This document shows positions 1 to 58,346 of a stretch of 58,346 nt of DNA, one piece after another. The position numbers were made by a program, and so were the translations under genes. The notes under the pieces were generated by a model. It made no database searches, was not told the DNA's origin, and saw nothing but the letters and a program-made list of their open reading frames with translations. Positions within the stretch are counted from its first letter, which is position 1, and each line of letters opens with the position of its first letter. This stretch comes from a virus: IMG/VR virus record IMGVR_UViG_3300044655_000081, positions 1 to 58,346 of that record; one strand, written 5' to 3'.

Positions 1-240
1 GTCCAAAGCACTTTCTGTTTCCGGTTGAATGGCAAGTTCACGATACTTAGTGATAAGTTGCGTTTCATTTCTGAATGTACCATCAAGGTCTACATATGTA
101 CCATAATAACCGGCACCAGCAACAGTGACAGCACCATCCTCATTTTGAGGTAGTGCGAATGTCTTTGTCTTGGGTCCGTTTAAATTTAGGTCCGTTTTAT
201 CCTTTTCGGGCGAACCTATCTCAAATCCAAATAAACGCAA
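1..240 (-). CDS. 20: Portal vertex protein gp20, N-terminal part (runs off the window)
   Basis: The minus-strand frame is open from the window edge to a stop at 289-291. The readable part contains YGTYVDLDGTFRNETQLI followed by TKYRELAIQPETESALD. This matches the start of T4-type portal proteins, where a YRxL..xPEvxxAI segment opens the conserved core. No ATG lies in frame. The best start is TTG at 238-240, giving MRLFGFEIGSPEKD, with AAGGA seven bases upstream. An MxLFGFEI opening is usual for this family in marine T4-like phages. The portal is the dodecameric head vertex through which gp17 pumps DNA. As in T4, the gene follows gp19. Only about 80 residues are visible. Confidence 0.85.
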   Translation of the reverse strand, partial: MRLFGFEIGSPEKDKTDLNLNGPKTKTFALPQNEDGAVTVAGAGYYGTYVDLDGTFRNETQLITKYRELAIQPETESALD

Positions 241-265
241 ATCACTATCCTTTTCTGTGATAGAA

Positions 266-286
266 GGCCGGGGATTAACCCCGGCC
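266..286 (-). terminator. GC-rich hairpin between gp19 and gp20
   Basis: An 8-bp perfect stem, GGCCGGGG with CCCCGGCC, encloses a 5-nt loop. It lies just after the gp19 stop and ends about 25 nt before the proposed gp20 start. On the minus strand it is followed by TTCTATC, a weak U-tract, so it may be a partial terminator that lowers gp20 relative to the abundant tube protein, or a processing/stability element. Confidence 0.6.
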
Positions 287-298
287 AGTTAGTAGTAT

Positions 299-901
299 TT
301 AGAAAGCCTGCATTAGAGATCCAGATGAGCCGGAGGCGTCTGTTGTCTCTATTGTTTCCCACCACTGGTAGGCAAACGTAACAGCAAATTCTTCAACATT
401 GTCTGCACCCCAATCAAGGTCAATAGCAGAAACGTCAGTTGGAAAAGCACCAACAATTCTATACTGCTTAATTGGCTCACCGATCTTACTATACTGTGTA
501 ACGACGGCATCTTGCTGATAGCCACCGTCACCAGAAATCAAGGCTGGCATACGTAGATTGCTGACATGTGAATTAATGCCAGACATCCAACGCTCGAAAG
601 AGTTTCTGATGGTGAAATCTTCATCGTTGATAACAGTGAATGACCAATCTGGAAATGTTCTGTTACCAGCGATTTTGATTTCACGACCGAAGTAGTTGAG
701 ACCGATAGAGGAGATTGAATCACCGGGTAGTGATGTTGATCTTGCTCTAAAGGTAACCTGCTGTGCAGCAGAACCGAATACACCAGGTGCATTACCTCCG
801 GTTGCTGCTACTAGCGGGAATGTTAGCATAACGTCGAACAGGGACGCACGAGCGCCGTCTGTTACTAGTGATGCTCTAAATTCTTGAACATTAAAAGGCA
901 T
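299..901 (-). CDS. 19: Tail tube protein gp19
   Basis: This 200-residue protein matches T4 gp19-family tube subunits in length and pattern. It has an N-terminal MPFNVQEFRASL, a central ISSIGLNYFGREIKIAGNR with the tube-type GRxIKIAGxR motif, then FERWMSGIN, and a C-terminal FAVTFAYQWWE. Hexameric rings of this protein form the inner tail tube through which DNA passes. The gene lies directly downstream of the sheath gene gp18 and upstream of the portal, as in T4. An AAAGGAG site lies 10 nt before the ATG and a late-promoter motif lies at 924-931. The distant paralogue at 44749-45408 (gp54-like) would start the tube. Confidence 0.95.
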   Translation of the reverse strand: MPFNVQEFRASLVTDGARASLFDVMLTFPLVAATGGNAPGVFGSAAQQVTFRARSTSLPGDSISSIGLNYFGREIKIAGNRTFPDWSFTVINDEDFTIRNSFERWMSGINSHVSNLRMPALISGDGGYQQDAVVTQYSKIGEPIKQYRIVGAFPTDVSAIDLDWGADNVEEFAVTFAYQWWETIETTDASGSSGSLMQAF

Positions 902-923
902 TTTTAGTTTTCTCCTTTGCTAT

Positions 924-931
924 TATTTATT
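924..931 (-). promoter_or_regulatory. Late-type promoter motif AATAAATA upstream of gp19
   Basis: The minus strand reads AATAAATA, one mismatch from the T4 late consensus TATAAATA, 23 nt before the gp19 ATG and overlapping the gp18 stop. The repeated placement of such motifs at gene junctions in this phage supports it. Separate high-level gp19 transcription would fit its copy number. Confidence 0.6.
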
Positions 932-2675
932 AGAATTTACCGATAACTTCGGAGAAAGCAACACCCGTTCTAACTGCTACGAAGTTAAGATGGATGAAGT
1001 TAATGCTTCTTGCAGGCTTGATATAAATGTCTCCGACAAATTCATTTCTATCAATAACCTCTGGTGTATTGTTGGTGGTATCACAAACAACACGGAAGTC
1101 GTAGACACCTCTACGGCCCTTAATGTCTCTTAGGTATGGCTCAACTAGTGCAACGAACTGGGCTCTGGTGAACTCGTCGTTGAACTCGAATAGTGAATAC
1201 TTTGCAGCCTTTGAGATTGCCTTTTCAAGGACAATGAACAAGCGACGAACGTTGATACGGTCGAAAGCACTTGGCTTTGAAAGCATGGTCTTATCACCAT
1301 ACAGAACAACACCTTCACCCTTGAACTGTAGCACAGGGTTAACACCGTTCTTATAAAGAGTGTCACGATCATCCTTACCTGGATTCCAAGCAAGACGGGT
1401 AACGTTCTTAATATGACCACGGTTGAAACCTGCTGGTGACCACCATGGATCACGCTCAAAGTCGGTGCGGGCACATAGACCAGCAATGTCACCATTTAGA
1501 GGAACCCAACGATATGTATTGTTATACTTATCGAACTGCTTCTTCCAGTTAGAATCCATTACTGCGAATGATGATGAATTATATTCATTTCTCTTAGCAA
1601 CAATATCAGTTGCTTCCTGACCAGCATTGTCAACGACATCTGCCTGATCTGGTGAAATGAATACAACACAGTCACGACGACCAGTGTCTGGTGAACTTGA
1701 TGTACCACCAGCAATATTATCTACAACATATTCTGAAACAGTCTGAGAATGAGCACCAGTCATGATTAGTGACACGTCCCAAGTCTCTGAGTCTTTGAAT
1801 AGATCGTAAGCAGTTGTCAACTGAGCGTCAGTTGCAACTGAACCAGTACCTAGTGTACCATTTGTTAGAGTTGCTGTATAGTATGTATTACCTTGAACAA
1901 AGTTAACACCACTTGCAGCAGAGCCCCAAGTTGCAGTATCTACAACATGATTTGCAGTATTAACTGCTGGATTGATACCATAGATAAACTCAGAACGACC
2001 ATTGAGAACATTTACCCAATAGTTTGAAGAACCGTCATCAGTCTTAGCATCAGATGCCTTAGATACGTAAGCAAACTTTTCTAGAATTGTATTTGCAGTT
2101 CCAGAGAACTTACCTAGAGTATCAACAACGATAATATGCATTTCGTCATTAGCACCACCACGTGTTGAAACGTATGCTGAGGTACCTGGTACTGTAGAAA
2201 ACTCGTCAGCATATTCCCATGCAGCATAGTCTAGTGGCTTATTAGAACCGGTATACATAGAAACTTTAAGTGAGTTACCTAGATCGCCTGCGTAACGTGC
2301 AGCGAAAGTGCCGTAATAACCTTGTGATGATAGATCAAGATAGTCTAGTTCATACTGATTCTGATTCTGAATTAGTAGACCTGTATTACCTGATGTAGCG
2401 TTTAGTGCGGAAATGGTATTAGCAGCACGGACAAGTTTTAGTGACTCTGCATAACTTAGAAAGTTTGCTGCTGTAAACCATGAGGTGAAGTTATCTGCGG
2501 TTGGCTTGTGGAACCAACGAACTAGTTCAAGTTCGTTACCAATTGAAGTTACTTCATTGATTGGACCCCAAGCAAAATCGCCGACAAATGCACCTTCTGT
2601 AGTAGAAACGGAAGGAACAATGGTCGTAAGATCGATCTCTGACCATGTTACTCCTGGTGATAAAGCATATGCCAT
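930..2675 (-). CDS. 18: Contractile tail sheath protein gp18
   Basis: The 581-residue protein starts MAYALSPGVTWSEIDLTTIV, the typical opening of T4-type sheath proteins (SPGVxxxExDLTtivp). It continues with GAFVGDFAWGPINE and ends with the conserved C-terminal sheath domain, including DTLYKNGVNPVLQF, RINVRRLFIVLEKAI and FNDEFTRAQF. The C-terminus has the VVCDTTNNTPEVIDRNEF segment common to sheath proteins. It is somewhat shorter than T4 gp18 (659 residues), mainly in the variable outer domains. It polymerises around the gp19 tube and contracts on infection. The start has AAGGAG six nt upstream, and a NATAAATA motif lies at 2724-2731. Confidence 0.96.
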   Translation of the reverse strand: MAYALSPGVTWSEIDLTTIVPSVSTTEGAFVGDFAWGPINEVTSIGNELELVRWFHKPTADNFTSWFTAANFLSYAESLKLVRAANTISALNATSGNTGLLIQNQNQYELDYLDLSSQGYYGTFAARYAGDLGNSLKVSMYTGSNKPLDYAAWEYADEFSTVPGTSAYVSTRGGANDEMHIIVVDTLGKFSGTANTILEKFAYVSKASDAKTDDGSSNYWVNVLNGRSEFIYGINPAVNTANHVVDTATWGSAASGVNFVQGNTYYTATLTNGTLGTGSVATDAQLTTAYDLFKDSETWDVSLIMTGAHSQTVSEYVVDNIAGGTSSSPDTGRRDCVVFISPDQADVVDNAGQEATDIVAKRNEYNSSSFAVMDSNWKKQFDKYNNTYRWVPLNGDIAGLCARTDFERDPWWSPAGFNRGHIKNVTRLAWNPGKDDRDTLYKNGVNPVLQFKGEGVVLYGDKTMLSKPSAFDRINVRRLFIVLEKAISKAAKYSLFEFNDEFTRAQFVALVEPYLRDIKGRRGVYDFRVVCDTTNNTPEVIDRNEFVGDIYIKPARSINFIHLNFVAVRTGVAFSEVIGKF

Positions 2676-2723
2676 CTTTTACTCCTTTTTAAGGTTGGAA
2701 TGGTGTAAAATTCCATCTCACCT

Positions 2724-2731
2724 TATTTATC
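2724..2731 (-). promoter_or_regulatory. Late-type promoter motif GATAAATA upstream of gp18
   Basis: GATAAATA on the minus strand lies 49 nt before the gp18 ATG, in the short gap after gp17. A small hairpin (TGGAAT/ATTCCA, 2696-2715) lies between motif and ATG and could sit in the leader. Confidence 0.5.
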
Positions 2732-2750
2732 ATTTTCGATGTTTTGAGAA

Positions 2751-4427
2751 CTATAAACGAGAGTCCCACTGATAATTGAAATCATCAAATGGGTAGAGTT
2801 GTTCTCTCTCACTTCTCCATATATCACCATTCCCATCTTTTTCCACTACATCATCCAAACCGTTGTCAATGAAACCAAAAGGCACATTCTCCACATCTTC
2901 TAAGTATTGTAACTCTTTTTGTAGAACATATCTAATATCATTTGAAACTGTTTCTTTAAATAACTTTTGTGCAGTTAGCCATCCGAAGTGAACTAACGTC
3001 ATTGCAAGGTCGTCATTTGATCCTTCTTCTGCCTTAAAGGTTTTCTTATCAGCAGCAAAGGAGAATAACTCTGTGATAGTATCCTCATCTTGTAATATGA
3101 GTTTATCACTTTCAACTAGGGTCTTTAAGTTAGCACAACCAATCATCTTAGACTGTGCGGTAATTTTCAAACCAAATGCTAACTTGTTCTTACCAGCAGC
3201 AAACCCACCGGAGGCTTGCATACCTTGTTTGCCTTTTATCTGAAACTTCAATAGATTCTCATAGTTTAGTTCGTAATGTAGAATGTCGGATACCTGCAAA
3301 CCAATAGAGTTGATTTCAATGAGAACAAAGGCTTCGTTGTATTTCATTGCAGCAGAGTAGATAACTGCTGGCAATAGCATAGGACTGATTTCGTTGTTTC
3401 TATATTTAGCGACTTGTCTATAAGGTATTTCAGTAACGTCAAAGATAGAGAACGTTGAATAGTCTAATCCTTGTCCTTCCGATACGTCAGCACACAATAC
3501 ATAGGTGTGTTTTGGTATTGGTTGCTCAAAGATATCCATACATTCATTACGAGCAATAGGATCTTTCCAATGCAATGCTGCTAGTTTAGAACCAGAAATG
3601 AGTGTGTTGGATGATCCCAAGAACTCACAACCAAACTCTTGGTCGAACTGTCTTTGGCTAGTGTTTCTGATAGTTTCTTCTGCCCATGCCGAATCTCTAC
3701 CCGGCACCATTGACCAGTGAATCTCAATCGGTTGATATGTGCTAGTCTTTTCGACTGCTTTTGTCCACATCTTATAGAATAGGTTCATACCGTTAGGAGT
3801 AGAAACGATAACAACCTTAGAAGTTTTACCAGATGAAATGGTAGGATATGTAGAGTTAAAGAACTCCTCAGCAATGTTATTGGGAACGAACGCAAACTCG
3901 TCCAGAAAGATTAGGTTGAACGAGAAACCACGAACAGATGAACCTGAGGTAGAGTCTGCTAGAACTCTTGAACCATTAGCAAGATAGATAGAACCTTTGT
4001 TCCATTCTTTGATGCCTTGCTTTAAAAACATAGGCAAGTATTCAAATGCTAGTTTTAGTTTCTGTAACAACTCACGGGCAGTAGGAGCACGGTTAGCAAG
4101 AATGGCAGTAACAAAGTTTTCATTAAACAATACTTGATGCAGAATGTAAGCCACACTAGTCGTTGACTTACCAACCTGTCGTGGTAGTTTGCATATAGAG
4201 AAACGATTGTCATGGAATGTTTGTAGCATCTTCTCTTGGAAGTCCCACATATCAAACGGAATCAAACCACGGTCAACGTTAATGATTCTGATATACTTCT
4301 TGGCAAAGTAAACGGGATCCTCAGCACACTTGATATATTCATCAAGTTCTTTTTGAGTAAAAGCGTGACGATATTGTTCGTTTGGTAAGTTTGGGTTATT
4401 CTGGTAACTGTAAGGTGTCCTTGCCAT
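2751..4427 (-). CDS. 17: Terminase large subunit gp17
   Basis: This 558-residue protein is a two-domain packaging ATPase-nuclease. The N-terminal ATPase has Walker A LPRQVGKST (about 81-89), Walker B LIFLDEF (about 172-178) and the coupling motif STPNG (about 209-213). The C-terminal RNase H-like nuclease begins at CADVSEGQGLDYS, whose Asp is about residue 314. A second acidic residue is in VLIEINS (Glu about 371) and a late Asp is in SNDDLAM. These match the T4 gp17 triad of Asp, Glu and Asp. It docks on the portal, cuts concatemeric DNA and drives packaging. Its 5' end overlaps gp16 by 32 nt, so the subunits are probably translationally coupled. Confidence 0.97.
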   Translation of the reverse strand: MARTPYSYQNNPNLPNEQYRHAFTQKELDEYIKCAEDPVYFAKKYIRIINVDRGLIPFDMWDFQEKMLQTFHDNRFSICKLPRQVGKSTTSVAYILHQVLFNENFVTAILANRAPTARELLQKLKLAFEYLPMFLKQGIKEWNKGSIYLANGSRVLADSTSGSSVRGFSFNLIFLDEFAFVPNNIAEEFFNSTYPTISSGKTSKVVIVSTPNGMNLFYKMWTKAVEKTSTYQPIEIHWSMVPGRDSAWAEETIRNTSQRQFDQEFGCEFLGSSNTLISGSKLAALHWKDPIARNECMDIFEQPIPKHTYVLCADVSEGQGLDYSTFSIFDVTEIPYRQVAKYRNNEISPMLLPAVIYSAAMKYNEAFVLIEINSIGLQVSDILHYELNYENLLKFQIKGKQGMQASGGFAAGKNKLAFGLKITAQSKMIGCANLKTLVESDKLILQDEDTITELFSFAADKKTFKAEEGSNDDLAMTLVHFGWLTAQKLFKETVSNDIRYVLQKELQYLEDVENVPFGFIDNGLDDVVEKDGNGDIWRSEREQLYPFDDFNYQWDSRL

Positions 4428-4866
4428 CTTCTTCTTTCTTACTCTTAATAGCAGACAACAATTCAGCCGCTGAGCCTACAAATACTGCTTGTTCCACGTT
4501 AATATGTCCATCGGCATTCTTCTTTCTAGGATCAGAATCCGGATCAGGTATCTTTAGGTCTTTCTTAGTTTTCTGTAACGCATAGAGGTCTTTTGACGTT
4601 TCACCAACAGTTTTGATGAGATTAGAAACAACCTCAAAACCCCTTGCACTTTCGTTTTGTCTAGCGATGACTGCGATTTCTTCGATTGCATCGTTACCCT
4701 TTTCTATTAGATTGCGGAGGGTCTTTCTTACTAGAATATAATCTTCATCTTCGTCTGTCAGTTCCTGCTTAGGTTCAGGCTCATAAGGGACTATCTCGTC
4801 CTTTTTTACTTCGATAGTCTCATGTTCGATACCTAATGCATCAGACAAATTTTTCTCAACGCCCAT
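4396..4866 (-). CDS. 16: Terminase small subunit gp16
   Basis: I place the start at the ATG of MGVEKNLSDALGIEHE because GGAG lies seven bases upstream and a longer start would intrude on gp15. The resulting 156-residue protein is acidic at first (VKKDEIVPYEPEPKQELTDEDED). It then has helices consistent with the coiled-coil oligomerisation core of T4 gp16 (TLRNLIEKGNDAIEEIAVIA, then FEVVSNLIKTVGETSKDLYA). The basic/acidic tail contains DPRKKNADGHINVEQAVFVG, similar to gp16 C-termini. Small terminase forms rings that recognise DNA and stimulate gp17. It sits immediately upstream of gp17, as in T4. Confidence 0.9.
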   Translation of the reverse strand: MGVEKNLSDALGIEHETIEVKKDEIVPYEPEPKQELTDEDEDYILVRKTLRNLIEKGNDAIEEIAVIARQNESARGFEVVSNLIKTVGETSKDLYALQKTKKDLKIPDPDSDPRKKNADGHINVEQAVFVGSAAELLSAIKSKKEEDGKDTLQLPE

Positions 4867-4867
4867 A

Positions 4868-5875
4868 TTATAACTCCGTTTCAGGCCACTCTGTAACATC
4901 TACTGTATAACCATAATCATCATCTGGCTGTGCAGTCACAGGATCTGGTGTAATTTTAATCTCTGCTAGTTTGATAGGATTAACATCAAACGATTCGATT
5001 GTAGCAGTAGCATTTGTGGATACTGCATGAACATTACCACTTAGACTAAACTGACCTTGTGTTGCACCTAGAACTAGTTTATCCAAATCTGAGTTGTAGT
5101 TGATGACAACACCATATGCTGTTGCTGTATTATATGACGAACCTTGATAAACCATATCATCTGCTTTGAATGTGCCAGAAGCATTAGATAGGTTTAGTCT
5201 TGTTATATATCCTGCCTGTAGGCTAGGATCATTATAGATGTTAGCATATACGGTACGAATGATCTTGGGATATGAAATAGGACCATAGTAATAAGTTTTC
5301 ATTGTGAAGTTTAAGGTCCAGTAAACATATCTTACAGAATCATAGTCACCTTCATATTCAATCTCATTGCTTACATTGTTTAAGATGATAGGAACGTCTT
5401 TGAGCATTCCTAGATCAGGAATCATGTTAGTTGTTACAGTAAAGTCTGGATTGAAGAACGGAAGAATCTGCTCAATGATATGTGTACCATCATCAATGTT
5501 ACGTGCATATACGTTCAAAGAAAATGAAATGTCATAAGGTACACCCATATATGATGAGGTTACATGACTTGTCGTATTAGACTTTGCTGCTTTTAGTAGA
5601 GAGTTTTGCTTTCTCTGTGAATCATATGAGATACCTGTGATCTCAAAACTCATTCTAGGTAGAATGGCACCAAGTTGCTTTAGCAAATCAGGATCAGATA
5701 GAATACGAGTAACCATCTTCTCCTTAGGAGCATAGATGATAGGTACACGAAAGCGACTAACCTCTGCACCTGTCTGATCATTCTTTCTAATGATACTGAT
5801 ATCATCGAAAAGTCTACCAAATAGAACAACTGCTTTTCTCGTTAGTTGGTGATAGAAGTGTGGATTATGCAGCAT
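4868..5875 (-). CDS. 15: Tail sheath terminator/stabiliser gp15
   Basis: The first about 210 residues align in pattern with T4 gp15: an N-terminal FYHQLTRKAVVLFGRLFDDI, then RVPIIYAPKEK, ILPRMSFEITGISYD, YDISFSLNVYARN, and HIIEQILPFFNPDF. T4 gp15 caps the tube and sheath at the tail end and joins the tail to the neck. This homologue is 335 residues against 272 in T4. The extra C-terminal part, with MVYQGSSYNTATAYGVV and GQFSLSGNVHAVSTNATA, resembles the extra domain at the end of gp14 next door, so it is probably an added surface domain. The gene overlaps gp14 at TAATG. Confidence 0.93.
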   Translation of the reverse strand: MLHNPHFYHQLTRKAVVLFGRLFDDISIIRKNDQTGAEVSRFRVPIIYAPKEKMVTRILSDPDLLKQLGAILPRMSFEITGISYDSQRKQNSLLKAAKSNTTSHVTSSYMGVPYDISFSLNVYARNIDDGTHIIEQILPFFNPDFTVTTNMIPDLGMLKDVPIILNNVSNEIEYEGDYDSVRYVYWTLNFTMKTYYYGPISYPKIIRTVYANIYNDPSLQAGYITRLNLSNASGTFKADDMVYQGSSYNTATAYGVVINYNSDLDKLVLGATQGQFSLSGNVHAVSTNATATIESFDVNPIKLAEIKITPDPVTAQPDDDYGYTVDVTEWPETEL

Positions 5876-6762
5876 TATGGTGTTCCAAATGGGTTAAGTT
5901 CTGTTAGATCAAGAATCAAGTCTGAGCCTGTATCCAGATCCTTATTGTCGTAAACATCATACACAACATAATCTGTCTTGTCGTCTGTTGATGATAGTCT
6001 ATAGACAGCATTAGATGACTTGGCATACACATTTGAGTTTGCAGTAAAGTTTCCAGTAATATCATAAATGAATAGTGATCCGTTTGCTCTGAACCAATCC
6101 TTAACTGTAGCGTGTGCTGTAGAGTTTGCATATGTACGATCTGGACTTTGGAACACAATGTCCTTGTCCTCAAATAGTCCAGTGCCATTTGTATTGAGTG
6201 ATAGTTTGATTGTGTAAGCATTATCAGCAGCGACATCATCAATCTCCTCAACACCCGTATCGATTTCTTCTTCTGAGTAACGGAATGCTTCGCAACGCAT
6301 TTCATATACATAAGGCAATCTCTTGCCGAGTGAGTGGAACATAAGTTCTTGTTCAACGAACTTAATCTCAAACATCTTATGCAATACAGGAATGTAAATC
6401 AGATCACCTTCTTGTGGTCTAAATCTCATACCTGAAGGAATGAACTTAGCAAATGCTCTGCGTGAAATGATAAAGTTAGATGTATCTCTAATCTCTAATC
6501 CAAACTTAGAGAAGAAATCTGACTGACCTTCAAAGCCTTCAACGTTGGCTAGATATGCTTCAACCTGATATGCTCTATTGAATTTTGATTTGCTATACTC
6601 ACCGAATATAGCGTCACCGTTATCAAATGATTCTCTGGGAATGTAATAGACATTATGACCCATAATCTGAATTGATTCGACAATGATATCTTCCATGAGC
6701 ATATGCTCATTGTTCAATCTTGTCTGACTTGGGAATTGGTTGAAATATCTATTAACTGCCAT
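5875..6762 (-). CDS. 14: Neck protein gp14
   Basis: The protein matches T4 gp14 through MLMEDIIVESIQIMGHNVYY, IPRESFDNGDAIFGE, VEAYLANVEGFEGQSDFFSK, FGLEIRDTSNFIISRRAF and RPQEGDLIYIPVLHKMFEI. gp14 works with gp13 to close the packaged head and form the tail joint. At 295 residues it is longer than T4 gp14 (256). The C-terminal extension, with GLFEDKDIVFQS and GNFTANSNVYAKSSNAV, looks like the extension of the adjacent gp15. The start and stop both overlap neighbours in TAATG junctions, indicating translational coupling with gp13 and gp15. Confidence 0.93.
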   Translation of the reverse strand: MAVNRYFNQFPSQTRLNNEHMLMEDIIVESIQIMGHNVYYIPRESFDNGDAIFGEYSKSKFNRAYQVEAYLANVEGFEGQSDFFSKFGLEIRDTSNFIISRRAFAKFIPSGMRFRPQEGDLIYIPVLHKMFEIKFVEQELMFHSLGKRLPYVYEMRCEAFRYSEEEIDTGVEEIDDVAADNAYTIKLSLNTNGTGLFEDKDIVFQSPDRTYANSTAHATVKDWFRANGSLFIYDITGNFTANSNVYAKSSNAVYRLSSTDDKTDYVVYDVYDNKDLDTGSDLILDLTELNPFGTP

Positions 6763-7511
6763 TAGCCTACCAAGAACGCTGGGGGTGCTTCGTATGTATC
6801 TCTAATATTCTGTTCGACTTCCGCAATCTCTTTAACTGCTTCGTCAAAGATTTGCTGGCCGTTCATGGTAATGCCACCTGGTAGTTGCATACCTGCATAC
6901 TTCTTCATGTTAACACCCCATTGTTTCTTAACATAAGCAGTTGCAAGTTTCTTTAGTAGACGGTCATTCCATACTCTTGTGTATGCAGAAGGATCGGTTA
7001 CTACAAAGCCTTCGATAATAATATACTCACCGGCTTGAATGTCAGCACCCCAATCCATATCGATATAGAGTTTGTTTGTAAGACGATTGAAACGAATAGG
7101 TGTCTCACCAGTAAAGATTAGATCAAGAGTGGCAAGATGCTGCATAGTCAATGAATAGTTAACATATGATGTGGATGAAAGATCCCAAAGATCGTTTAGA
7201 CGCAACTGATATCTAAGGTCGAACATATTCATAGCCATCTTGTTACCACCAACTTTAAGAACTCTAGTGGCACCAATCAAACCATCACTAACAGTAACAT
7301 ACTTGTTAGTAATGTCCTGTTCGGTCAACTGATGCTTGACATATGTTCTTTCTGTACCATTAAAGTGAAACTCGTTCCAGTATTCAAACGCCAATTCAAC
7401 AGAATCGTCAACCTGAACATCATCAACGTTGATCTGGACAACAGGATAACCTAACTGTCTTAGACAAAACTCTTTAAGTTCTTCTTTATTTGCTGGTTGA
7501 CTCTGAGACAT
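6762..7511 (-). CDS. 13: Neck protein gp13
   Basis: The protein resembles T4 gp13: FCLRQLGYPVVQINVDDVQV, AFEYWNEFHF, then a long middle part and LLKKLATAYVKKQWGVNMKK followed by NGQQIFDEAVKEIAEVEQNI near the C-terminus. I choose the ATG of MSQSQPANKEELKEF at 7511 because it overlaps the previous stop as TAATG. A 13-codon extension upstream lies inside the preceding gene and has no family support. The protein is 249 residues against 309 in T4. It forms the neck ring with gp14 that seals the filled capsid. Confidence 0.92.
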   Translation of the reverse strand: MSQSQPANKEELKEFCLRQLGYPVVQINVDDVQVDDSVELAFEYWNEFHFNGTERTYVKHQLTEQDITNKYVTVSDGLIGATRVLKVGGNKMAMNMFDLRYQLRLNDLWDLSSTSYVNYSLTMQHLATLDLIFTGETPIRFNRLTNKLYIDMDWGADIQAGEYIIIEGFVVTDPSAYTRVWNDRLLKKLATAYVKKQWGVNMKKYAGMQLPGGITMNGQQIFDEAVKEIAEVEQNIRDTYEAPPAFLVG

Positions 7512-7870
7512 TAATATGTGCCTTCTGTGTTTGCAACAGGTGCTGCCCAAGGCAATTCTACTGCTACAGTTTGATTTGCTTGTGAATCTATCTGAGATTT
7601 AATTTGCATATCAACTACAGTCTCAAACTCACCACTAATAGTATTTCTGACCCATATAAGAACTTCATCTTCGGTTAGTTCTTCGAATGGTACAAATGAA
7701 TCAGTGTTGACTGCTGATATAGGAAATGATGAAAAGTCTGTATATGAACCTTTGAATCCGTTTTCGGTGCCAGTTTTCTCCCAATCAACACCAACGATAA
7801 TATTATTTCTATCTTCGGTAGTTGTTGTTCTTAGACCTAAAATTTTCCAAGTGTAGATGACTGACATCAT
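7511..7870 (-). CDS. Conserved small structural-region protein of unknown function
   Basis: The 119-residue acidic protein starts with MSVIYTWKILGLRTTTTE and contains VGVDWEKTGTENGFKGSY, FVPFEELTEDEVLIWVR and a C-terminal AVELPWAAP. Proteins with this YTWKI..LxT opening and FxpfeeLtEe.v..Wv segment occur near neck and fibre genes of marine T4-like phages. I know of no assigned function. Position between gp13 and the fibre locus suggests a virion or fibre-assembly role, but this is inference. AGGATC lies just before the ATG pair, and the gene is coupled to gp13 by TAATG. Confidence 0.75.
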   Translation of the reverse strand: MMSVIYTWKILGLRTTTTEDRNNIIVGVDWEKTGTENGFKGSYTDFSSFPISAVNTDSFVPFEELTEDEVLIWVRNTISGEFETVVDMQIKSQIDSQANQTVAVELPWAAPVANTEGTY

Positions 7871-7886
7871 GATCCTCTTTGTTAGT

Positions 7887-7895
7887 TATATTTAG
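7887..7895 (-). promoter_or_regulatory. Possible late promoter motif CTAAATATA upstream of the 7511-7870 gene
   Basis: The minus strand reads CTAAATATA 17-25 nt before the ATG at 7870, in the gap after the S74 fibre gene. It departs from TATAAATA, but a similar CTAAATAT occurs on the plus strand before the gp48 operon. Confidence 0.35.
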
Positions 7896-10423
7896 TTATT
7901 AGATTTCAAACGTTTCAGTTCATCAATCTGTTCTTGTTGATCTTTGATTGCTTCAATTAGTAGAGCAACAATTCGATCATACTTAACTGCTTTGGTACCA
8001 TCTTGTTTGGTTGCAACTACTTCTGGTAACACCTTTTCAATGTCCTGTGCAATAACACCGACATCATGTTTACGAACAAAGTAACCATCCTCACCACCAT
8101 GAGCATCAATGAACTCTTGAGTCCAATCGAACTCAACACCACTGATCGACATGATCTTTTTAATAGCATTTTCAATACGTTTGATATTCTCTTTTAGAGA
8201 TTTGTCAGAAGAATAGTAAGCAGTAATGTTGTTGGTTGCTCTAATTTCACCAGTGACACCAGATGCAGCAGTACCAACACCAAGTGATGTAGTGTTTGCT
8301 GCGGCACTAAACATCGCAACACCGGCTGAAGTGATTTTTAGTGCTGGGTTAAGGCCGCCGTTAATACCAAAATTTAGACCATTTGAGGCATTGTCATTAT
8401 ATACATACCATTTTGCTGTACCTGATCTAGTAAACCACAGAGCGATATCTTGTGTTCCTGTAGATTCTAAGACCGCTAGGGGATTTGTGGTTGCATGTGC
8501 TACATGTAATGGTGCGGTTGGTATTGGTTTGCCTATACCAACATTACCACCGTTATCTATACGAATACCACGATTAGATCCTGACCAAGGGGCAATTACC
8601 ATTCCACTCGGACTGACATCTGCACCATTTGTTACACCATAAATTATAGATACGTCATTGGCCTGGACCATTCCATTGTATGATCCTGGTGACGTATTAC
8701 TATTCAGATATAAAAACTTATTTCCGTCACCGGTTCCAATATCGGCGGTCGCCGATGCTGGCCCTGTTTTTAAAATCTGTAGTCTGAATATTGGTGATGC
8801 AGTACCAATACCAACGTTACCAGCAGGTACAAAGAAATTGCCGTTGAATGATGTGCCTGACACGTTTGATAATTTATTGCCGGCCAATACGTTAACGTTA
8901 GCAGATAATGTCTGGCTATTTGATACAAAAGATGCAGCCAAGGTATTGACGTTAGCAGACAAAGAGATATTATTAGCATTAGCAGCAGCAAATGTGGCGG
9001 CCAATACGTTAACGTTAGCAGACAAAGAGATATTATTAGCATTAGCAGCAGCAAATGTGGCGGCCAATACGTTAACGTTAGCAGACAAAGAGATATTATT
9101 AGCATTAGCAGCAGCAAATGTGGCAGCCAAGGTATTGACGTTTGCAGACAAAGAGATATTATTAGCATTAGCAGCAGCAAATGTGGCAGCCAAGGTATTG
9201 ACGTTTGCAGACAAAGATATAGCATTTGTATTTGCTGCTATATAAGCAACGTTAAGGGCACCATATGCGGTTACGGGAGCAGCATATGTATAGATAGCAC
9301 CATCATCAATGATTCTGTTCCATACAATACTTGTTGTGTTTAGGGTATCAGTGATCTTGATATTGGTGTCGTATAGTTTACCACCATTAGTTGTACCAGC
9401 ATCAACAGCAACCATTGCGGAAGCAATATCACCAATAACATCAGCGTCAGCGGATCTTGCCCATGCTGTTGCTGAAACTACATAAAGACCATTCTGGTTT
9501 GCTAATGTTTGATCTTTTACTAGAACTCTATTGCCTGCTGAGACAGCAACACCGTCAATCGTTTGTGTTCCATATAATGCAATATTAGCGGTTGTTGCCG
9601 CAGTTACGGATCTCTTAACGAACGCACTTGGCAAGTTTTCTAGAGTTAGATTTGTAATTAATCCTGCTATCAAGTTTACGTTAGCAGACAAAGAAATGTT
9701 ATTGGCATTAGCAGCAGCAAAGGTGGCGGCCAAGGTATTGACGTTAGCAGATAATGTCTGGCTATTAGATACAAAAGATGCAGCCAAGGTATTGACGTTA
9801 GCAGATAATGTCTGGCTATTAGATACAAAAGATGCAGCCAAGGTATTGACGTTAGCAGACAAAGAAATGTTATTGGCATTAGCAGCAGCAAATGTGGCAG
9901 CCAATACGTTAACGTTAGCAGACAAAGAGATATTATTAGCATTAGCAGCAGCAAATGTGGCAGCCAATACGTTAACGTTAGCAGATAGTGTGACCGCATT
10001 TGCATTACTAGCGACGATTGCAGCAATAACGTTTGTACCACCAACAGTAAGATTGGGTAGAGAGATATTAGCACCACCAGCGACATCTAACTTATAATTA
10101 CTTGAGTTACCTGCTGCGGTACCAATGCCAACGTTACCATAATACTGGCCGAGTGTAATCCGTTGTGAAGCAACATTGACCTCGATTAGCGGTAGTCCAG
10201 ATACATCGTTAACTGAAAAGATAGTGTTTGATAGATCATTTGTGATTGAGAACAACTGACCAGCAGTACCTTCAAATGACAGTGTACCATTTGCTGTTGG
10301 ATATACAACTAATTCGATGTCAGTGTTATTCGTTGAATCTCCACCAGAAAACACGATTGTTGGATCACCGGTTGTTGATCCTGTGTTTGGTGTGATAACT
10401 ATGTTCTTATAAGTATTAGCCAT
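7892..10423 (-). CDS. Tail fibre protein with tandem coiled-coil repeats and C-terminal S74 chaperone
   Basis: The 843-residue fibre opens with TYKNIVITPNTGSTTGDPTI. It carries two blocks of 21- and 18-residue repeats (consensus LSANVNxLAATFAAANANNI and LSANVNTLAASFVSNSQ), whose spaced Leu/Val/Leu/Phe fit a trimeric coiled coil. Between the blocks lies a 150-residue module shared with the 1907-residue fibre. The C-terminus is a peptidase S74 intramolecular chaperone: YYSSDKSLKENIKRIENA, SISGVEFDWTQEF, KHDVGVIAQDIEKVLPEVV, KAVKYDRIVALLIEAIK. In this family the Ser before Asp is the self-cleavage site and the chaperone is released after trimer folding. A perfect TATAAATA lies just upstream. Confidence 0.9.
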   Translation of the reverse strand: MANTYKNIVITPNTGSTTGDPTIVFSGGDSTNNTDIELVVYPTANGTLSFEGTAGQLFSITNDLSNTIFSVNDVSGLPLIEVNVASQRITLGQYYGNVGIGTAAGNSSNYKLDVAGGANISLPNLTVGGTNVIAAIVASNANAVTLSANVNVLAATFAAANANNISLSANVNVLAATFAAANANNISLSANVNTLAASFVSNSQTLSANVNTLAASFVSNSQTLSANVNTLAATFAAANANNISLSANVNLIAGLITNLTLENLPSAFVKRSVTAATTANIALYGTQTIDGVAVSAGNRVLVKDQTLANQNGLYVVSATAWARSADADVIGDIASAMVAVDAGTTNGGKLYDTNIKITDTLNTTSIVWNRIIDDGAIYTYAAPVTAYGALNVAYIAANTNAISLSANVNTLAATFAAANANNISLSANVNTLAATFAAANANNISLSANVNVLAATFAAANANNISLSANVNVLAATFAAANANNISLSANVNTLAASFVSNSQTLSANVNVLAGNKLSNVSGTSFNGNFFVPAGNVGIGTASPIFRLQILKTGPASATADIGTGDGNKFLYLNSNTSPGSYNGMVQANDVSIIYGVTNGADVSPSGMVIAPWSGSNRGIRIDNGGNVGIGKPIPTAPLHVAHATTNPLAVLESTGTQDIALWFTRSGTAKWYVYNDNASNGLNFGINGGLNPALKITSAGVAMFSAAANTTSLGVGTAASGVTGEIRATNNITAYYSSDKSLKENIKRIENAIKKIMSISGVEFDWTQEFIDAHGGEDGYFVRKHDVGVIAQDIEKVLPEVVATKQDGTKAVKYDRIVALLIEAIKDQQEQIDELKRLKSNN
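8938..9226 (-). repeat. Tandem 63-nt repeats, fibre block 1
   Basis: Units start at 8938, 9001, 9064, 9127 and 9190 (CCAATACG or CCAAGGTA), an exact 63-nt period. Neighbouring copies differ at few positions. A 54-nt variant precedes at 8884. Each unit encodes a 21-residue fibre repeat, three heptads long. Confidence 0.95.
9222..9672 (-). repeat. Fibre module copy A (paired with 15197-15647)
   Basis: This 451-nt segment and 15197-15647 align without gaps at a constant offset of 5975 nt. They encode almost the same protein (VKRSVTAATTANIALYGTQ, then AGNRVLVKDQTLANQNGLYV and VIGDIASAxVAVDAGTTNGG). It is a duplicated fibre module between two neighbouring genes. Confidence 0.9.
9730..10020 (-). 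repeat. Tandem 54/63-nt repeats, fibre block 2
   Basis: Units begin at 9730, 9784, 9838, 9901 and 9964, with spacings of 54, 54, 63 and 63 nt. They encode 18-residue (LSANVNTLAASFVSNSQT) and 21-residue variants of the coiled-coil repeat, so lengths differ in whole codons. Confidence 0.92.
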
Positions 10424-10445
10424 TTGATCCTATCTCTGTTCTGAC

Positions 10446-10453
10446 TATTTATA
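10446..10453 (-). promoter_or_regulatory. Consensus late promoter TATAAATA upstream of the S74 fibre
   Basis: The minus strand has a perfect TATAAATA, 23 nt before the ATG at 10423. It overlaps the stop of the LamG-type gene behind it. This is the best late-promoter match among the fibre genes. Confidence 0.75.
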
Positions 10454-11807
10454 TATTGTATCTGCCACGAAGTGCAATAAAATTTTGTTCGATCTCAGAT
10501 GCTGACAATGTGCGATTGTATATCTTAACATTAGATACACTACCTTTAAACGGATACCAAGGCGCTGTACCATTGTTACCACTATTGCCATCACCGATCA
10601 TGAACTTGTATGGGTAGTCTGTGACTGAACCTGCATAAGATACTGATCCAGTTTCATTACCATTTATATATATTTTCATGGTGGTATTGACACCATCATA
10701 TGACGTTGTAAATGCTGTATGATACCAGGTGTTAGTTGTCAATCCACCGGATGATAATGTTTTTTGTGTACCACCAATAGCGATTGAGAAAAATAAAGAA
10801 TTGCCATTATAGAAACTGAAATATGGTAGAAATCTTCCCATGAACATATTAAAGGTGTTCAGGTTCTGAGAGCAATTTACCCATGCTTCCCATGTAGCAT
10901 TGTTGCCAAATGACACTGTATTGGTAGTAACAACACAACTATTAGCACCAAGATTTCCGTCAAATGTCATATAACCAGCGGAATTGTGTGGATCAACACT
11001 GTTCAATACAGATCCATGATTAGATCCTATCATATCATACCATTCTGAACCAACTCCTGCAATTAGATCAGCAATAGTTGGTTGAGAACCATCACACAAA
11101 TCAATTCTTGGTTGATAGAACTGCTGATTGGTTGTAGTAATAGTAGAGTAGAATAGATATGCTCTATGAATTGTTTTTGTATTTGTTGGCTTCCACACCC
11201 AGTCACCTTGGTTAGGCGAACCTTGGAACTTAGTTCCTGATGTGTTCCATAAGCCACTGTCTGTGTGAACGCTTCCTGTTCCACTATTGGCAGGAAAAAC
11301 ATGGCCGACAACTAGCATCCATTCGTTGTTTGCAATACTCGCTGGCCAACCGCCCGCTGAAAAATAGGGGTTAGTGCTTACTGATGCTGTGTTTGCTCTT
11401 AATAGAACACCGTCATTACCAAGCCCAGCATTGATTCCATATAGGCCCATATAGTAACTACCATCACCAATATTCTTTCTGCGTAGCCATACTGAAAATC
11501 TGTATAGTTGAGAAGAATCAATTGACACGTAAGGACTGCTGAATCCACCATCAGCGTCACTCGTAGCGTCATTAGATGGAGAATCCCAGACAAGCGTAGT
11601 AACACCAAAAGGACCTGTGTCTAGTATTCTTTGATTTTCTGATACAGAACCATTGTATGAGAATGTAGTGGTGCCACCTGTCCCTAACGTCCAGTCGCTA
11701 AGATCAAGAAGGTTCTTATATCCTCTTGCTGATCTATTAGTATTAGCAGCGTCCCAGTAACTTACTAGTCCATTAGTGACTATAGATGGTGAATGTCCTA
11801 GTGCCAT
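10449..11807 (-). CDS. LamG/concanavalin-like tail fibre-associated protein
   Basis: The 452-residue protein opens with VTNGLVSYWDAANTNRSARG, the NGLVxxxDaaN signature of phage LamG-like fibre proteins. It ends with a concanavalin-type beta-sandwich: TNTWYHTAFTTSYDGVNTTM, KIYINGNETGSVSYAGSVTD, MIGDGNSG and FKGSVSNVKIYNRTLSASEI. A middle part (SQLYRFSVWLRRKNIGDGSY) looks like a second carbohydrate-binding-type beta domain. Such domains usually bind surface sugars, so it may be a receptor-binding or decoration protein. It shares one nt with the next LamG gene and is likely co-translated. Confidence 0.8.
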   Translation of the reverse strand: MALGHSPSIVTNGLVSYWDAANTNRSARGYKNLLDLSDWTLGTGGTTTFSYNGSVSENQRILDTGPFGVTTLVWDSPSNDATSDADGGFSSPYVSIDSSQLYRFSVWLRRKNIGDGSYYMGLYGINAGLGNDGVLLRANTASVSTNPYFSAGGWPASIANNEWMLVVGHVFPANSGTGSVHTDSGLWNTSGTKFQGSPNQGDWVWKPTNTKTIHRAYLFYSTITTTNQQFYQPRIDLCDGSQPTIADLIAGVGSEWYDMIGSNHGSVLNSVDPHNSAGYMTFDGNLGANSCVVTTNTVSFGNNATWEAWVNCSQNLNTFNMFMGRFLPYFSFYNGNSLFFSIAIGGTQKTLSSGGLTTNTWYHTAFTTSYDGVNTTMKIYINGNETGSVSYAGSVTDYPYKFMIGDGNSGNNGTAPWYPFKGSVSNVKIYNRTLSASEIEQNFIALRGRYNI

Positions 11808-12475
11808 TATAAACCATATCTCCCCTTGTATGCATTGTAATATGCGGAGATTTGTGATGGTGTTAGTTCAACATTCCATAAACCAATTTTTGATAAGGTG
11901 CATGGAGCATAATAGCCTGAATAATTTGCTATCGTAGCACCCGATGGATTGTTCAATGTGCCTGTATATGTAGAGGTAGAGGCATCCCATAAAGTTCCAT
12001 TAACATATAGTTTAAGAGTCGATCCAGATGACCAGGATACGACAAAGTGATACCAGTTACCATAAGTTGCAGTGAACGCTGTTTCGGTTGCGATATTTCC
12101 TATTGTTACCAAACTCGCTTGACCAAATACAGAATTATCAAAAAATTTAGTGCCTGTGATGATATAATCAAGAGAGAATAGAGTTGTTGTTGCACCTGCA
12201 TTACTACCAGTGATTTTGGCAAAGGTGCTCGTAGTAAAAGCAGTCATACCGGTGGTGCCTGCTATACTGGCTATGTCACCATATTGATTAGTTCCGTTAA
12301 AAGTCAATGCACCACTACTGTATGTTGGTGCATTAGACAGTGTAGCGTTGTTACCATTACCAGATAAATCATACCAGGTTGATCCACTACCGGGATAACT
12401 GGTAGTTGTATAGGCGTCTAGGTCTACAAGTAACCCCTGTGCTAGTATTTTAGATGGTCCATAGGTTACTGCCAT
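11807..12475 (-). CDS. LamG-like short tail fibre-associated protein
   Basis: This 222-residue protein is essentially one LamG domain. It has GLLVDLDAYTTTSYPGSGST, WYDLSGNGNNATLSNAPTYS and GALTFNGTNQYGDI, then YGNWYHFVVSWSSGSTLKLY, VNGTLWDAST and a closing CTLSKIGLWNVELTPSQISA. The order GLxxxxDa - W.DLsGngn - LtFnGtnqY - W.h.v.t.s....lYvNG - i..YN..Ls..ei is typical. It is probably a sugar-binding fibre component or tip. The junctions to both neighbours overlap by one nt, so it is tightly coupled to the 1907-residue fibre. Confidence 0.82.
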   Translation of the reverse strand: MAVTYGPSKILAQGLLVDLDAYTTTSYPGSGSTWYDLSGNGNNATLSNAPTYSSGALTFNGTNQYGDIASIAGTTGMTAFTTSTFAKITGSNAGATTTLFSLDYIITGTKFFDNSVFGQASLVTIGNIATETAFTATYGNWYHFVVSWSSGSTLKLYVNGTLWDASTSTYTGTLNNPSGATIANYSGYYAPCTLSKIGLWNVELTPSQISAYYNAYKGRYGL

Positions 12476-15400
12476 TATTCCTCATACTCCACAACTAGTT
12501 TATCAACGTCCTTACGTTCTGCATATACATGATAGAAGCAATAAGGCTGTGTATGGTTTTCCGTATCAATATGAATCTTCAAGCCATCAATATCAGAAAC
12601 ATATAGATTCTGACTATGACCGATAGCAGTTAGATTGACTGTGATGGTATCTAGATCAACTAGACCTTCCCAGTAATCTGGCAGATTAATAACTTTCTCA
12701 CCATCTAGTTTACCACGAACATAGACACCGTTTTCTGGACCTTCTAGCGATCCATAACGTAGTTTCATACCAGGCTTAGTTGGGTGCTTAATTTCGAACG
12801 ACTTAGTTACAGCATATAGACCACCGGTAATTCTAAAGTTACCAGTTGCAGATGAAAGTTCCGCTACAATGGTTGGTGTGGTGGATGTGCCACCACCTGC
12901 TTCCCATGTCCAACCATAACCAGCAGTATTTTCAACAAATGATCTTCTAGCCCAAGATGTGACATACGTACCTGTTGGAGCGGTGACCGTTGCTGTCCAA
13001 CCTTGTCCAGCACCAGCGGGTGCCATGTAGTCTTGCCATGCTGTATATGTTGGAGAATACCAGTTAATACCAGTTGATGCAGAAGCAATACGACGCATCT
13101 GATGTATGTTACTCACCACATTTGGTGTGTAGATAGGACCATTGACTTCTAGTTTATATCCGGGTGTTGCGGTACCGATACCAACGTTACCATCAGCACC
13201 AAGTGTCATCTTTGTGCTATTGCCAGTGATGAATGATACTGTATTAGATGAATAAGATCCAAAATAGACTGTGTTAGCAGATGTGGATGGTGTAAATACA
13301 GCACTCATAGCACCTTCGAACAGTGCTAGTCCTGGAAGACCAGATGATGAAGATGTTGTTGTTACACCAATACCTGCTGCTCCTGATGTGACACCTAGGC
13401 GATAAGTAGCACTTGCACCCTGGCCAATACCAACGTTACCATTGTTACCGATAGACATTCTGACTGTATTATTGGTACCAAAAACCATAGGTTCTGATTG
13501 CGTTTGCCAAACATACATTTGACCAGATATTGGACTACCATAACCAACATATCCCATCTCAGAACCAGAACTGTTCAAGAATTGTAGATATGCACTTGTG
13601 TTAGAGTATGCAGATTGAATACCAACTACGGCAGCCGTTGCAGGAGCAGCATTGACATGTAGTCTAGATGTTGGACTAGTGATACCAATTCCAACGTTAC
13701 CGGTTTCAGTAATTCTCATTACTTCTTGTGGTGTAAACTGCGTATTTGCTGCAATTGTCTGTGAACCATTAGCAAAGAACTGAATACCACCAGTTGACAT
13801 GTTCATTCTAATAGCAGAGCGATATATCGAAGAACTACCATATGAAGAATCATATGCATCTGTAAAGGTATTACCCTTCATACCGGTACCTAGAACAAGA
13901 CCGGATGAACTATATGGGGTCCAGATAGAAGCATAATGTCCTCCACCACCACCCCAAACAATACCACGACCAGCAGTTCCTGATCCTAAATCGATGACAC
14001 CAACAGGTGCTGCTGTACCAACACCAAGATTTCCATCGGTGTTAAGAGTCAATGCATTGTTGAGTGTAGCAACTGCACCGGCCGTTCCTGATGGTGCCAA
14101 GTACCATCTATGAGCGCCCGAGTTCATCATATAAGCAGAGGCAACAGCAGATGCTTTGTAATTAAATACACCAGCAGATGATTCGTATAAATTGAATCCT
14201 AAGAATCCAACACCATTAGATGTTGTTGAAATTGATGTATAAGCACCAATATCGATTGCTCTTGCTGTTGATACCCATGGGCTTGGTATTACACTAAGTC
14301 CTAAGAAACCGTCATTATCCAGTCTTAGTCTTTCGGTCAGTGTTGAACTGTTTCTGAAAATTAAGTTACCAGCAGTTCCACCTCTATTGAGGTCCACATA
14401 GTAATCACTACCACTTTGGGCTAATACTGTGTAGTTTGATGGGTTTCTGAATACTAGACCGGCATTTGAAGCATCATAAACTTGCATCCTAAATGATGGC
14501 ATTGTATTGTTAGTACCAACACTTAGATTGCCAGCGGGAACAAATATATCACCATTATATGAAGTGCCAGATGTGTTGGCTAGTTTACCAGCGGTACATG
14601 CTGCTAATACTGCTATGTTAGCACCCTGAGTAGCATTGTTACTCACTACAGCAGCAGCCAATACGTTAACATTGGTTGATAATGAAACTGTATTTGATGT
14701 TAGAGTTGCAATATCAGTATTAGATGCAATGTATGTCGTAATAGCGGCATTAGCATTACTGGTAAATGCCCAAGCATCGGCTGCTTCTACCCATATTAGA
14801 GCAGCATTAGCAGCAGCACTACCACGATTGACTTCTATGCCAGCATTTTCAGTTGGTGTTATATTGCCTGGTAGATCAGCATTAAGAACTACTAGGTTAT
14901 CACCAATCAATAGTGTCTGTGTATTGACATATGATTGGGATCCACTAACAGTCAAACTACCAGTAATAGCAACGTCACCAGAAATGGTACCGCCAGATTT
15001 ATTATATGCTGCACCAGCCAAAGTGTTAACATTTGCTGCTAAAGTATTAACATTGGTTGATAGTGATACGGAGTTAGCGTTAGCCAAAACAAATGTAGCA
15101 GCCAAGGTATTAACGTTAGCAGACAAAGAAATGTTGTTAGCATTAGCAGCAACAAAGGTGGCTGCCAAAGTGTTGACGTTTGCTGACAGTGTTTGAGCAT
15201 TAGTATTAGCAGCCAAGTAAGCAACGTTTAATGCACCATAGGCAGTAATAGGAGCAGCATACGTATAGATAGCACCGTCATCGATAATTCTATACCAGGT
15301 AATGCTTGTTGTGTTTAAGGTGTCAGTTATCTTGATATCATTGTCATAGAGTTTGCCACCATTAGTTGTACCAGCGTCAACAGCAACCAACGCTGAAGCA

Positions 15401-18198
15401 ATATCACCAATAACATCGGCATCAGCGGATCTTGTCCATGCTGTTGCGGAAACTACATAAAGTCCATTTTGATTTGCGAGTGTTTGGTCTTTGACTAGAA
15501 CTCTATTGCCTGCGGAAACAGCAACACCATCAATCGTTTGTGTTCCGTATAGAGCAATGTTAGCAGTTGTGGCTGCTGTTACTGACCTCTTAACGAAAGC
15601 GGTCGGTACATTTTCTAGAGTTAGATTGGTGATTGCACCGGCAATAGTATTAACATTGGCAGCCAAAGCAGCGATGTTGGCACCTTGTGTAGCATTATTG
15701 GATATAACTGCGGCCGCCAAGATATTAACATTAGCGGACAATGACTGACTATTAGAGACAAAGGCACCTGCTAGGGTATTGACATTGGCAGATAATGACT
15801 GACTATTGGATACAAAGGCAGCAGCCAATGTGTTAACGTTAGATGAAAGCGTAACAGCATTAGCGTTAGATGCTACGATAGCAGCAATAACGTTTGTACC
15901 GCCGACAACTAGATTTGGTAAAGCGATGTTAGCATTACCGTTGACATGTAGTGATGCTGCTGGTGTAGTAACACCGATACCAATATTTCCTGCAAAGTAG
16001 TTTTGTCCACCAGCAGAATAAATCGAGTAGTTAGTATTACCACCGGTAATAGCATCAATATACAAGCCATATGATGCTGTGATAAAACCACCACCTGTAG
16101 TTGTAGAGTTTCTAGCCCAAACAGAATAAGCAGATCCTACAATCGAATTGCTTCTATTATATGTTCTACCCGCTATGCCAACCATTCTCAACAAATATGA
16201 TGGGCTATAATGATAAACGTTACCGTATATACCTCTGAGGTCTCCAGTTGCATAACCATCTGTGATATTGGAATCTGATGCAATACTACCAAAGAAACCA
16301 TATCCATAATATGTGTTAGTGGTATTTGCTGTTGGTGCCCATACTCCAGAAAATTGTGCGGCCGTAACACTGTCACCATTCAACATCGAATTGGGATTAT
16401 AACTAAGTGTTGGATATGCTCTTACAGCAAAAACTCTATTCGTTGAATCTGCTGGATCGATACCGTGTGTTGAGACGACTGTTGTGTCTGGTATCTGCAA
16501 ATAACCGGATAAACTTGTATTGCCAACAACGTCTAATGTATAAGATGCAGAACTTGTTCCAATACCTACATTACCAGTTGGGAAGTTTAAATCACCATTA
16601 AAAGAAACACCGCTAGTATTTGCGAGTCTATAACTTACTGCCGATGATAAGTTGGCAGCCAATGATATGTTATTGGCATTAGCAGAAGAAAAGGTACCAG
16701 CCAAAGTATTGACGTTAGCGGATAGTGACTGACTATTAGATACGAATGATGCAGCCAGGGTATTAACATTAGCGGATAGGGATACGTTATTAGCATTAGC
16801 GGCAGCAAAGGTAGCAGCCAATACATTAACGTTAGCGGATAGTGACTGACTATTTGAGATAGTAGCATATGTTGATATAGCAAAATTGTTTGCTGCAAGT
16901 CCTACAGTAGCAGCATATCCATTCGATGCATTAGCAACAGAATAAGCGGCATTGAGAACAGTAAATGCTGAGTTTACTCCTGCATAAGCATTGGTACCAA
17001 TGGTAACTCCAGAATTTGCCTGGGTATATGTCGTATTAGTAACTTGCCAATTAGATGATAGAGAAGCGAATGTTAATCCTAATGAAGAAAATGTAGAATT
17101 TGTCAAAGACCAGTTAGCGTTCAGAGAATCAAGTGTTCCATATGTCGCAGCGGCATAATTGTTTGCACCTGCTGCTGCATCGTTAACATCTGTTAGAGAC
17201 GCTACAGTTGAGTATGATCCTAATGTTGTGTTTGATGTGAACTGCCATGCCTCAGCGGTTTCATTCCATATAAAGGCAGAGTTTGATAATGCACTACCAC
17301 GGTTAACTTCAATACCAGCATTTTCTGTTGGTGTTATATTTCCTGGAAGATCAGCATTAAGAGTTAGTAGACTATCACCTATTAGCAGAGTTTGTGTATT
17401 GATATAAGACTGATTACCAGAAATCGTAAGATTGCCTGTAATTGAAACGTCGCCAGAGATCGTACCACCAGTCTTAGGATATGCTGCACCTGCTAAAGTA
17501 TTCACGTTAGCAGCCAAGGTGTTAACATTGGAAGACAATGAAACGTTGTTGGCATTGGCTAAAGCGAATGTAGCAGCCAGAGTGTTAACGTTAGTGGATA
17601 GCGATATAGCGTTGGCATTTGCTTGTGAAAAAATATTAGTGAATGTTACATAAGAAGCAGCCAAGGTGTTAACATTAGCGGATAATGACTGACTATTTGA
17701 TACGAAAGCAGCAGCCAAGACAGCAATATTTGCTCCTTGGGAAGCGTCATTAGCAACGACAGCGGCTGCCAAGGTATTGACGTTAGCAGACAGCGATACC
17801 GTATTAGCATTAGCAGCAGCAAAGGTGGTTGCCAAGGTATTAACATTAGTGGATAATGACTGACTGTTGGATACAAATGATGCAACCAATACATTTACGT
17901 TAGTTGATAGCGAGACATTGTTAGCATTAGCAGCAGCAAAGGTGGTTGCCAAGGTGTTAACATTATCGGATAATGTCTGACTGTTGGCTACGAAAGAACC
18001 AGCAAGAGTGTTAACATTAGAGGATAGTGACTGACTATTAGATACAAAAGCCGCTGCTAGAGTATTGACGTTAGCAGATAGCGATACATCATTTGCTTGT
18101 GATGCAACGATAGCAGCGATAACGTTAGTACCACCAACAATCAATATGTTGTTATTGACAATAAGACCGTGACGGGCCGTAAACTCTTTATTAGACAC
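12475..18198 (-). CDS. Giant modular tail fibre protein (1907 residues, GTG start)
   Basis: The start is GTG at 18196-18198, six bases after AAGGG. The N-terminal third is dominated by LSxNVNxLAAxF-type coiled-coil repeats. Two copies of a module with LLIGDxxLxLNADLPGNITP and TENAGIEVNRG follow, as does module copy B shared with the 7892-10423 fibre. Several GNVGIGTxxP segments, typical of beta-structured fibre shafts, come next. The last about 110 residues form a C-terminal domain with KSFEIKHPTKPGMKLRYGSL, EGPENGVYVRGKL, LPDYWEGLVDLDTITVNLT and CFYHVYAERKDVDKLVVEYE, a tip domain seen at the end of many T4-like phage fibres. There is no S74 domain. It is likely the main long fibre. Confidence 0.88.
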   Translation of the reverse strand: MSNKEFTARHGLIVNNNILIVGGTNVIAAIVASQANDVSLSANVNTLAAAFVSNSQSLSSNVNTLAGSFVANSQTLSDNVNTLATTFAAANANNVSLSTNVNVLVASFVSNSQSLSTNVNTLATTFAAANANTVSLSANVNTLAAAVVANDASQGANIAVLAAAFVSNSQSLSANVNTLAASYVTFTNIFSQANANAISLSTNVNTLAATFALANANNVSLSSNVNTLAANVNTLAGAAYPKTGGTISGDVSITGNLTISGNQSYINTQTLLIGDSLLTLNADLPGNITPTENAGIEVNRGSALSNSAFIWNETAEAWQFTSNTTLGSYSTVASLTDVNDAAAGANNYAAATYGTLDSLNANWSLTNSTFSSLGLTFASLSSNWQVTNTTYTQANSGVTIGTNAYAGVNSAFTVLNAAYSVANASNGYAATVGLAANNFAISTYATISNSQSLSANVNVLAATFAAANANNVSLSANVNTLAASFVSNSQSLSANVNTLAGTFSSANANNISLAANLSSAVSYRLANTSGVSFNGDLNFPTGNVGIGTSSASYTLDVVGNTSLSGYLQIPDTTVVSTHGIDPADSTNRVFAVRAYPTLSYNPNSMLNGDSVTAAQFSGVWAPTANTTNTYYGYGFFGSIASDSNITDGYATGDLRGIYGNVYHYSPSYLLRMVGIAGRTYNRSNSIVGSAYSVWARNSTTTGGGFITASYGLYIDAITGGNTNYSIYSAGGQNYFAGNIGIGVTTPAASLHVNGNANIALPNLVVGGTNVIAAIVASNANAVTLSSNVNTLAAAFVSNSQSLSANVNTLAGAFVSNSQSLSANVNILAAAVISNNATQGANIAALAANVNTIAGAITNLTLENVPTAFVKRSVTAATTANIALYGTQTIDGVAVSAGNRVLVKDQTLANQNGLYVVSATAWTRSADADVIGDIASALVAVDAGTTNGGKLYDNDIKITDTLNTTSITWYRIIDDGAIYTYAAPITAYGALNVAYLAANTNAQTLSANVNTLAATFVAANANNISLSANVNTLAATFVLANANSVSLSTNVNTLAANVNTLAGAAYNKSGGTISGDVAITGSLTVSGSQSYVNTQTLLIGDNLVVLNADLPGNITPTENAGIEVNRGSAAANAALIWVEAADAWAFTSNANAAITTYIASNTDIATLTSNTVSLSTNVNVLAAAVVSNNATQGANIAVLAACTAGKLANTSGTSYNGDIFVPAGNLSVGTNNTMPSFRMQVYDASNAGLVFRNPSNYTVLAQSGSDYYVDLNRGGTAGNLIFRNSSTLTERLRLDNDGFLGLSVIPSPWVSTARAIDIGAYTSISTTSNGVGFLGFNLYESSAGVFNYKASAVASAYMMNSGAHRWYLAPSGTAGAVATLNNALTLNTDGNLGVGTAAPVGVIDLGSGTAGRGIVWGGGGGHYASIWTPYSSSGLVLGTGMKGNTFTDAYDSSYGSSSIYRSAIRMNMSTGGIQFFANGSQTIAANTQFTPQEVMRITETGNVGIGITSPTSRLHVNAAPATAAVVGIQSAYSNTSAYLQFLNSSGSEMGYVGYGSPISGQMYVWQTQSEPMVFGTNNTVRMSIGNNGNVGIGQGASATYRLGVTSGAAGIGVTTTSSSSGLPGLALFEGAMSAVFTPSTSANTVYFGSYSSNTVSFITGNSTKMTLGADGNVGIGTATPGYKLEVNGPIYTPNVVSNIHQMRRIASASTGINWYSPTYTAWQDYMAPAGAGQGWTATVTAPTGTYVTSWARRSFVENTAGYGWTWEAGGGTSTTPTIVAELSSATGNFRITGGLYAVTKSFEIKHPTKPGMKLRYGSLEGPENGVYVRGKLDGEKVINLPDYWEGLVDLDTITVNLTAIGHSQNLYVSDIDGLKIHIDTENHTQPYCFYHVYAERKDVDKLVVEYEE
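15197..15647 (-). repeat. Fibre module copy B (paired with 9222-9672)
   Basis: This is the gap-free partner of copy A at +5975 nt, inside the 1907-residue fibre. It is flanked on both sides by the same LSANVN-type repeats as copy A, which gives long homologous arms for recombination. Confidence 0.9.
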
Positions 18199-18229
18199 TA
18201 GGTTCCCTTTCCCCCAGTTTGTATATTCC

Positions 18230-18241
18230 TATTTATTTATT
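18230..18241 (-). promoter_or_regulatory. Two overlapping late-type motifs AATAAATA before the giant fibre gene
   Basis: The minus strand reads AATAAATAAATA, giving two overlapping AATAAATA motifs 32-43 nt before the GTG start. They overlap the stop region of the 18233-21439 gene. Confidence 0.5.
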
Positions 18242-21200
18242 CGTCGTTCTCACCATATTGATAGTGGTAATTGCATAAGTTGGTGTCACGTTTAGTCTAA
18301 CAGAGCCAGCAACAATAACAGCACTAAAGATACCGAGATTGTCAGTAGTGTAAATCGTACCATACTCTGTAACATAAGCGTCTGTACCATCATGAATAAG
18401 AGTCACTTGTGTAGTATGATAACTTGTTCCTGATGTCATCGTAATAACATAGTTGGCAGAACGCCATGATGATGTTGAAAACGAATCTAGAATCTGATCT
18501 GTAGCCGAAGATGTTACCAATGAAATCGAATTGACGCTTGAGTTTCCGATTCCGATATTGTTTATTACATATACGTCACCAACAAATGTGACACCAGATA
18601 CGTTTGGTAAAGCACTGTTTGCCTTTGTATAAGAAGCGTTGGTGACTGTCCAATTACTATTTATTGAAGCAGATACAGTATTCTGTATGGAAAATTCTGA
18701 ATTGGTTGCTGCATATGCCGCATTAGCAATACTGGCTGTTAGATTAGAGACTGCCCAGTTAGATGCTAATGAATCTCTAGCAGTATTAGCAACCAAATAT
18801 GCAGCATTGGTAACTGACCATAGAGAATTAGCGGAACCAAATGCAAGTATACCACCATTAGCAGATGTGTATGCAGCATTAGTTACTGCCCAGTTAGATG
18901 CTACTGAACCTAGTGTAGCATATGTAGCAGATGTATAGTTATTTGTCGAAGTACCAACATAAGTTGCAAAACTATTAATAGATGCAAATCCTGTTGCTTG
19001 TGAGGATTGTGTAGCATATGTTATAGTTGCATAGTTATTACCTGCTGTACCTACTGTATTGGCCCAACCATTCGACGAATTAGCAAGAGTTCCTGCATAG
19101 TTGTTTGCACCAGCAGCGATGTTTGCTGACAGTATAGATGCATAACTATTAACAGAAGATCCTACTGAGTTTGACCAGTTGTTTGCACCAACGAAGCCGA
19201 CATTAGCAGATGTATATGCAGCATTAGCGGCATCATATGCAAAGTGTAATGTGCTTTGTAGATTCTGAGTTCCGACATAGAATGTGTTTGCTGTTACTCT
19301 TTCAGCCTGGAACTTAGCAAAAGCAAATGAAGCATCAGTGGTATCGATGTTGACAGCAACATCCGGCTCAGGAACATATCCCTCAAAGACTTTAAATGTG
19401 CCATCGGTTGCATCTCTAAAGAAACCAGCATGATGATATGTACCATCATTATATCCACCAGAGAAACCTAAGTCAGGATTAATGGCAGCCTTGAAGTATG
19501 CTGTGCCACCAGACACGTAAGCACCTGTTTGTGTGCCGGCAATACTAAATGATGTTGAGTTTGCAGCAGTAACAGTAACATAACCAGATGTATTATATCC
19601 AGAAGGATTCATTCCGGTTACACGGACAACACCACCAACAAACATGTTATTATTAGCAGTATATGTTTGATATGTACCATTACCAGAAGCATTGGTGACA
19701 GTATCTATCTGTGCTTCATTTAGATATAATATATTATCTGTAAGGGTTAAGTTTTGTGCTGCAACTGTTGTTGCAGAACCATATACGAATAGGTTACCTT
19801 GAACAGTTAGATTTCTACCAACGCTGATATCTGCACCAACGCTAATATTGTTAGCAACGATATTACCAGAAACAGTACCACCAGTTAACTGTAGGAATGT
19901 ATTGTTTGCGTAGTTGTTAGCAGAATTGGCAACATATCCTGAATATGTGTTACCCGATGAAGCAAGAGTATTTGACCAACCGTTAGATGAATTGGCTACA
20001 GTGTAAGCAGCATTGGCTTTAACAAAAGCAGCAATAGCGTTTACTGCTGGACCTACAGTGTTTTCGTTAACATTTTCAAATCTACTGTTAGCAGCAACAT
20101 AACGGATCAGATCACCTTCTGATACACCTCCGTTGAATGATACTAATTCGTCGTCAGAGAGAGATGAACCACGTTGAACAGCAGCAAAGATCAGACCATT
20201 TTGTGCTGACTTGCTGATAACAGTACCAATCTGAACCTTGTTATTAGGTGCAGATGGCTTAGTGTTCTGTAGAGCGCCTAGAGCAGATGAACTTACATAG
20301 AGAATGTCACCTTCACTAAACATACTGGTGTCGATCTTACGAATCTTACCGTATGTTGTAACAAATCCTTCTGATCCGTTTGGAATATCTTCAGTTGCAA
20401 TACCAAGAATATTCTTAGAGTCGTATGAGTTGTTAGCAATAGCACGACGACCAAGTAGTTTTCCTGAGTTGCCTACTGTGCCATAATAAGCAACAGAATT
20501 GGCATTATAGATTGTTTCGCCAGACTGATTTAGGATTCTTACGTATTGTTCTTGACCAACCTGTAGGATTGATTCGCCTGTACCAATATCAAGTGTTTTC
20601 TCATCAGGGTTCCATGTTAACTGACCTGCGACTACAGAACCGTTTGCACCAGCAGTCGCAGTTGTGTTTAGGAAGATACTATTAACAGCGAGGATACTAT
20701 CATTAACTCTTAGAGAGTTTGAAATGTTTAGTGTACCACCGAATGTGATACCGTCGGTGTTAGATAGTTTTGTATTAGACCAGTTATTAGCAGAAACAGC
20801 AATAGTGTTTGATCGTGCATATGCTTGATACTGCAATGACAAAGCATAACTATTACCCGATAGACCGATAGTAGTTGACCAAGAATTGCCGGAAGAAAGA
20901 CCTGTTATCAATGTTGATTGTGTAGCATATGTGGTATATGCATAAGAGTTTGCGGCAGATCCTACAATGTTAGCCCAACCGTTGGTAGAATTTGCGGCAT
21001 AAAATGCAGCATTGGCTGTTTTGAAAACTGGTGATAGATCGGGTGATAGTGCATCAGCATAAGCGTTTGCTGACGCACCAACATAGTTTGTATAACTGTT
21101 ACCAGCAGCAGCAACAATGTTTGCTCTACCGTTTGCTGGTGTTAGATCAGCACCAATAGTTAGACTATTGTGTATGACATCGGTTGAGATTGTGATATTC

Positions 21201-21439
21201 TGACCAGCAGCAATGCTAACGATATCACCAGGAAGTGTTGCTGTTATTATACTTCCGTTAGAATTGATTGTTCCGAAAAAATTACCACTAGAGATTTGTG
21301 CAATCTGTCCAATAACGTTCTTATAGTATATTATACCATCAGCATAGTTAATAGCAAGTTCGCCGTTGGCTAGATTACCAGCCGCTGGTATCGACCCTGG
21401 TGTTGGAGATTTTTTAAGAGCAATTCTTGTGTTGGCCAT
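18233..21439 (-). CDS. Tail fibre/structural protein with AN-rich repeats (1068 residues)
   Basis: The N-terminus ALKKSPTPGSIPAAGNLANG followed by ELAINYADGIIYYKN is the tail-fibre head motif (G.i.P....L..GElAiN..dg.lY.k) shared with major tropism and phage fibre proteins. Long Asn/Ala/Ser-rich stretches follow, with recurring NNWSNTVGxSGNSYA units. Two folded inserts are visible. One has LLGRRAIANNSYDSKNILGI and EGDILYVSSSALGALQNTKP. The other has LTLTDNILYLNEAQIDTVTN and GYNDGTYHHAGFFRDATDGT, the latter being common in marine T4-like structural proteins. It has a TAATG junction with the coiled-coil gene upstream. Exact place in the fibre network is unknown. Confidence 0.8.
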   Translation of the reverse strand: MANTRIALKKSPTPGSIPAAGNLANGELAINYADGIIYYKNVIGQIAQISSGNFFGTINSNGSIITATLPGDIVSIAAGQNITISTDVIHNSLTIGADLTPANGRANIVAAAGNSYTNYVGASANAYADALSPDLSPVFKTANAAFYAANSTNGWANIVGSAANSYAYTTYATQSTLITGLSSGNSWSTTIGLSGNSYALSLQYQAYARSNTIAVSANNWSNTKLSNTDGITFGGTLNISNSLRVNDSILAVNSIFLNTTATAGANGSVVAGQLTWNPDEKTLDIGTGESILQVGQEQYVRILNQSGETIYNANSVAYYGTVGNSGKLLGRRAIANNSYDSKNILGIATEDIPNGSEGFVTTYGKIRKIDTSMFSEGDILYVSSSALGALQNTKPSAPNNKVQIGTVISKSAQNGLIFAAVQRGSSLSDDELVSFNGGVSEGDLIRYVAANSRFENVNENTVGPAVNAIAAFVKANAAYTVANSSNGWSNTLASSGNTYSGYVANSANNYANNTFLQLTGGTVSGNIVANNISVGADISVGRNLTVQGNLFVYGSATTVAAQNLTLTDNILYLNEAQIDTVTNASGNGTYQTYTANNNMFVGGVVRVTGMNPSGYNTSGYVTVTAANSTSFSIAGTQTGAYVSGGTAYFKAAINPDLGFSGGYNDGTYHHAGFFRDATDGTFKVFEGYVPEPDVAVNIDTTDASFAFAKFQAERVTANTFYVGTQNLQSTLHFAYDAANAAYTSANVGFVGANNWSNSVGSSVNSYASILSANIAAGANNYAGTLANSSNGWANTVGTAGNNYATITYATQSSQATGFASINSFATYVGTSTNNYTSATYATLGSVASNWAVTNAAYTSANGGILAFGSANSLWSVTNAAYLVANTARDSLASNWAVSNLTASIANAAYAATNSEFSIQNTVSASINSNWTVTNASYTKANSALPNVSGVTFVGDVYVINNIGIGNSSVNSISLVTSSATDQILDSFSTSSWRSANYVITMTSGTSYHTTQVTLIHDGTDAYVTEYGTIYTTDNLGIFSAVIVAGSVRLNVTPTYAITTINMVRTTNK

Positions 21440-21939
21440 TAGAAGTCGTCAGTCTCTTTGGTGACTTCCACGTTCATAACAGGAGATGAATCAACTACAG
21501 CGGAAGATTTATTATCTTTGTTATTTATGTCTTTCTTATCCGATGCCGCTTTAGTCTTTTTGTTCAATTTGACTTCTTCTTTTAGTTTTGCTATTTCAAT
21601 TTTTAGGGAATCACATTCAGTTTCTTTGCGAATGTATTCTTTTTTCATATCATTGAACTGTGCCGTGATTGTATCTAGATGTGATACCTTTTGCGACATA
21701 GCATTGAATTGTTCTTCCCATCTTCTAGCATTGTTGCGTGTAGAATTTAGTTCGTCTATATCAGTCTCAAAGTTTTTCTTGTTCTGATTAAACTCGTCAA
21801 TGATCCGATCTTTTTCGGCAATAATATTGTTAGCGATCTTCAACTTAGTTCTTAGTTGAAGAATCTCGTTTAGATAAGAATGTAAAGTTTCTACAGTCTG
21901 TTCAACGAATGTATTGATATATGTTGTTTGATCACTCAT
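21439..21939 (-). CDS. Coiled-coil protein of the fibre locus, unknown function
   Basis: The 166-residue protein is almost all heptad-type helix, for example VETLHSYLNEILQLRTKLKI, AEKDRIIDEFNQNKKNFETD and TECDSLKIEIAKLKEEVKLN. It ends in a low-complexity charged tail (KKTKAASDKKDINNKDNKSS). AAGGA lies seven nt before the ATG. Its length and coiled coil would suit a fibre connector, a fibre chaperone like T4 gp38/gp57A in role, or a whisker-like protein, but no family match is clear. Placement between two fibre genes is the only functional hint. Confidence 0.7.
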   Translation of the reverse strand: MSDQTTYINTFVEQTVETLHSYLNEILQLRTKLKIANNIIAEKDRIIDEFNQNKKNFETDIDELNSTRNNARRWEEQFNAMSQKVSHLDTITAQFNDMKKEYIRKETECDSLKIEIAKLKEEVKLNKKTKAASDKKDINNKDNKSSAVVDSSPVMNVEVTKETDDF

Positions 21940-21950
21940 TACAAATTCCT

Positions 21951-21958
21951 TATTTAGA
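21951..21958 (-). promoter_or_regulatory. Possible late motif TCTAAATA before the coiled-coil gene
   Basis: TCTAAATA on the minus strand lies 12-19 nt upstream of the ATG at 21939. This is close to the start for a promoter, and the motif deviates at two positions, so support is modest. Confidence 0.3.
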
Positions 21959-23339
21959 ATGAACCTCCGTCAAGCATTGCAAATTCTGGTGTGCCTGCTG
22001 ATGTTGATTGTAGTACCTGTCCTTCAAGTGTAGAAACTGCGACTCTGAGCGAACCTGATGAATTGCCGAATAGAACACCGTTGTTGGAGAATGATGTTAC
22101 ACCAGTACCACCATACATGACATCAATAGTATTGGCATTCCATGTACCAGAAGTTAATGTGCCTACACCAGTAATACCACTATAATCACCTGAAAGTCTT
22201 TCTGTTCCTAGTGTTCCAGAAATAATATTTGCTGCATTAGAGAACGTCTGAATCAACACAGTGTTGGTTTCATTCATGTATGAGTTAGCAGAGAAACCTA
22301 CATAACCTGCATAGATGTTTGCACTAGCAGCGACGGCCGTTAATTCGTTGTTGACAGTTGAGATATAATTGTTACCTGCTGTGGTAACAACATCTATCCA
22401 ATTGTTGATAGATGATGTGATAGTGTCTGTGTAACTATTTCCAGAAACACCAACGTATGTGGCATAGTTATTACCAGCAATAGTATATGCTTCAATGAAT
22501 GTGTTCGTTGATGTTGTCAGAGCATTAGCAACATTTGCCATATCATAAATGGTATTGGTTACTTGCCAATTCGACCAGTTTGAATCTCTAACAATCTCTA
22601 AGTCTGTGTTAGATGCAATGTATGTGTTTAATGCTAGTGAGTTGTTACTTGTGAAGCCCCACTTATTTGCTGCCTCGACCCAGATGATGGTGGCATTACC
22701 TTGACGGTTACCACGGTTAACTTCAATACCAGCATTTTCTGTTGGTGACAGATCACCGGGTAGATCGGCATTTAGTGTTAGGATATTGTCACCAATTAAT
22801 AGTGACTGTGTATTAGCATATGTTACTGTACCGCTAACAACTAGACTACCACCAATGTTTAAGTCGCCGGTGATATTACCACCATCCATTGTTAGATATA
22901 CTTCAGAAGCGTGAGCATTTGCTGAAGCAGCGACATATTCTGCGTGAGAGTTGCTTGAAGCACCCACTAAGTCTGCATATGAGTTTCCAGAAGTGCCAAC
23001 ATATTGTGTATAAGAATTAGATGCATTAACAATAGATGCAGTATATGTTGCAGATGCGTTAACGGCATCATATGCTAAGTTTGCTCTATCAAATGCTACG
23101 TTTGCTCTAGCAAATGCAACGTTAGAACCGGTTCCACCATTATTTGCTCTATTGAAAGCATTGATAGTATGATCAAGCCAATACTTACCGCCAATTTCTG
23201 TAACATACGCATTGTTTGCTGAACCGATGAATAACTTTTCAGAGTTATATGAATACGCAAGTTCCGCAGTAGCAAGAGATCCGTTGGCAGGTGCTGCTGT
23301 CGAACTGGATCTCTTAATTTGGATGATAGTATTAGACAT
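21954..23339 (-). CDS. Tail fibre/structural protein (461 residues)
   Basis: It begins SNTIIQIKRSSSTAAPANGS then LATAELAYSYNSEKLFIG. This IqiKRs....P..l..aELAys...kLfIG opening is standard for T4-like fibre and virion proteins. Ser/Asn/Ala repeats follow (YVGTSGNSYADLVGASSNSH). Next comes the module NTQSLLIGDNILTLNADLPG plus PTENAGIEVNRGNRQGNATI that also occurs twice in the giant fibre. The C-terminus has GVTSFSNNGVLFGNSSGSLR and QVLQSTSAGTPEFAMLDGGS, a fibre ending that often precedes a beta-structured partner. A GGAGGAA site lies nine nt upstream. Likely a fibre subunit. Confidence 0.82.
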   Translation of the reverse strand: MSNTIIQIKRSSSTAAPANGSLATAELAYSYNSEKLFIGSANNAYVTEIGGKYWLDHTINAFNRANNGGTGSNVAFARANVAFDRANLAYDAVNASATYTASIVNASNSYTQYVGTSGNSYADLVGASSNSHAEYVAASANAHASEVYLTMDGGNITGDLNIGGSLVVSGTVTYANTQSLLIGDNILTLNADLPGDLSPTENAGIEVNRGNRQGNATIIWVEAANKWGFTSNNSLALNTYIASNTDLEIVRDSNWSNWQVTNTIYDMANVANALTTSTNTFIEAYTIAGNNYATYVGVSGNSYTDTITSSINNWIDVVTTAGNNYISTVNNELTAVAASANIYAGYVGFSANSYMNETNTVLIQTFSNAANIISGTLGTERLSGDYSGITGVGTLTSGTWNANTIDVMYGGTGVTSFSNNGVLFGNSSGSLRVAVSTLEGQVLQSTSAGTPEFAMLDGGSF

Positions 23340-23340
23340 A

Positions 23341-23592
23341 TCAGAAAGTTCCTCCGTTTATAATGGGCAATTCTTTAACAATGTATTTTCCACTTGCCTC
23401 ATCATAAACTAATGTTTCGTTATTACTTGCGTCTGTTGCGTTAACATCTGTCAACTGACTTAATGTAGTAATACCACCTGTACCAACAGATGTAGCACCA
23501 ACAACATTGACAGTTTTAATTTGCTGCTTCTGAGGAGTATTTATAGAAATCCTATTCCCAGGATTTGTAATGACTGTTATCTTGTTTCCCAT
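23341..23592 (-). CDS. Small fibre-associated protein, unknown function
   Basis: The 83-residue protein has ISINTPQKQQIKTVNVVGAT and then LSQLTDVNATDASNNETLVY, DEASGKYIVKELPIINGGTF. The L.DVdatdl.NnetLVYd..sgky.v pattern recurs in phage fibre and head-fibre proteins. Its last residues (INGGTF) resemble the end of the next fibre (LDGGSF), hinting at a shared C-terminal docking motif. It lies two nt before the 21954-23339 fibre and is probably co-expressed. No strong ribosome-binding site is visible. Confidence 0.7.
   Translation of the reverse strand: MGNKITVITNPGNRISINTPQKQQIKTVNVVGATSVGTGGITTLSQLTDVNATDASNNETLVYDEASGKYIVKELPIINGGTF
23538..23545 (-). promoter_or_regulatory. Consensus late motif TATAAATA inside a small fibre gene
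   Basis: A perfect TATAAATA on the minus strand lies within codons of the 83-residue gene, about 200 nt before the 21954-23339 fibre gene. It could give that gene its own late transcript, or it could be a chance consequence of the codons. Confidence 0.45.
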
Positions 23593-23597
23593 TTTTC

Positions 23598-23933
23598 TTA
23601 CTTTGTTATGGATGGAGTTACAATAACAATACCTTCAATCAATCTTGTATATACACCTGCTGCCTCTGATCTAACATCAAATAGATAAGTTCCTGATCTG
23701 AGATTTGCCGTATTTGCAGCAGTCATTGACATCGTGATTTCACCATTGGCAGAATCAGTTACGGTGCATACTAAGTTTCCAGATGCATTTTGTGACAGAA
23801 GTGACTTTCTCAAAGAACTCGTTACAACATATCCTTGAACGTTCTGATATAGATTCGTAACATCGTCCTGTAAGACAACCGTTGAAACAAAGTCTGATCC
23901 TTGGTCGATGTATAGTTCTACGTATTCGGTCAT
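23598..23933 (-). CDS. Small virion structural protein, probable Ig-like beta fold
   Basis: This 111-residue protein reads VELYIDQGSDFVSTVVLQDD, then NVQGYVVTSSLRKSLLSQNA, GEITMSMTAANTANLRSGTY and LFDVRSEAAGVYTRLIEGIV. The pattern of dqGsdF...v.l.d......dltgy.v.s.iRks......g.i.lslta..tanl..G.Y.yDv......v.rv.eG.v.v.p is an upper-baseplate/fibre-attachment type beta domain found in T4-like and Siphovirus baseplates. It may act as an adaptor between fibre and baseplate. It is coupled to the upstream S74 fibre by TAATG. Confidence 0.75.
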   Translation of the reverse strand: MTEYVELYIDQGSDFVSTVVLQDDVTNLYQNVQGYVVTSSLRKSLLSQNASGNLVCTVTDSANGEITMSMTAANTANLRSGTYLFDVRSEAAGVYTRLIEGIVIVTPSITK

Positions 23934-25162
23934 TAGTTGCCCTTCTTGAGTTCTTCAATCTCTCTAGAGAGTTCTTTGATTGCTTCAATTAGAAGTGGAA
24001 CAACACGTTCGTATTTTACTGCTTTGATTCCATCTTCTCTTGTGGCAACTGCTTCGGGTAATACTTTTTCTAGTTCCTGAGCAATGACACCGACATCGTG
24101 CTTACGTGTAAAGTATCCATCTTCACCACCTCTAGTGGTAAGATAGTCATCATTCCAATCAAACTCGACACCACTAATAGAGTTAACTTTTGTTAGTGCA
24201 TTAGGAATTACTGTAACATTATGTTTAAGACTAATATCAGAACTGTAATATCCGGTAACGTCACCATACACATATAGTCCTTTATCGCTTCCCTGAAATA
24301 GAGCGACCGCTGCATTTTTACCATTGTAGACAGTAACGTTTCTGAATTGAGTTGTACCCCCATTATATCCATTATAGTTAATTGAAACTTGAGCAACACC
24401 GTTATAGTTATAACCACCAACAATACGGTCTGCTTCGAGTTGAAGTGAATTAACTCCAGAATCAAATCTAAGACTTCCATTAAATATGACACCATCAGTA
24501 TTAGCAAGGGCACTATTTGCTTTAGCGAAAGCGGGTGTGTTTATTCTCAGAGAATATGCATTAGAAGAAACACCGACATAGTTGGCATAGTTATTGGCAT
24601 TTGATGCTGTTGAGTTTGCCCATGTGTTTGCTCTGGTACCAATAGTATTGGCATAAGTGTTAGCATACCCCACTATTACATCAGAATAAGAATTTGCATA
24701 AGTACCAATGGTATTTGCCCATGTGTTTGCTCTAACACCGATTGTATTTGCATATGAGTTGGCAGCGGTGCTGCCAGAAAGTGTGCCAATCTGCTGAGAT
24801 GTGTATGAATTTGCAGAGTCACCGACATATTCAGCGTAAGTATTGGCTGATGTTCCTATACGAACAGACAAAGCATTAGCGGATGTGCCAACAGTATTAG
24901 CCCAGTTATTAGATGCACGAGTAGAAGTTATTACTGCATAGTTATTGCCTGCTGTGCCAACAGTATTAGCCCAAGTATTAGCACCAATAGATGTATTGTA
25001 TGCTAGTAGATTAGCGGCGTTTGCTTTTGTAAATCCACCAGAAGAATTAGCAACACTGTTATATGTTAAAGTATTTGCCTGATCCAACGCAACAATAATC
25101 TGATTTGTTCTGACACGCCATGTATCAAATGTGTCTGTTAGTGCTATGTTTGCTAATGCCAT
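23933..25162 (-). CDS. Second tail fibre with C-terminal S74 chaperone
   Basis: The 409-residue protein starts ALANIALTDTFDTWRVRTNQ, an N-terminal fibre attachment motif (lTDTF..WR..tN) frequent in T4-like phages. It continues with NTWANTIGTxANSYA repeats, then a short beta segment. The last about 110 residues are an S74 chaperone very close to that of the 7892-10423 fibre: YYSSDISLKHNVTVIPNALT, SISGVEFDWNDDYL, KHDVGVIAQELEKVLPEAVA, KAVKYERVVPLLIEAIKEL. The Ser-Asp cleavage site is kept. Two fibres in one locus thus share one folding device, probably by duplication. Confidence 0.88.
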   Translation of the reverse strand: MALANIALTDTFDTWRVRTNQIIVALDQANTLTYNSVANSSGGFTKANAANLLAYNTSIGANTWANTVGTAGNNYAVITSTRASNNWANTVGTSANALSVRIGTSANTYAEYVGDSANSYTSQQIGTLSGSTAANSYANTIGVRANTWANTIGTYANSYSDVIVGYANTYANTIGTRANTWANSTASNANNYANYVGVSSNAYSLRINTPAFAKANSALANTDGVIFNGSLRFDSGVNSLQLEADRIVGGYNYNGVAQVSINYNGYNGGTTQFRNVTVYNGKNAAVALFQGSDKGLYVYGDVTGYYSSDISLKHNVTVIPNALTKVNSISGVEFDWNDDYLTTRGGEDGYFTRKHDVGVIAQELEKVLPEAVATREDGIKAVKYERVVPLLIEAIKELSREIEELKKGN

Positions 25163-25163
25163 T

Positions 25164-25415
25164 TTACTTTACCAGTCCTTTGAGCAATTCTTTGATTTCA
25201 GCCATGTCATTCTTCAGTTGTGATATATCTTCTTTCATATTATTTAGTTCGATTGATTTCATCCGTTTTTTCTTATATGCTTTAAGAGAGTCAATATCCT
25301 TATTGATGATAGAGCCTTCCGGGGTTTTGTAGAACCCCGAAACCTCTGTTGGTGTGTCGATCATCACTTTTTTATCAGGCTCTCTATCAGGATAAAAACA
25401 TTCTATCAAGTCCAA
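25164..25415 (-). CDS. Small protein with C-terminal coiled coil (TTG start)
   Basis: The start is TTG at 25413-25415, with AAGGGG seven bases upstream, giving MDLIECFYPDREPDKKV and 83 residues. The N-terminal half may be globular (TEVSGFYKTPEGSIINKD). The C-terminal half is helical: MKSIELNNMKEDISQLKNDM followed by AEIKELLKGLVK, a short heptad coiled coil. It precedes the S74 fibre by two nt. I do not recognise the family. It could join a fibre to the large protein encoded upstream. Confidence 0.65.
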   Translation of the reverse strand: MDLIECFYPDREPDKKVMIDTPTEVSGFYKTPEGSIINKDIDSLKAYKKKRMKSIELNNMKEDISQLKNDMAEIKELLKGLVK

Positions 25416-25426
25416 TTTAACACCCC

Positions 25427-28400
25427 TTATAGTTGTAGAGCGATTGCTCTTAGATCAGCAATTCTTGGGAAGATTGCACTACTATCAGACTTTAGTCCAA
25501 TCTTAATCTGGAACTGTTTGAATCCAGAGAATGTTGTACCGACTGAGTTAGTGTATCCAACAATAGGATCTCCAAGATCATTTGTACCAGAATACATACT
25601 ACTTGGTAGTTTGAAGTTATATTCTCTCCAATCTTTTCTGTTTGATAGTGAAGAATAGACTGATGAGTTTAATGGTACTTCAATCCATTGTCTCTGCCAG
25701 ATTGGTTCAAAATCTTCTGCATTTGAAACACGGACATAAACAATGAAATCAGAGTTTGATGATGGTGGACGATAAGCAGAGAGAATGATTCTTAGATCCT
25801 CTGCATCTTGTCCGTCAGCAAGTGTTACAACTTGAGAGATATACTTATTCTTCAAACCACCACCAGATGCATTAGTTTCACCGGCTGTATTGGCATTGAT
25901 CAAGTTTCTGTGATAGATAGAATATGTCTTGCCAACATCAAGAACTGGTGATAGATAGTCAGATGTTGTTGATAGTGATACCTTGACTCTGTTTGAAGGT
26001 ACACTACCATAGGAGCCTATCTCGGTTGATCTTGAATAGATTGCCATCTCATTATCATAATCAATATTGGTGCTTGGTGGGACAGCAATGTAGTCCGAAG
26101 CGATACCAGTATTGCTTCTAGTTGACATAGCAAAGTCTAGATATGTTCTATTGAAGTCAATATATCTTGGTTCAAAACGAGTTGTTGCATACACATACTT
26201 AGAAATAGTTCCGACTGAGGATGTGTTTGATGAAAGTATTCCTGTTAGAATATCATTAGCGGTAAACAATCCATTTGAATCTTTTAGAACTAGTGAAGTT
26301 GTGTTCGAAACATTTAGTTTTGACTTAGAACTATAAATCTCACCAGTTGGTGTTGTCTTTAGTAGAACTGTTGATGTAACTGTTCCATATACAGTACCGT
26401 TAGCATTAGCAAAACTTACTGTTTCACCAGCAGTATAACCAGTACCGGATACTTTATAGTTACCACCACTGATAGATACTACGCTAGTATTAACACCAGA
26501 GGTCTGACCAATAACTCTATCACCAACAATGATAACTCTGGATGGTGATGAAAGACCTAGTGTATCATTACCGTTGATCATTTCACCGAACCAAGATGTG
26601 TTAGCAGAACTTCTTCCAGGATCTGGTAGTTCAATAAACTCTCTTGTTTGGTTACCAAGAACAACTTCACCGATAACGTTTGTATCGAATACTGCACGAT
26701 TGAACTTAACCTTTAAGTCAACTCTAGGAACAGCATCCCAATCTGTATTGTTATTGGTTGTGAATAGTGTACCAGTTAGTGGTCTCTCATTTACAGGCTT
26801 CTTAGTGATGATATCATTATCACCAAGAACTGAAACATACATGTAATAGTTTGGATTAATGCCCTGTGTATGAATAACGAAAGCATATTCGGTATTATTC
26901 ATCAAGAATACAGGAACTTTAAACTTAACGTTTGTTGCAACTGAACCGTCATCAGATACATTGACTTCAGAAGTAGTCATGAATACTTCTGAATATGGTA
27001 CTTGAACAGTTGTGATATTACCAGCATTGTTCATGGCACGAATTTCGAACCAGACACCCTTAACAGGATCTTTGCCAGCAAAATAAACATCAACGCTTGA
27101 TAGGAACATACCTTCATCACCGTATAGAGATACTAGTTTGAAGGAGTATGCCATACATGAACCCATCCATGCTAGTGGATAGTTGACTGAAACACCACCA
27201 CCAGAGTTTTTTGTTACAACTTTAACATTTGCTAGTTGTGTGTTTGATGTATTGGCATAGTTTAATACTGCTGTTGTTGATGATGGACCATAATCGATAC
27301 CATTCTTAACTTCGGTAACGATAGTACCGGTTGACATCACAGTATCTTGTTTATACTGTGTTGTGCCCTGTGAGTAGAAATGTGTCATTGCGGCAGATGT
27401 AGCGTCTTTGTCATTTGTAGGACTATCTGTTACAACTACTTCCTTCGTTCCTGTTCTGAAGGTTTTGCTACCATCAGCAGGTAGTCTTAGAATAGCATAT
27501 AGGTTACCATCTTCATCAGAATAGAGTTTGTCACCTTCTGTTCCATCTTTCCATAAAAGTTTGTTCATTGTGATGGCACCAATTGATGATTCAAGTGATG
27601 ATGGTACTCCAAGAATACCAAGAGCAGGAGCAGCAGGTGTGATATAATCATTCATCAATACACCATCAAAGTAAACAAAATGCTTTGTTGATGCTTTAAG
27701 TCCCTTAGCATGAAGGGTAATTGTCTGTGGTCTAATGTCTGCAATAGGAGCAACATTTACAACCTTATCACCTAGACTATGTGTTTCTGTCTGAATACTT
27801 TGGAAAGTTTCCTGCATCGATCTAGACAACTGAGTAGTTGTATAGGTCTGATAGTTGTATGTGTCATTTGTTGTAACATAATTATTGTATGTTGTATCAG
27901 TTTTAGTAACAGCAGCATAATTTCTTTCAACAAGTCTCCAACCAACAAAGAAGTCTGGTTCAATTGACGAGGTAGAATATGCTGGTGAAATGACTGTAGT
28001 ATTATTACCAACTAGAACCCAACCGTTGTCTACTTTTGTAGAAGAAACCAATACCGGTTCTGATTTGGTGACACCGGTAACGTTTGATTCGTATGCACCA
28101 TATACAACGCTATATGGTGTAATATCTTCGTCTGTAGGACCGAAATAAACTTTCTGTGCATTTAGACGTTCTGTATTGACCCAATAGTCTGCATCTGGAC
28201 TTAGGAACAGTTTACCCAAGAACTTATAGACAGTTGTTTCAACGTTTCTGAATGTGGTTGCATAAGGTTGTTCTGCAATCGTTTCTTCTGTGTGTGGTAG
28301 AAGAACTAGATTACCAACTTGAACAGAATTGGTGTTAGAATAAACATCGTAACCGATCTGTGCAACGTCACAAATTGGTCTGAGTGATCCTTCCTTAGGA

Positions 28401-31400
28401 TCGTAGCAGATGTGATGATCAGGATTTGCTGCATCAGAGGTTGCGAAACTAGTGAATGTATCAACGAAGATACCATTCTTGAATCTATCGTTTCCGTTTT
28501 CGTCAAGAATTTTAAGATCAGCAGCAGCCTTCTCTAGTAGAGATAGACTGACATAGTTTTCTAAATTATCAACACGCTGCTTGATAACACCAATATCTCT
28601 CATGGTGTATCTTACATATGATGTTCTTCTAGAATAACATGCCAAGTCTGGTCTGCGAAGAATACTTGCATAGTTTGGTGATATTGATGGATATGGAGAT
28701 ACATATACTCTAGCACATGACATCAATTCTTCTGGGCAAACAGGAGTTACTGGCTTGGTTGATGGAGCACCCTTGATTACTCTGAATTGTCCACGAACGT
28801 CAACAGCAACAATATCAATTCTTCCTAGATATTTCTGATAATCAAACATCACTGGTTGAGATTCTGCTGGGATTCTAAGACCATTTGAGTCAGACTGGAA
28901 AGTTGTTGGTGCTGCTGTTGGATTTGTTGTTGCACCAGCAACGGTTGTTGCATCAGCAGCAGTATTTACATATACTGGTCTAAAGTCTAGATAGTTTCTG
29001 AGATCGAAACCAATGCCATAACCACTATAATTATAAAGTGGAATCTGGGCAGTTGTAATCTGGTCTGCTAGTGTGTTAACATCGTTAATTGGATAAGAGT
29101 CAACGGAGAAATAACCAACACCTAGTGTATAGTCTGGTTGGAAATAATCCAACTCAACTAGTAGATAAGTTCCTGATGCTAGAGCAGCCTTAGGTGTAAC
29201 ATAGCCATGACCATAGAAATCATTTCTCTGACCATCATCGATTTCGAAGTCACTTGTTACATTAGTTCCTTCAGAGGATGATGTGGAGAAGTCAGATGCT
29301 TTAGACCAAATGTTTTTGACTTTGAATACATCAGAGAAACCTATGTCATAAGGACCGGTCAAGCCATTAGGATGAGTACCACAATTAATCTTGATATATC
29401 TGCTTAACTTTAGGTGTTTAGCAACTTCTCTGGCACTTGATCTAGAAACTGTATATGATACAGTACCACTTCTGGATGAAACTAGTGATTCTTTAAGATC
29501 AAATGTTAATGAACTTGATGTGGCCACAACTTCTCTTTCCGCACCAGTGGCATATCCAACACCTGATAGATCAATCATGTCACCAGCGGTATAAACCTTA
29601 ACCATAGTGTCACTTGCTAGTGTCGGAAGATTCTGAGTAACAGTTAGAACAGTATCACTAGTAATATTATTGATGACATAAACACTACCTGGTGTTCCAG
29701 AGAAGCGTAGTTTATCACCAACGTTCAAACGTGTGAATTGTGTTGATGTACCTGTTAGAGTCTTGGTGCCACCACCAGATACAGTTGTACCTAGGATTGC
29801 GATATCAAATGATTCATTGATCGTCAAGAAAATGTCTTGCTTGTCTGCACTTGATAGTGTAGTAGATCCGTATGGGAAGAACTCTGTATCAACTGTTTCT
29901 GAAACAGCAAAGGTACCACCTGAGGTGATGGTAACATCCTTTGTTCTCTTGAATGAGAATGATGTATCAACAGTTCCGTCATACGATCTAATGTTCTTAA
30001 TGTCGGTTGAGCCGACATGATACAATAGAGGTACAGTTGATTCTTTGATAACTGCACTACCAGAAGATAGCACAACGTCAGCAACGACGTTTGCCGTTGA
30101 AACATTCTTTTTGAATACGCTTCTAACACTAGAGAACGCATTTGTTCCTAGCATGTTAACGTCCATTAGATGAACTCTGATTTCACCATTTGCTGTACCA
30201 AGTGAACCACTAGTTCCTCTTGAAAGTGATTTTACTTTAGCAGTACCGATTTTGGTACCAGTAGGACCACCGACTGAACCAACACCGCTAGAAACTCTGG
30301 CTTGTGCTGTGTTATAAAGATCGATTGGTGTGCCTAGATTTAGATTCCATGCACCAACTGCTTCTTTAACTGTAACATAATTACCTAGTTTAGAACTTAC
30401 AATCTGTCCATTGATATTAGCATATGTTGTCGCTTTTTCTGCAATGACATGAGTTGAACCATTGGTGTTAATCTCGTAACCCTTAACATATGCTTTACCC
30501 TTTTCGATCTGGTAAGCAAGTAGGTTAGAATCACCACCCTGATCTAGTTTTAGGTAACCGTCATTTGTTCCATTATTAAGATGTTCTTTAACAACAACGT
30601 TAAAACCAGAAACGTAATAGTCACCAGATTCATCACTGGTGCGTCTTGCTAATTCATCATTGACAATATTATATGTAGGACGTTCTGCAACCTCAGATAC
30701 GTTGCTATTTCTAATAATGAATAGATTAACGTAATTTGGTGGTGCAGCAGGATCATCAATTTCAAGTCTAGTTAGTGTTGGGATAATCTTAAAGCGATCA
30801 GCACCTGGTGCTGCATAATTAGATGATTCTAGTGCAGGATCAAGTAGTGTTGCGTCCTGTGATGCATCAACAATCTGTTCTGTCAATACGAATCCAACCT
30901 TACACGTTGGATTAGTTCCGTATCTATCAATAGCGACTGTCTGCTTTGTATGGTGAATGAAATGTTGCTTACAGAAACGAACACCTTCATTGATTGTGAA
31001 GATTGTTCCTAGACCGGTTGGCGCTGTATTACCAACAACTAGAGTGCCGACGTTTGCAATTAGTGGTTCGTTAGCAGCGAAAACAACTTCACCGGTGTTA
31101 GCATTACCTGAACTATAGGTAACATATAGTGTCTTTGGCTTGTCTGTACCTTCAGCACCGTCTAGGACGAGATTGACGGTTGCTTGAATGCCAGTTACCT
31201 GACCTGTTACTACTTGATTCTGAAATAGGCTAATATCAACGTCATTACCGTTTGTATCTTTATCACCGACTTTAATATAATTTGCACCGAAATCAATATT
31301 ATATTTACCACCAAGAACCATGCTTCCTTCTTTAAACATATGTTGACCAAACTTCTGAATCTGGTCCTGAAGCATAGACTGAATCTGTGTTAGTTCTCTT

Positions 31401-31561
31401 GATTGAACTGAGAAGCCAGGCTTGAATAGGATTCTGTGATAGTTTTTACCGTCGTCAAAATCATCATAATAAGGATTTACATTGAAGTTAGTAGTGATAG
31501 GGCTTACGTTTGAGTAGTAAAACTCATTGTTAGCATATACATCGGTGCCGTAATCAGCCAT
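25427..31561 (-). CDS. Very large DUF4815-like virion/baseplate structural protein
   Basis: The 2044-residue protein opens with VSPITTNFNVNPYYDDFDDG, KNYHRILFKPGFSVQSREL and TQIQSMLQDQIQKFGQHMFK. That opening is the DUF4815 signature seen in large T4-like structural proteins. The domain continues for about 1000 residues (YDIGFSDVFKVKNIW, YLGRIDIVAVDVRGQFRVIK, MRDIGVIKQRVDNLENYVSL). Later parts are beta-rich with ISGGNYKVSGTGYTAGETVS and a C-terminal VGTTFSGFKQFQIKIGLKSD. It is encoded between gp8 and the fibre genes, where T4 has wedge genes 9-12, so it probably forms the outer wedge or fibre socket. It may replace gp10-like functions; this is inference. Confidence 0.85.
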   Translation of the reverse strand: MADYGTDVYANNEFYYSNVSPITTNFNVNPYYDDFDDGKNYHRILFKPGFSVQSRELTQIQSMLQDQIQKFGQHMFKEGSMVLGGKYNIDFGANYIKVGDKDTNGNDVDISLFQNQVVTGQVTGIQATVNLVLDGAEGTDKPKTLYVTYSSGNANTGEVVFAANEPLIANVGTLVVGNTAPTGLGTIFTINEGVRFCKQHFIHHTKQTVAIDRYGTNPTCKVGFVLTEQIVDASQDATLLDPALESSNYAAPGADRFKIIPTLTRLEIDDPAAPPNYVNLFIIRNSNVSEVAERPTYNIVNDELARRTSDESGDYYVSGFNVVVKEHLNNGTNDGYLKLDQGGDSNLLAYQIEKGKAYVKGYEINTNGSTHVIAEKATTYANINGQIVSSKLGNYVTVKEAVGAWNLNLGTPIDLYNTAQARVSSGVGSVGGPTGTKIGTAKVKSLSRGTSGSLGTANGEIRVHLMDVNMLGTNAFSSVRSVFKKNVSTANVVADVVLSSGSAVIKESTVPLLYHVGSTDIKNIRSYDGTVDTSFSFKRTKDVTITSGGTFAVSETVDTEFFPYGSTTLSSADKQDIFLTINESFDIAILGTTVSGGGTKTLTGTSTQFTRLNVGDKLRFSGTPGSVYVINNITSDTVLTVTQNLPTLASDTMVKVYTAGDMIDLSGVGYATGAEREVVATSSSLTFDLKESLVSSRSGTVSYTVSRSSAREVAKHLKLSRYIKINCGTHPNGLTGPYDIGFSDVFKVKNIWSKASDFSTSSSEGTNVTSDFEIDDGQRNDFYGHGYVTPKAALASGTYLLVELDYFQPDYTLGVGYFSVDSYPINDVNTLADQITTAQIPLYNYSGYGIGFDLRNYLDFRPVYVNTAADATTVAGATTNPTAAPTTFQSDSNGLRIPAESQPVMFDYQKYLGRIDIVAVDVRGQFRVIKGAPSTKPVTPVCPEELMSCARVYVSPYPSISPNYASILRRPDLACYSRRTSYVRYTMRDIGVIKQRVDNLENYVSLSLLEKAAADLKILDENGNDRFKNGIFVDTFTSFATSDAANPDHHICYDPKEGSLRPICDVAQIGYDVYSNTNSVQVGNLVLLPHTEETIAEQPYATTFRNVETTVYKFLGKLFLSPDADYWVNTERLNAQKVYFGPTDEDITPYSVVYGAYESNVTGVTKSEPVLVSSTKVDNGWVLVGNNTTVISPAYSTSSIEPDFFVGWRLVERNYAAVTKTDTTYNNYVTTNDTYNYQTYTTTQLSRSMQETFQSIQTETHSLGDKVVNVAPIADIRPQTITLHAKGLKASTKHFVYFDGVLMNDYITPAAPALGILGVPSSLESSIGAITMNKLLWKDGTEGDKLYSDEDGNLYAILRLPADGSKTFRTGTKEVVVTDSPTNDKDATSAAMTHFYSQGTTQYKQDTVMSTGTIVTEVKNGIDYGPSSTTAVLNYANTSNTQLANVKVVTKNSGGGVSVNYPLAWMGSCMAYSFKLVSLYGDEGMFLSSVDVYFAGKDPVKGVWFEIRAMNNAGNITTVQVPYSEVFMTTSEVNVSDDGSVATNVKFKVPVFLMNNTEYAFVIHTQGINPNYYMYVSVLGDNDIITKKPVNERPLTGTLFTTNNNTDWDAVPRVDLKVKFNRAVFDTNVIGEVVLGNQTREFIELPDPGRSSANTSWFGEMINGNDTLGLSSPSRVIIVGDRVIGQTSGVNTSVVSISGGNYKVSGTGYTAGETVSFANANGTVYGTVTSTVLLKTTPTGEIYSSKSKLNVSNTTSLVLKDSNGLFTANDILTGILSSNTSSVGTISKYVYATTRFEPRYIDFNRTYLDFAMSTRSNTGIASDYIAVPPSTNIDYDNEMAIYSRSTEIGSYGSVPSNRVKVSLSTTSDYLSPVLDVGKTYSIYHRNLINANTAGETNASGGGLKNKYISQVVTLADGQDAEDLRIILSAYRPPSSNSDFIVYVRVSNAEDFEPIWQRQWIEVPLNSSVYSSLSNRKDWREYNFKLPSSMYSGTNDLGDPIVGYTNSVGTTFSGFKQFQIKIGLKSDSSAIFPRIADLRAIALQL

Positions 31562-31574
31562 TTAAATCGTCCTT

Positions 31575-32900
31575 TTAGAATTTCAGAATTATTTTGAAGT
31601 CCTCGACTTGATCGGAGGACCTCTGGATTGGTGATATATTGTTTATATATAGTAAGTTTCCGGTATAACGTTTCATTTCAGATGTTTCGACCGAACTCAA
31701 GAAACGTGAAGCGGTACTTGTTACACCATTAACCAATTCAGATGATGGTGTACCTCTTATATTTGACAGTTTTAGAATATTATTTGCAGAGTCCCATTCA
31801 ACAACATTTCCTGAAAAGGTCGATGCTGCTAGTGATAGTCCCTGATATACAACTTCATCCTCGATATAATCGACAGATGATCCATTCAATGTAATCTTTG
31901 TTAACTGACTGACCGCAGTATTAGACATTGTTTCTGTACCATCATAGATCAATGGATCTTCAAGCAATGTCACTTGTCTATAGTCATTAGTGGTGACAAT
32001 CTTACCACCTTCAGATGACTTAACTCTAGTATTGATCAATAGATTAGAACCACCAAGTTCGGTTAGCGGATCAGAACCATGTCCACCTCTAGGACTAATG
32101 ATTGCTCTAGCAACCGCACCAGAGCCAGTAGCAGATGAAACAGTAACATTTGCGTATGTATAATTGATACCAACGTCAGTCATGACGATTGATTCAACGA
32201 TATTTGATGTTGTGTTGCGAACTGCTATAGCAGCAGCATCAGAACCGTCACCAGAGATTATTATTGTGATATCGTTGCTTGTGTATGAAGAACCGTGATC
32301 GGTTAAAACGATGCTATGAATGCCACCTCTAACAGCATTATTCTGAACGCTCCACTGTAGAGAGCCGTCGTTCACTGTTAGTGTCTTAACCGGAATATAA
32401 TCATCGGTAACGAAACGTAGAATTTCTTCGTTAGATACGGTATACATATACTTCCAGATATAACCATCTTCTGTTTGAAAGTCTGTGGTTGTTAGAATTG
32501 AAATAGGCTTTGATGTTGATTGTGCACCATAGTTATTAGCGATACACTTATAAACATTCCAATCATCAGTGACAACAAAAAATTCATTAGTGTCTGACTT
32601 GAGAGTTTTTGAATCGAGCGAGTCATCATAAGCAGCATATACTGTTCCTGATGACCAATCAAATCTAGGTACAACATGTCTAATGTCATTACCGCTAATC
32701 TTCTTAGCAGCAATCATGTTATCCCACACACTATAATATGAGTCAACACTAGTGTCTGCCTGAACAGGAGATGCTTCATTTGCCCATGCGGTTGACTTAC
32801 CAAAAGTCAAATAGACGTTTGATGCTGTGGGTTCTGAAACAGATTCTTTAAACTGTTTAGCGTTGAATACTTGAAGATATTTTGAAAATACGGATGACAA
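31575..32900 (-). CDS. 8: Baseplate wedge protein gp8 (TTG start)
   Basis: The start is TTG at 32898-32900 with AGGA six bases upstream. Matches to T4 gp8 include NVYLTFGKSTAWANEASPVQ, DIRHVVPRFDWSSGTVYAAY, NEFFVVTDDWNVYKCIANNY, TEDGYIWKYMYTVSNEEILR and a C-terminal TGNLLYINNISPIQRSSDQV EDFKIIL. gp8 dimers bind gp7, gp10 and gp6 in the wedge. The protein is 441 residues against 334 in T4. The extra part (about 195-400) contains Gly-rich repeats (LTDHGSSYTSNDITIIISGD) like those in gp6 and gp7, and a VVYQGLSLAASTFSGNVVEW domain like those added to gp14 and gp15. Confidence 0.92.
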   Translation of the reverse strand: MSSVFSKYLQVFNAKQFKESVSEPTASNVYLTFGKSTAWANEASPVQADTSVDSYYSVWDNMIAAKKISGNDIRHVVPRFDWSSGTVYAAYDDSLDSKTLKSDTNEFFVVTDDWNVYKCIANNYGAQSTSKPISILTTTDFQTEDGYIWKYMYTVSNEEILRFVTDDYIPVKTLTVNDGSLQWSVQNNAVRGGIHSIVLTDHGSSYTSNDITIIISGDGSDAAAIAVRNTTSNIVESIVMTDVGINYTYANVTVSSATGSGAVARAIISPRGGHGSDPLTELGGSNLLINTRVKSSEGGKIVTTNDYRQVTLLEDPLIYDGTETMSNTAVSQLTKITLNGSSVDYIEDEVVYQGLSLAASTFSGNVVEWDSANNILKLSNIRGTPSSELVNGVTSTASRFLSSVETSEMKRYTGNLLYINNISPIQRSSDQVEDFKIILKF

Positions 32901-32923
32901 GTCGTTTCCTCTCTATTCTTTTA

Positions 32924-35900
32924 CTATTTATGCAATGACACATAAACGTCACCTGAGTTGTTCGGTAGCAGATTAGATAGATTGCTACTTACGACTACAC
33001 CAGTGTGCTTGACATTGTAGGTCGAACTATCAGTTATCTTATTGACAGTATAAACACCATTAGCAATGCTCTCAAGATTTCCTGAATCAAATAGCATATT
33101 AACTGTATTGCCTACGCTGAATCCATGTGATGATCTAGAAATACCAACATTGACATAACCTCTATAGACAGTAACTAGACCATTTGCAGATAGAACATTT
33201 GGTGTATTCAATGTCATCGATGATGAACTTGTTACGTTGACTGTATAATATCCATTTGATACGTTTGCTGTGTCACCAGTAATGAACCACATATAAACAG
33301 AATCATTAGAATTAAAATCATGATCTGTAATGTTTAGGGTAACATCTGATGTCTTATAGTTTAGACTACCACTAGAAGATACTGGATATCTCGTAGTGAT
33401 ATTGAATGTATTAACTGTGACATCGCTAACTGTGTATAGTGTGTTGGTGACGTTTCCTGTGTCGCCGCTATATGCATAGATGAATATAGGATCACCATTA
33501 GACAATTCATGTGATGTATCGGTGACTACAATCTGATTGAAATAAACATTAGCATTACCGGATAGAGAAGATGCTGATGCAATGTTTTTATGTTCAACTG
33601 TAAATTGTGTAGCGTTTGCTGATGTTACTGTATAGCGAGTATTAATAAGTGTAGTGTCGCTGGAGTTAAACTTTAGGTATACATTATCACTAGGAATTAG
33701 TCCAGTTGAATTGGCAAAGATTGTAACACTGGGATTGTTTATTGTTACATTACCGTTTGCTGGATATGCCTTCTTGACAATGTTTAACTTCTTACCAGAT
33801 AGTGAACCAGTTAGAGCGGGATATAGAACGATAGCATCGGTGTTATTTCCCACATACATTATCTGTGCATTAGATGAATCGACATATACAGTGTCACCAA
33901 CAGCAATAGCAACGTTGGAGTTCTGTGTCCATTGTGATAGTATTGCCCAAGAATTTGTAGCACCTGCACCGGTTGACAGTGTTAGGTTAGATGTGATCTG
34001 GCTGGTTGAATATAGTGCTGAATTGCCGTTTGCAATAGGAACGATAATATAATCTAGATTAGCACCACTAACAGTATAACTACCATTGACAACGTTTGAA
34101 TACATCGATGTGTGGAACTTTAGATATACATTATCACCTTTTACATAGCCATGACTGTTCGATTTAAGAACTAGATTTGAATCATATGAATTAAAGGTAC
34201 CAGTGGTTGATACTTGCACATTATAAGATGCCGGTACTATTCTAGGTGCATATGTGGCACCCTTAGTCGATACATTATATGTTCCCGACATTGTGATATC
34301 ATTAGTTGCAACCAAATATGTTGATAGTAGCAACTTAGTATTAGGAACAGCGGCCTCGGCAGAGAATACTGTAGTGACATTATTTGTATCTGTCAATAGA
34401 TAATGACCAAACAGTTTCATACCAGCAGGATGTGTTAGATCCTTGATTGATTTTCTATACTTGTTAATTGGTTCATCAACACGGATAACATAAGAGAAGT
34501 TCTGATAATAGTCTCTGTCTTGTAGGAAGTTATATGCACTCAAGAAACCGTCGTCGTTCAAGAAGCGACCAGGATAACTATATGCACCAGTAACGATTGA
34601 TGCGGTTGCAATGCCACCAGAACCAGCAGCCATATTGGCTAGATTGATAGTTGGTGTTGATGTATAACCAGTACCACCAGAGATTAGTTTTAATTCTAGA
34701 ATCTGACCATAGGTTACTGCCGATGCTACAAGTGTTTCACCATCACCGATAATAGATGTGACTTTGATATTAGCACCAGAACCTGATCCTGAACTTACTG
34801 TGATATTAGGGAAGTTTGCTTGATCGTATCCTGAACCACCGATAGTGTGACCCTGCATTTGTTTCCAATATACAGATGTAATAGAACCTGTGGCATTAAC
34901 TGCGGTTACATTAGCAGCAGCACCGACACCATAACAACCAATAGGATTGGTGAATACCAATTCATCACCAACAGAATAATCGATGCCACCGTCATATATT
35001 TCCATTCTACCAAGAATACCTAGAGAACGAATAGCAGTATTAGATCGAACGTCTAGTGATGGATTTGAAATATAATGATCACCAGTATTGATAACGTGAC
35101 TAAGTGTTACAGGACCACAGTTAGAGTAAGTCCAATATGACATTGAATTTTGTACCCATTGAGAATATGGGTTGACAATACTGCTGTTTAGATTTGAGTA
35201 GCGAACATTATTGATTGCTGTACCAGATTCAAGACTGATCAATGATTTCATAACTGAATATGAATTAGGATGATATGTTTCACTTTCATCAACGGTGAAT
35301 ACGTTTGCTGTAGCGTCAACACCACCACCGCCTGTGATTAGAACGGGGTTGCCGACTTTGAATCCTGCACCACCATATGCAACACCAATAGATGATAGAG
35401 AGCCTTTAGTGACAGATGAAATGATTACTTGTGCACCAGTTCCTCCACCACCCTCAACAGGAACAGATGAACCTTCAGTATAGCCTGATCCGCGTCCTGC
35501 TAGAGAGATGGAAGAAACAACACCAGAAAATAGAGTTCCTGATAGAAAGTAAGTTACCGCTTCTTCTTCATAAAAGCAGTATATCGTTTCACCGTCAATA
35601 AATGACTTATACTCATTAGATAGTTTGAGTTCTTTGACCAACTGTCCTTTATCGTAATATACATCTACTGCTTCTACGATAGCAGTTGCATCTGATGATT
35701 GTCCTTGAATTTTCTTGTTAACAAAGTTAGAATGTGCAGTTGAACTCGATACATTGTTAACCTGAACATTACCCAACTTAACTGATTTCTGAATGAACCA
35801 TTTACCATCTGAGGCTTTTAGAATGTCACGCTTTGGATAATAGAAACTGATTTCCTTGTTTAGTAGGATTCTCAATAGAAAGCGAACAGACTTTTCTGAA

Positions 35901-36196
35901 CCTCTAGCACGATAGAAGTCTTTAACATGCTTAGTGATTAGTGTTCTGTCTGCTTGAATGCCAGCAGGAAGTAATGAAATGAAATTATCATATAACTTCT
36001 CAATGAACTGATCTTCTGCATTGTCAATATCTTTGAACTTAGTAAAGTTCTTCGTTACGTTTAATGTCTGATTGTTTTGCTCTAGGAACTTATAATAGTC
36101 CTCTAGAAAGGCAACGAATGTCGTATGATCGTCTTTGACGAACTGTGGAACCTGTGATGAAACTAGATGTGATGTTTTGTTGTTTGATACAGACAT
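32924..36196 (-). CDS. 7: Large baseplate wedge protein, gp7-like
   Basis: This 1090-residue protein lies between gp8 and gp6, the T4 gp7 position, and is similar in length to gp7 (1032). Its N-terminal part reads SSQVPQFVKDDHTTFVAFLE, DYYKFLEQNNQ, TLITKHVKDFYRARGSEKSV and RFLLRILLNKEISFYYPKRD, typical of wedge initiators in marine T4-like phages. The middle has Gly-rich GRGSGYTEGSSVPVEGGGGT repeats. The last about 400 residues hold five or six tandem units of the form HGxxxGDxVYLxFxSG followed by NGxYTV. Direct similarity to T4 gp7 is weak by eye; position and length carry the call. A TAATG junction couples it to gp6. Confidence 0.75.
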   Translation of the reverse strand: MSVSNNKTSHLVSSQVPQFVKDDHTTFVAFLEDYYKFLEQNNQTLNVTKNFTKFKDIDNAEDQFIEKLYDNFISLLPAGIQADRTLITKHVKDFYRARGSEKSVRFLLRILLNKEISFYYPKRDILKASDGKWFIQKSVKLGNVQVNNVSSSTAHSNFVNKKIQGQSSDATAIVEAVDVYYDKGQLVKELKLSNEYKSFIDGETIYCFYEEEAVTYFLSGTLFSGVVSSISLAGRGSGYTEGSSVPVEGGGGTGAQVIISSVTKGSLSSIGVAYGGAGFKVGNPVLITGGGGVDATANVFTVDESETYHPNSYSVMKSLISLESGTAINNVRYSNLNSSIVNPYSQWVQNSMSYWTYSNCGPVTLSHVINTGDHYISNPSLDVRSNTAIRSLGILGRMEIYDGGIDYSVGDELVFTNPIGCYGVGAAANVTAVNATGSITSVYWKQMQGHTIGGSGYDQANFPNITVSSGSGSGANIKVTSIIGDGETLVASAVTYGQILELKLISGGTGYTSTPTINLANMAAGSGGIATASIVTGAYSYPGRFLNDDGFLSAYNFLQDRDYYQNFSYVIRVDEPINKYRKSIKDLTHPAGMKLFGHYLLTDTNNVTTVFSAEAAVPNTKLLLSTYLVATNDITMSGTYNVSTKGATYAPRIVPASYNVQVSTTGTFNSYDSNLVLKSNSHGYVKGDNVYLKFHTSMYSNVVNGSYTVSGANLDYIIVPIANGNSALYSTSQITSNLTLSTGAGATNSWAILSQWTQNSNVAIAVGDTVYVDSSNAQIMYVGNNTDAIVLYPALTGSLSGKKLNIVKKAYPANGNVTINNPSVTIFANSTGLIPSDNVYLKFNSSDTTLINTRYTVTSANATQFTVEHKNIASASSLSGNANVYFNQIVVTDTSHELSNGDPIFIYAYSGDTGNVTNTLYTVSDVTVNTFNITTRYPVSSSGSLNYKTSDVTLNITDHDFNSNDSVYMWFITGDTANVSNGYYTVNVTSSSSMTLNTPNVLSANGLVTVYRGYVNVGISRSSHGFSVGNTVNMLFDSGNLESIANGVYTVNKITDSSTYNVKHTGVVVSSNLSNLLPNNSGDVYVSLHK
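32925..32932 (-). promoter_or_regulatory. Late-type promoter motif CATAAATA upstream of gp8
   Basis: CATAAATA on the minus strand lies 25-32 nt before the TTG start of gp8 and overlaps the final codons of the gp7-like gene. One mismatch from the T4 late consensus. Confidence 0.55.
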
Positions 36197-38274
36197 TATT
36201 CAGGAATTACTTCTAGTTGGATGCTTTGATAATTGTTTTCATCAATAGCAATGATTCTATTTCTTGATGGATTAATAATGTCACTTGCAGGGATAACATT
36301 GACCGTCATAATGTCGTTGTCATAGAAGTCATTGATGCCAATTGCTTGTGGTAATAGAGAAGTGATTACAACTTTACCGGTTGTGTAGTCAATTGTTCCT
36401 ACATTTTCGTTAACGATAACTTTCTCACCGTTAGACTTATAGTAGAATGTTCTTAGAACACCGTTACGTGCTTCTAGAATTGCTTCAGCAGATGCTTCAG
36501 ACCCACCACCATCGGTGATTTGAACTGTTGCTCTGGTATAGTTAGTTCCTTTACTTGTCACCGTAATGCTGTAAATCTTATTACCAGCGATAGATGCAAC
36601 TGCTGAGGCACCAGAACCATCACCAATAATGGTTACAGTTGGTGCTGAGTCGAAATTCATACCAGGATTAATAATCTTGATTGAATCAATACCGGTGAAT
36701 GAATCAGGAACTTCTTCGATGAATACGTTTCTATAGACCATAGCATTGTCTAGAACTGTGATATATGGATAGGTGTATAGTTTTTCAAGATAAGCACCCT
36801 TCATAAGTTTTGTATTATAATTGATATAATAGTTCTTAGACTGCAAAGTTGTCAACTGAACACGCTTCTGCATATACACAACAATATCTGAGGCTGTGAT
36901 AGACTTTTCACAGTTCTCAATGTAGTATTGTAGTCTTGACTTTTTATACTTTGCTTTGAATGTGTTTAGTTCGTTGTTGCTATAGTTAATAATGGCCTGT
37001 CTAACGATTGCCTGGAGTTCTTCTCCGGTCTTAGTTGTTAGAGATGGATTATATGTAACCTTACCCTGAATCATTAAGAACACATAATCAGGATCTACGA
37101 TTTCAGGGATGATAGTTAGAACGTTTCTATTCTCAATTAGTGTATTCTTGATGCGTTCTTTCTCAAGATTAGAAAGAGCATAGAAGCCACGTGTCTTTAG
37201 TGATAGATAGACTTTGCCATAAACAACAGGATCATTATCTTCACCACCCCAAATAGAGACTGAATCGATATTATCGTAGTCTTTGGTGATTAGTGATTCA
37301 TAGTCGTTAACAGTTACGGCTCTGTTCTGTGCTGTGTAGTAATATGGCGCACGGAAACGAATCTTATCGATGTCTTCCTTGTCAACACCACCATATGATG
37401 TTTCTACAGTGGTAACAAGAACACTGTCTCTATAATTAGGACCGCCAATAGGATCAGTAAACTTAAACTTTGAAATGTTGTTTGAGACTGCACCAACTGT
37501 GTCGAGGTAAGTTGCAATAACAATATTACCGTCTTTTGGTCTATGACCTAGAACACCATCACCGAAGTAGATGGTATACTTGAGTTGATCATCTTCTTCA
37601 ACAAAGAATACTTTTGAATCACCAGAAATTTCTGTTAGATCAGCAGCAACCTTATATTCGATTGTGGTTGTATTAGATGACGATTCTTGAACAGTAACAA
37701 CAAGACTATCAGTATCAACATTAGCGGATGGAATCTGAAAGCGTCTTGATGTATTAATCGAGTCAACTAAGAATTGTTGTGTAACAACCTGCCCCTGTTT
37801 AATGAATACATTGGCAAAGTTAAATGAGCCAGCCGACTTGTGTGCGGTATTTGAATTAATAGTTACGAATGGGAAATTAACACCGTTCTTATCTTGTCCA
37901 ACTAGTCTTGTGTATTTGTCTAGTGTGATAACGTTTGTATCACGATCTTCTGTGGTAGATGGTGTTACGACAATGTTAACCTTAGATAATGAACCGTGTG
38001 CTGAACTAGGAACATAATTGATTAGTTTAGCATGTGAAAGGATATTGTTACGAACCTGTGCAGTATCTAGGAACGATTCATTAGCAGCCATGTTAAGATA
38101 GAAAGAGTTATAATATGTATTGTATGCAAGAACGTCCAATAGAACAGACATACCAGAACCGTCAAAATCGTAGTCAGTGAATGTGGACTGACTACGAAGA
38201 AAGTTTTTTAGATTTTCTTTAATCTTAAAGAAGTCTAGGTCTGCAACTTGGAGTGTGGTATTAGAAGTTGCCAT
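36196..38274 (-). CDS. 6: Baseplate wedge protein gp6 (baseplate J family)
   Basis: The protein begins LQVADLDFFKIKENLKNFLR, SQSTFTDYDFDGSGMSVLLD and VLAYNTYYNSFYLNMAANES, the conserved N-terminal arm of T4 gp6. It continues with FLDTAQVRNNILSHAKLINY. The baseplate-J core follows: YTIYFGDGVLGHRPKDGNIV, then RFRAPYYYTAQNRAVTVNDY and ESLITKDYDNIDSVSIWGGE. The C-terminal part adds Gly-rich units (IINPGMNFDSAPTVTIIGDG, SKGTNYTRATVQI). At 692 residues it is close to T4 gp6 (660). gp6 dimers form the iris around the hub that opens on contraction. Confidence 0.96.
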   Translation of the reverse strand: MATSNTTLQVADLDFFKIKENLKNFLRSQSTFTDYDFDGSGMSVLLDVLAYNTYYNSFYLNMAANESFLDTAQVRNNILSHAKLINYVPSSAHGSLSKVNIVVTPSTTEDRDTNVITLDKYTRLVGQDKNGVNFPFVTINSNTAHKSAGSFNFANVFIKQGQVVTQQFLVDSINTSRRFQIPSANVDTDSLVVTVQESSSNTTTIEYKVAADLTEISGDSKVFFVEEDDQLKYTIYFGDGVLGHRPKDGNIVIATYLDTVGAVSNNISKFKFTDPIGGPNYRDSVLVTTVETSYGGVDKEDIDKIRFRAPYYYTAQNRAVTVNDYESLITKDYDNIDSVSIWGGEDNDPVVYGKVYLSLKTRGFYALSNLEKERIKNTLIENRNVLTIIPEIVDPDYVFLMIQGKVTYNPSLTTKTGEELQAIVRQAIINYSNNELNTFKAKYKKSRLQYYIENCEKSITASDIVVYMQKRVQLTTLQSKNYYINYNTKLMKGAYLEKLYTYPYITVLDNAMVYRNVFIEEVPDSFTGIDSIKIINPGMNFDSAPTVTIIGDGSGASAVASIAGNKIYSITVTSKGTNYTRATVQITDGGGSEASAEAILEARNGVLRTFYYKSNGEKVIVNENVGTIDYTTGKVVITSLLPQAIGINDFYDNDIMTVNVIPASDIINPSRNRIIAIDENNYQSIQLEVIPE

Positions 38275-38278
38275 ATTA

Positions 38279-38683
38279 TTAACGAACCCTTTCTAGGAAT
38301 ATTGTTGTTAGGACTGGCTGCTCACGGTTCTTAATGACATACATCAGATTAACATTGAAACCATTTCTGTCTACATCAAGATCAACTTCAACATTTAAAA
38401 CAGATACTCTTGGTTCAAAGTTATTTATAACGTCTGTCACAGCAGTCTGTAGTTGATTAGCCGTAAACTGATCAGCGTTATTAAATAGTGTGTTACGAAT
38501 ATTTGATCCGATATATGATCTGAATGGACGATCATAATAGTTAGTGAAGATCAAGTTTCTGATTGATCTTTTAATAGCATCATCACCAGATTTAACAACC
38601 ACATCACTCGTAGTAGGGTGACGCAGGAAGTCTAAATCTAAATCTGTATAGTCGGGCTGACGATTGATAAATGACTTTGCCAT
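38279..38683 (-). CDS. 25: Baseplate wedge protein gp25
   Basis: A 134-residue GPW/gp25 family protein, the same size as T4 gp25 (132). It reads DVVVKSGDDAIKRSIRNLIF, TNYYDRPFRSYIGSNIRNTL and TDVINNFEPRVSVLNVEVDL. The FEPRV segment is the family's core motif, contacting sheath and gp6 at the baseplate inner ring. It has AAAAGGA before the ATG and a late motif at 38706-38713. An internal TATAAATA (38422-38429) overlaps the VINN codons and could feed gp6. Confidence 0.96.
   Translation of the reverse strand: MAKSFINRQPDYTDLDLDFLRHPTTSDVVVKSGDDAIKRSIRNLIFTNYYDRPFRSYIGSNIRNTLFNNADQFTANQLQTAVTDVINNFEPRVSVLNVEVDLDVDRNGFNVNLMYVIKNREQPVLTTIFLERVR
38422..38429 (-). promoter_or_regulatory. Consensus late motif TATAAATA inside gp25
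   Basis: A perfect TATAAATA on the minus strand lies about 150 nt before the gp6 ATG, which has no good ribosome-binding site of its own. It may drive gp6, or it may be a chance result of Val-Ile-Asn codons. Confidence 0.4.
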
Positions 38684-38705
38684 AGTAGTCCTTTTAGTAT
38701 TCCTT

Positions 38706-38713
38706 TATTTATG
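38706..38713 (-). promoter_or_regulatory. Late-type promoter motif CATAAATA upstream of gp25
   Basis: CATAAATA lies 23-30 nt before the gp25 ATG and overlaps the stop codon of the spike gene. Position and sequence repeat the arrangement seen before gp8 and gp19. Confidence 0.58.
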
Positions 38714-39620
38714 CCAGTTTACCGATAGACGCTGCATCTGACGAAGCCACTTGTGGATTGGCAGAAGGTGTTGTCGTTGGTGCACCAGGCTTTGCAGCAT
38801 TGCTAGCCGTCTGGGCTCCTTCTTGCATACGAATCTCTGCTGCTTGTATTTTCTTTTGTCCGCTGAAATTCATATGACTATCTGTTCCGCTAATCTTAAC
38901 TGCACCAGATGAATTGATATCTAGACTTGCTGATTTAATTAGAGTGCCTTGACTAGACGTTACATCAACTGATCCTGCTCTTGCTTCCATCTTAACAGTC
39001 TTTGCGCTTTGTGCTAATTGTGAATTGGTGAATAGAGATAGTTGTTTCTCTGAGCCAAGATTAAGCGAACCTTTAGAAGAAGCAATAGTGGCATCTTCTC
39101 CAGCAGCCATAGCATATGACTTAGCAACCTGTCTTGATTCGCTACCAGCAACCTTGGTTGTTCTGTTACCACCAATAGCAACGTCCATATTGTTGCGAAT
39201 AACTGCATTATGACTATCTGCGGTAACATTGTAAGCACCGGTGACTGTCATATTAACATCACCATGAACAGTCTTATTATAATCACCATACACCATCATT
39301 GACCCATGACCTTTAACTGTAAGATCATGTGCACCAGTGACAGTCATTCTATTTTCACCAAAGATAATATCATATTTACCATGATGTGCAGTTACTTGAA
39401 CAGAACCATCTGGTAGAAATTGAAATGCTGATCCGCTTCTATGTTGAATAGTCATACTCTCTGAACCAGGAGTATCATCGACCATCATAGGTATATTACC
39501 AGAGCGTGTCTTGGTGATTAATTGATTGGGGTACTTACCAGCGTTTTTCTTGGTACGAGGATCTTTCGCTGATGACCACTTTTGTGGTGTTTCTTTTTTA
39601 GGGTTATCGTGTTCTGCCAT
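38709..39620 (-). CDS. Baseplate central spike, gp5-type beta-helix without lysozyme domain
   Basis: The 303-residue protein starts with a basic linker (SAKDPRTKKNAGKYPNQLIT), then RSGSAFQFLPDGSVQVTAHH and HGKYDIIFGENRMTVTGAHD. After this come successive LTVKGHGSMMVYGDYNKTVH and GDVNMTVTGAYNVTADS units. These VxGxxxxx-like octads are the hallmark of the T4 gp5 C-terminal triple-stranded beta-helix, the membrane-piercing needle. There is no lysozyme motif and no OB fold here. Those gp5 parts appear to be encoded by neighbouring or distant genes (39630-40946 and 46409-48676). AGAGGATA precedes the ATG. Confidence 0.82.
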   Translation of the reverse strand: MAEHDNPKKETPQKWSSAKDPRTKKNAGKYPNQLITKTRSGNIPMMVDDTPGSESMTIQHRSGSAFQFLPDGSVQVTAHHGKYDIIFGENRMTVTGAHDLTVKGHGSMMVYGDYNKTVHGDVNMTVTGAYNVTADSHNAVIRNNMDVAIGGNRTTKVAGSESRQVAKSYAMAAGEDATIASSKGSLNLGSEKQLSLFTNSQLAQSAKTVKMEARAGSVDVTSSQGTLIKSASLDINSSGAVKISGTDSHMNFSGQKKIQAAEIRMQEGAQTASNAAKPGAPTTTPSANPQVASSDAASIGKLA

Positions 39621-39629
39621 TATATCCTC

Positions 39630-40946
39630 TTACGACATAAACTTAGAAAGTGGATTGCCACCTTGAATTGTTTGCATAACTATACTCTTTAAATCAACAT
39701 CTTTATTCATGCCTTCCATCAACTGTTTCATTTGTCCTTCAGCATTTGGTGGTAGACGCTTCATCATATCCATTAGATTAGATATCTTATCACCAAACAT
39801 ATTCTGTCCGCTGCCAGAGCCAGGATTAGAAGATGGATTGCTAAGATTGTTACTCATATTCTGCTGTGGTGTTGTATTAGAATATTCAGTCTGAATATCA
39901 CCAGTTGCAGTAATAATAGTATTAGCATTACCCCAGACAGTATTTGATGTAATAACTGTATTGGCTAATTTATCTAAGCCAAACAATGTTTCATCATGCT
40001 GCAAACGATTAAGAACTTCCATCAAATCTGCTAGACAGGTAACCTGACTGAGTAGTTCCGCAGCATTATCTAGATATGTTTCATCATGAACACGGAACAT
40101 TGTGGTAAATGCAGAATGTGTTGAATTTGCATCAAGCCCCTGTGACATTGTAGCAATACTAGTCAAGGCATCTTGCATTTGTGGGGATAGGTTTTCTTGG
40201 ATTTGATCCATTCTGTTATAAGAGAGGCTAGTCTGTAACCCTTGTTGACCCTGGGCACCACCTGCTGCACCACCTCCACCCATGTTACCCATGAGACCTT
40301 GAAACATACCACCAAGAGACATGACAGACCCTGGCAAGTTATTCATCATATCCCCTGTTAGGAGATTAGAGAATTGTTGTTTAGCAGTAGGAACGTTAGT
40401 GACTTCGGGTAATTTATAACCAGTTGTTTCGAACATAGAGCCGTGAGAAGGAGTTCCCTTTAGTAGTGAGTGCTTATGCTTCTTACCTTTTTCTTTAATC
40501 TTTTTGACCTTGGCACCCTTTTCAACGGTCTCCTCGATATCTGGTGGAATATTAACACCAGTCTCACGATCAAATAGTTCTTGAAAGTATTGAGCACCTA
40601 ATAGATTCTTACCACCACCTTGGCTGCCCTTGTCATAATTAACAATATCATTAGCCTGACCAAGAATAACACCACCACTCTGTCCAGGATACTTGAGAAA
40701 ATATACAAGCGCACCAGGATCCATTACACCTTGAAACGATTGCTGACCTAATGCAGTTGGTGAGTGCATTAATGGTGAGAACGCTAGATGTTCTTGTTTA
40801 ACACCTTCTGGGTCCATTGTAGAAGGTAGAATAACTTTTTGATTACCTGAATGATCTTTGGGATGATCACCATCTCCTTGTGGATCACCACCAGAAGCGA
40901 TGACACCTAATTCGATTAAGCCTAGAGGATTATTACTAATGCCCAT
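39630..40946 (-). CDS. Baseplate hub protein with gp5 OB-fold-like segment
   Basis: Residues about 55-105 read LAFSPLMHSPTALGQQSFQG, VMDPGALVYFLKYPGQSGGV and ILGQANDIVN. This corresponds in pattern to the OB-fold edge of T4 gp5 (G..V.g.f.d.....GiVlG) that sits on the gp27 trimer. The rest includes a Lys-rich linker (VEKGAKVKKIKEKGKKHKHS), a Gly/Met-rich helix region (MFQGLMGNMGGGGAAGGAQG) and helical C-terminal parts. The order gp27-like, this gene, beta-helix spike suggests a hub/spike adaptor. Overall family is unclear to me. It is joined to the gp27-like gene by TAATG. Confidence 0.6.
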   Translation of the reverse strand: MGISNNPLGLIELGVIASGGDPQGDGDHPKDHSGNQKVILPSTMDPEGVKQEHLAFSPLMHSPTALGQQSFQGVMDPGALVYFLKYPGQSGGVILGQANDIVNYDKGSQGGGKNLLGAQYFQELFDRETGVNIPPDIEETVEKGAKVKKIKEKGKKHKHSLLKGTPSHGSMFETTGYKLPEVTNVPTAKQQFSNLLTGDMMNNLPGSVMSLGGMFQGLMGNMGGGGAAGGAQGQQGLQTSLSYNRMDQIQENLSPQMQDALTSIATMSQGLDANSTHSAFTTMFRVHDETYLDNAAELLSQVTCLADLMEVLNRLQHDETLFGLDKLANTVITSNTVWGNANTIITATGDIQTEYSNTTPQQNMSNNLSNPSSNPGSGSGQNMFGDKISNLMDMMKRLPPNAEGQMKQLMEGMNKDVDLKSIVMQTIQGGNPLSKFMS

Positions 40947-42151
40947 TATACTTCACCTCCACCAGCAGTTTGAGCAACGCATTCCATATTAGTAACAGAG
41001 AAGCCGCCGAGTTTAATATCGTGAACAAGAGCAGCAATAAGATATTTACCGCTACCATATACAAGTTCACCACTTGTTGATTTAGAATTGATCCATTTTA
41101 GTTCTATCATCTTGCCAGCGTGTAAGTCTAGATTGCAGGGAACAGTAATTCTTAGAGCCATCTTGTCTTTATCTAATAGACTCATTCTAGCCTGACGCTT
41201 TAATAGATGGCTTTCAGTATCTAAGTTACAACTGTTTCTGTCTTCCGCTGTTGACTCATTAGAGAAGCCTTGCTTGTAATTATACTGACCGATACCGCAG
41301 TCACAATCTTGTGTGCCACCACGTTGTGTAAAGATTTTGTGCACCATATCCATAAAGGCACCACTGTTCTGGTCTTTACCTTTATCATCGACACCGTTTA
41401 GAATATCTGTTAGATAATCAAAGTCACAGGGGAACGAAAAGTTAATAGCATAGTCATTATTGGCATATCCAGTTTCATTTTCAATATCGACTTGCTGATA
41501 TTTCTTAATCACACTACCCTGAGTCATTTTCTTTAATGAGGTAAAATAATGCTTACCACCATCTTCGTATGTCATGAAATGCACAAATGATGGATCATCA
41601 CCATCTAATGCTACGCTTGCTTGTTGTGCAATTACCTGGTAGGGGTGAATGTTCTCTGCAATATAATCTCTAGCAGGATCAGCAGAATCAACTTGCTTTT
41701 CGTTTGCTTCAACACAATGACCCAATACATGCTCAACAATCTCGGAAGGTCTGGTGCATTTCCATGATTTAGATACAAGACACTTGGCATCCAACAATAG
41801 TGTTTCATCACAGGCATGAATAACAAATTCTTCAGTCTGACCTACGTTTGTTGGCATGAACTTTCTGTCTGCCATTCTATAGACTTTTTGATTAACGCTT
41901 AGTGTAGTATTATTAGATTTGAGAGTGAACTTGATGCCACTATTCTTCCACTGATCAAAGTCTTTACCGGGAGGATTGTATATCAATGATTGCAACTTAA
42001 CCGCAGTCTGTGGACTTTGTGTCGTAAGACTTTCGATCATTAGAATTTCTTTAATCATAACTCCTTCAAGATTTGATGGTGGTCCATCGATATCGAATGC
42101 CTCGACGCTGACTATACCATGTTCTTGGAGTATATTAAAATTTTCTGCCAT
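40946..42151 (-). CDS. 27: Baseplate hub protein, gp27-like
   Basis: I place the start at the ATG of MAENFNILQEHGIVSVEAFD, one nt after the gp53 stop; a start 12 codons upstream would overlap gp53. Typical hub segments are ESLTTQSPQTAVKLQSLIYN, CDETLLLDAKCLVSKSWKCT, PSEIVEHVLGHC, YIAENIHPYQVIAQQASVAL, DDPSFVHFMTYEDGGKHYF and a C-terminal NLDLHAGKMIELKWINSKST. The NiHPyqvI.qq motif is characteristic of gp27-like hubs in T4-like marine phages. The 401-residue length equals that of T4 gp27 (391). It has eight or more cysteines, including CDCGIGQYN, which is unusual in a virion protein. Confidence 0.8.
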   Translation of the reverse strand: MAENFNILQEHGIVSVEAFDIDGPPSNLEGVMIKEILMIESLTTQSPQTAVKLQSLIYNPPGKDFDQWKNSGIKFTLKSNNTTLSVNQKVYRMADRKFMPTNVGQTEEFVIHACDETLLLDAKCLVSKSWKCTRPSEIVEHVLGHCVEANEKQVDSADPARDYIAENIHPYQVIAQQASVALDGDDPSFVHFMTYEDGGKHYFTSLKKMTQGSVIKKYQQVDIENETGYANNDYAINFSFPCDFDYLTDILNGVDDKGKDQNSGAFMDMVHKIFTQRGGTQDCDCGIGQYNYKQGFSNESTAEDRNSCNLDTESHLLKRQARMSLLDKDKMALRITVPCNLDLHAGKMIELKWINSKSTSGELVYGSGKYLIAALVHDIKLGGFSVTNMECVAQTAGGGEV

Positions 42152-42152
42152 G

Positions 42153-42875
42153 TTACTTTGCGAATCTTCTGAATGATGGATATGCACCAGTTAGAATGTT
42201 AAACTCGTCCATTATCTTAGAGTGATATTCTTTTTTGATTACCTTAATCAAACGTCTATCTTCATTTAGTTGGTGTTCATAGTCATATGCATATACAATC
42301 TCACCACTAGTGGTAACTGTTATTGTCTTACCTTCGAAGTCAAATGTTTCCACAGATTGAACTGCTGCTAAAGAACCAGGGTCACCGAAATGTGGGTTAT
42401 AATAGTTATAGGGAACATCTAGATTGTTATCAGTAAGTTTAGTACCATTAACTTCGAATCTTGTTTCTGTCACTACATTATCTGGCTGCAACTCTCTTGT
42501 TACTACCATATTGTAGTGATGCACCAATGTTTCTGCGGCCTCGACTGATCCATACTTATCGATCAGATAGGTATTAAATGCGTCATAGTTAAGCGGCCAC
42601 TCAAACTGCGGATCAATGATCTGATTAGCAATAAGAACCATCCAACCAGCACCCGCATCACCATAAACTTTCTCTGCGACAATCTCTGGTGTTTCACCAT
42701 CTTCTACTTCAACCACATAATATGAATTGATGTTATTCAATACTTCCCGAATAACACGGACACGAAAGAAGATATTGGTAACAGTCTCATAATTGGGGTC
42801 AAGCAATGAACGTGTAGGATCATACTTGATCTTAGGTAACTTATCGAAATATGAATTGTATGTTAATAATGCCAT
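42153..42875 (-). CDS. 53: Baseplate wedge protein gp53
   Basis: The protein contains IFFRVRVIREVLNNINSYYV, VEVEDGETPEIVAEKVYGDA and GAGWMVLIANQIIDPQFEWP, followed by YDAFNTYLIDKYGSVEAAET. These match the LysM-like and wedge-binding part of T4 gp53 (pe.lA...YG....yWvllm.N...dp...W). It ends with DRRLIKVIKKEYHSKIMDEF, as in gp53 C-termini. gp53 joins wedges to each other at the baseplate inner ring. The 240 residues exceed T4 gp53 (196) because of an inserted middle segment. The gene is next to gp4-region genes, as in T4. Confidence 0.92.
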   Translation of the reverse strand: MALLTYNSYFDKLPKIKYDPTRSLLDPNYETVTNIFFRVRVIREVLNNINSYYVVEVEDGETPEIVAEKVYGDAGAGWMVLIANQIIDPQFEWPLNYDAFNTYLIDKYGSVEAAETLVHHYNMVVTRELQPDNVVTETRFEVNGTKLTDNNLDVPYNYYNPHFGDPGSLAAVQSVETFDFEGKTITVTTSGEIVYAYDYEHQLNEDRRLIKVIKKEYHSKIMDEFNILTGAYPSFRRFAK

Positions 42876-42879
42876 TGCT

Positions 42880-43404
42880 TTATTGGTTAAATACCCAATC
42901 CTCTACTGGAAGTTGAATTGCCATATTAAATTCGCTGGGATACACCTCAATAAACTTTGATCGAACCTGAGTAAACACGTATCTATGCACACAGGGCATT
43001 GCTAACTTCTCTAAACTTGAAAATGCTTTAAGCATATCATAATCAATCATAATCTTTGTTTGATCGTCGATGACCGCTTCACTTTTAAATCGTAGTAGCA
43101 TCTCTAGCAATGCTGCTCTGCCACCACTGTTTAGATAGTGAAGATTGATTCCTAAGAACCCGTTGCTATATCTTTCAATAGGTATACACATTGGGAACTT
43201 GTCATACTTAGGCAGATATGATCTACCAATCGGATTATACTTAAAGAAATACATACGACCTAGCATTGCAGTAGAACGACCACGCATGTCATTTGACATA
43301 ACGATCTTTCTAACTGTCTTTGGGTCTTTTGTTTCGGCTGCTTTCTCAAACAACCACTTCTGCATCTCTGCGGAAGTATATTTCTTTTTGCCTTCGTCTG
43401 CCAT
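42880..43404 (-). CDS. Conserved virion-region protein of unknown function between gp4 and gp53
   Basis: This 174-residue protein has a helical start (TSAEMQKWLFEKAAETKDPK), a core MYFFKYNPIGRSYLPKYDKF, PMCIPIERYSNGFLGINLHY LNSGGRAALLEML and a C-terminal VHRYVFTQVRSKFIEVYPSE. The y.Y.P.....LPyYD.fPl..p......GF.GiNlHYL...R..LL motif is widespread in T4-like phages, in this gene neighbourhood, without a known role. The position next to gp4 suggests a head-completion or DNA-end protein comparable in place to T4 gp2, but this is unproven. No strong ribosome-binding site is seen. Confidence 0.72.
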   Translation of the reverse strand: MADEGKKKYTSAEMQKWLFEKAAETKDPKTVRKIVMSNDMRGRSTAMLGRMYFFKYNPIGRSYLPKYDKFPMCIPIERYSNGFLGINLHYLNSGGRAALLEMLLRFKSEAVIDDQTKIMIDYDMLKAFSSLEKLAMPCVHRYVFTQVRSKFIEVYPSEFNMAIQLPVEDWVFNQ

Positions 43405-43408
43405 ATGA

Positions 43409-43864
43409 CTATTTATTCTTCTTATTAAACAGTTCTTTTTCGGTTATCAGTTTAAATTCCCACCCCTTGTGCTGACAATATTTAGATGCAGCATCCCACT
43501 TGGCTTGATTCACACCATATGTCATAACCTCATTGAGAAACCTTTTAGTTTGTCTCTGTGGCTTCTTAGGTACTTGTGTCTGTGCAATAGGCTTAACCTC
43601 TAGTAGCATCACCTTAACAGAACCATCTGGTGCTCGTGCTTCAACATAAAAGTCAGGGAAATATCTATGAACTTTATTATCAACAGGAGACACATAAGGT
43701 ATAATAATCTCCTCAGATGACCAAGATATAACATTAATATTATCATCTAGTGAATCCATTACTCGTTTCTCCCAACCGGAGCGATAGACTATATTGTTTG
43801 CATCACCACGATACTTGGAGGGGTTCTTCGGTCTGAAAAAACCCTGTTTGAAATTAGTTGCCAT
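43409..43864 (-). CDS. 4: Head completion protein gp4 (gp50/65)
   Basis: The 151-residue protein equals T4 gp4 in length and shares FRPKNPSKYRGDANNIVYRS, GWEKRVMDSLDDN, ISWSSEEIIIPYVSPVDNKV, HRYFPDFYVEARAPDG and VMLLEVKPIAQTQVP. The pattern W......Ss..v..WssE...IpY....d.k.hrYfPDF.v......llEvKP is a nuclease-like fold with PD...EVK. In T4, gp4 is needed to make packaged heads competent for tail joining. AGAGGTATATA precedes the ATG. The gene is divergent from the gp48 operon. Confidence 0.95.
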   Translation of the reverse strand: MATNFKQGFFRPKNPSKYRGDANNIVYRSGWEKRVMDSLDDNINVISWSSEEIIIPYVSPVDNKVHRYFPDFYVEARAPDGSVKVMLLEVKPIAQTQVPKKPQRQTKRFLNEVMTYGVNQAKWDAASKYCQHKGWEFKLITEKELFNKKNK

Positions 43865-43876
43865 TATATACCTCTG

Positions 43877-43884
43877 CTAAATAT
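43877..43884 (+). promoter_or_regulatory. Possible late motif CTAAATAT in the divergent gp4/gp48 intergenic region
   Basis: The 48-nt gap 43865-43912 between divergent gp4 and gp48 must hold at least the plus-strand promoter. CTAAATAT lies 29 nt before the gp48 ATG and resembles CTAAATATA before the 7511-7870 gene. AGAGGAAACAA before the ATG is the ribosome-binding site. The promoter call is tentative. Confidence 0.4.
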
Positions 43885-43912
43885 ATGTAGCATACTTTTA
43901 TAGAGGAAACAA

Positions 43913-44746
43913 ATGAAATCAACTTGGGCAGATACGTTTAACACAATGTTTGGTGCGGCATCAGATAGTGTATCAGGTGCTATCAATAGGGTTACCGATA
44001 CAGTATCAGCAGCAGCGAGAGATAAAGCCGTTGCGTTTCTTGAAAGTGCTGGTGGTGAGAAACAGTATCCATATGATGAAAATAGATTCCCTGAGGATCT
44101 TGGTGATGATCAAACGGGACATTATCTAAGAATATCCGTCTATACAGGTGGTGCACAAGCAACAGGTTCTCTCGGACTTAACCCACCAAACTATAACGCA
44201 TATACAGCATATCTGTTTATTCCTGGTGCGGCACCGGGTGAACAAATGCCATTGATCTATGATATGAACCATAACTTTACTGATATTAGATTGACAAACA
44301 TTATCAATGACAGTCTGTTAGGTGTCACCGCTTCACTAGCAACCAGAAGGGCAATTAACCCAATGGTTCAGGTTCTCTATAGAAGCAGCAATCTAAGACA
44401 GTTTGATTTCTCTTTTCTCATGGTACCACGTAACGAGAAAGAGTCACAGTCTATTGAGAATATTGTCAAGAATATTAGAGCATATGCAGCACCAGAGTTT
44501 TCAGGACCAGCAGTAATCGCACCAGCAGAATTTCATTTCTCAATTTGGAACAAAGACACAAGATATCCTAACACACATATACCACTTATTGAAAGATGTG
44601 TTATCAGTAAGGTGCAAGCAAACTTTGCACCACCAGGAACATTCTCTACCTTTAGAAATGGTTACCCAGTCTCATGCTTACTCACATTCTCTGCCACTGA
44701 AGTCAGACTCATTGACAGAAGAATGATTAAGGATCAAGGTTTCTAA
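43913..44746 (+). CDS. 48: Baseplate tail-tube cap protein, gp48-like
   Basis: The 277-residue protein begins with a helical region (WADTFNTMFGAASDSVSGAI) and then HYLRISVYTGGAQATGSLGL and YLFIPGAAPGEQMPLIYDMN. The core has NPMVQVLYRSSNLRQFDFSF, LMVPRNEKESQSIENIVKNI and RAYAAPEF, and near the end CVISKVQANFAPPGTFSTF then VSCLLTFSATEVRLIDRR. The LfrsvdlR.F.FsF.lvPRne.Es..I..II...R motif is that of gp48/gp54-type tube-initiation proteins. In T4, gp48 sits on the hub and, with gp54, starts the tube. It is shorter than T4 gp48 (364). It leads the plus-strand operon. Confidence 0.78.
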   Translation: MKSTWADTFNTMFGAASDSVSGAINRVTDTVSAAARDKAVAFLESAGGEKQYPYDENRFPEDLGDDQTGHYLRISVYTGGAQATGSLGLNPPNYNAYTAYLFIPGAAPGEQMPLIYDMNHNFTDIRLTNIINDSLLGVTASLATRRAINPMVQVLYRSSNLRQFDFSFLMVPRNEKESQSIENIVKNIRAYAAPEFSGPAVIAPAEFHFSIWNKDTRYPNTHIPLIERCVISKVQANFAPPGTFSTFRNGYPVSCLLTFSATEVRLIDRRMIKDQGF

Positions 44747-44748
44747 TA

Positions 44749-45408
44749 ATGGCATCTTTTACCATAGAAAATCCACCTACAAATACTACAATGCTGGACT
44801 TCAATGCAGCAATTAATGATCTAGGTGCACCTGCTAAGAACTGTCGATTTGCTATTCAGATATTACCTTCGGGTTTAGGTCCGAATGGTCACTTCTTATA
44901 TAAACTTGGCTATACAAGTATGCTCAAGGACCTCACCTATCTATGTGAAGCGGTAGAGTTTCCTGGTCGTGGCTTCGAGTTCATCGAATCAAGATATTAT
45001 GGTCCTTCACAGTTTCTACCATACAACTCAAAGTATAACAACGAGTTTTCTGTTTCAATCCTAACTAGACAAAAAGCATATGAAAGACAAATGTTTGATG
45101 ACTGGTTGGAAGTTATTAACCCAACAAACACATTCGACTTTAACTACACAGATGTTTATTATGCCACGATTAGAGTATTTCAATTAGCAGAAATATCAAA
45201 TGGTGAAAAGTCACCAACAAGAGGTAAGGCATCATATCTCTGGGAACTTAAACAAGCATGGCCATTTCAGGTTAATCCACAGCAGGTTACCTGGGCTGAT
45301 AATGACGTTCTAAGATTGAATATCACATTCACATATAGATACTGGAGTAGACCAGGAAGAGATGCTATACCTGGAGGTTCACCAATACCTTTGAGTCCAG
45401 CAACATAA
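44749..45408 (+). CDS. 54: Tail tube initiator, gp54-like (tube-protein fold)
   Basis: The 219-residue protein has NCRFAIQILPSGLGPNGHFL, YLCEAVEFPGRGFEFIESRY, YGPSQFLPYNSKYNNEFSVS, RQMFDDWLEVINPTNTFDFN and a C-terminal RLNITFTYRYWSRPGRD. The layout echoes gp19 at 299-901 (an e.PGr.... segment, fdrW...I, then f.Y.Yw), as expected for a tube-fold initiator. In T4, gp54 begins tube polymerisation on gp48. Two nt separate it from the gp48-like gene. T4 gp54 is longer (320), so the assignment rests on fold pattern and position. Confidence 0.78.
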   Translation: MASFTIENPPTNTTMLDFNAAINDLGAPAKNCRFAIQILPSGLGPNGHFLYKLGYTSMLKDLTYLCEAVEFPGRGFEFIESRYYGPSQFLPYNSKYNNEFSVSILTRQKAYERQMFDDWLEVINPTNTFDFNYTDVYYATIRVFQLAEISNGEKSPTRGKASYLWELKQAWPFQVNPQQVTWADNDVLRLNITFTYRYWSRPGRDAIPGGSPIPLSPAT

Positions 45409-45419
45409 TGGAGTAAATA

Positions 45420-46178
45420 ATGTCTTTGCCTATTGAAACGAGCAACAAACCGTTGCCCAAAATTGATGTGCCAGTTTATACAGTAAAGATACCATCGAGT
45501 CAGAAAACTATTAAGGTCAGACCATTCAACGTTAAAGAAGAAAAACTTCTACTAATGGCAGCAGAGTCTAATAGTGGTGAGGAGATTGTTAGCACGGTTA
45601 AGCAAGTGATCAATAACTGTATCGTGAGTGGAACTTTTGATGTAGATAAAGCACCATTCTTTGATATCGATTTTTTGTTTATCTTTCTACGTGCTAAGTC
45701 TATCGGTGAGTCAGTTGAGATTAATCTTACCTGCCACAATATATTGAATGATGAAGAAGGAAGAGTTTGTGGTCATACATTCAAGACCAATATGGACATT
45801 TCTAATAACGAGATTATCTATAATGATGAAGTAAAAGATGATGTCAAACTAGATAAGACCAGTGGTGTCATGATGAAATATCCAAACTATGCACTGATTA
45901 AGCAGTTGGATGACACTCCGGACAATGAGAAGAAAACCAAAATTATCATGAACTCTATTGAACACATATATGATAAAAAGGGTGTGTATTCTGCTAAAGA
46001 CTATTCATCTAAGGAACTTAAAGATTTCATTGAGGGGCTAACAGAAGAAAACTATAAGAAACTGGAATACTATATCGACAACTTCCCTTCTTTCTTAGTT
46101 AAGATCGAAGCAGACTGCCCTAAATGTGGCTTTCATCATGTTGTGAGGTATGCAGATTTCCTAGATTTTTTTCAGTAA
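45420..46178 (+). CDS. 26: Baseplate hub assembly protein gp26
   Basis: The 252-residue protein reads LPKIDVPVYTVKIPSSQKTI, KVRPFNVKEEKLLLMAAESN, VKQVINNCIVSGTFDVDKAP and FFDIDFLFIFLRAKSIGESV. These are the core of the T4 gp26-type baseplate family. A C-rich C-terminal part follows (CHNILNDEEGRVCGHTF, EADCPKCGFHHVVRYADFLD), probably zinc-binding through CxxC and further Cys/His. TGGAG lies six nt upstream of the ATG. The gene ends in a 7-T slippery run one codon before its TAA, placed so that -1 slippage would continue into gp51. Confidence 0.9.
   Translation: MSLPIETSNKPLPKIDVPVYTVKIPSSQKTIKVRPFNVKEEKLLLMAAESNSGEEIVSTVKQVINNCIVSGTFDVDKAPFFDIDFLFIFLRAKSIGESVEINLTCHNILNDEEGRVCGHTFKTNMDISNNEIIYNDEVKDDVKLDKTSGVMMKYPNYALIKQLDDTPDNEKKTKIIMNSIEHIYDKKGVYSAKDYSSKELKDFIEGLTEENYKKLEYYIDNFPSFLVKIEADCPKCGFHHVVRYADFLDFFQ
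46166..46172 (+). promoter_or_regulatory. Slippery heptamer T_TTT_TTT for -1 frameshifting at the end of gp26
   Basis: Seven T residues are in the correct phase: gp26 codons read GAT TTT TTT CAG TAA. A -1 slip gives TTT TTT TCA GTA ATA ATG and continues in the gp51 frame. The predicted fusion is about 329 residues. gp51 has no purine-rich site before its own ATG. Confidence 0.65.
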
Positions 46179-46180
46179 TA

Positions 46181-46408
46181 ATGGGTCATGACAGACTCGG
46201 GAATGTATTTAAAACGAACTTTGCATTGATGCAGCATCATCACTGGAGTTTAACAGAACTAGAACAGTTGATGCCGTGGGAAAGATATATCTACCTTGAC
46301 ATGCTAAAACAATTCTTAGATGAACAAGAGAAACTAAGAAAGCAACATGAGCAAGAACAAAAAGCAAAACTATCGCAACTAGAGCGTCAAGCAAAAATGA
46401 GAAGGTAA
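46181..46408 (+). CDS. 51: Small hub assembly protein, gp51-like
   Basis: The 75-residue protein reads MGHDRLGNVFKTNFALMQHH HWSLTELEQL, then PWERYIYLDMLKQFLDEQEK and a Lys/Gln/Glu-rich helical tail. The W...Ele.m.pWEr.iYi.lL...l motif is typical of the short gp51-like proteins beside gp26 in marine T4-like phages, and is like the second part of tail-assembly chaperones (the T of lambda gpGT). T4 gp51 is longer (249). The region before the ATG is T-rich and lacks a ribosome-binding site, so expression by reinitiation at TAATAATG or by -1 frameshift from gp26 is likely. Confidence 0.75.
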   Translation: MGHDRLGNVFKTNFALMQHHHWSLTELEQLMPWERYIYLDMLKQFLDEQEKLRKQHEQEQKAKLSQLERQAKMRR

Positions 46409-48676
46409 ATGGCATTATCCTTTAAACTAACAAAAGCAAACTACGATGCTCTAAGAAGCATGAGCATGTCACAGAGAATACAAGTAGCCAAGAACGATGA
46501 AGTCGGTCAATGGCTCTTGTCTCTAATGTCACCTACTCAATTAGCAGAACTCTTCCCACTATACTATCAGAGAATGTTACCTGTAGATATATCAGGTTTC
46601 GCTAAAGCAATGCCAACGTCAATGACAATGGCCAAGCAAAGAGCAATCGAAGAACAGTTACAGAATACGGCTTCTGGAGCATCTGCCGGTGCCAATATGC
46701 AAGCAGGTGGATGGAGAAAGAAGTGGCAAGAGAGTATGACTGCTAAGGTTGGTAAGACACCACCTCCACAATTATCAGAAGAACAGAAAAAGACATATGA
46801 TGCATTGAAGTCTACACCAATGGCTGTCGATGATCCTCGTGCTAAGATGTTTGCAGGACTAGATGAAAGTCAATTATCATCTGTTGGTGTTAAAAAGATT
46901 ACACAAGATGGTAAAGACTTCTTCAAATATACTGCACCAACTGTAAGTGACGAAGAAGTAAAACGAGCAATCGCAAGTCAAGGCAATTTTGAGCAAAGAG
47001 CATCAGCCTTTATGCCAAGATTACAAAAAGATTTGAATATTACAAAAGAACAGGCAGCGGGTATTATAGGCAGTCTAGGAGGTGAAACTGGTGGGCTAAA
47101 AGCAGTTCAAGAATTACATCCAGTAATTCCAGGCAGTAGGGGTGGTTTTGGTTGGGCTCAATGGACAGGACCAAGACGAGTTGAGTTCGAACAGTTTTCT
47201 GCTGCTAGAGGATTAAGTATTACCTCTGATGAAGCAAACTATCAATTTTTGGTGCATGAACTCAAAGGTAGTGAATCAAAAGCACTTAATCAATTGAAGC
47301 AAACTGGCAGCGTCGATGAAGCAGCAAGAGTATTTACTGGTTCAGCAGCCACAGGCATTGGCTATCTGAGACCTGGAATTGAACACTACGGCTCAAGTAT
47401 TTCAAAAGCAAGACAGGCATATGGTGCAATAGGTATTACTAATGACTATTCGGATAAGTCAATGGAACTTGCTAGAGAAAAACTTATTCGCAATATGGAA
47501 GCCAATAGAATTGGTACACTAGCAGAATATACTAATGCAGGACTACCAGCACCAGGCTCACCAGAAGCCTCAGCAATCGTTGGTGATACTAAAGGTGCTA
47601 ATGCAGTTGCATCAAAGATTAAAGATCAGTTTGGTAATCTAAGCAACCCACAGTGCGTTGCTCTAGCAAAAGCGTATGTTGGTTCTAATAGTTCTGTCAC
47701 AGAATGGCGCCGTGGTTCTAATGTTATGGACGGTACACTAAAGCCAGGAACACCTATTGCTACATTCATGGATAGAAAAGGCAACCCATCTTCAATGTAT
47801 GACGGTGGACAAGGTGTCGGTGCACCAGGTAATCACACAACCCACGCTGCTGTCTTCCTAGACTATCAGAGAGATGGTGCAGGTAAGATTACAGGCATTC
47901 GTGTCATGGAGCAATACAAAGGCTCTGGAGGTGCTCATGAACGCACATATCCTGTCGGTGGCTTCGGTACTAACAATGCTGCTAACTATCACTCTATTAA
48001 TGATAAGAGTGGTGCACCATTAGGGTCTACTAATCCTATGGTACAAAACGCAGCAGTTGATCCACCTAAGACACCACTTGCCGATTATACTTCTAAAGTT
48101 CCTATGCAGGCTAACCCACCACCTAAACCAGTAGAAGCAAAGCCTGCAAACAAAGACAATGCACAACCACCTAAACAAGTAAAAGCAAATGCTAAAGGTG
48201 GTATTAACAAGATTAACACAGAACAAATCTCAGCATATCCAATCGGTGGTGCTCAAGGTGATAATGCAGTTGTTGTCAATGCACAGCAGCAACCACTCTT
48301 TACAATGAATACTAATGAGAAGATGCTTATTGATCCTAAGAAGGATACGGCACAGGTTATCCCTGATCAAAAGCCAGATGTGAGCCAGAAGCCAACACAA
48401 GATACAGGTGTTATGGATGAATTTAAAGCAGCCATTCAGGAACTTAAAAACGAGTTCTCACAGAATGATCCTGGCAAGTTTAAGCAACCTGATATGCCTA
48501 ATAGAGAGACATTCGATAAAGATACACAACAGGGTCATATATTAGATGGTATGAATGATTTGTCTAAAGAATGGTATTCAACACCTTCAATGAAACGTGC
48601 TGCATTTAGAACAGGTGGTGTTGAGACCGGTGAACCAGTAAGTAACTTCCATTATAGTCACGGTAACAGATCATAA
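46409..48676 (+). CDS. Tail/hub peptidoglycan hydrolase with lysozyme and amidase-like domains
   Basis: This 755-residue protein has a helical N-terminus (about 1-110). A phage tail lysozyme domain follows at about 205-340: EQAAGIIGSLGGETGGL (Glu about 226) and GFGWAQWTGPRRVEFEQF. Residues about 395-530 form a BPSL0067/NlpC-like domain: SNPQCVALAKAYVGSNSSVT (Cys about 416), GTPIATFMDRKGNPSSMYDG, GNHTTHAAVFLDYQRDG (His about 479) and GIRVMEQYKG. Two peptidoglycan-cutting activities are therefore likely. The gene follows gp51, where T4 has gp27-gp29, so it may be the tape-measure/hub protein. It could supply the cell-wall lysis that T4 keeps in gp5. AAGG precedes the ATG. Confidence 0.82.
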   Translation: MALSFKLTKANYDALRSMSMSQRIQVAKNDEVGQWLLSLMSPTQLAELFPLYYQRMLPVDISGFAKAMPTSMTMAKQRAIEEQLQNTASGASAGANMQAGGWRKKWQESMTAKVGKTPPPQLSEEQKKTYDALKSTPMAVDDPRAKMFAGLDESQLSSVGVKKITQDGKDFFKYTAPTVSDEEVKRAIASQGNFEQRASAFMPRLQKDLNITKEQAAGIIGSLGGETGGLKAVQELHPVIPGSRGGFGWAQWTGPRRVEFEQFSAARGLSITSDEANYQFLVHELKGSESKALNQLKQTGSVDEAARVFTGSAATGIGYLRPGIEHYGSSISKARQAYGAIGITNDYSDKSMELAREKLIRNMEANRIGTLAEYTNAGLPAPGSPEASAIVGDTKGANAVASKIKDQFGNLSNPQCVALAKAYVGSNSSVTEWRRGSNVMDGTLKPGTPIATFMDRKGNPSSMYDGGQGVGAPGNHTTHAAVFLDYQRDGAGKITGIRVMEQYKGSGGAHERTYPVGGFGTNNAANYHSINDKSGAPLGSTNPMVQNAAVDPPKTPLADYTSKVPMQANPPPKPVEAKPANKDNAQPPKQVKANAKGGINKINTEQISAYPIGGAQGDNAVVVNAQQQPLFTMNTNEKMLIDPKKDTAQVIPDQKPDVSQKPTQDTGVMDEFKAAIQELKNEFSQNDPGKFKQPDMPNRETFDKDTQQGHILDGMNDLSKEWYSTPSMKRAAFRTGGVETGEPVSNFHYSHGNRS

Positions 48677-48700
48677 AAAAGGGGAGCATTTCTGCTCCCC
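48675..48700 (-). terminator. Intrinsic terminator shared by convergent gp32 and hydrolase operons
   Basis: A stem GGGGAGCA/TGCTCCCC (48681-48688 with 48693-48700) and TTTC loop are followed on the minus strand by TTTTTT, a strong gp32 terminator. On the plus strand the stem is followed by AATTCTATT, giving weaker termination for the hydrolase operon. Confidence 0.9.
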
Positions 48701-48707
48701 AATTCTA

Positions 48708-49640
48708 TTAGTCCTCAGCAAGTTTTCTAAACATTGCTAGATCCTCATCCTCGTCATCTTCGACAACGGGAGCCTTCTTAGCAACTGGCTTAGACTGGGT
48801 GAATGGAACATCATCATCGTCATCAACAACTGGTGACTTCTTAACAACTGCGGTTGCTACAGTCATAGTTGAGGTACCGGTTGATAGCCCCATAACGTCA
48901 TCAAGACGCTTCTTCAATTCATCATAAGACTTGAAGTTCTTAGAGTCAACAATCTCCTTGAGAGAATACTCAGACTTCCAAATTGTTTCCAACTCAGAGT
49001 CATCTTCACTCAAAGGACCTGGTGTTAAGAATGTTGATTCATCGTAGTTTGGAAAACCAGACTGACGGGTCATCTTCAACTTGAATGGTGCACCAGCCCA
49101 TAGATCGAATGGGTTGACCTTGGCTTCTGACTCAAGGTCTGGGTTCATCATCTTTGTAATCTTATCAAAGATTTTCTTACCATACTTGAATAGAAATACC
49201 TTACCCTCATTCTGTGGGTTCTTAGGATCGTTGATAACCTGAATATTAGAGACATAGTGCAGACGACGCTTCTGATCACGAGCCTGCTTACGCTCCGGTG
49301 AGTTATCATCACCCGAAGCATTCCACAGAGTGGAGTTATACTCAGAAACAGGATCCTTCTGACCTAGAGTCGTTAGGGACTTCTCAATATACCACTTACC
49401 AGTGATCTTATTCTGGAAGCCATGGTCCCAATACTGTACCCATGGTAGAGCATCTTCACCGTCTACTGCTGGGCCAGGAAGAAAGCGAATAACTGCTAGA
49501 GCATTACCTGACTTATCAGGGGTAGGCTTCCAATAGTTATCGGTTTCTTTGTTTTCGTATGTGGGGGTATTGAGTTTGTCCACTTCCTTTAGTAGGTTAT
49601 CAAAGGACTTAGACTGCTTCTTGAGGTTTGCAAAGTTCAT
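48708..49640 (-). CDS. 32: Single-stranded DNA-binding protein gp32
   Basis: The 310-residue protein (T4: 301) has a basic N-terminal cooperativity arm (NFANLKKQSKSFDNLLKEVD). The OB core shows NYWKPTPDKSGNALAVIRFL, WVQYWDHGFQNKITGKWYIE and KVFLFKYGKKIFDKITKMMN, then VNPFDLWAGAPFKLKMTRQS. The acidic tail (VVDDDDDVPF, VEDDEDEDLAMFRKLAED) is the partner-binding domain. No cysteine exists anywhere in the protein, so the Cys ligands of the T4 zinc site are gone: the region reads YIEKSLTTLGQKDPVSEYNS. gp59 lies nearby, as in T4. A sigma70 promoter at 49704-49732 and a terminator at 48675-48700 make it a likely separate transcript. Confidence 0.96.
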   Translation of the reverse strand: MNFANLKKQSKSFDNLLKEVDKLNTPTYENKETDNYWKPTPDKSGNALAVIRFLPGPAVDGEDALPWVQYWDHGFQNKITGKWYIEKSLTTLGQKDPVSEYNSTLWNASGDDNSPERKQARDQKRRLHYVSNIQVINDPKNPQNEGKVFLFKYGKKIFDKITKMMNPDLESEAKVNPFDLWAGAPFKLKMTRQSGFPNYDESTFLTPGPLSEDDSELETIWKSEYSLKEIVDSKNFKSYDELKKRLDDVMGLSTGTSTMTVATAVVKKSPVVDDDDDVPFTQSKPVAKKAPVVEDDEDEDLAMFRKLAED

Positions 49641-49703
49641 ATATTTTCTCCGTATGTTCGTTGTATAGTCGTATTATCCACATATTCATAATATAATGTT
49701 TGT

Positions 49704-49732
49704 ATTGTAACAGAAGAATCTCCTTCTGTCAA
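49704..49732 (-). promoter_or_regulatory. Sigma70 promoter for gp32
   Basis: The minus strand has TTGACA (49727-49732), a 17-nt spacer and TACAAT (49704-49709), giving a leader of about 55 nt. The spacer contains an inverted repeat (AGAAG...CTTCT) that could bind a regulator. It allows expression by host RNA polymerase before late transcription. Confidence 0.8.
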
Positions 49733-49743
49733 GTGATATTTAG

Positions 49744-50061
49744 TCACCATTGCATAGAAGGATCATTTAGATCCTCCCATTCCCATTTGCTGATGGGATC
49801 CTTTCTTTCATCGACAACAGCCTGACACTCAAACTTGACCTCTTGTATTGTCTTTTCTCCCCATGTGCGACGAGGATTAGCACACATATAGCAACGAGGA
49901 TTGCCACAGTTCATGGCATGTTTCTTGTGTAACTTGTGCTTATTGTTGTCGTTGTAATACCCATGATCGTGGGTCTTAGCGATATCAAACTGTCGTTCGA
50001 TATGTCTGTCTTTCTGTTGAAATCTCTTTTGTCGTTTAGTCTTGGAGTAACTCATATCCAT
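49744..50061 (-). CDS. Small basic Cys-containing protein of unknown function
   Basis: I start it at the ATG of MDMSYSKTKRQKRFQQKDRH because GGAG lies seven nt upstream; an earlier ATG lies deeper inside the neighbour. The protein has 105 residues, a very basic N-terminus and a NCGNPRCYMCANPRRTWGEK motif followed by TIQEVKFE. CGxPxCxxCxNPRr..GekT.qE is a common phage and bacterial short motif, probably binding one zinc ion through Cys with His from KKHAMNC. Function is unknown. It overlaps the 50036-50224 gene by 26 nt. Confidence 0.75.
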   Translation of the reverse strand: MDMSYSKTKRQKRFQQKDRHIERQFDIAKTHDHGYYNDNNKHKLHKKHAMNCGNPRCYMCANPRRTWGEKTIQEVKFECQAVVDERKDPISKWEWEDLNDPSMQW

Positions 50062-50224
50062 AGATAATCTCCATATAATATAGAACTTCATCTGATGGCA
50101 GCCAAATAGTTTGTGTATCTTTACATACTAGAACCATTCGACCTTCTTCATTGAATGTTCTAAAGTAATACCCATCTGCAACTTGCAATAGAATATCTGA
50201 CGCTTTACCCTGTAGAGTTTCCAT
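50036..50224 (-). CDS. Small hypothetical protein downstream of gp59
   Basis: This 62-residue acidic protein reads METLQGKASDILLQVADGYY, FRTFNEEGRMVLVCKDTQTI and WLPSDEVLYYMEIIYGYELL. AAGGAG lies seven nt before the ATG, which is good evidence that it is translated. The start overlaps the end of gp59 by 20 nt. I recognise no family. It probably forms a small beta sheet with a helical end. Confidence 0.7.
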   Translation of the reverse strand: METLQGKASDILLQVADGYYFRTFNEEGRMVLVCKDTQTIWLPSDEVLYYMEIIYGYELLQD

Positions 50225-50813
50225 TTACTTTCTCCTTGAGTATGGCTTTGATTCTATCCGAGTCATACTTTAGGAAGGGTCTATACTTTCGGACTTTCAA
50301 AGCAAGTCTTGACCAAATGATATCATCATCTCCTAAGTATTTATCAAACTTATCAGTATAGGGTATGAAATCATTTAGAATGACCGCAGACTCAAAAGCA
50401 ATAGATTGACGGAGAGTAAGATTGATAATATGAGGATACTCCCCATCGACAATACTAAAAGCACGTTTACAATCGTGTTCAAATACTCTGTCCATGTCAT
50501 TCTTGAAGATATATGAGAGTGATTGTTGTCGCTTCTGTAACTCATAAAACGCTCCATGTGCATCTTCCTCAAGCATGTCTGTTATATAATGCCGATCTTC
50601 TAAGAAGTTTGCAATGTAGAAGTTTTTCAACTCCTCGGCATTATATAGTTTCGCAACCTTTTCAAAGAATGCCTTATCGTTACGCTTTAGATATGACTCC
50701 TTAGTTGCACGGAGTTTACCGTTCATCTGAAAGAAGTCATACTTAGCACTAGTGAAATGAGTTCGCAAGGCTAAGAATAACAGATATGCACCATATCCTG
50801 AGAAGTGTTTCAT
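50205..50813 (-). CDS. 59: Helicase loader gp59
   Basis: The 202-residue, mostly helical protein follows T4 gp59 (217) along its length. It reads GAYLLFLALRTHFTSAKYDF, FQMNGKLRATKESYLKRNDK, AFFEKVAKLYNAEELKNFYI ANFLEDRHYI, then YIFKNDMDRVFEHDCKRAFS and INLTLRQSIAFESAVILNDF, ending WSRLALKVRKYRPFLKYDSD. In T4, gp59 binds forks and gp32 and loads the gp41 helicase. The gp33, gp59, gp32 order is as in T4, with one or more extra small genes between. It has only a weak ribosome-binding site (CGGATAAA). Confidence 0.92.
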   Translation of the reverse strand: MKHFSGYGAYLLFLALRTHFTSAKYDFFQMNGKLRATKESYLKRNDKAFFEKVAKLYNAEELKNFYIANFLEDRHYITDMLEEDAHGAFYELQKRQQSLSYIFKNDMDRVFEHDCKRAFSIVDGEYPHIINLTLRQSIAFESAVILNDFIPYTDKFDKYLGDDDIIWSRLALKVRKYRPFLKYDSDRIKAILKEKVNGNSTG

Positions 50814-50821
50814 TTTATCCG

Positions 50822-51673
50822 TTAGATATATGATGAATCGGTACGATAACGCTTCATGGTATCTTCCATAGTCTGTGCTGTGATACCAGCATTATCTAAG
50901 GTCTGCTTATTGATAGTATATTCAGCACCCGCAATCATCACTTTGCCGATTGCTTCCTGTTTCAACTTCTCAAATGACTCACGAATGGCCTCACGGTGAG
51001 CATCTAACAGAGTTTTCTTACTGCCATCATCAAGAGTCCAACCTTTGGTAAGAAAGTTGCTTAGACGATACTGATGGTTCTTACTATTCTGATCATTATT
51101 AATCTTGAGGATCTTATTCTGGATACAATCAAACGTCTCACGGTTGATATAGAGTTTTACCTCTAGAGGAACATAAGATACCTTGCAATGCTTATAGTCA
51201 AAGTGTGCTAGTAGTTCCTCACGAGTCTTATACTTGGTGAGAATATACTGTGCATCTGTTTTATGATTATTGATGACATCCACAATGTTTGAATTGTGCA
51301 TATATGCCATCATTTCGGAACGTGACCATTCCGTGTCTGCAAAAGGAACATCATCAAAGATTGAATTGATAAGTGTGTTGATAGGTGTGATAGGATTGTA
51401 GGCGTCTGCCATTGCCTTTTTCGCCGCTTCTTGTCTTTCACTCTGCTTCTTGAAACCTTCTGTCAGGTGATTATATACAACAACATCATTGTTCAATACA
51501 AAGATATCAATGTCCTTGAACTTATTATTTTGTAGGACATTCGTAAAGAATCCACCAGCAATCACGACGTTATGGCCATATAAACCTGATAAGAGATTTC
51601 GTGATTTGATTAGGGACTGGATTTCGGCCTTGGCGTTTTCAATAGATAAGGATTCATTCGCATTAAACATCAT
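50822..51673 (-). CDS. Nucleotidyltransferase-fold protein, unknown substrate
   Basis: The 283-residue protein has HNVVIAGGFFTNVLQNNKFK and DIDIFVLNNDVVVYNH near residues 30-70. This is the GG...N....DhDhf signature of minimal nucleotidyltransferase folds. Later comes HFDYKHCKVSYVPLEVKLYI followed by NRETFDCIQNKILKIN, as in nucleotidyltransferase-like proteins of T4-like phages, and the C-terminus is helical (AHREAIRESFEKLKQEAIGK). The two Asp residues fit metal binding. The target is unknown. It lies between gp33 and gp59 where T4 has no such gene. Confidence 0.72.
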   Translation of the reverse strand: MMFNANESLSIENAKAEIQSLIKSRNLLSGLYGHNVVIAGGFFTNVLQNNKFKDIDIFVLNNDVVVYNHLTEGFKKQSERQEAAKKAMADAYNPITPINTLINSIFDDVPFADTEWSRSEMMAYMHNSNIVDVINNHKTDAQYILTKYKTREELLAHFDYKHCKVSYVPLEVKLYINRETFDCIQNKILKINNDQNSKNHQYRLSNFLTKGWTLDDGSKKTLLDAHREAIRESFEKLKQEAIGKVMIAGAEYTINKQTLDNAGITAQTMEDTMKRYRTDSSYI

Positions 51674-51682
51674 ATCACCATA

Positions 51683-51907
51683 TTAAAGAGGGAGTTGGGA
51701 AGTGTTTGACTTTTTGAGGTAGTGTAGTTCTTCGGCTTCTAGTTTGATCTTTGACTTGAGGACACCAGAAACTAATTTCGCTGCTGTCTCTACCTCAAAT
51801 CCAGTTTCTTCGCAATACATACAGATTGCATCGATGTATGGTATGTCTTTCATATAGACCATCTCCTCGATGGCCATTGAAAAGCGGCTGATATCTTCTG
51901 CGTTCAT
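51683..51907 (-). CDS. 33: Late transcription coactivator gp33
   Basis: The start at the ATG of MNAEDISRFSMAIEEMV overlaps the membrane-protein gene as ATGA. An upstream ATG would lie inside that gene. The 74-residue protein has SYxDAI-like MKDIPYIDAICMYCEETGFE, VETAAKLVSGVLKSKIKLEA and a tail KKSNTSQLPL. This is the pattern of gp33, with a helical core that holds the host RNA polymerase beta flap. The hydrophobic C-terminus is like the sliding-clamp-binding end in T4 (LDFLL). With gp55 and gp45, expected elsewhere, it would activate the TATAAATA promoters of this phage. Confidence 0.85.
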   Translation of the reverse strand: MNAEDISRFSMAIEEMVYMKDIPYIDAICMYCEETGFEVETAAKLVSGVLKSKIKLEAEELHYLKKSNTSQLPL

Positions 51908-52098
51908 ACGAACATACCAAATAGGCCAGAGAGAATACAGATTGTGATAGCGGATGCAATAGTGATTTCGATTACTCCTGTTGCCCAATAACCAAGAATA
52001 GCACCAAGAAACAAACCTGCAAAGGCACAGATATAAACGTTGGCGCTTAGTGCGAAGTTAAACTCACGCATACCAGTGTATTTGTCTTTCTCACTCAT
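51904..52098 (-). CDS. Small two-span membrane protein
   Basis: The 64-residue protein has a charged start (MSEKDKYTGMREFNFALS) and two hydrophobic spans: ANVYICAFAGLFLGAILGYW and EITIASAITICILSGLFGMF. AAAGGA lies seven nt before the ATG. It is coupled to gp33 through ATGA and begins just after the tmRNA coding piece. No family is recognised. It might affect the host membrane or lysis timing, but there is no direct sign of this. Confidence 0.72.
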   Translation of the reverse strand: MSEKDKYTGMREFNFALSANVYICAFAGLFLGAILGYWATGVIEITIASAITICILSGLFGMFV

Positions 52099-52114
52099 AA
52101 TATAATCCTTTCAT

Positions 52115-52267
52115 GAAGCGGGCCCGTTCTGTTTCGAGGTGGAGCCCATACCCAAAGGTTATGCTGCTAGAGCAAATGCCTCATAGGCGTTGTTGTCGTT
52201 TGCCTTTACGATTTGCTTTCGATCTCCTTACGCCTTTACCACGTAGATCGATTCCCGGAACACCCCC
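52115..52267 (-). ncRNA. ssrA: Permuted tmRNA, coding piece (5' half with tag reading frame)
   Basis: The piece begins GGGGGTG (52267-52261), which pairs with CACCTCC of the acceptor piece. All seven pairs form, including G3-U70, the alanine identity pair. GGGAATCGATC follows, in place of the conserved GGATTCGAC of tmRNA D-loops. Then come a region able to form a pseudoknot-like structure (CGATCT/AGATCG), a resume codon GCA at 52203-52201 and the tag frame to TAA at 52159. A GGGCTC/GGGCCC hairpin (52120-52147) probably marks the 3' end. Ends are approximate. Standard one-piece order is reversed here: this half comes after the CCA half, as in alphaproteobacteria. Confidence 0.88.
52159..52203 (-). 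other. tmRNA proteolysis-tag reading frame
   Basis: Fourteen codons starting at GCA and ending in TAA encode ANDNNAYEAFALAA. With the charged alanine the tag would be AANDNNAYEAFALAA. The AANDN start and LAA end match bacterial ssrA tags; known alphaproteobacterial tags are similar (AANDNFAEEFAVAA in Caulobacter). The end should be seen by ClpXP. Confidence 0.9.
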
Positions 52268-52268
52268 A

Positions 52269-52739
52269 TCATAAAGAAACATATGGATTGGTCTTTCTCA
52301 TTACAGATTTTAGTCTTCCACGATCCCATCCTTCTGGATGATCATCTAAAGAATACTGACCTTCTTTATCACCATTGTTGAACCAGTATCTTTTGTTTCT
52401 GACTTTTCTACCATCAACATTTTTAGCATAACCAGATTCTCTCTTATGAAAAGGCAAATAATCTGGATCATCCCTAAACTTTATATGCGGACCCCAACGT
52501 CTCATATTTGCTATTTTGGCGCCTTGTTTGGCGCCTTCACGAATAGCCAACAATCTACATTCTTCTGTGGACATCAACTTTAGAAGGCCTTGCCAAGCAG
52601 CGTAGTCTTGCCATAGACCGTGTTGTTCATACAAAACACGGTGCGCCTCAGCATGTTCTTCCACAGATAGTTCTACTAAGTTTTCAGGATCATCATTCCC
52701 ACCCATATGTTTAGGAATGATATGGTGTTTATGCTTCAT
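52269..52739 (-). CDS. HNH endonuclease inside the tmRNA intervening segment
   Basis: The 156-residue protein has KHHIIPKHMGGNDDPENLVE and then LSVEEHAEAHRVLYEQHG. This is an HNH motif (HHIIPxHxGG...D..NLv.Ls..EHa.aHr) of phage homing-type nucleases. The C-terminus, YWFNNGDKEGQYSLDDHPEG followed by WDRGRLKS, resembles the DNA-binding tails on such enzymes. TAAGGA precedes the ATG by four nt. The gene starts 11 nt after the CCA end of the acceptor piece and stops two nt before G1 of the coding piece. It thus fills the spacer that tmRNA processing should remove. It probably moved in as a free-standing homing nuclease. Confidence 0.9.
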   Translation of the reverse strand: MKHKHHIIPKHMGGNDDPENLVELSVEEHAEAHRVLYEQHGLWQDYAAWQGLLKLMSTEECRLLAIREGAKQGAKIANMRRWGPHIKFRDDPDYLPFHKRESGYAKNVDGRKVRNKRYWFNNGDKEGQYSLDDHPEGWDRGRLKSVMRKTNPYVSL

Positions 52740-52749
52740 TGTTTCCTTA

Positions 52750-52816
52750 TGGTGGAGGTGGGGGGATTTGAACCCCCGTCTCTTCCGCTTATTCTGCGTC
52801 TCTCAACGATCTAAGC
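52750..52816 (-). ncRNA. ssrA: Permuted tmRNA, acceptor piece (3' half with CCA)
   Basis: The minus strand ends GACGGGGGTTCAAATCCCCC then CACCTCCACCA. It has a 5-bp T-stem GGGGG/CCCCC (52773-52777 with 52761-52765), a seven-nt T-loop TTCAAAT, the acceptor strand CACCTCC (52760-52754), discriminator A and an encoded CCA (52752-52750). No anticodon arm or GGAGGTG 5' strand lies upstream within tRNA distance, so it is not an ordinary tRNA. The 5' end is set by a promoter whose start would be near 52816. The size of about 65 nt suits the acceptor RNA of two-piece tmRNAs. Confidence 0.88.
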
Positions 52817-52820
52817 ATAC

Positions 52821-52851
52821 TATTTATAGCATAGGTGATTTCAAAAGTCAA
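52821..52851 (-). promoter_or_regulatory. Combined sigma70 and T4-late promoter of the tmRNA gene
   Basis: TTGACT (52846-52851), a 17-nt spacer and TATAAA (52823-52828) make a sigma70-type promoter. The same bases give the perfect late motif TATAAATA (52821-52828). The tmRNA could therefore be made by host polymerase early and by the gp33/gp55-type machinery late. Confidence 0.75.
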
Positions 52852-52853
52852 GT

Positions 52854-53138
52854 CTAAAGTGGTGCAAAAGTTTTATTATGTCCGTTTAACGATAAGGTAA
52901 CGGCACTGACATAGCCACACTCTTTGGTTCCTGGAATAGCGAACCCACCTGAACCATGCCAGTGGAATGAAGGAGCATTACACTCACCACCATTAATGCT
53001 GACCAACGAAACATCTGTCACCTTCTTCGCTTTACAATGAACAATATGGCTATCGCCAGGTTTCTTCTCACATGAAAAATCTTCTGACGCCCAAGCGAAT
53101 GAAGGTACCATGGCAAACAAAAAGAACAGTTTTCTCAT
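52854..53138 (-). CDS. Small secreted Cys-rich protein
   Basis: The 94-residue protein has a signal peptide, MRKLFFLFAMVPSFAWA, likely cut before SEDFSCEKK. The mature part of about 77 residues has four Cys (FSCEK, VHCKA, GECNA, KECGY), enough for two disulphides in the periplasm. No family is recognised. It is coupled to the 57-residue gene upstream by ATGA. Together with the lipoprotein gene close by it forms an envelope-directed pair, possibly for exclusion or lysis, but this is only inference. Confidence 0.75.
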   Translation of the reverse strand: MRKLFFLFAMVPSFAWASEDFSCEKKPGDSHIVHCKAKKVTDVSLVSINGGECNAPSFHWHGSGGFAIPGTKECGYVSAVTLSLNGHNKTFAPL

Positions 53139-53308
53139 TCTTTGCCTGCTATGTTTTTCATCAACTCAACCGGGTAATCAATAAGTCTTGCTAGTGACTG
53201 AACAGCATTTTCCTGGCTGATACCACCAGCGACCTTATCTTTACTCCATACAACATACTTAATCACGGATGCAATATCGATTGCCTTTTCATCATTCAAT
53301 TCTTTCAT
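53135..53308 (-). CDS. 57-residue hypothetical protein
   Basis: The protein reads MKELNDEKAIDIASVIKYVV, WSKDKVAGGISQENAVQSLA and RLIDYPVELMKNIAGKE. GGAG lies five nt before the ATG. Its stop overlaps the start of the secreted protein as ATGA, and its start overlaps the end of an open frame (53305-53412). It is probably a small helical cytosolic protein. No family recognised. Confidence 0.7.
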   Translation of the reverse strand: MKELNDEKAIDIASVIKYVVWSKDKVAGGISQENAVQSLARLIDYPVELMKNIAGKE

Positions 53309-53412
53309 TGTGTCTCCAATTCATTTTCAAAATCTTCTAATTCCGTTCCTTGCACACCTCCTGGTCCGTTACTGGCACGGACGGCTAGTTGAGTCCCGTA
53401 TAATGCACTCAC
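53305..53412 (-). CDS. Possible 35-residue overlapping ORF (GTG start) or frameshifted extension of the lipoprotein
   Basis: A frame shifted by +1 from the lipoprotein reads SALYGTQLAVRASNGPGGVQ then GTELEDFENELETQ and ends in TGA overlapping the next ATG (ATGA). That junction and the plausible composition argue it is used. The only start is GTG at 53410-53412 with no ribosome-binding site. It may be a coupled small gene, a frameshift product of the lipoprotein gene, or chance. Confidence 0.35.
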   Translation of the reverse strand: MSALYGTQLAVRASNGPGGVQGTELEDFENELETQ

Positions 53413-53488
53413 CGACGGTCGCCACGAGGCAACCAGACAAACCCAAACTAAGAAACACCAATGCGATTGCTAGATAAATTTTCTTCAT
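53369..53488 (-). CDS. Small lipoprotein
   Basis: The 39-residue product begins MKKIYLAIALVFLSLGLSGC, a signal sequence with lipobox LSGC, so Cys20 would be lipidated. The remaining 19 residues (LVATVGECIIRDSTSRPCQ) have two more Cys. GGGAGG lies seven nt upstream, and ATG overlaps the previous stop (ATGA). It would sit in the inner or outer membrane. A short outer-membrane spanin or a superinfection-exclusion lipoprotein are possibilities, without direct evidence. Confidence 0.7.
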   Translation of the reverse strand: MKKIYLAIALVFLSLGLSGCLVATVGECIIRDSTSRPCQ

Positions 53489-53688
53489 TTAAATACCTCC
53501 CAAAATTCTTTCATTGCCAACTCATAGTCCAGGACAAGTTCCTTGGCCTTGGATAAGTCATCGACAATAGAGATTATTTTCATCCCTGAGGGATCGTTCT
53601 CAAGATAAGCATACTGACCATCCTCGGTCATAGCACACGCAACATAGTTGTCATCCGATATATAACAAGTTTTAGTAGCCTGTTTCAT
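53485..53688 (-). CDS. 67-residue hypothetical protein
   Basis: The acidic protein reads MKQATKTCYISDDNYVACAM, TEDGQYAYLENDPSGMKIIS and SKAKELVLDYELAMKEFWEV. It overlaps the genes on both sides by 17 and 4 nt, and AGAG lies nine nt before the ATG. It looks like a small beta-alpha protein of no known family. The position in a chain of coupled tiny genes suggests a host-takeover role, typical of such T4-like clusters. Confidence 0.68.
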   Translation of the reverse strand: MKQATKTCYISDDNYVACAMTEDGQYAYLENDPSGMKIISIVDDLSKAKELVLDYELAMKEFWEVFK

Positions 53689-53830
53689 ATCTAATCTCTT
53701 TCTTCATTTCTTTGGACTGTTCTTTACCACGAAGGTCTCTAACAGCACAACACTTACATGACAAAAGTTTAAACTTCTTACCTTTAAGATTGGCATTACC
53801 CGCTTTAGCATGATTGCCAATTGATTTCAT
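53672..53830 (-). CDS. 52-residue basic Cys-rich protein
   Basis: The protein reads MKSIGNHAKAGNANLKGKKF, KLLSCKCCAVRDLRGKEQSK and EMKKEIRYETGY. It is strongly basic with a CKCCAVRDLR motif that recurs in small T4-like phage proteins. GGAG lies eight nt upstream and the ATG overlaps the exonuclease stop as ATGA. It may bind nucleic acid or zinc. No function known. Confidence 0.7.
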   Translation of the reverse strand: MKSIGNHAKAGNANLKGKKFKLLSCKCCAVRDLRGKEQSKEMKKEIRYETGY

Positions 53831-54501
53831 AGGTCAGTCTCCGATCTAAACTGTTTCACCTTTCGTGCTAACTCTGGTATATAATCTCTGCGGTTACGAA
53901 TAAACACCTGAGGTTGTTCATGGTCAACAGATATAAGCACCACAATTTGCTTACATTGCACTCCTGTCATCTCCTCATACATGAGAGAATAGCAGGTACA
54001 CTGTTCAAAGTAATTTAGAATCCATTCTTCCTTCTTAGGCTTTAGAGAAGTTTTAAAGTCAATGATAGAAGGGATGCCATCAAACTCGGCAATACAATCA
54101 ACTTGACCAGCGAGACCAAGTGTTTCTGAATAGAGCATAGTTTCCAGATAGTGAACATTATCAATCCTATTAATCTCAGGTCTAATCTCCAGAAATGCAT
54201 GTTGCATATCTGGCATCACATCTTTTTCAGTGAGGAATCCTTTCTGATTAGAGATATAAGATTCCATAAGAGAATGGAATTTTGTACCTCGGCGGCTTGC
54301 TCGTGCCGAGATTTTGTTCGCTTCTTCTTCCCCGACTTTTTTGCGCCACTTTGCAATAGAGTCGCCTTTGAAGTGAGATAGGAAAGTCGTAACCGAGGGG
54401 AGTTTAGTACCCTTTGGCGAGATATAAAATCGCTTGCCATTATATTCTTCTCTCTTTAGTTCACATAGAGGGGTTGTGTTTATATGGGTAAATGTTTTCA
54501 A
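53827..54501 (-). CDS. PD-(D/E)XK exonuclease (RecB/Cas4-like), TTG start
   Basis: The 224-residue protein has SVTTFLSHFKGDSIAKWRKK, then RRGTKFHSLMESYI (a His motif) and GLAGQVDCIAEFDGIPSIID FKTS. Key residues are Asp135, Asp148 and Lys150 of the GxvD...DfKTS motif, and Gln in YFEQCTCYSLMYEEMTG. These are the PD-(D/E)XK nuclease signatures of RecB-like phage exonucleases, used in recombination or host DNA breakdown. The start is TTG, overlapping the stop of a 13-codon leader frame (TTGA). This suggests translation by coupling, and it limits expression. Confidence 0.88.
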   Translation of the reverse strand: MKTFTHINTTPLCELKREEYNGKRFYISPKGTKLPSVTTFLSHFKGDSIAKWRKKVGEEEANKISARASRRGTKFHSLMESYISNQKGFLTEKDVMPDMQHAFLEIRPEINRIDNVHYLETMLYSETLGLAGQVDCIAEFDGIPSIIDFKTSLKPKKEEWILNYFEQCTCYSLMYEEMTGVQCKQIVVLISVDHEQPQVFIRNRRDYIPELARKVKQFRSETDL

Positions 54502-54539
54502 CAGCCCACATCAAAATCGGTATCAGTGATTTCGTCCAT
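54498..54539 (-). CDS. 13-codon leader peptide upstream of the exonuclease
   Basis: ATG at 54537-54539 has GGAG seven nt upstream and encodes MDEITDTDFDVGC before a TGA that overlaps the TTG start of the exonuclease. A good ribosome-binding site before such a short frame and the TTGA overlap suggest a translational regulator rather than a functional protein. Confidence 0.5.
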   Translation of the reverse strand: MDEITDTDFDVGC

Positions 54540-54558
54540 TTTAAAACTCCGTAATAAA

Positions 54559-54581
54559 GGAGGGAGAATTGCTCTCCCTCC
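54559..54581 (-). terminator. Terminator hairpin after the 61-residue gene
   Basis: A 9-bp stem GGAGGGAGA/TCTCCCTCC with a 5-nt loop lies 10 nt after the stop at 54591 and is followed on the minus strand by TTTATTA. It separates the PhoH/small-gene unit from the exonuclease unit, or acts as an attenuator between them. Confidence 0.75.
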
Positions 54582-54590
54582 AATATATAG

Positions 54591-54776
54591 TCACTGTCCT
54601 ACGACTGTGATGCCTTCTGTCTGTAGATAGTTTTTAAACTCAACCTCTTTGTCTTGATTAAACTTAACCCAGAATCTAAGATCATGTCTAGTGCCATCGG
54701 CTTGAACATTAGCCATCTGTGTATTGATAAACTCTTTCAATCGCTTCACATATTCATCTTTTGTAATTTGTGTCAT
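54591..54776 (-). CDS. 61-residue hypothetical protein
   Basis: The protein reads MTQITKDEYVKRLKEFINTQ, MANVQADGTRHDLRFWVKFN and EVEFKNYLQTEGITVVGQ. It is coupled to PhoH by ATGA. A helical start is followed by a probable beta part. I recognise no family. Confidence 0.68.
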   Translation of the reverse strand: MTQITKDEYVKRLKEFINTQMANVQADGTRHDLRFWVKFNQDKEVEFKNYLQTEGITVVGQ

Positions 54777-55492
54777 AGTCCCATCTCCGTTTTCTGAATA
54801 ATATATTCTTTCACAACACCACTTCTTACAATATCTTCAATACCAAATTCAATGTGATCAAAAGATGGCATACGTCTCGTGATGTTCATCAACTCTTTAA
54901 TACCAGTTTTCTCGTGTGGCTTATGTAGATCAGTCTGACGATAATCACCACAGAAGATGATACGAGAATTGTTTCCGATACGTGTCATAACGGTATCAAT
55001 TTCCTGGAATGTCATATTGTTACATTCGTCCACTATGATAATACTATCATTAAATGTCGTTCCACGCAAGAAGGAAGTTGTGGTAAACTCAACTAATTTT
55101 TTCATTTTCAAAATCTTCCATCCGTCACCACGACCGAAAAGATCGTCACAGATTTCCTGATAAGGTTGTTCATATACTTCCGCTTTTTGCTTTTCAGATC
55201 CAGGAAGAAAACCCATATCTCTGGATGGTACAACGGAGCGGATGATAACGACCCTCTTATATGTCTCGTCTATTAACACCTCCTTTAGTGCTAGGTATGA
55301 GGATAGAAAAGTTTTACCGGTGCCGGCATAACCGTGTAGCATTAGATTAGAACCGTCTTGATATGCGTCCCACACTCTCTGTTGGTTTACTGTTAGTGGT
55401 TTAATGTGACGTAGTTCAAAATGGTTTCTTTCTGCAATGTTCTCATTATTTTGTTGCTGATTACGGTTATTTCTTCTCTGCTTTCGTGACAT
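54773..55492 (-). CDS. phoH: PhoH-like P-loop ATPase
   Basis: I start it at the ATG of MSRKQRRNNRNQQQNNENIA because AAAGG lies upstream and a terminator hairpin (55538-55570) sits between it and the previous gene; longer starts would read through that hairpin. The protein has Walker A MLHGYAGTGKTF (about 51-62), RSVVPSRDMGFLPGSEKQKA, Walker B IIIVDECNNM (about 151-160), and CGDYRQTDL with a C-terminal arginine in RRMPSFDHIEF. It is 239 residues, as in phage PhoH proteins. PhoH is common in marine phages. The family has ATPase and RNA helicase-like activity in some bacteria, but its phage role is unsettled. Confidence 0.9.
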   Translation of the reverse strand: MSRKQRRNNRNQQQNNENIAERNHFELRHIKPLTVNQQRVWDAYQDGSNLMLHGYAGTGKTFLSSYLALKEVLIDETYKRVVIIRSVVPSRDMGFLPGSEKQKAEVYEQPYQEICDDLFGRGDGWKILKMKKLVEFTTTSFLRGTTFNDSIIIVDECNNMTFQEIDTVMTRIGNNSRIIFCGDYRQTDLHKPHEKTGIKELMNITRRMPSFDHIEFGIEDIVRSGVVKEYIIQKTEMGL

Positions 55493-55533
55493 ATATTTAC
55501 CTTTATTGCTATTGTTAGTCACATCATCATAAC

Positions 55534-55570
55534 CAAAAGAGGTCGAAGCCTTCTTACGGGCTCGACCTCT
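55534..55570 (-). terminator. Intrinsic terminator upstream of PhoH
   Basis: The stem AGAGGTCGA-GCC/GGC-T-TCGACCTCT (55538-55550 with 55559-55570, one bulge) encloses an 8-nt loop and is followed on the minus strand by TTTT. It ends the ligase-to-55602 unit. Confidence 0.8.
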
Positions 55571-55601
55571 AAACTTTTTGGAAGGTGTCTGGTCTGTCAG
55601 A

Positions 55602-55865
55602 TTAAATCTCCTTAGGAATATCCCAACGCTTATTAGCCACGGCATCTGCACCAGGTACAGCGGACTTAACACGACCAAGAATATACTTTTGAAAATCTGC
55701 TGGAGGTTTAGTGACGCCAATTGAGACTGGGTCTACAAAGTTTGCTGCTAGGATCATCTGCTCCCAGTCAGGCTTATCGTCTAGGTAGGTATCATGTTCA
55801 GCCATTGTCATGGTAACAGTAACTTCTTCACCAGTCACTTTGTTTTTATATGTGTAATTAGGCAT
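55602..55865 (-). CDS. Conserved small phage protein, paralogue 1
   Basis: The 87-residue protein reads MPNYTYKNKVTGEEVTVTMT, MAEHDTYLDDKPDWEQMILA and ANFVDPVSIGVTKPPADFQK, ending AVPGADAVANKRW. The MPxYxFxdkxTGE.....Ms..E.d.yL...P..eq motif is a frequent small gene in T4-like phages of marine and alphaproteobacterial hosts. The full-length form also has the dPvs....kpp..F...l..i....pG segment seen here. ATG overlaps the previous stop (ATGA). A role in regulation has been guessed elsewhere, but I know of no proof. Confidence 0.75.
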   Translation of the reverse strand: MPNYTYKNKVTGEEVTVTMTMAEHDTYLDDKPDWEQMILAANFVDPVSIGVTKPPADFQKYILGRVKSAVPGADAVANKRWDIPKEI

Positions 55866-56059
55866 CAATCACGTCCTTTTGGGTCATAGAATGTATTATT
55901 GTTTAGACCACCATTCATATTAGTACCGAGAAACATTGGTGCTGATAATAGTTTCTCAAGTTCTGGATGATTGTCCAGAAAGGTATCTAGTTCGGAGACG
56001 GACATGAATACGTCGAACACCTCTCCTGTTTGTTTATCACGAAACGAATATGTTGGCAT
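55865..56059 (-). CDS. Conserved small phage protein, paralogue 2 (short form)
   Basis: I choose the ATG of MPTYSFRDKQTGEVFDVFMS, with GGAG five nt upstream and a TAATG junction with the previous gene. It continues VSELDTFLDNHPELEKLLSA and MFLGTNMNGGLNNNTFYD for 64 residues. It matches the first half of paralogue 1 but lacks its C-terminal part. Tandem duplication followed by shortening is likely. Confidence 0.72.
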   Translation of the reverse strand: MPTYSFRDKQTGEVFDVFMSVSELDTFLDNHPELEKLLSAPMFLGTNMNGGLNNNTFYDPKGRD

Positions 56060-56604
56060 TAGTTCTCCATTATCCATGAAGGTGGCAATGCAGGTGCTTT
56101 CCACTTGTGAAGGTGTGCTTTGCCTACCTTGTAATAGTTTCGATAGTTTGTAATCGAATTTTCTGATATGATGTATTTAGCATCCATCGCACTAGGTGGC
56201 TGAAAGAAATGTTTGATAGGAATGTTATGCGGAGGAGTCTGCAACACTTTTAGAAGGCCGCTCTGTTCAATCTTATGGACTTTGCCATAGCGACGGGTAT
56301 ATTCTTTACAATGTTCATACAGATAGCACCACAGCCAGTTGTAGTTGTTATTAGACTCACGAGCCCAGATAGCAGACGGGTGATTGACATGCGTGGCAGA
56401 ATATAGAATATTTTCACGGTCATCATCGATGCTCCAACGCTTGATCTTGCGACCAGAAGAAGCGTCAATATACTCGATGCCGTCAAGCACACGATGGGCA
56501 GTAGATAGCAACTGGGCAGCCTCAAGGATCATCTTGACACAATGCGAGTCAACAGCCCACTCGGCACACACTTTAGGATCAGAGTGTAGATAAAAGATAT
56601 TCAT
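56059..56604 (-). CDS. Conserved phage protein of unknown function (His/Cys-containing)
   Basis: The 181-residue protein reads MNIFYLHSDPKVCAEWAVDS, HCVKMILEAAQLLSTAHRVL, ENILYSATHVNHPSAIWARE and NYNWLWCYLYEHCKEYTRRY, then GKVHKIEQSGLL and YRNYYKVGKAHLHKWK. These segments recur in a family common in T4-like and other large phages (i..ld.Dp...A....dkHvvKMilE.aQlLstahr). Conserved His, Lys and Trp suggest an enzyme acting on DNA or nucleotides, but I cannot name the activity. The start overlaps the ligase stop as ATGA. Confidence 0.75.
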   Translation of the reverse strand: MNIFYLHSDPKVCAEWAVDSHCVKMILEAAQLLSTAHRVLDGIEYIDASSGRKIKRWSIDDDRENILYSATHVNHPSAIWARESNNNYNWLWCYLYEHCKEYTRRYGKVHKIEQSGLLKVLQTPPHNIPIKHFFQPPSAMDAKYIISENSITNYRNYYKVGKAHLHKWKAPALPPSWIMEN

Positions 56605-57740
56605 AGGTCACGCTTGCCTTTCCAGAAAGCAACAACAACAGGGAAACGAAGTTTGTCATCTTCGGTTTTGTTCTGATATCTTACGGTAACGTCCGTACCG
56701 ATATATTCATCAGCATTATACAGCAGATCCTTGAGCATGTCAAATGAGCCACGCACTCCGGAAAACTGTGTCGTTCCGTCTTTCAAACGGATTTCGATAC
56801 GCTTGGCAGCACCTGCCCAGTTACCTTTACCTTCTTCGATAGAGACGATTTCAAATTCATCGTCCTCAAATTCCTTATGCTTGATAAGGTTCTTGGAACG
56901 CTTACCTTCATATAGTGAGTTAGGAACACGAAGCATCTGTCCTTCATATCCACTTTCGAGATAATGAAGGAGCATTGTTTCAATGTCATGTTCATCATTG
57001 ACGTTTGTAGTCTTTACAGTTTGCACGATTGGATGATAACGATTACCAAATGAATTGTATGATCCAATATGCAGATTGATAAAGGAAAGCCGATCAATGA
57101 ACGGACCATCCATAATCACATCATAGACATGATACTGAACCAATTTTGAGGCTTCGATATAGTCTTTGGTTTCAGGCTTAGTCTTACGAACAAGCGAGAT
57201 AATCTTTTCGAAGTTGTCTCTTAGTTCATGGTTATAAAGTTCACCATCTAACACGGCATCAGGAAATGCCTGAAAGAACGGATCAAGCGCCTCAAGAATA
57301 TGAGGACAAGAAACAATGGGCTTGCCGTTGCGTGACTGCATACCATCTTTAGAGATAAGGCAGCGAACACCATCCAGTTTAGGCTGTGAGTAATATGGGA
57401 ACTTGTTATGCTTCTTGGCATCATACTTGTCGGCCAACATGCACTCAAAGAACTTAGCACCAAAGTAAATAGACTCACCAACAGAGGTGTGATATTTACC
57501 CTGGTTCTGTTTCTTTGTATATTCAGACTCAATCTCGGTTAGAACCTGTTCTTCTACCGTCGTAGCATTAGAACGACCAACATTCTTAGCCTCGGGATAT
57601 ATCCAACCCGAAATTACAATCTTACCACCATCGATACCAGAATGTGTGCGATATCCATCCATACCAACATTATGTTCCATCCACCAAACACGAGTCTGGC
57701 CTTTGGTGTCAATCTTGTAAAGTTTCGGGAAGGTAACCAT
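56601..57740 (-). CDS. ATP-dependent DNA ligase
   Basis: The start at MVTFPKLYKIDTKGQTRVWW has a GAGG site and a TAATG overlap with the previous gene. The 379-residue protein has the nucleotidyltransferase motifs: KLDGVR with catalytic Lys121, LDGELYNHEL (motif III), YEGQMLRVP (motif IV), LIKHKEFEDDEFEIV (motif V) and an OB-fold part (TDVTVRYQNKTEDDKLRFPV). The N-terminal WWMEHNVGMDGYRTHSGIDG plus GKIVISGWIYPEAKNVGRSN resembles the substrate-binding start of T4-like marine phage ligases. It would seal nicks during replication and repair. T4 ligase (487) is longer. Confidence 0.95.
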   Translation of the reverse strand: MVTFPKLYKIDTKGQTRVWWMEHNVGMDGYRTHSGIDGGKIVISGWIYPEAKNVGRSNATTVEEQVLTEIESEYTKKQNQGKYHTSVGESIYFGAKFFECMLADKYDAKKHNKFPYYSQPKLDGVRCLISKDGMQSRNGKPIVSCPHILEALDPFFQAFPDAVLDGELYNHELRDNFEKIISLVRKTKPETKDYIEASKLVQYHVYDVIMDGPFIDRLSFINLHIGSYNSFGNRYHPIVQTVKTTNVNDEHDIETMLLHYLESGYEGQMLRVPNSLYEGKRSKNLIKHKEFEDDEFEIVSIEEGKGNWAGAAKRIEIRLKDGTTQFSGVRGSFDMLKDLLYNADEYIGTDVTVRYQNKTEDDKLRFPVVVAFWKGKRDL

Positions 57741-58111
57741 TAGCAATCCTCTGATAAGATTTCACGACCAACATCAGGACCCCAATTCACTTCTTTATGA
57801 ATTTGATCCGAACGAGCCTTAGCACTGTCAAAGATAAACTTAAACTTCTCCATCGGCTCCCAGTCACTTAGATAACTGTTATCACGGTCAAAGATTTGTA
57901 GATACTCGGTTTCAGTAATGACACGGTGATTATAGATATCTTCTGCGATATGGTGCTGTGTTAGTTCTTCCATTTTACCTTGATATGGACCACCAGTAAT
58001 GCTATCAATAACATCATCAAGCGCATAATCATTAGGTTCATGGTCGGGCAGTCGCACTACATAAGCATGACGGAATGTGGAAACAGTTTCGACTAGGACA
58101 AGTTTAGACAT
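57740..58111 (-). CDS. Conserved hypothetical protein (VETVSTFRHAYVVR family)
   Basis: The 123-residue acidic protein reads MSKLVLVETVSTFRHAYVVR, LPDHEPNDYALDDVIDSITG and TQHHIAEDIYNHRVITETEY, then DWEPMEKFKFIFD. Similar short VetvStfr.rYvv proteins occur next to replication genes in T4-like phages. No function is known. GGAGTTGATATA precedes the ATG. It is coupled to ligase by TAATG. Confidence 0.7.
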   Translation of the reverse strand: MSKLVLVETVSTFRHAYVVRLPDHEPNDYALDDVIDSITGGPYQGKMEELTQHHIAEDIYNHRVITETEYLQIFDRDNSYLSDWEPMEKFKFIFDSAKARSDQIHKEVNWGPDVGREILSEDC

Positions 58112-58115
58112 TATA

Positions 58116-58322
58116 TCAACTCCGTTCGATCAAGTCAAGCAGTTGGGTGAGGAAACGTTCCTCTTGACCACACTGGCCGACAATACCTTCCCAAACTGGA
58201 TCAATCTTTGCCGTTTGAGCAAAGTCATGTTTGATACGGCGCAGGTCTGCCAGTCGGTTATACAGTTTTTCTTTAATCTCTACCAGAGCAACGTCTGGGC
58301 TTTTAGTTAGTGTATCAGTCAT
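58116..58322 (-). CDS. 68-residue hypothetical protein with coiled-coil tendency
   Basis: The protein reads LVEIKEKLYNRLADLRRIKH, DFAQTAKIDPVWEGIVGQCG and QEERFLTQLLDLIERS. Two helices with heptad-like Leu spacing are likely. GGAG lies six nt before the ATG. The gene is the first visible in the right-hand operon; the promoter is outside the window. Confidence 0.65.
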   Translation of the reverse strand: MTDTLTKSPDVALVEIKEKLYNRLADLRRIKHDFAQTAKIDPVWEGIVGQCGQEERFLTQLLDLIERS

Positions 58323-58346
58323 TAAATCTCCACGATAAAGTTAGTG

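Follow-up and report, generated by a model that had tools for sequence, protein, structure and literature searches.

Organization of the gp26-gp51 locus

We analyzed a window of 58,346 nucleotides (the whole of IMG/VR virus record IMGVR_UViG_3300044655_000081, from an uncultivated T4-like virus), in which a gp26-like gene is followed after two bases by a small gp51 reading frame. The features of the locus are as follows, in coordinates of the window:

44749 to 45408, + strand: tail tube-like gene, directly 5' of gp26 (phrog_45 tail tube, E=1.7e-22)
45420 to 46178, + strand: gp26-like gene of 252 aa, putative short tail assembly chaperone (TAC-N), from PF12322, phrog_150 and an AlphaFold2 model
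46166 to 46172, + strand: slippery heptamer T_TTT_TTT, candidate -1 slip site, in phase and conserved in relatives
46172 to 46408, + strand: -1 frame extension with the gp51 domain (TAC-C; phrog_634), which together with gp26 up to the slip site would make a 329-aa long form
46176 to 46178, + strand: 0-frame TAA, end of the short form, from the sequence
46181 to 46408, + strand: stand-alone gp51 ORF, 75 aa if begun at the ATG two bases past the gp26 stop, without a Shine-Dalgarno sequence
46409 to 48676, + strand: 755-aa gene directly 3' of gp51, candidate tape-measure protein bearing two domains of cell-wall hydrolase type (PF18013, E=2.2e-18; NF033857 BPSL0067 family, above cut-off)

A tail tube gene is the usual neighbor of tail chaperone genes. 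Of the two domains in the product of the gene downstream of gp51, one is a tail lysozyme (PF18013) and the other is of the BPSL0067 family; the position of this gene suggests that it encodes the tape-measure protein. Of 14 genomes, only T4 itself had a match to the T4 tape-measure family PF25671, which did not reach the relatives. In S-CREM2, the cyanomyovirus with the longest reported tail (PMC10665884), the gene after gp51 (L099, 2739 onward) is very long at 1565 aa, as would suit a tape measure. Three further IMG/VR contigs with different sample numbers in their names (L002, L003 and L004) encode a gp26 identical to that of the window.

The junction of the two genes (46164-46183) reads GAT TTT TTT CAG TAA TAATG, with the T run at 46166-46172 in X_XXY_YYZ phase and 10 nt ahead of the gp26 stop. 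The first-pass annotation had proposed that an in-phase T_TTT_TTT at the end of gp26 allows a -1 frameshift, via Ser-Val-Ile-Met, into gp51, giving a fusion of about 329 residues. Its reading of the junction holds: the heptamer is exact to the base, the -1 frame stays open from 46124 until its stop at 46406-46408, with junction residues FF-S-V-I-M, and the predicted fusion is 329 aa in length. Equally borne out was the remark that gp51 has no ribosome-binding site, as Shine-Dalgarno-like sequences precede gp26 (GGAG) and the downstream gene (GAAGG), whereas none precedes the ATG at 46181. We screened the 51 window ORFs of 100 aa or longer for an in-phase slippery heptamer no more than 40 nt from the stop together with a -1 extension of more than 16 codons; gp26 was the only one to have both, which argues that the arrangement is beyond chance.

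The slip site is conserved among relatives

For comparison we assembled loci in which gp51 lies in the -1 frame and removed gp26 sequences that were at least 90% identical, which left 135 non-redundant loci. An in-phase T_TTT_TTN occurs inside the open -1 region near the gp26 end in 129 of them, at position -10 in 116 of these. The heptamer is TTTTTTC in 95 loci, TTTTTTT in 32 and TTTTTTG in 2; these counts vary slightly with the register chosen at eight-T runs, and 36 loci show seven T's when the first register is taken. The site is kept down to about 36% gp26 identity, and isolates that carry it include KVP40, S-ShM2, P-HM2, HTVC008M, Mosig and Melnitz-2, as well as phiAS5, CC2, Milchi, RHph_Y68 and vB_OspM_OC. 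Each of the six T positions holds 2.0 bits across the 129 sequences, with lower values at neighboring positions. The loci are related, so the counts are not independent trials; the contrast with internal Phe-Phe pairs is, however, made within the same genes, and there the arrangement T_TTT was found at 2 of 137 other pairs. From the codon usage of these genes, about 53 of 129 would be expected.

The position of the gp51 domain is equally regular: of 199 loci with an intact, single-copy gp26 ahead of it, 198 have it in the -1 frame. The exception is Synechococcus phage S-SCSM1 (L091, 2484-2671), in which T_TTT_TTC is present, the -1 frame closes at once and the gp51 domain lies in the +1 frame; it is the only relative with T_TTT_TTC in which this is so, and it may represent either a sequencing error or a real difference. 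In the large Aeromonas phages phiAS5 (L092) and CC2 (L093) the extension is in the -1 frame and is partly unannotated; gp51 has been described as missing from another Aeromonas phage, Aeh1 (PMC3037559).

The six non-redundant loci without a heptamer all belong to the Ackermannviridae. In this family (L094, L095, L097 and L183-L202) the gp51 extension is in the -1 frame with no canonical heptamer. Aglimvirinae and Bue1 have a near-invariant ATTTTCATYTAAT in the heptamer's place, Kuja has CCTTTTTC there, and many members have no ATG at the junction. One Ackermannviridae junction reads ATTTTCATTTAAT.

A comparison of this kind, across T4-like phages, had been suggested in the first-pass annotation, with a slippery run absent or out of phase, or a stop in the -1 frame, named as observations that would speak against frameshifting. 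Nearly all relatives display neither; S-SCSM1 and the Ackermannviridae are the exceptions.

The predicted fusion is colinear with T4 gp51

The window gp26 matches PF12322 (T4_baseplate, E=2.4e-52) and phrog_150 (baseplate hub, E=1.2e-57), and the extension matches phrog_634 (baseplate hub assembly catalyst, E=3e-25), the family matched by T4 gp51 itself (E=1.2e-23). By these profile matches, the extension and the C-terminal domain of T4 gp51 are homologues. It also matches the C-terminal part of phrog_150 (229-278), which indicates that phrog_150 includes proteins in which both parts are fused. T4 gp51 (249 aa) is such an arrangement in one reading frame: PF12322 covers residues 1-201, phrog_634 covers 147-246, and phrog_150 is matched over 13-280 of 282 positions. 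T4 gp51 thus consists of PF12322 followed by the extension and is colinear with the predicted fusion. In T4 gp26 (208 aa), by comparison, the short part only is covered.

T4 gp26 and gp51 are paralogues even by pairwise BLASTP (E=2e-06) and are encoded on opposite strands. PF12322 is present in two copies in T4 and in the RB43-like phage PF-CE2, and in one copy in 19 other phage records; in PF-CE2 the extension is in frame on one copy and absent from the other. Among the genomes checked, then, T4-type phages have two separate paralogous genes and single-copy phages have the frame junction. The T4 gp51 protein has been described as essential in hub assembly, of unknown function and missing from the particle (PMC3004832), a description that fits a chaperone.

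We also compared the proteins by predicted structure, modeling gp26 and a T4-type gp51 separately. The AlphaFold2 model of gp26 has a mean pLDDT of 91.7. In a fold search of 350,542 PDB chains, its first two matches were to the tail assembly chaperone of HK97 (2OB9), yet the scores were weak (E=0.6 and 1.5, probabilities 0.20 and 0.51) and the overlap partial (71-105 columns), so that the match is not significant by itself. A sequence search of solved structures returned nothing relevant. Against predicted viral structures, the gp26 model matches T4-type baseplate hub proteins, including one named 'hub assembly catalyst'. The T4-type gp51 model has a similar succession of elements and then three further helices, which correspond to the extension.

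Initiation signals and downstream RNA structure at the junction

A junction at which one gene stops two bases before the ATG of the next could also be served by translational coupling, with termination at the gp26 TAA, reinitiation at ATG 46181 and gp51 made as a separate small protein. The nearness of that ATG to the stop would allow termination-reinitiation in the window phage, an ATG is present in the -1 frame of 100 of the 129 heptamer-bearing relatives, and most depositors of these relatives annotate gp26 and gp51 as separate genes. In the other 29 of the 129, however, no ATG occurs in the -1 frame ahead of the conserved domain, and in some of these, such as ACG-2014d (L084), that stretch has none of ATG, GTG, TTG, ATT, ATA or ATC. 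Where a first ATG does exist, a Shine-Dalgarno-like motif precedes it in 1% of the 100 relatives, compared with 48% at gp26 starts. Coupling leaves unexplained both the retention of T_TTT_TTN in all 129 loci, unlike internal Phe-Phe pairs, and the existence of T4 gp51 as a full-length fusion. We therefore regard coupling in place of frameshifting as improbable, although the two could operate together.

The sequence downstream of the heptamer bears on a second alternative. Folding 55 nt from +12 nt after the heptamer start, we obtained structures of greater stability than those of dinucleotide shuffles for the relatives that do not belong to the window's group (mean z -1.72, n=97), and hairpins of several designs begin 5-6 nt past the heptamer in many marine/vibrio-type relatives. 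In the window's own group, folding against shuffles revealed no conserved downstream hairpin (mean z -0.08, n=32). Downstream structure is weaker where the run has seven T's than at T6N sites (mean -5.8 vs -9.9 kcal/mol, Mann-Whitney p about 1e-6), a difference that is confounded with clade. Upstream of the slip site, a Shine-Dalgarno-like GAGG at 14-15 nt is present in 70% of the other relatives; as synonymous shuffles already reach 50%, we set it aside as a candidate stimulator on weak evidence, and in the window's group no such stimulator is found at the 14-15 nt spacing.

With transcriptional slippage on the T run, the fusion would be translated from mRNAs with one U more or fewer, without ribosomal slipping. 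The run of seven T's in the window, and of eight in a few relatives (L029, L031, L096 and L098), could make RNA polymerase stutter. Most relatives, however, have only six T's followed by C, which is short for polymerase slippage; moreover, the run is conserved in codon phase, and hairpins 5-6 nt downstream fit ribosomal frameshifting. We consider transcriptional slippage very improbable. It is barely credible that the run is kept solely for a Phe-Phe pair needed at the gp26 C-terminus, with no slip, since the conserved FF could equally be encoded beginning with TTC, whatever the last base of the preceding codon, as the 2 in 137 T_TTT count at other FF pairs illustrates, and this need leaves the 2.0 bits at each of six T positions unaccounted for.

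Probable frameshifting as the source of a short and a long chaperone

Slip site, phase, open frame, conservation, domain colinearity and copy-number pattern are direct results from the sequences. On their strength we consider it highly likely that the locus is a programmed -1 frameshift that fuses gp26 and gp51 to provide the short and long tail-building chaperones of a T4-like myovirus; the arrangement is real, and ribosomes very probably use it, in this phage as in nearly all its relatives. Counting against this are the window's group, with neither a conserved hairpin nor a Shine-Dalgarno-like stimulator at the usual spacing, the +1 position of gp51 in S-SCSM1, and the Ackermannviridae without a heptamer.

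We infer the slipping itself, its efficiency, the binding partners and the chaperone role, and the mechanism would be as follows. Most ribosomes would halt at the TAA (46176-46178) and release the 252-aa gp26 as the major short form (TAC-N). A minority would slip one base back on T_TTT_TTT, with the tRNA-Phe in the P and A sites re-pairing to TTT TTT, and would proceed in the -1 frame to yield the 329-aa gp26-gp51 fusion as the minor long form (TAC-NC). On the lambda model, the gp26 domain would serve to coat the tape-measure protein and the gp51 domain to recruit subunits of the tail tube or hub; both forms would leave before the virion is complete. T4 would have adopted the alternative of two paralogous genes, in which gp26 serves as the short form and gp51 as the long form.

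The comparative evidence strongly supports such a frameshift, and with it the first-pass likening of the junction to lambda gpG/gpGT. Both systems have a short form, a long form extended in the -1 frame, a slip site shortly before the stop and a tail tube gene upstream. They differ in the slip site (G_GGA_AAG in lambda, which we checked, versus T_TTT_TTT), in that family searches detected no sequence similarity, and in that the next gene in the window encodes a lysozyme-domain protein as candidate tape measure. The TAC locus of Vandenendeviridae and Andersonviridae (PMC12846349) is likewise a myovirus TAC with a poly-T -1 slip site, but its motif is GTTTTT and the phage families are others.

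A 2016 review described G-T frameshifting as conserved in long-tailed phages 'except T4' (PMC5009743). Later, according to the PRFect paper (PMC10885494), Vladimirov, Gautam and Davidson (2022) described T4-like phages that have a short gene and, separately, a longer fused one, and according to the Adele paper (PMC12846349) the same work reported poly-T slippery sequences for the TAC-N genes in T4-like phages. Judging from domain architecture, the genes concerned would be gp26 (TAC-N) and gp51 (TAC-NC). The first-pass annotation knew of no reported frameshift between gp26 and gp51 in T4-like phages; as the two citing papers credit the poly-T sites and the two-gene solution to the 2022 work, that claim is outdated and falls. 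As those papers present them, the T4-like TACs likewise comprise a short and a longer fused form; the window differs in being from an uncultivated virus, with T_TTT_TTT as its slip site and without an evident hairpin after it. It is apparently a strong new example of an arrangement described in T4-like phages since 2022, and not a new phenomenon.

Frameshifting also accounts for an older observation. Sullivan et al. (2010) noted that gp51 of cyanophages and marine vibriophages misses the first ~200 residues (PMC3037559), in a text that does not contain the word frameshift; in a fusion these residues would come from gp26. The small stand-alone 'gp51' genes of many sea and freshwater T4-like phages thus probably encode the C-terminal portion of a longer protein, with gp26 supplying its first 200-odd residues, and a routine misannotation of gp51 would be corrected. 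Such misannotation recurs: in P-HM2 (L100, 2603-2695) gp51 is begun at an arbitrary internal codon and is very short, and in ACG-2014d it is omitted.

It is possible, though we hold this tentatively, that lineages tune the same chaperone ratio in different ways, with T_TTT_TTT and little structure in the window's group, T_TTT_TTC and a strong hairpin in many marine/vibrio-type phages, two genes in T4, and an extension without a canonical heptamer in the Ackermannviridae. If this is true, the near-invariant ATTTTCATYTAAT of the Ackermannviridae would be a non-canonical frameshift or initiation signal. The T4-like phages, once the listed exception, would follow the same short-and-long pattern as tail chaperones in general, and their natural variety lends itself to testing the influence of slip sequence, RNA structure and gene duplication on the ratio.
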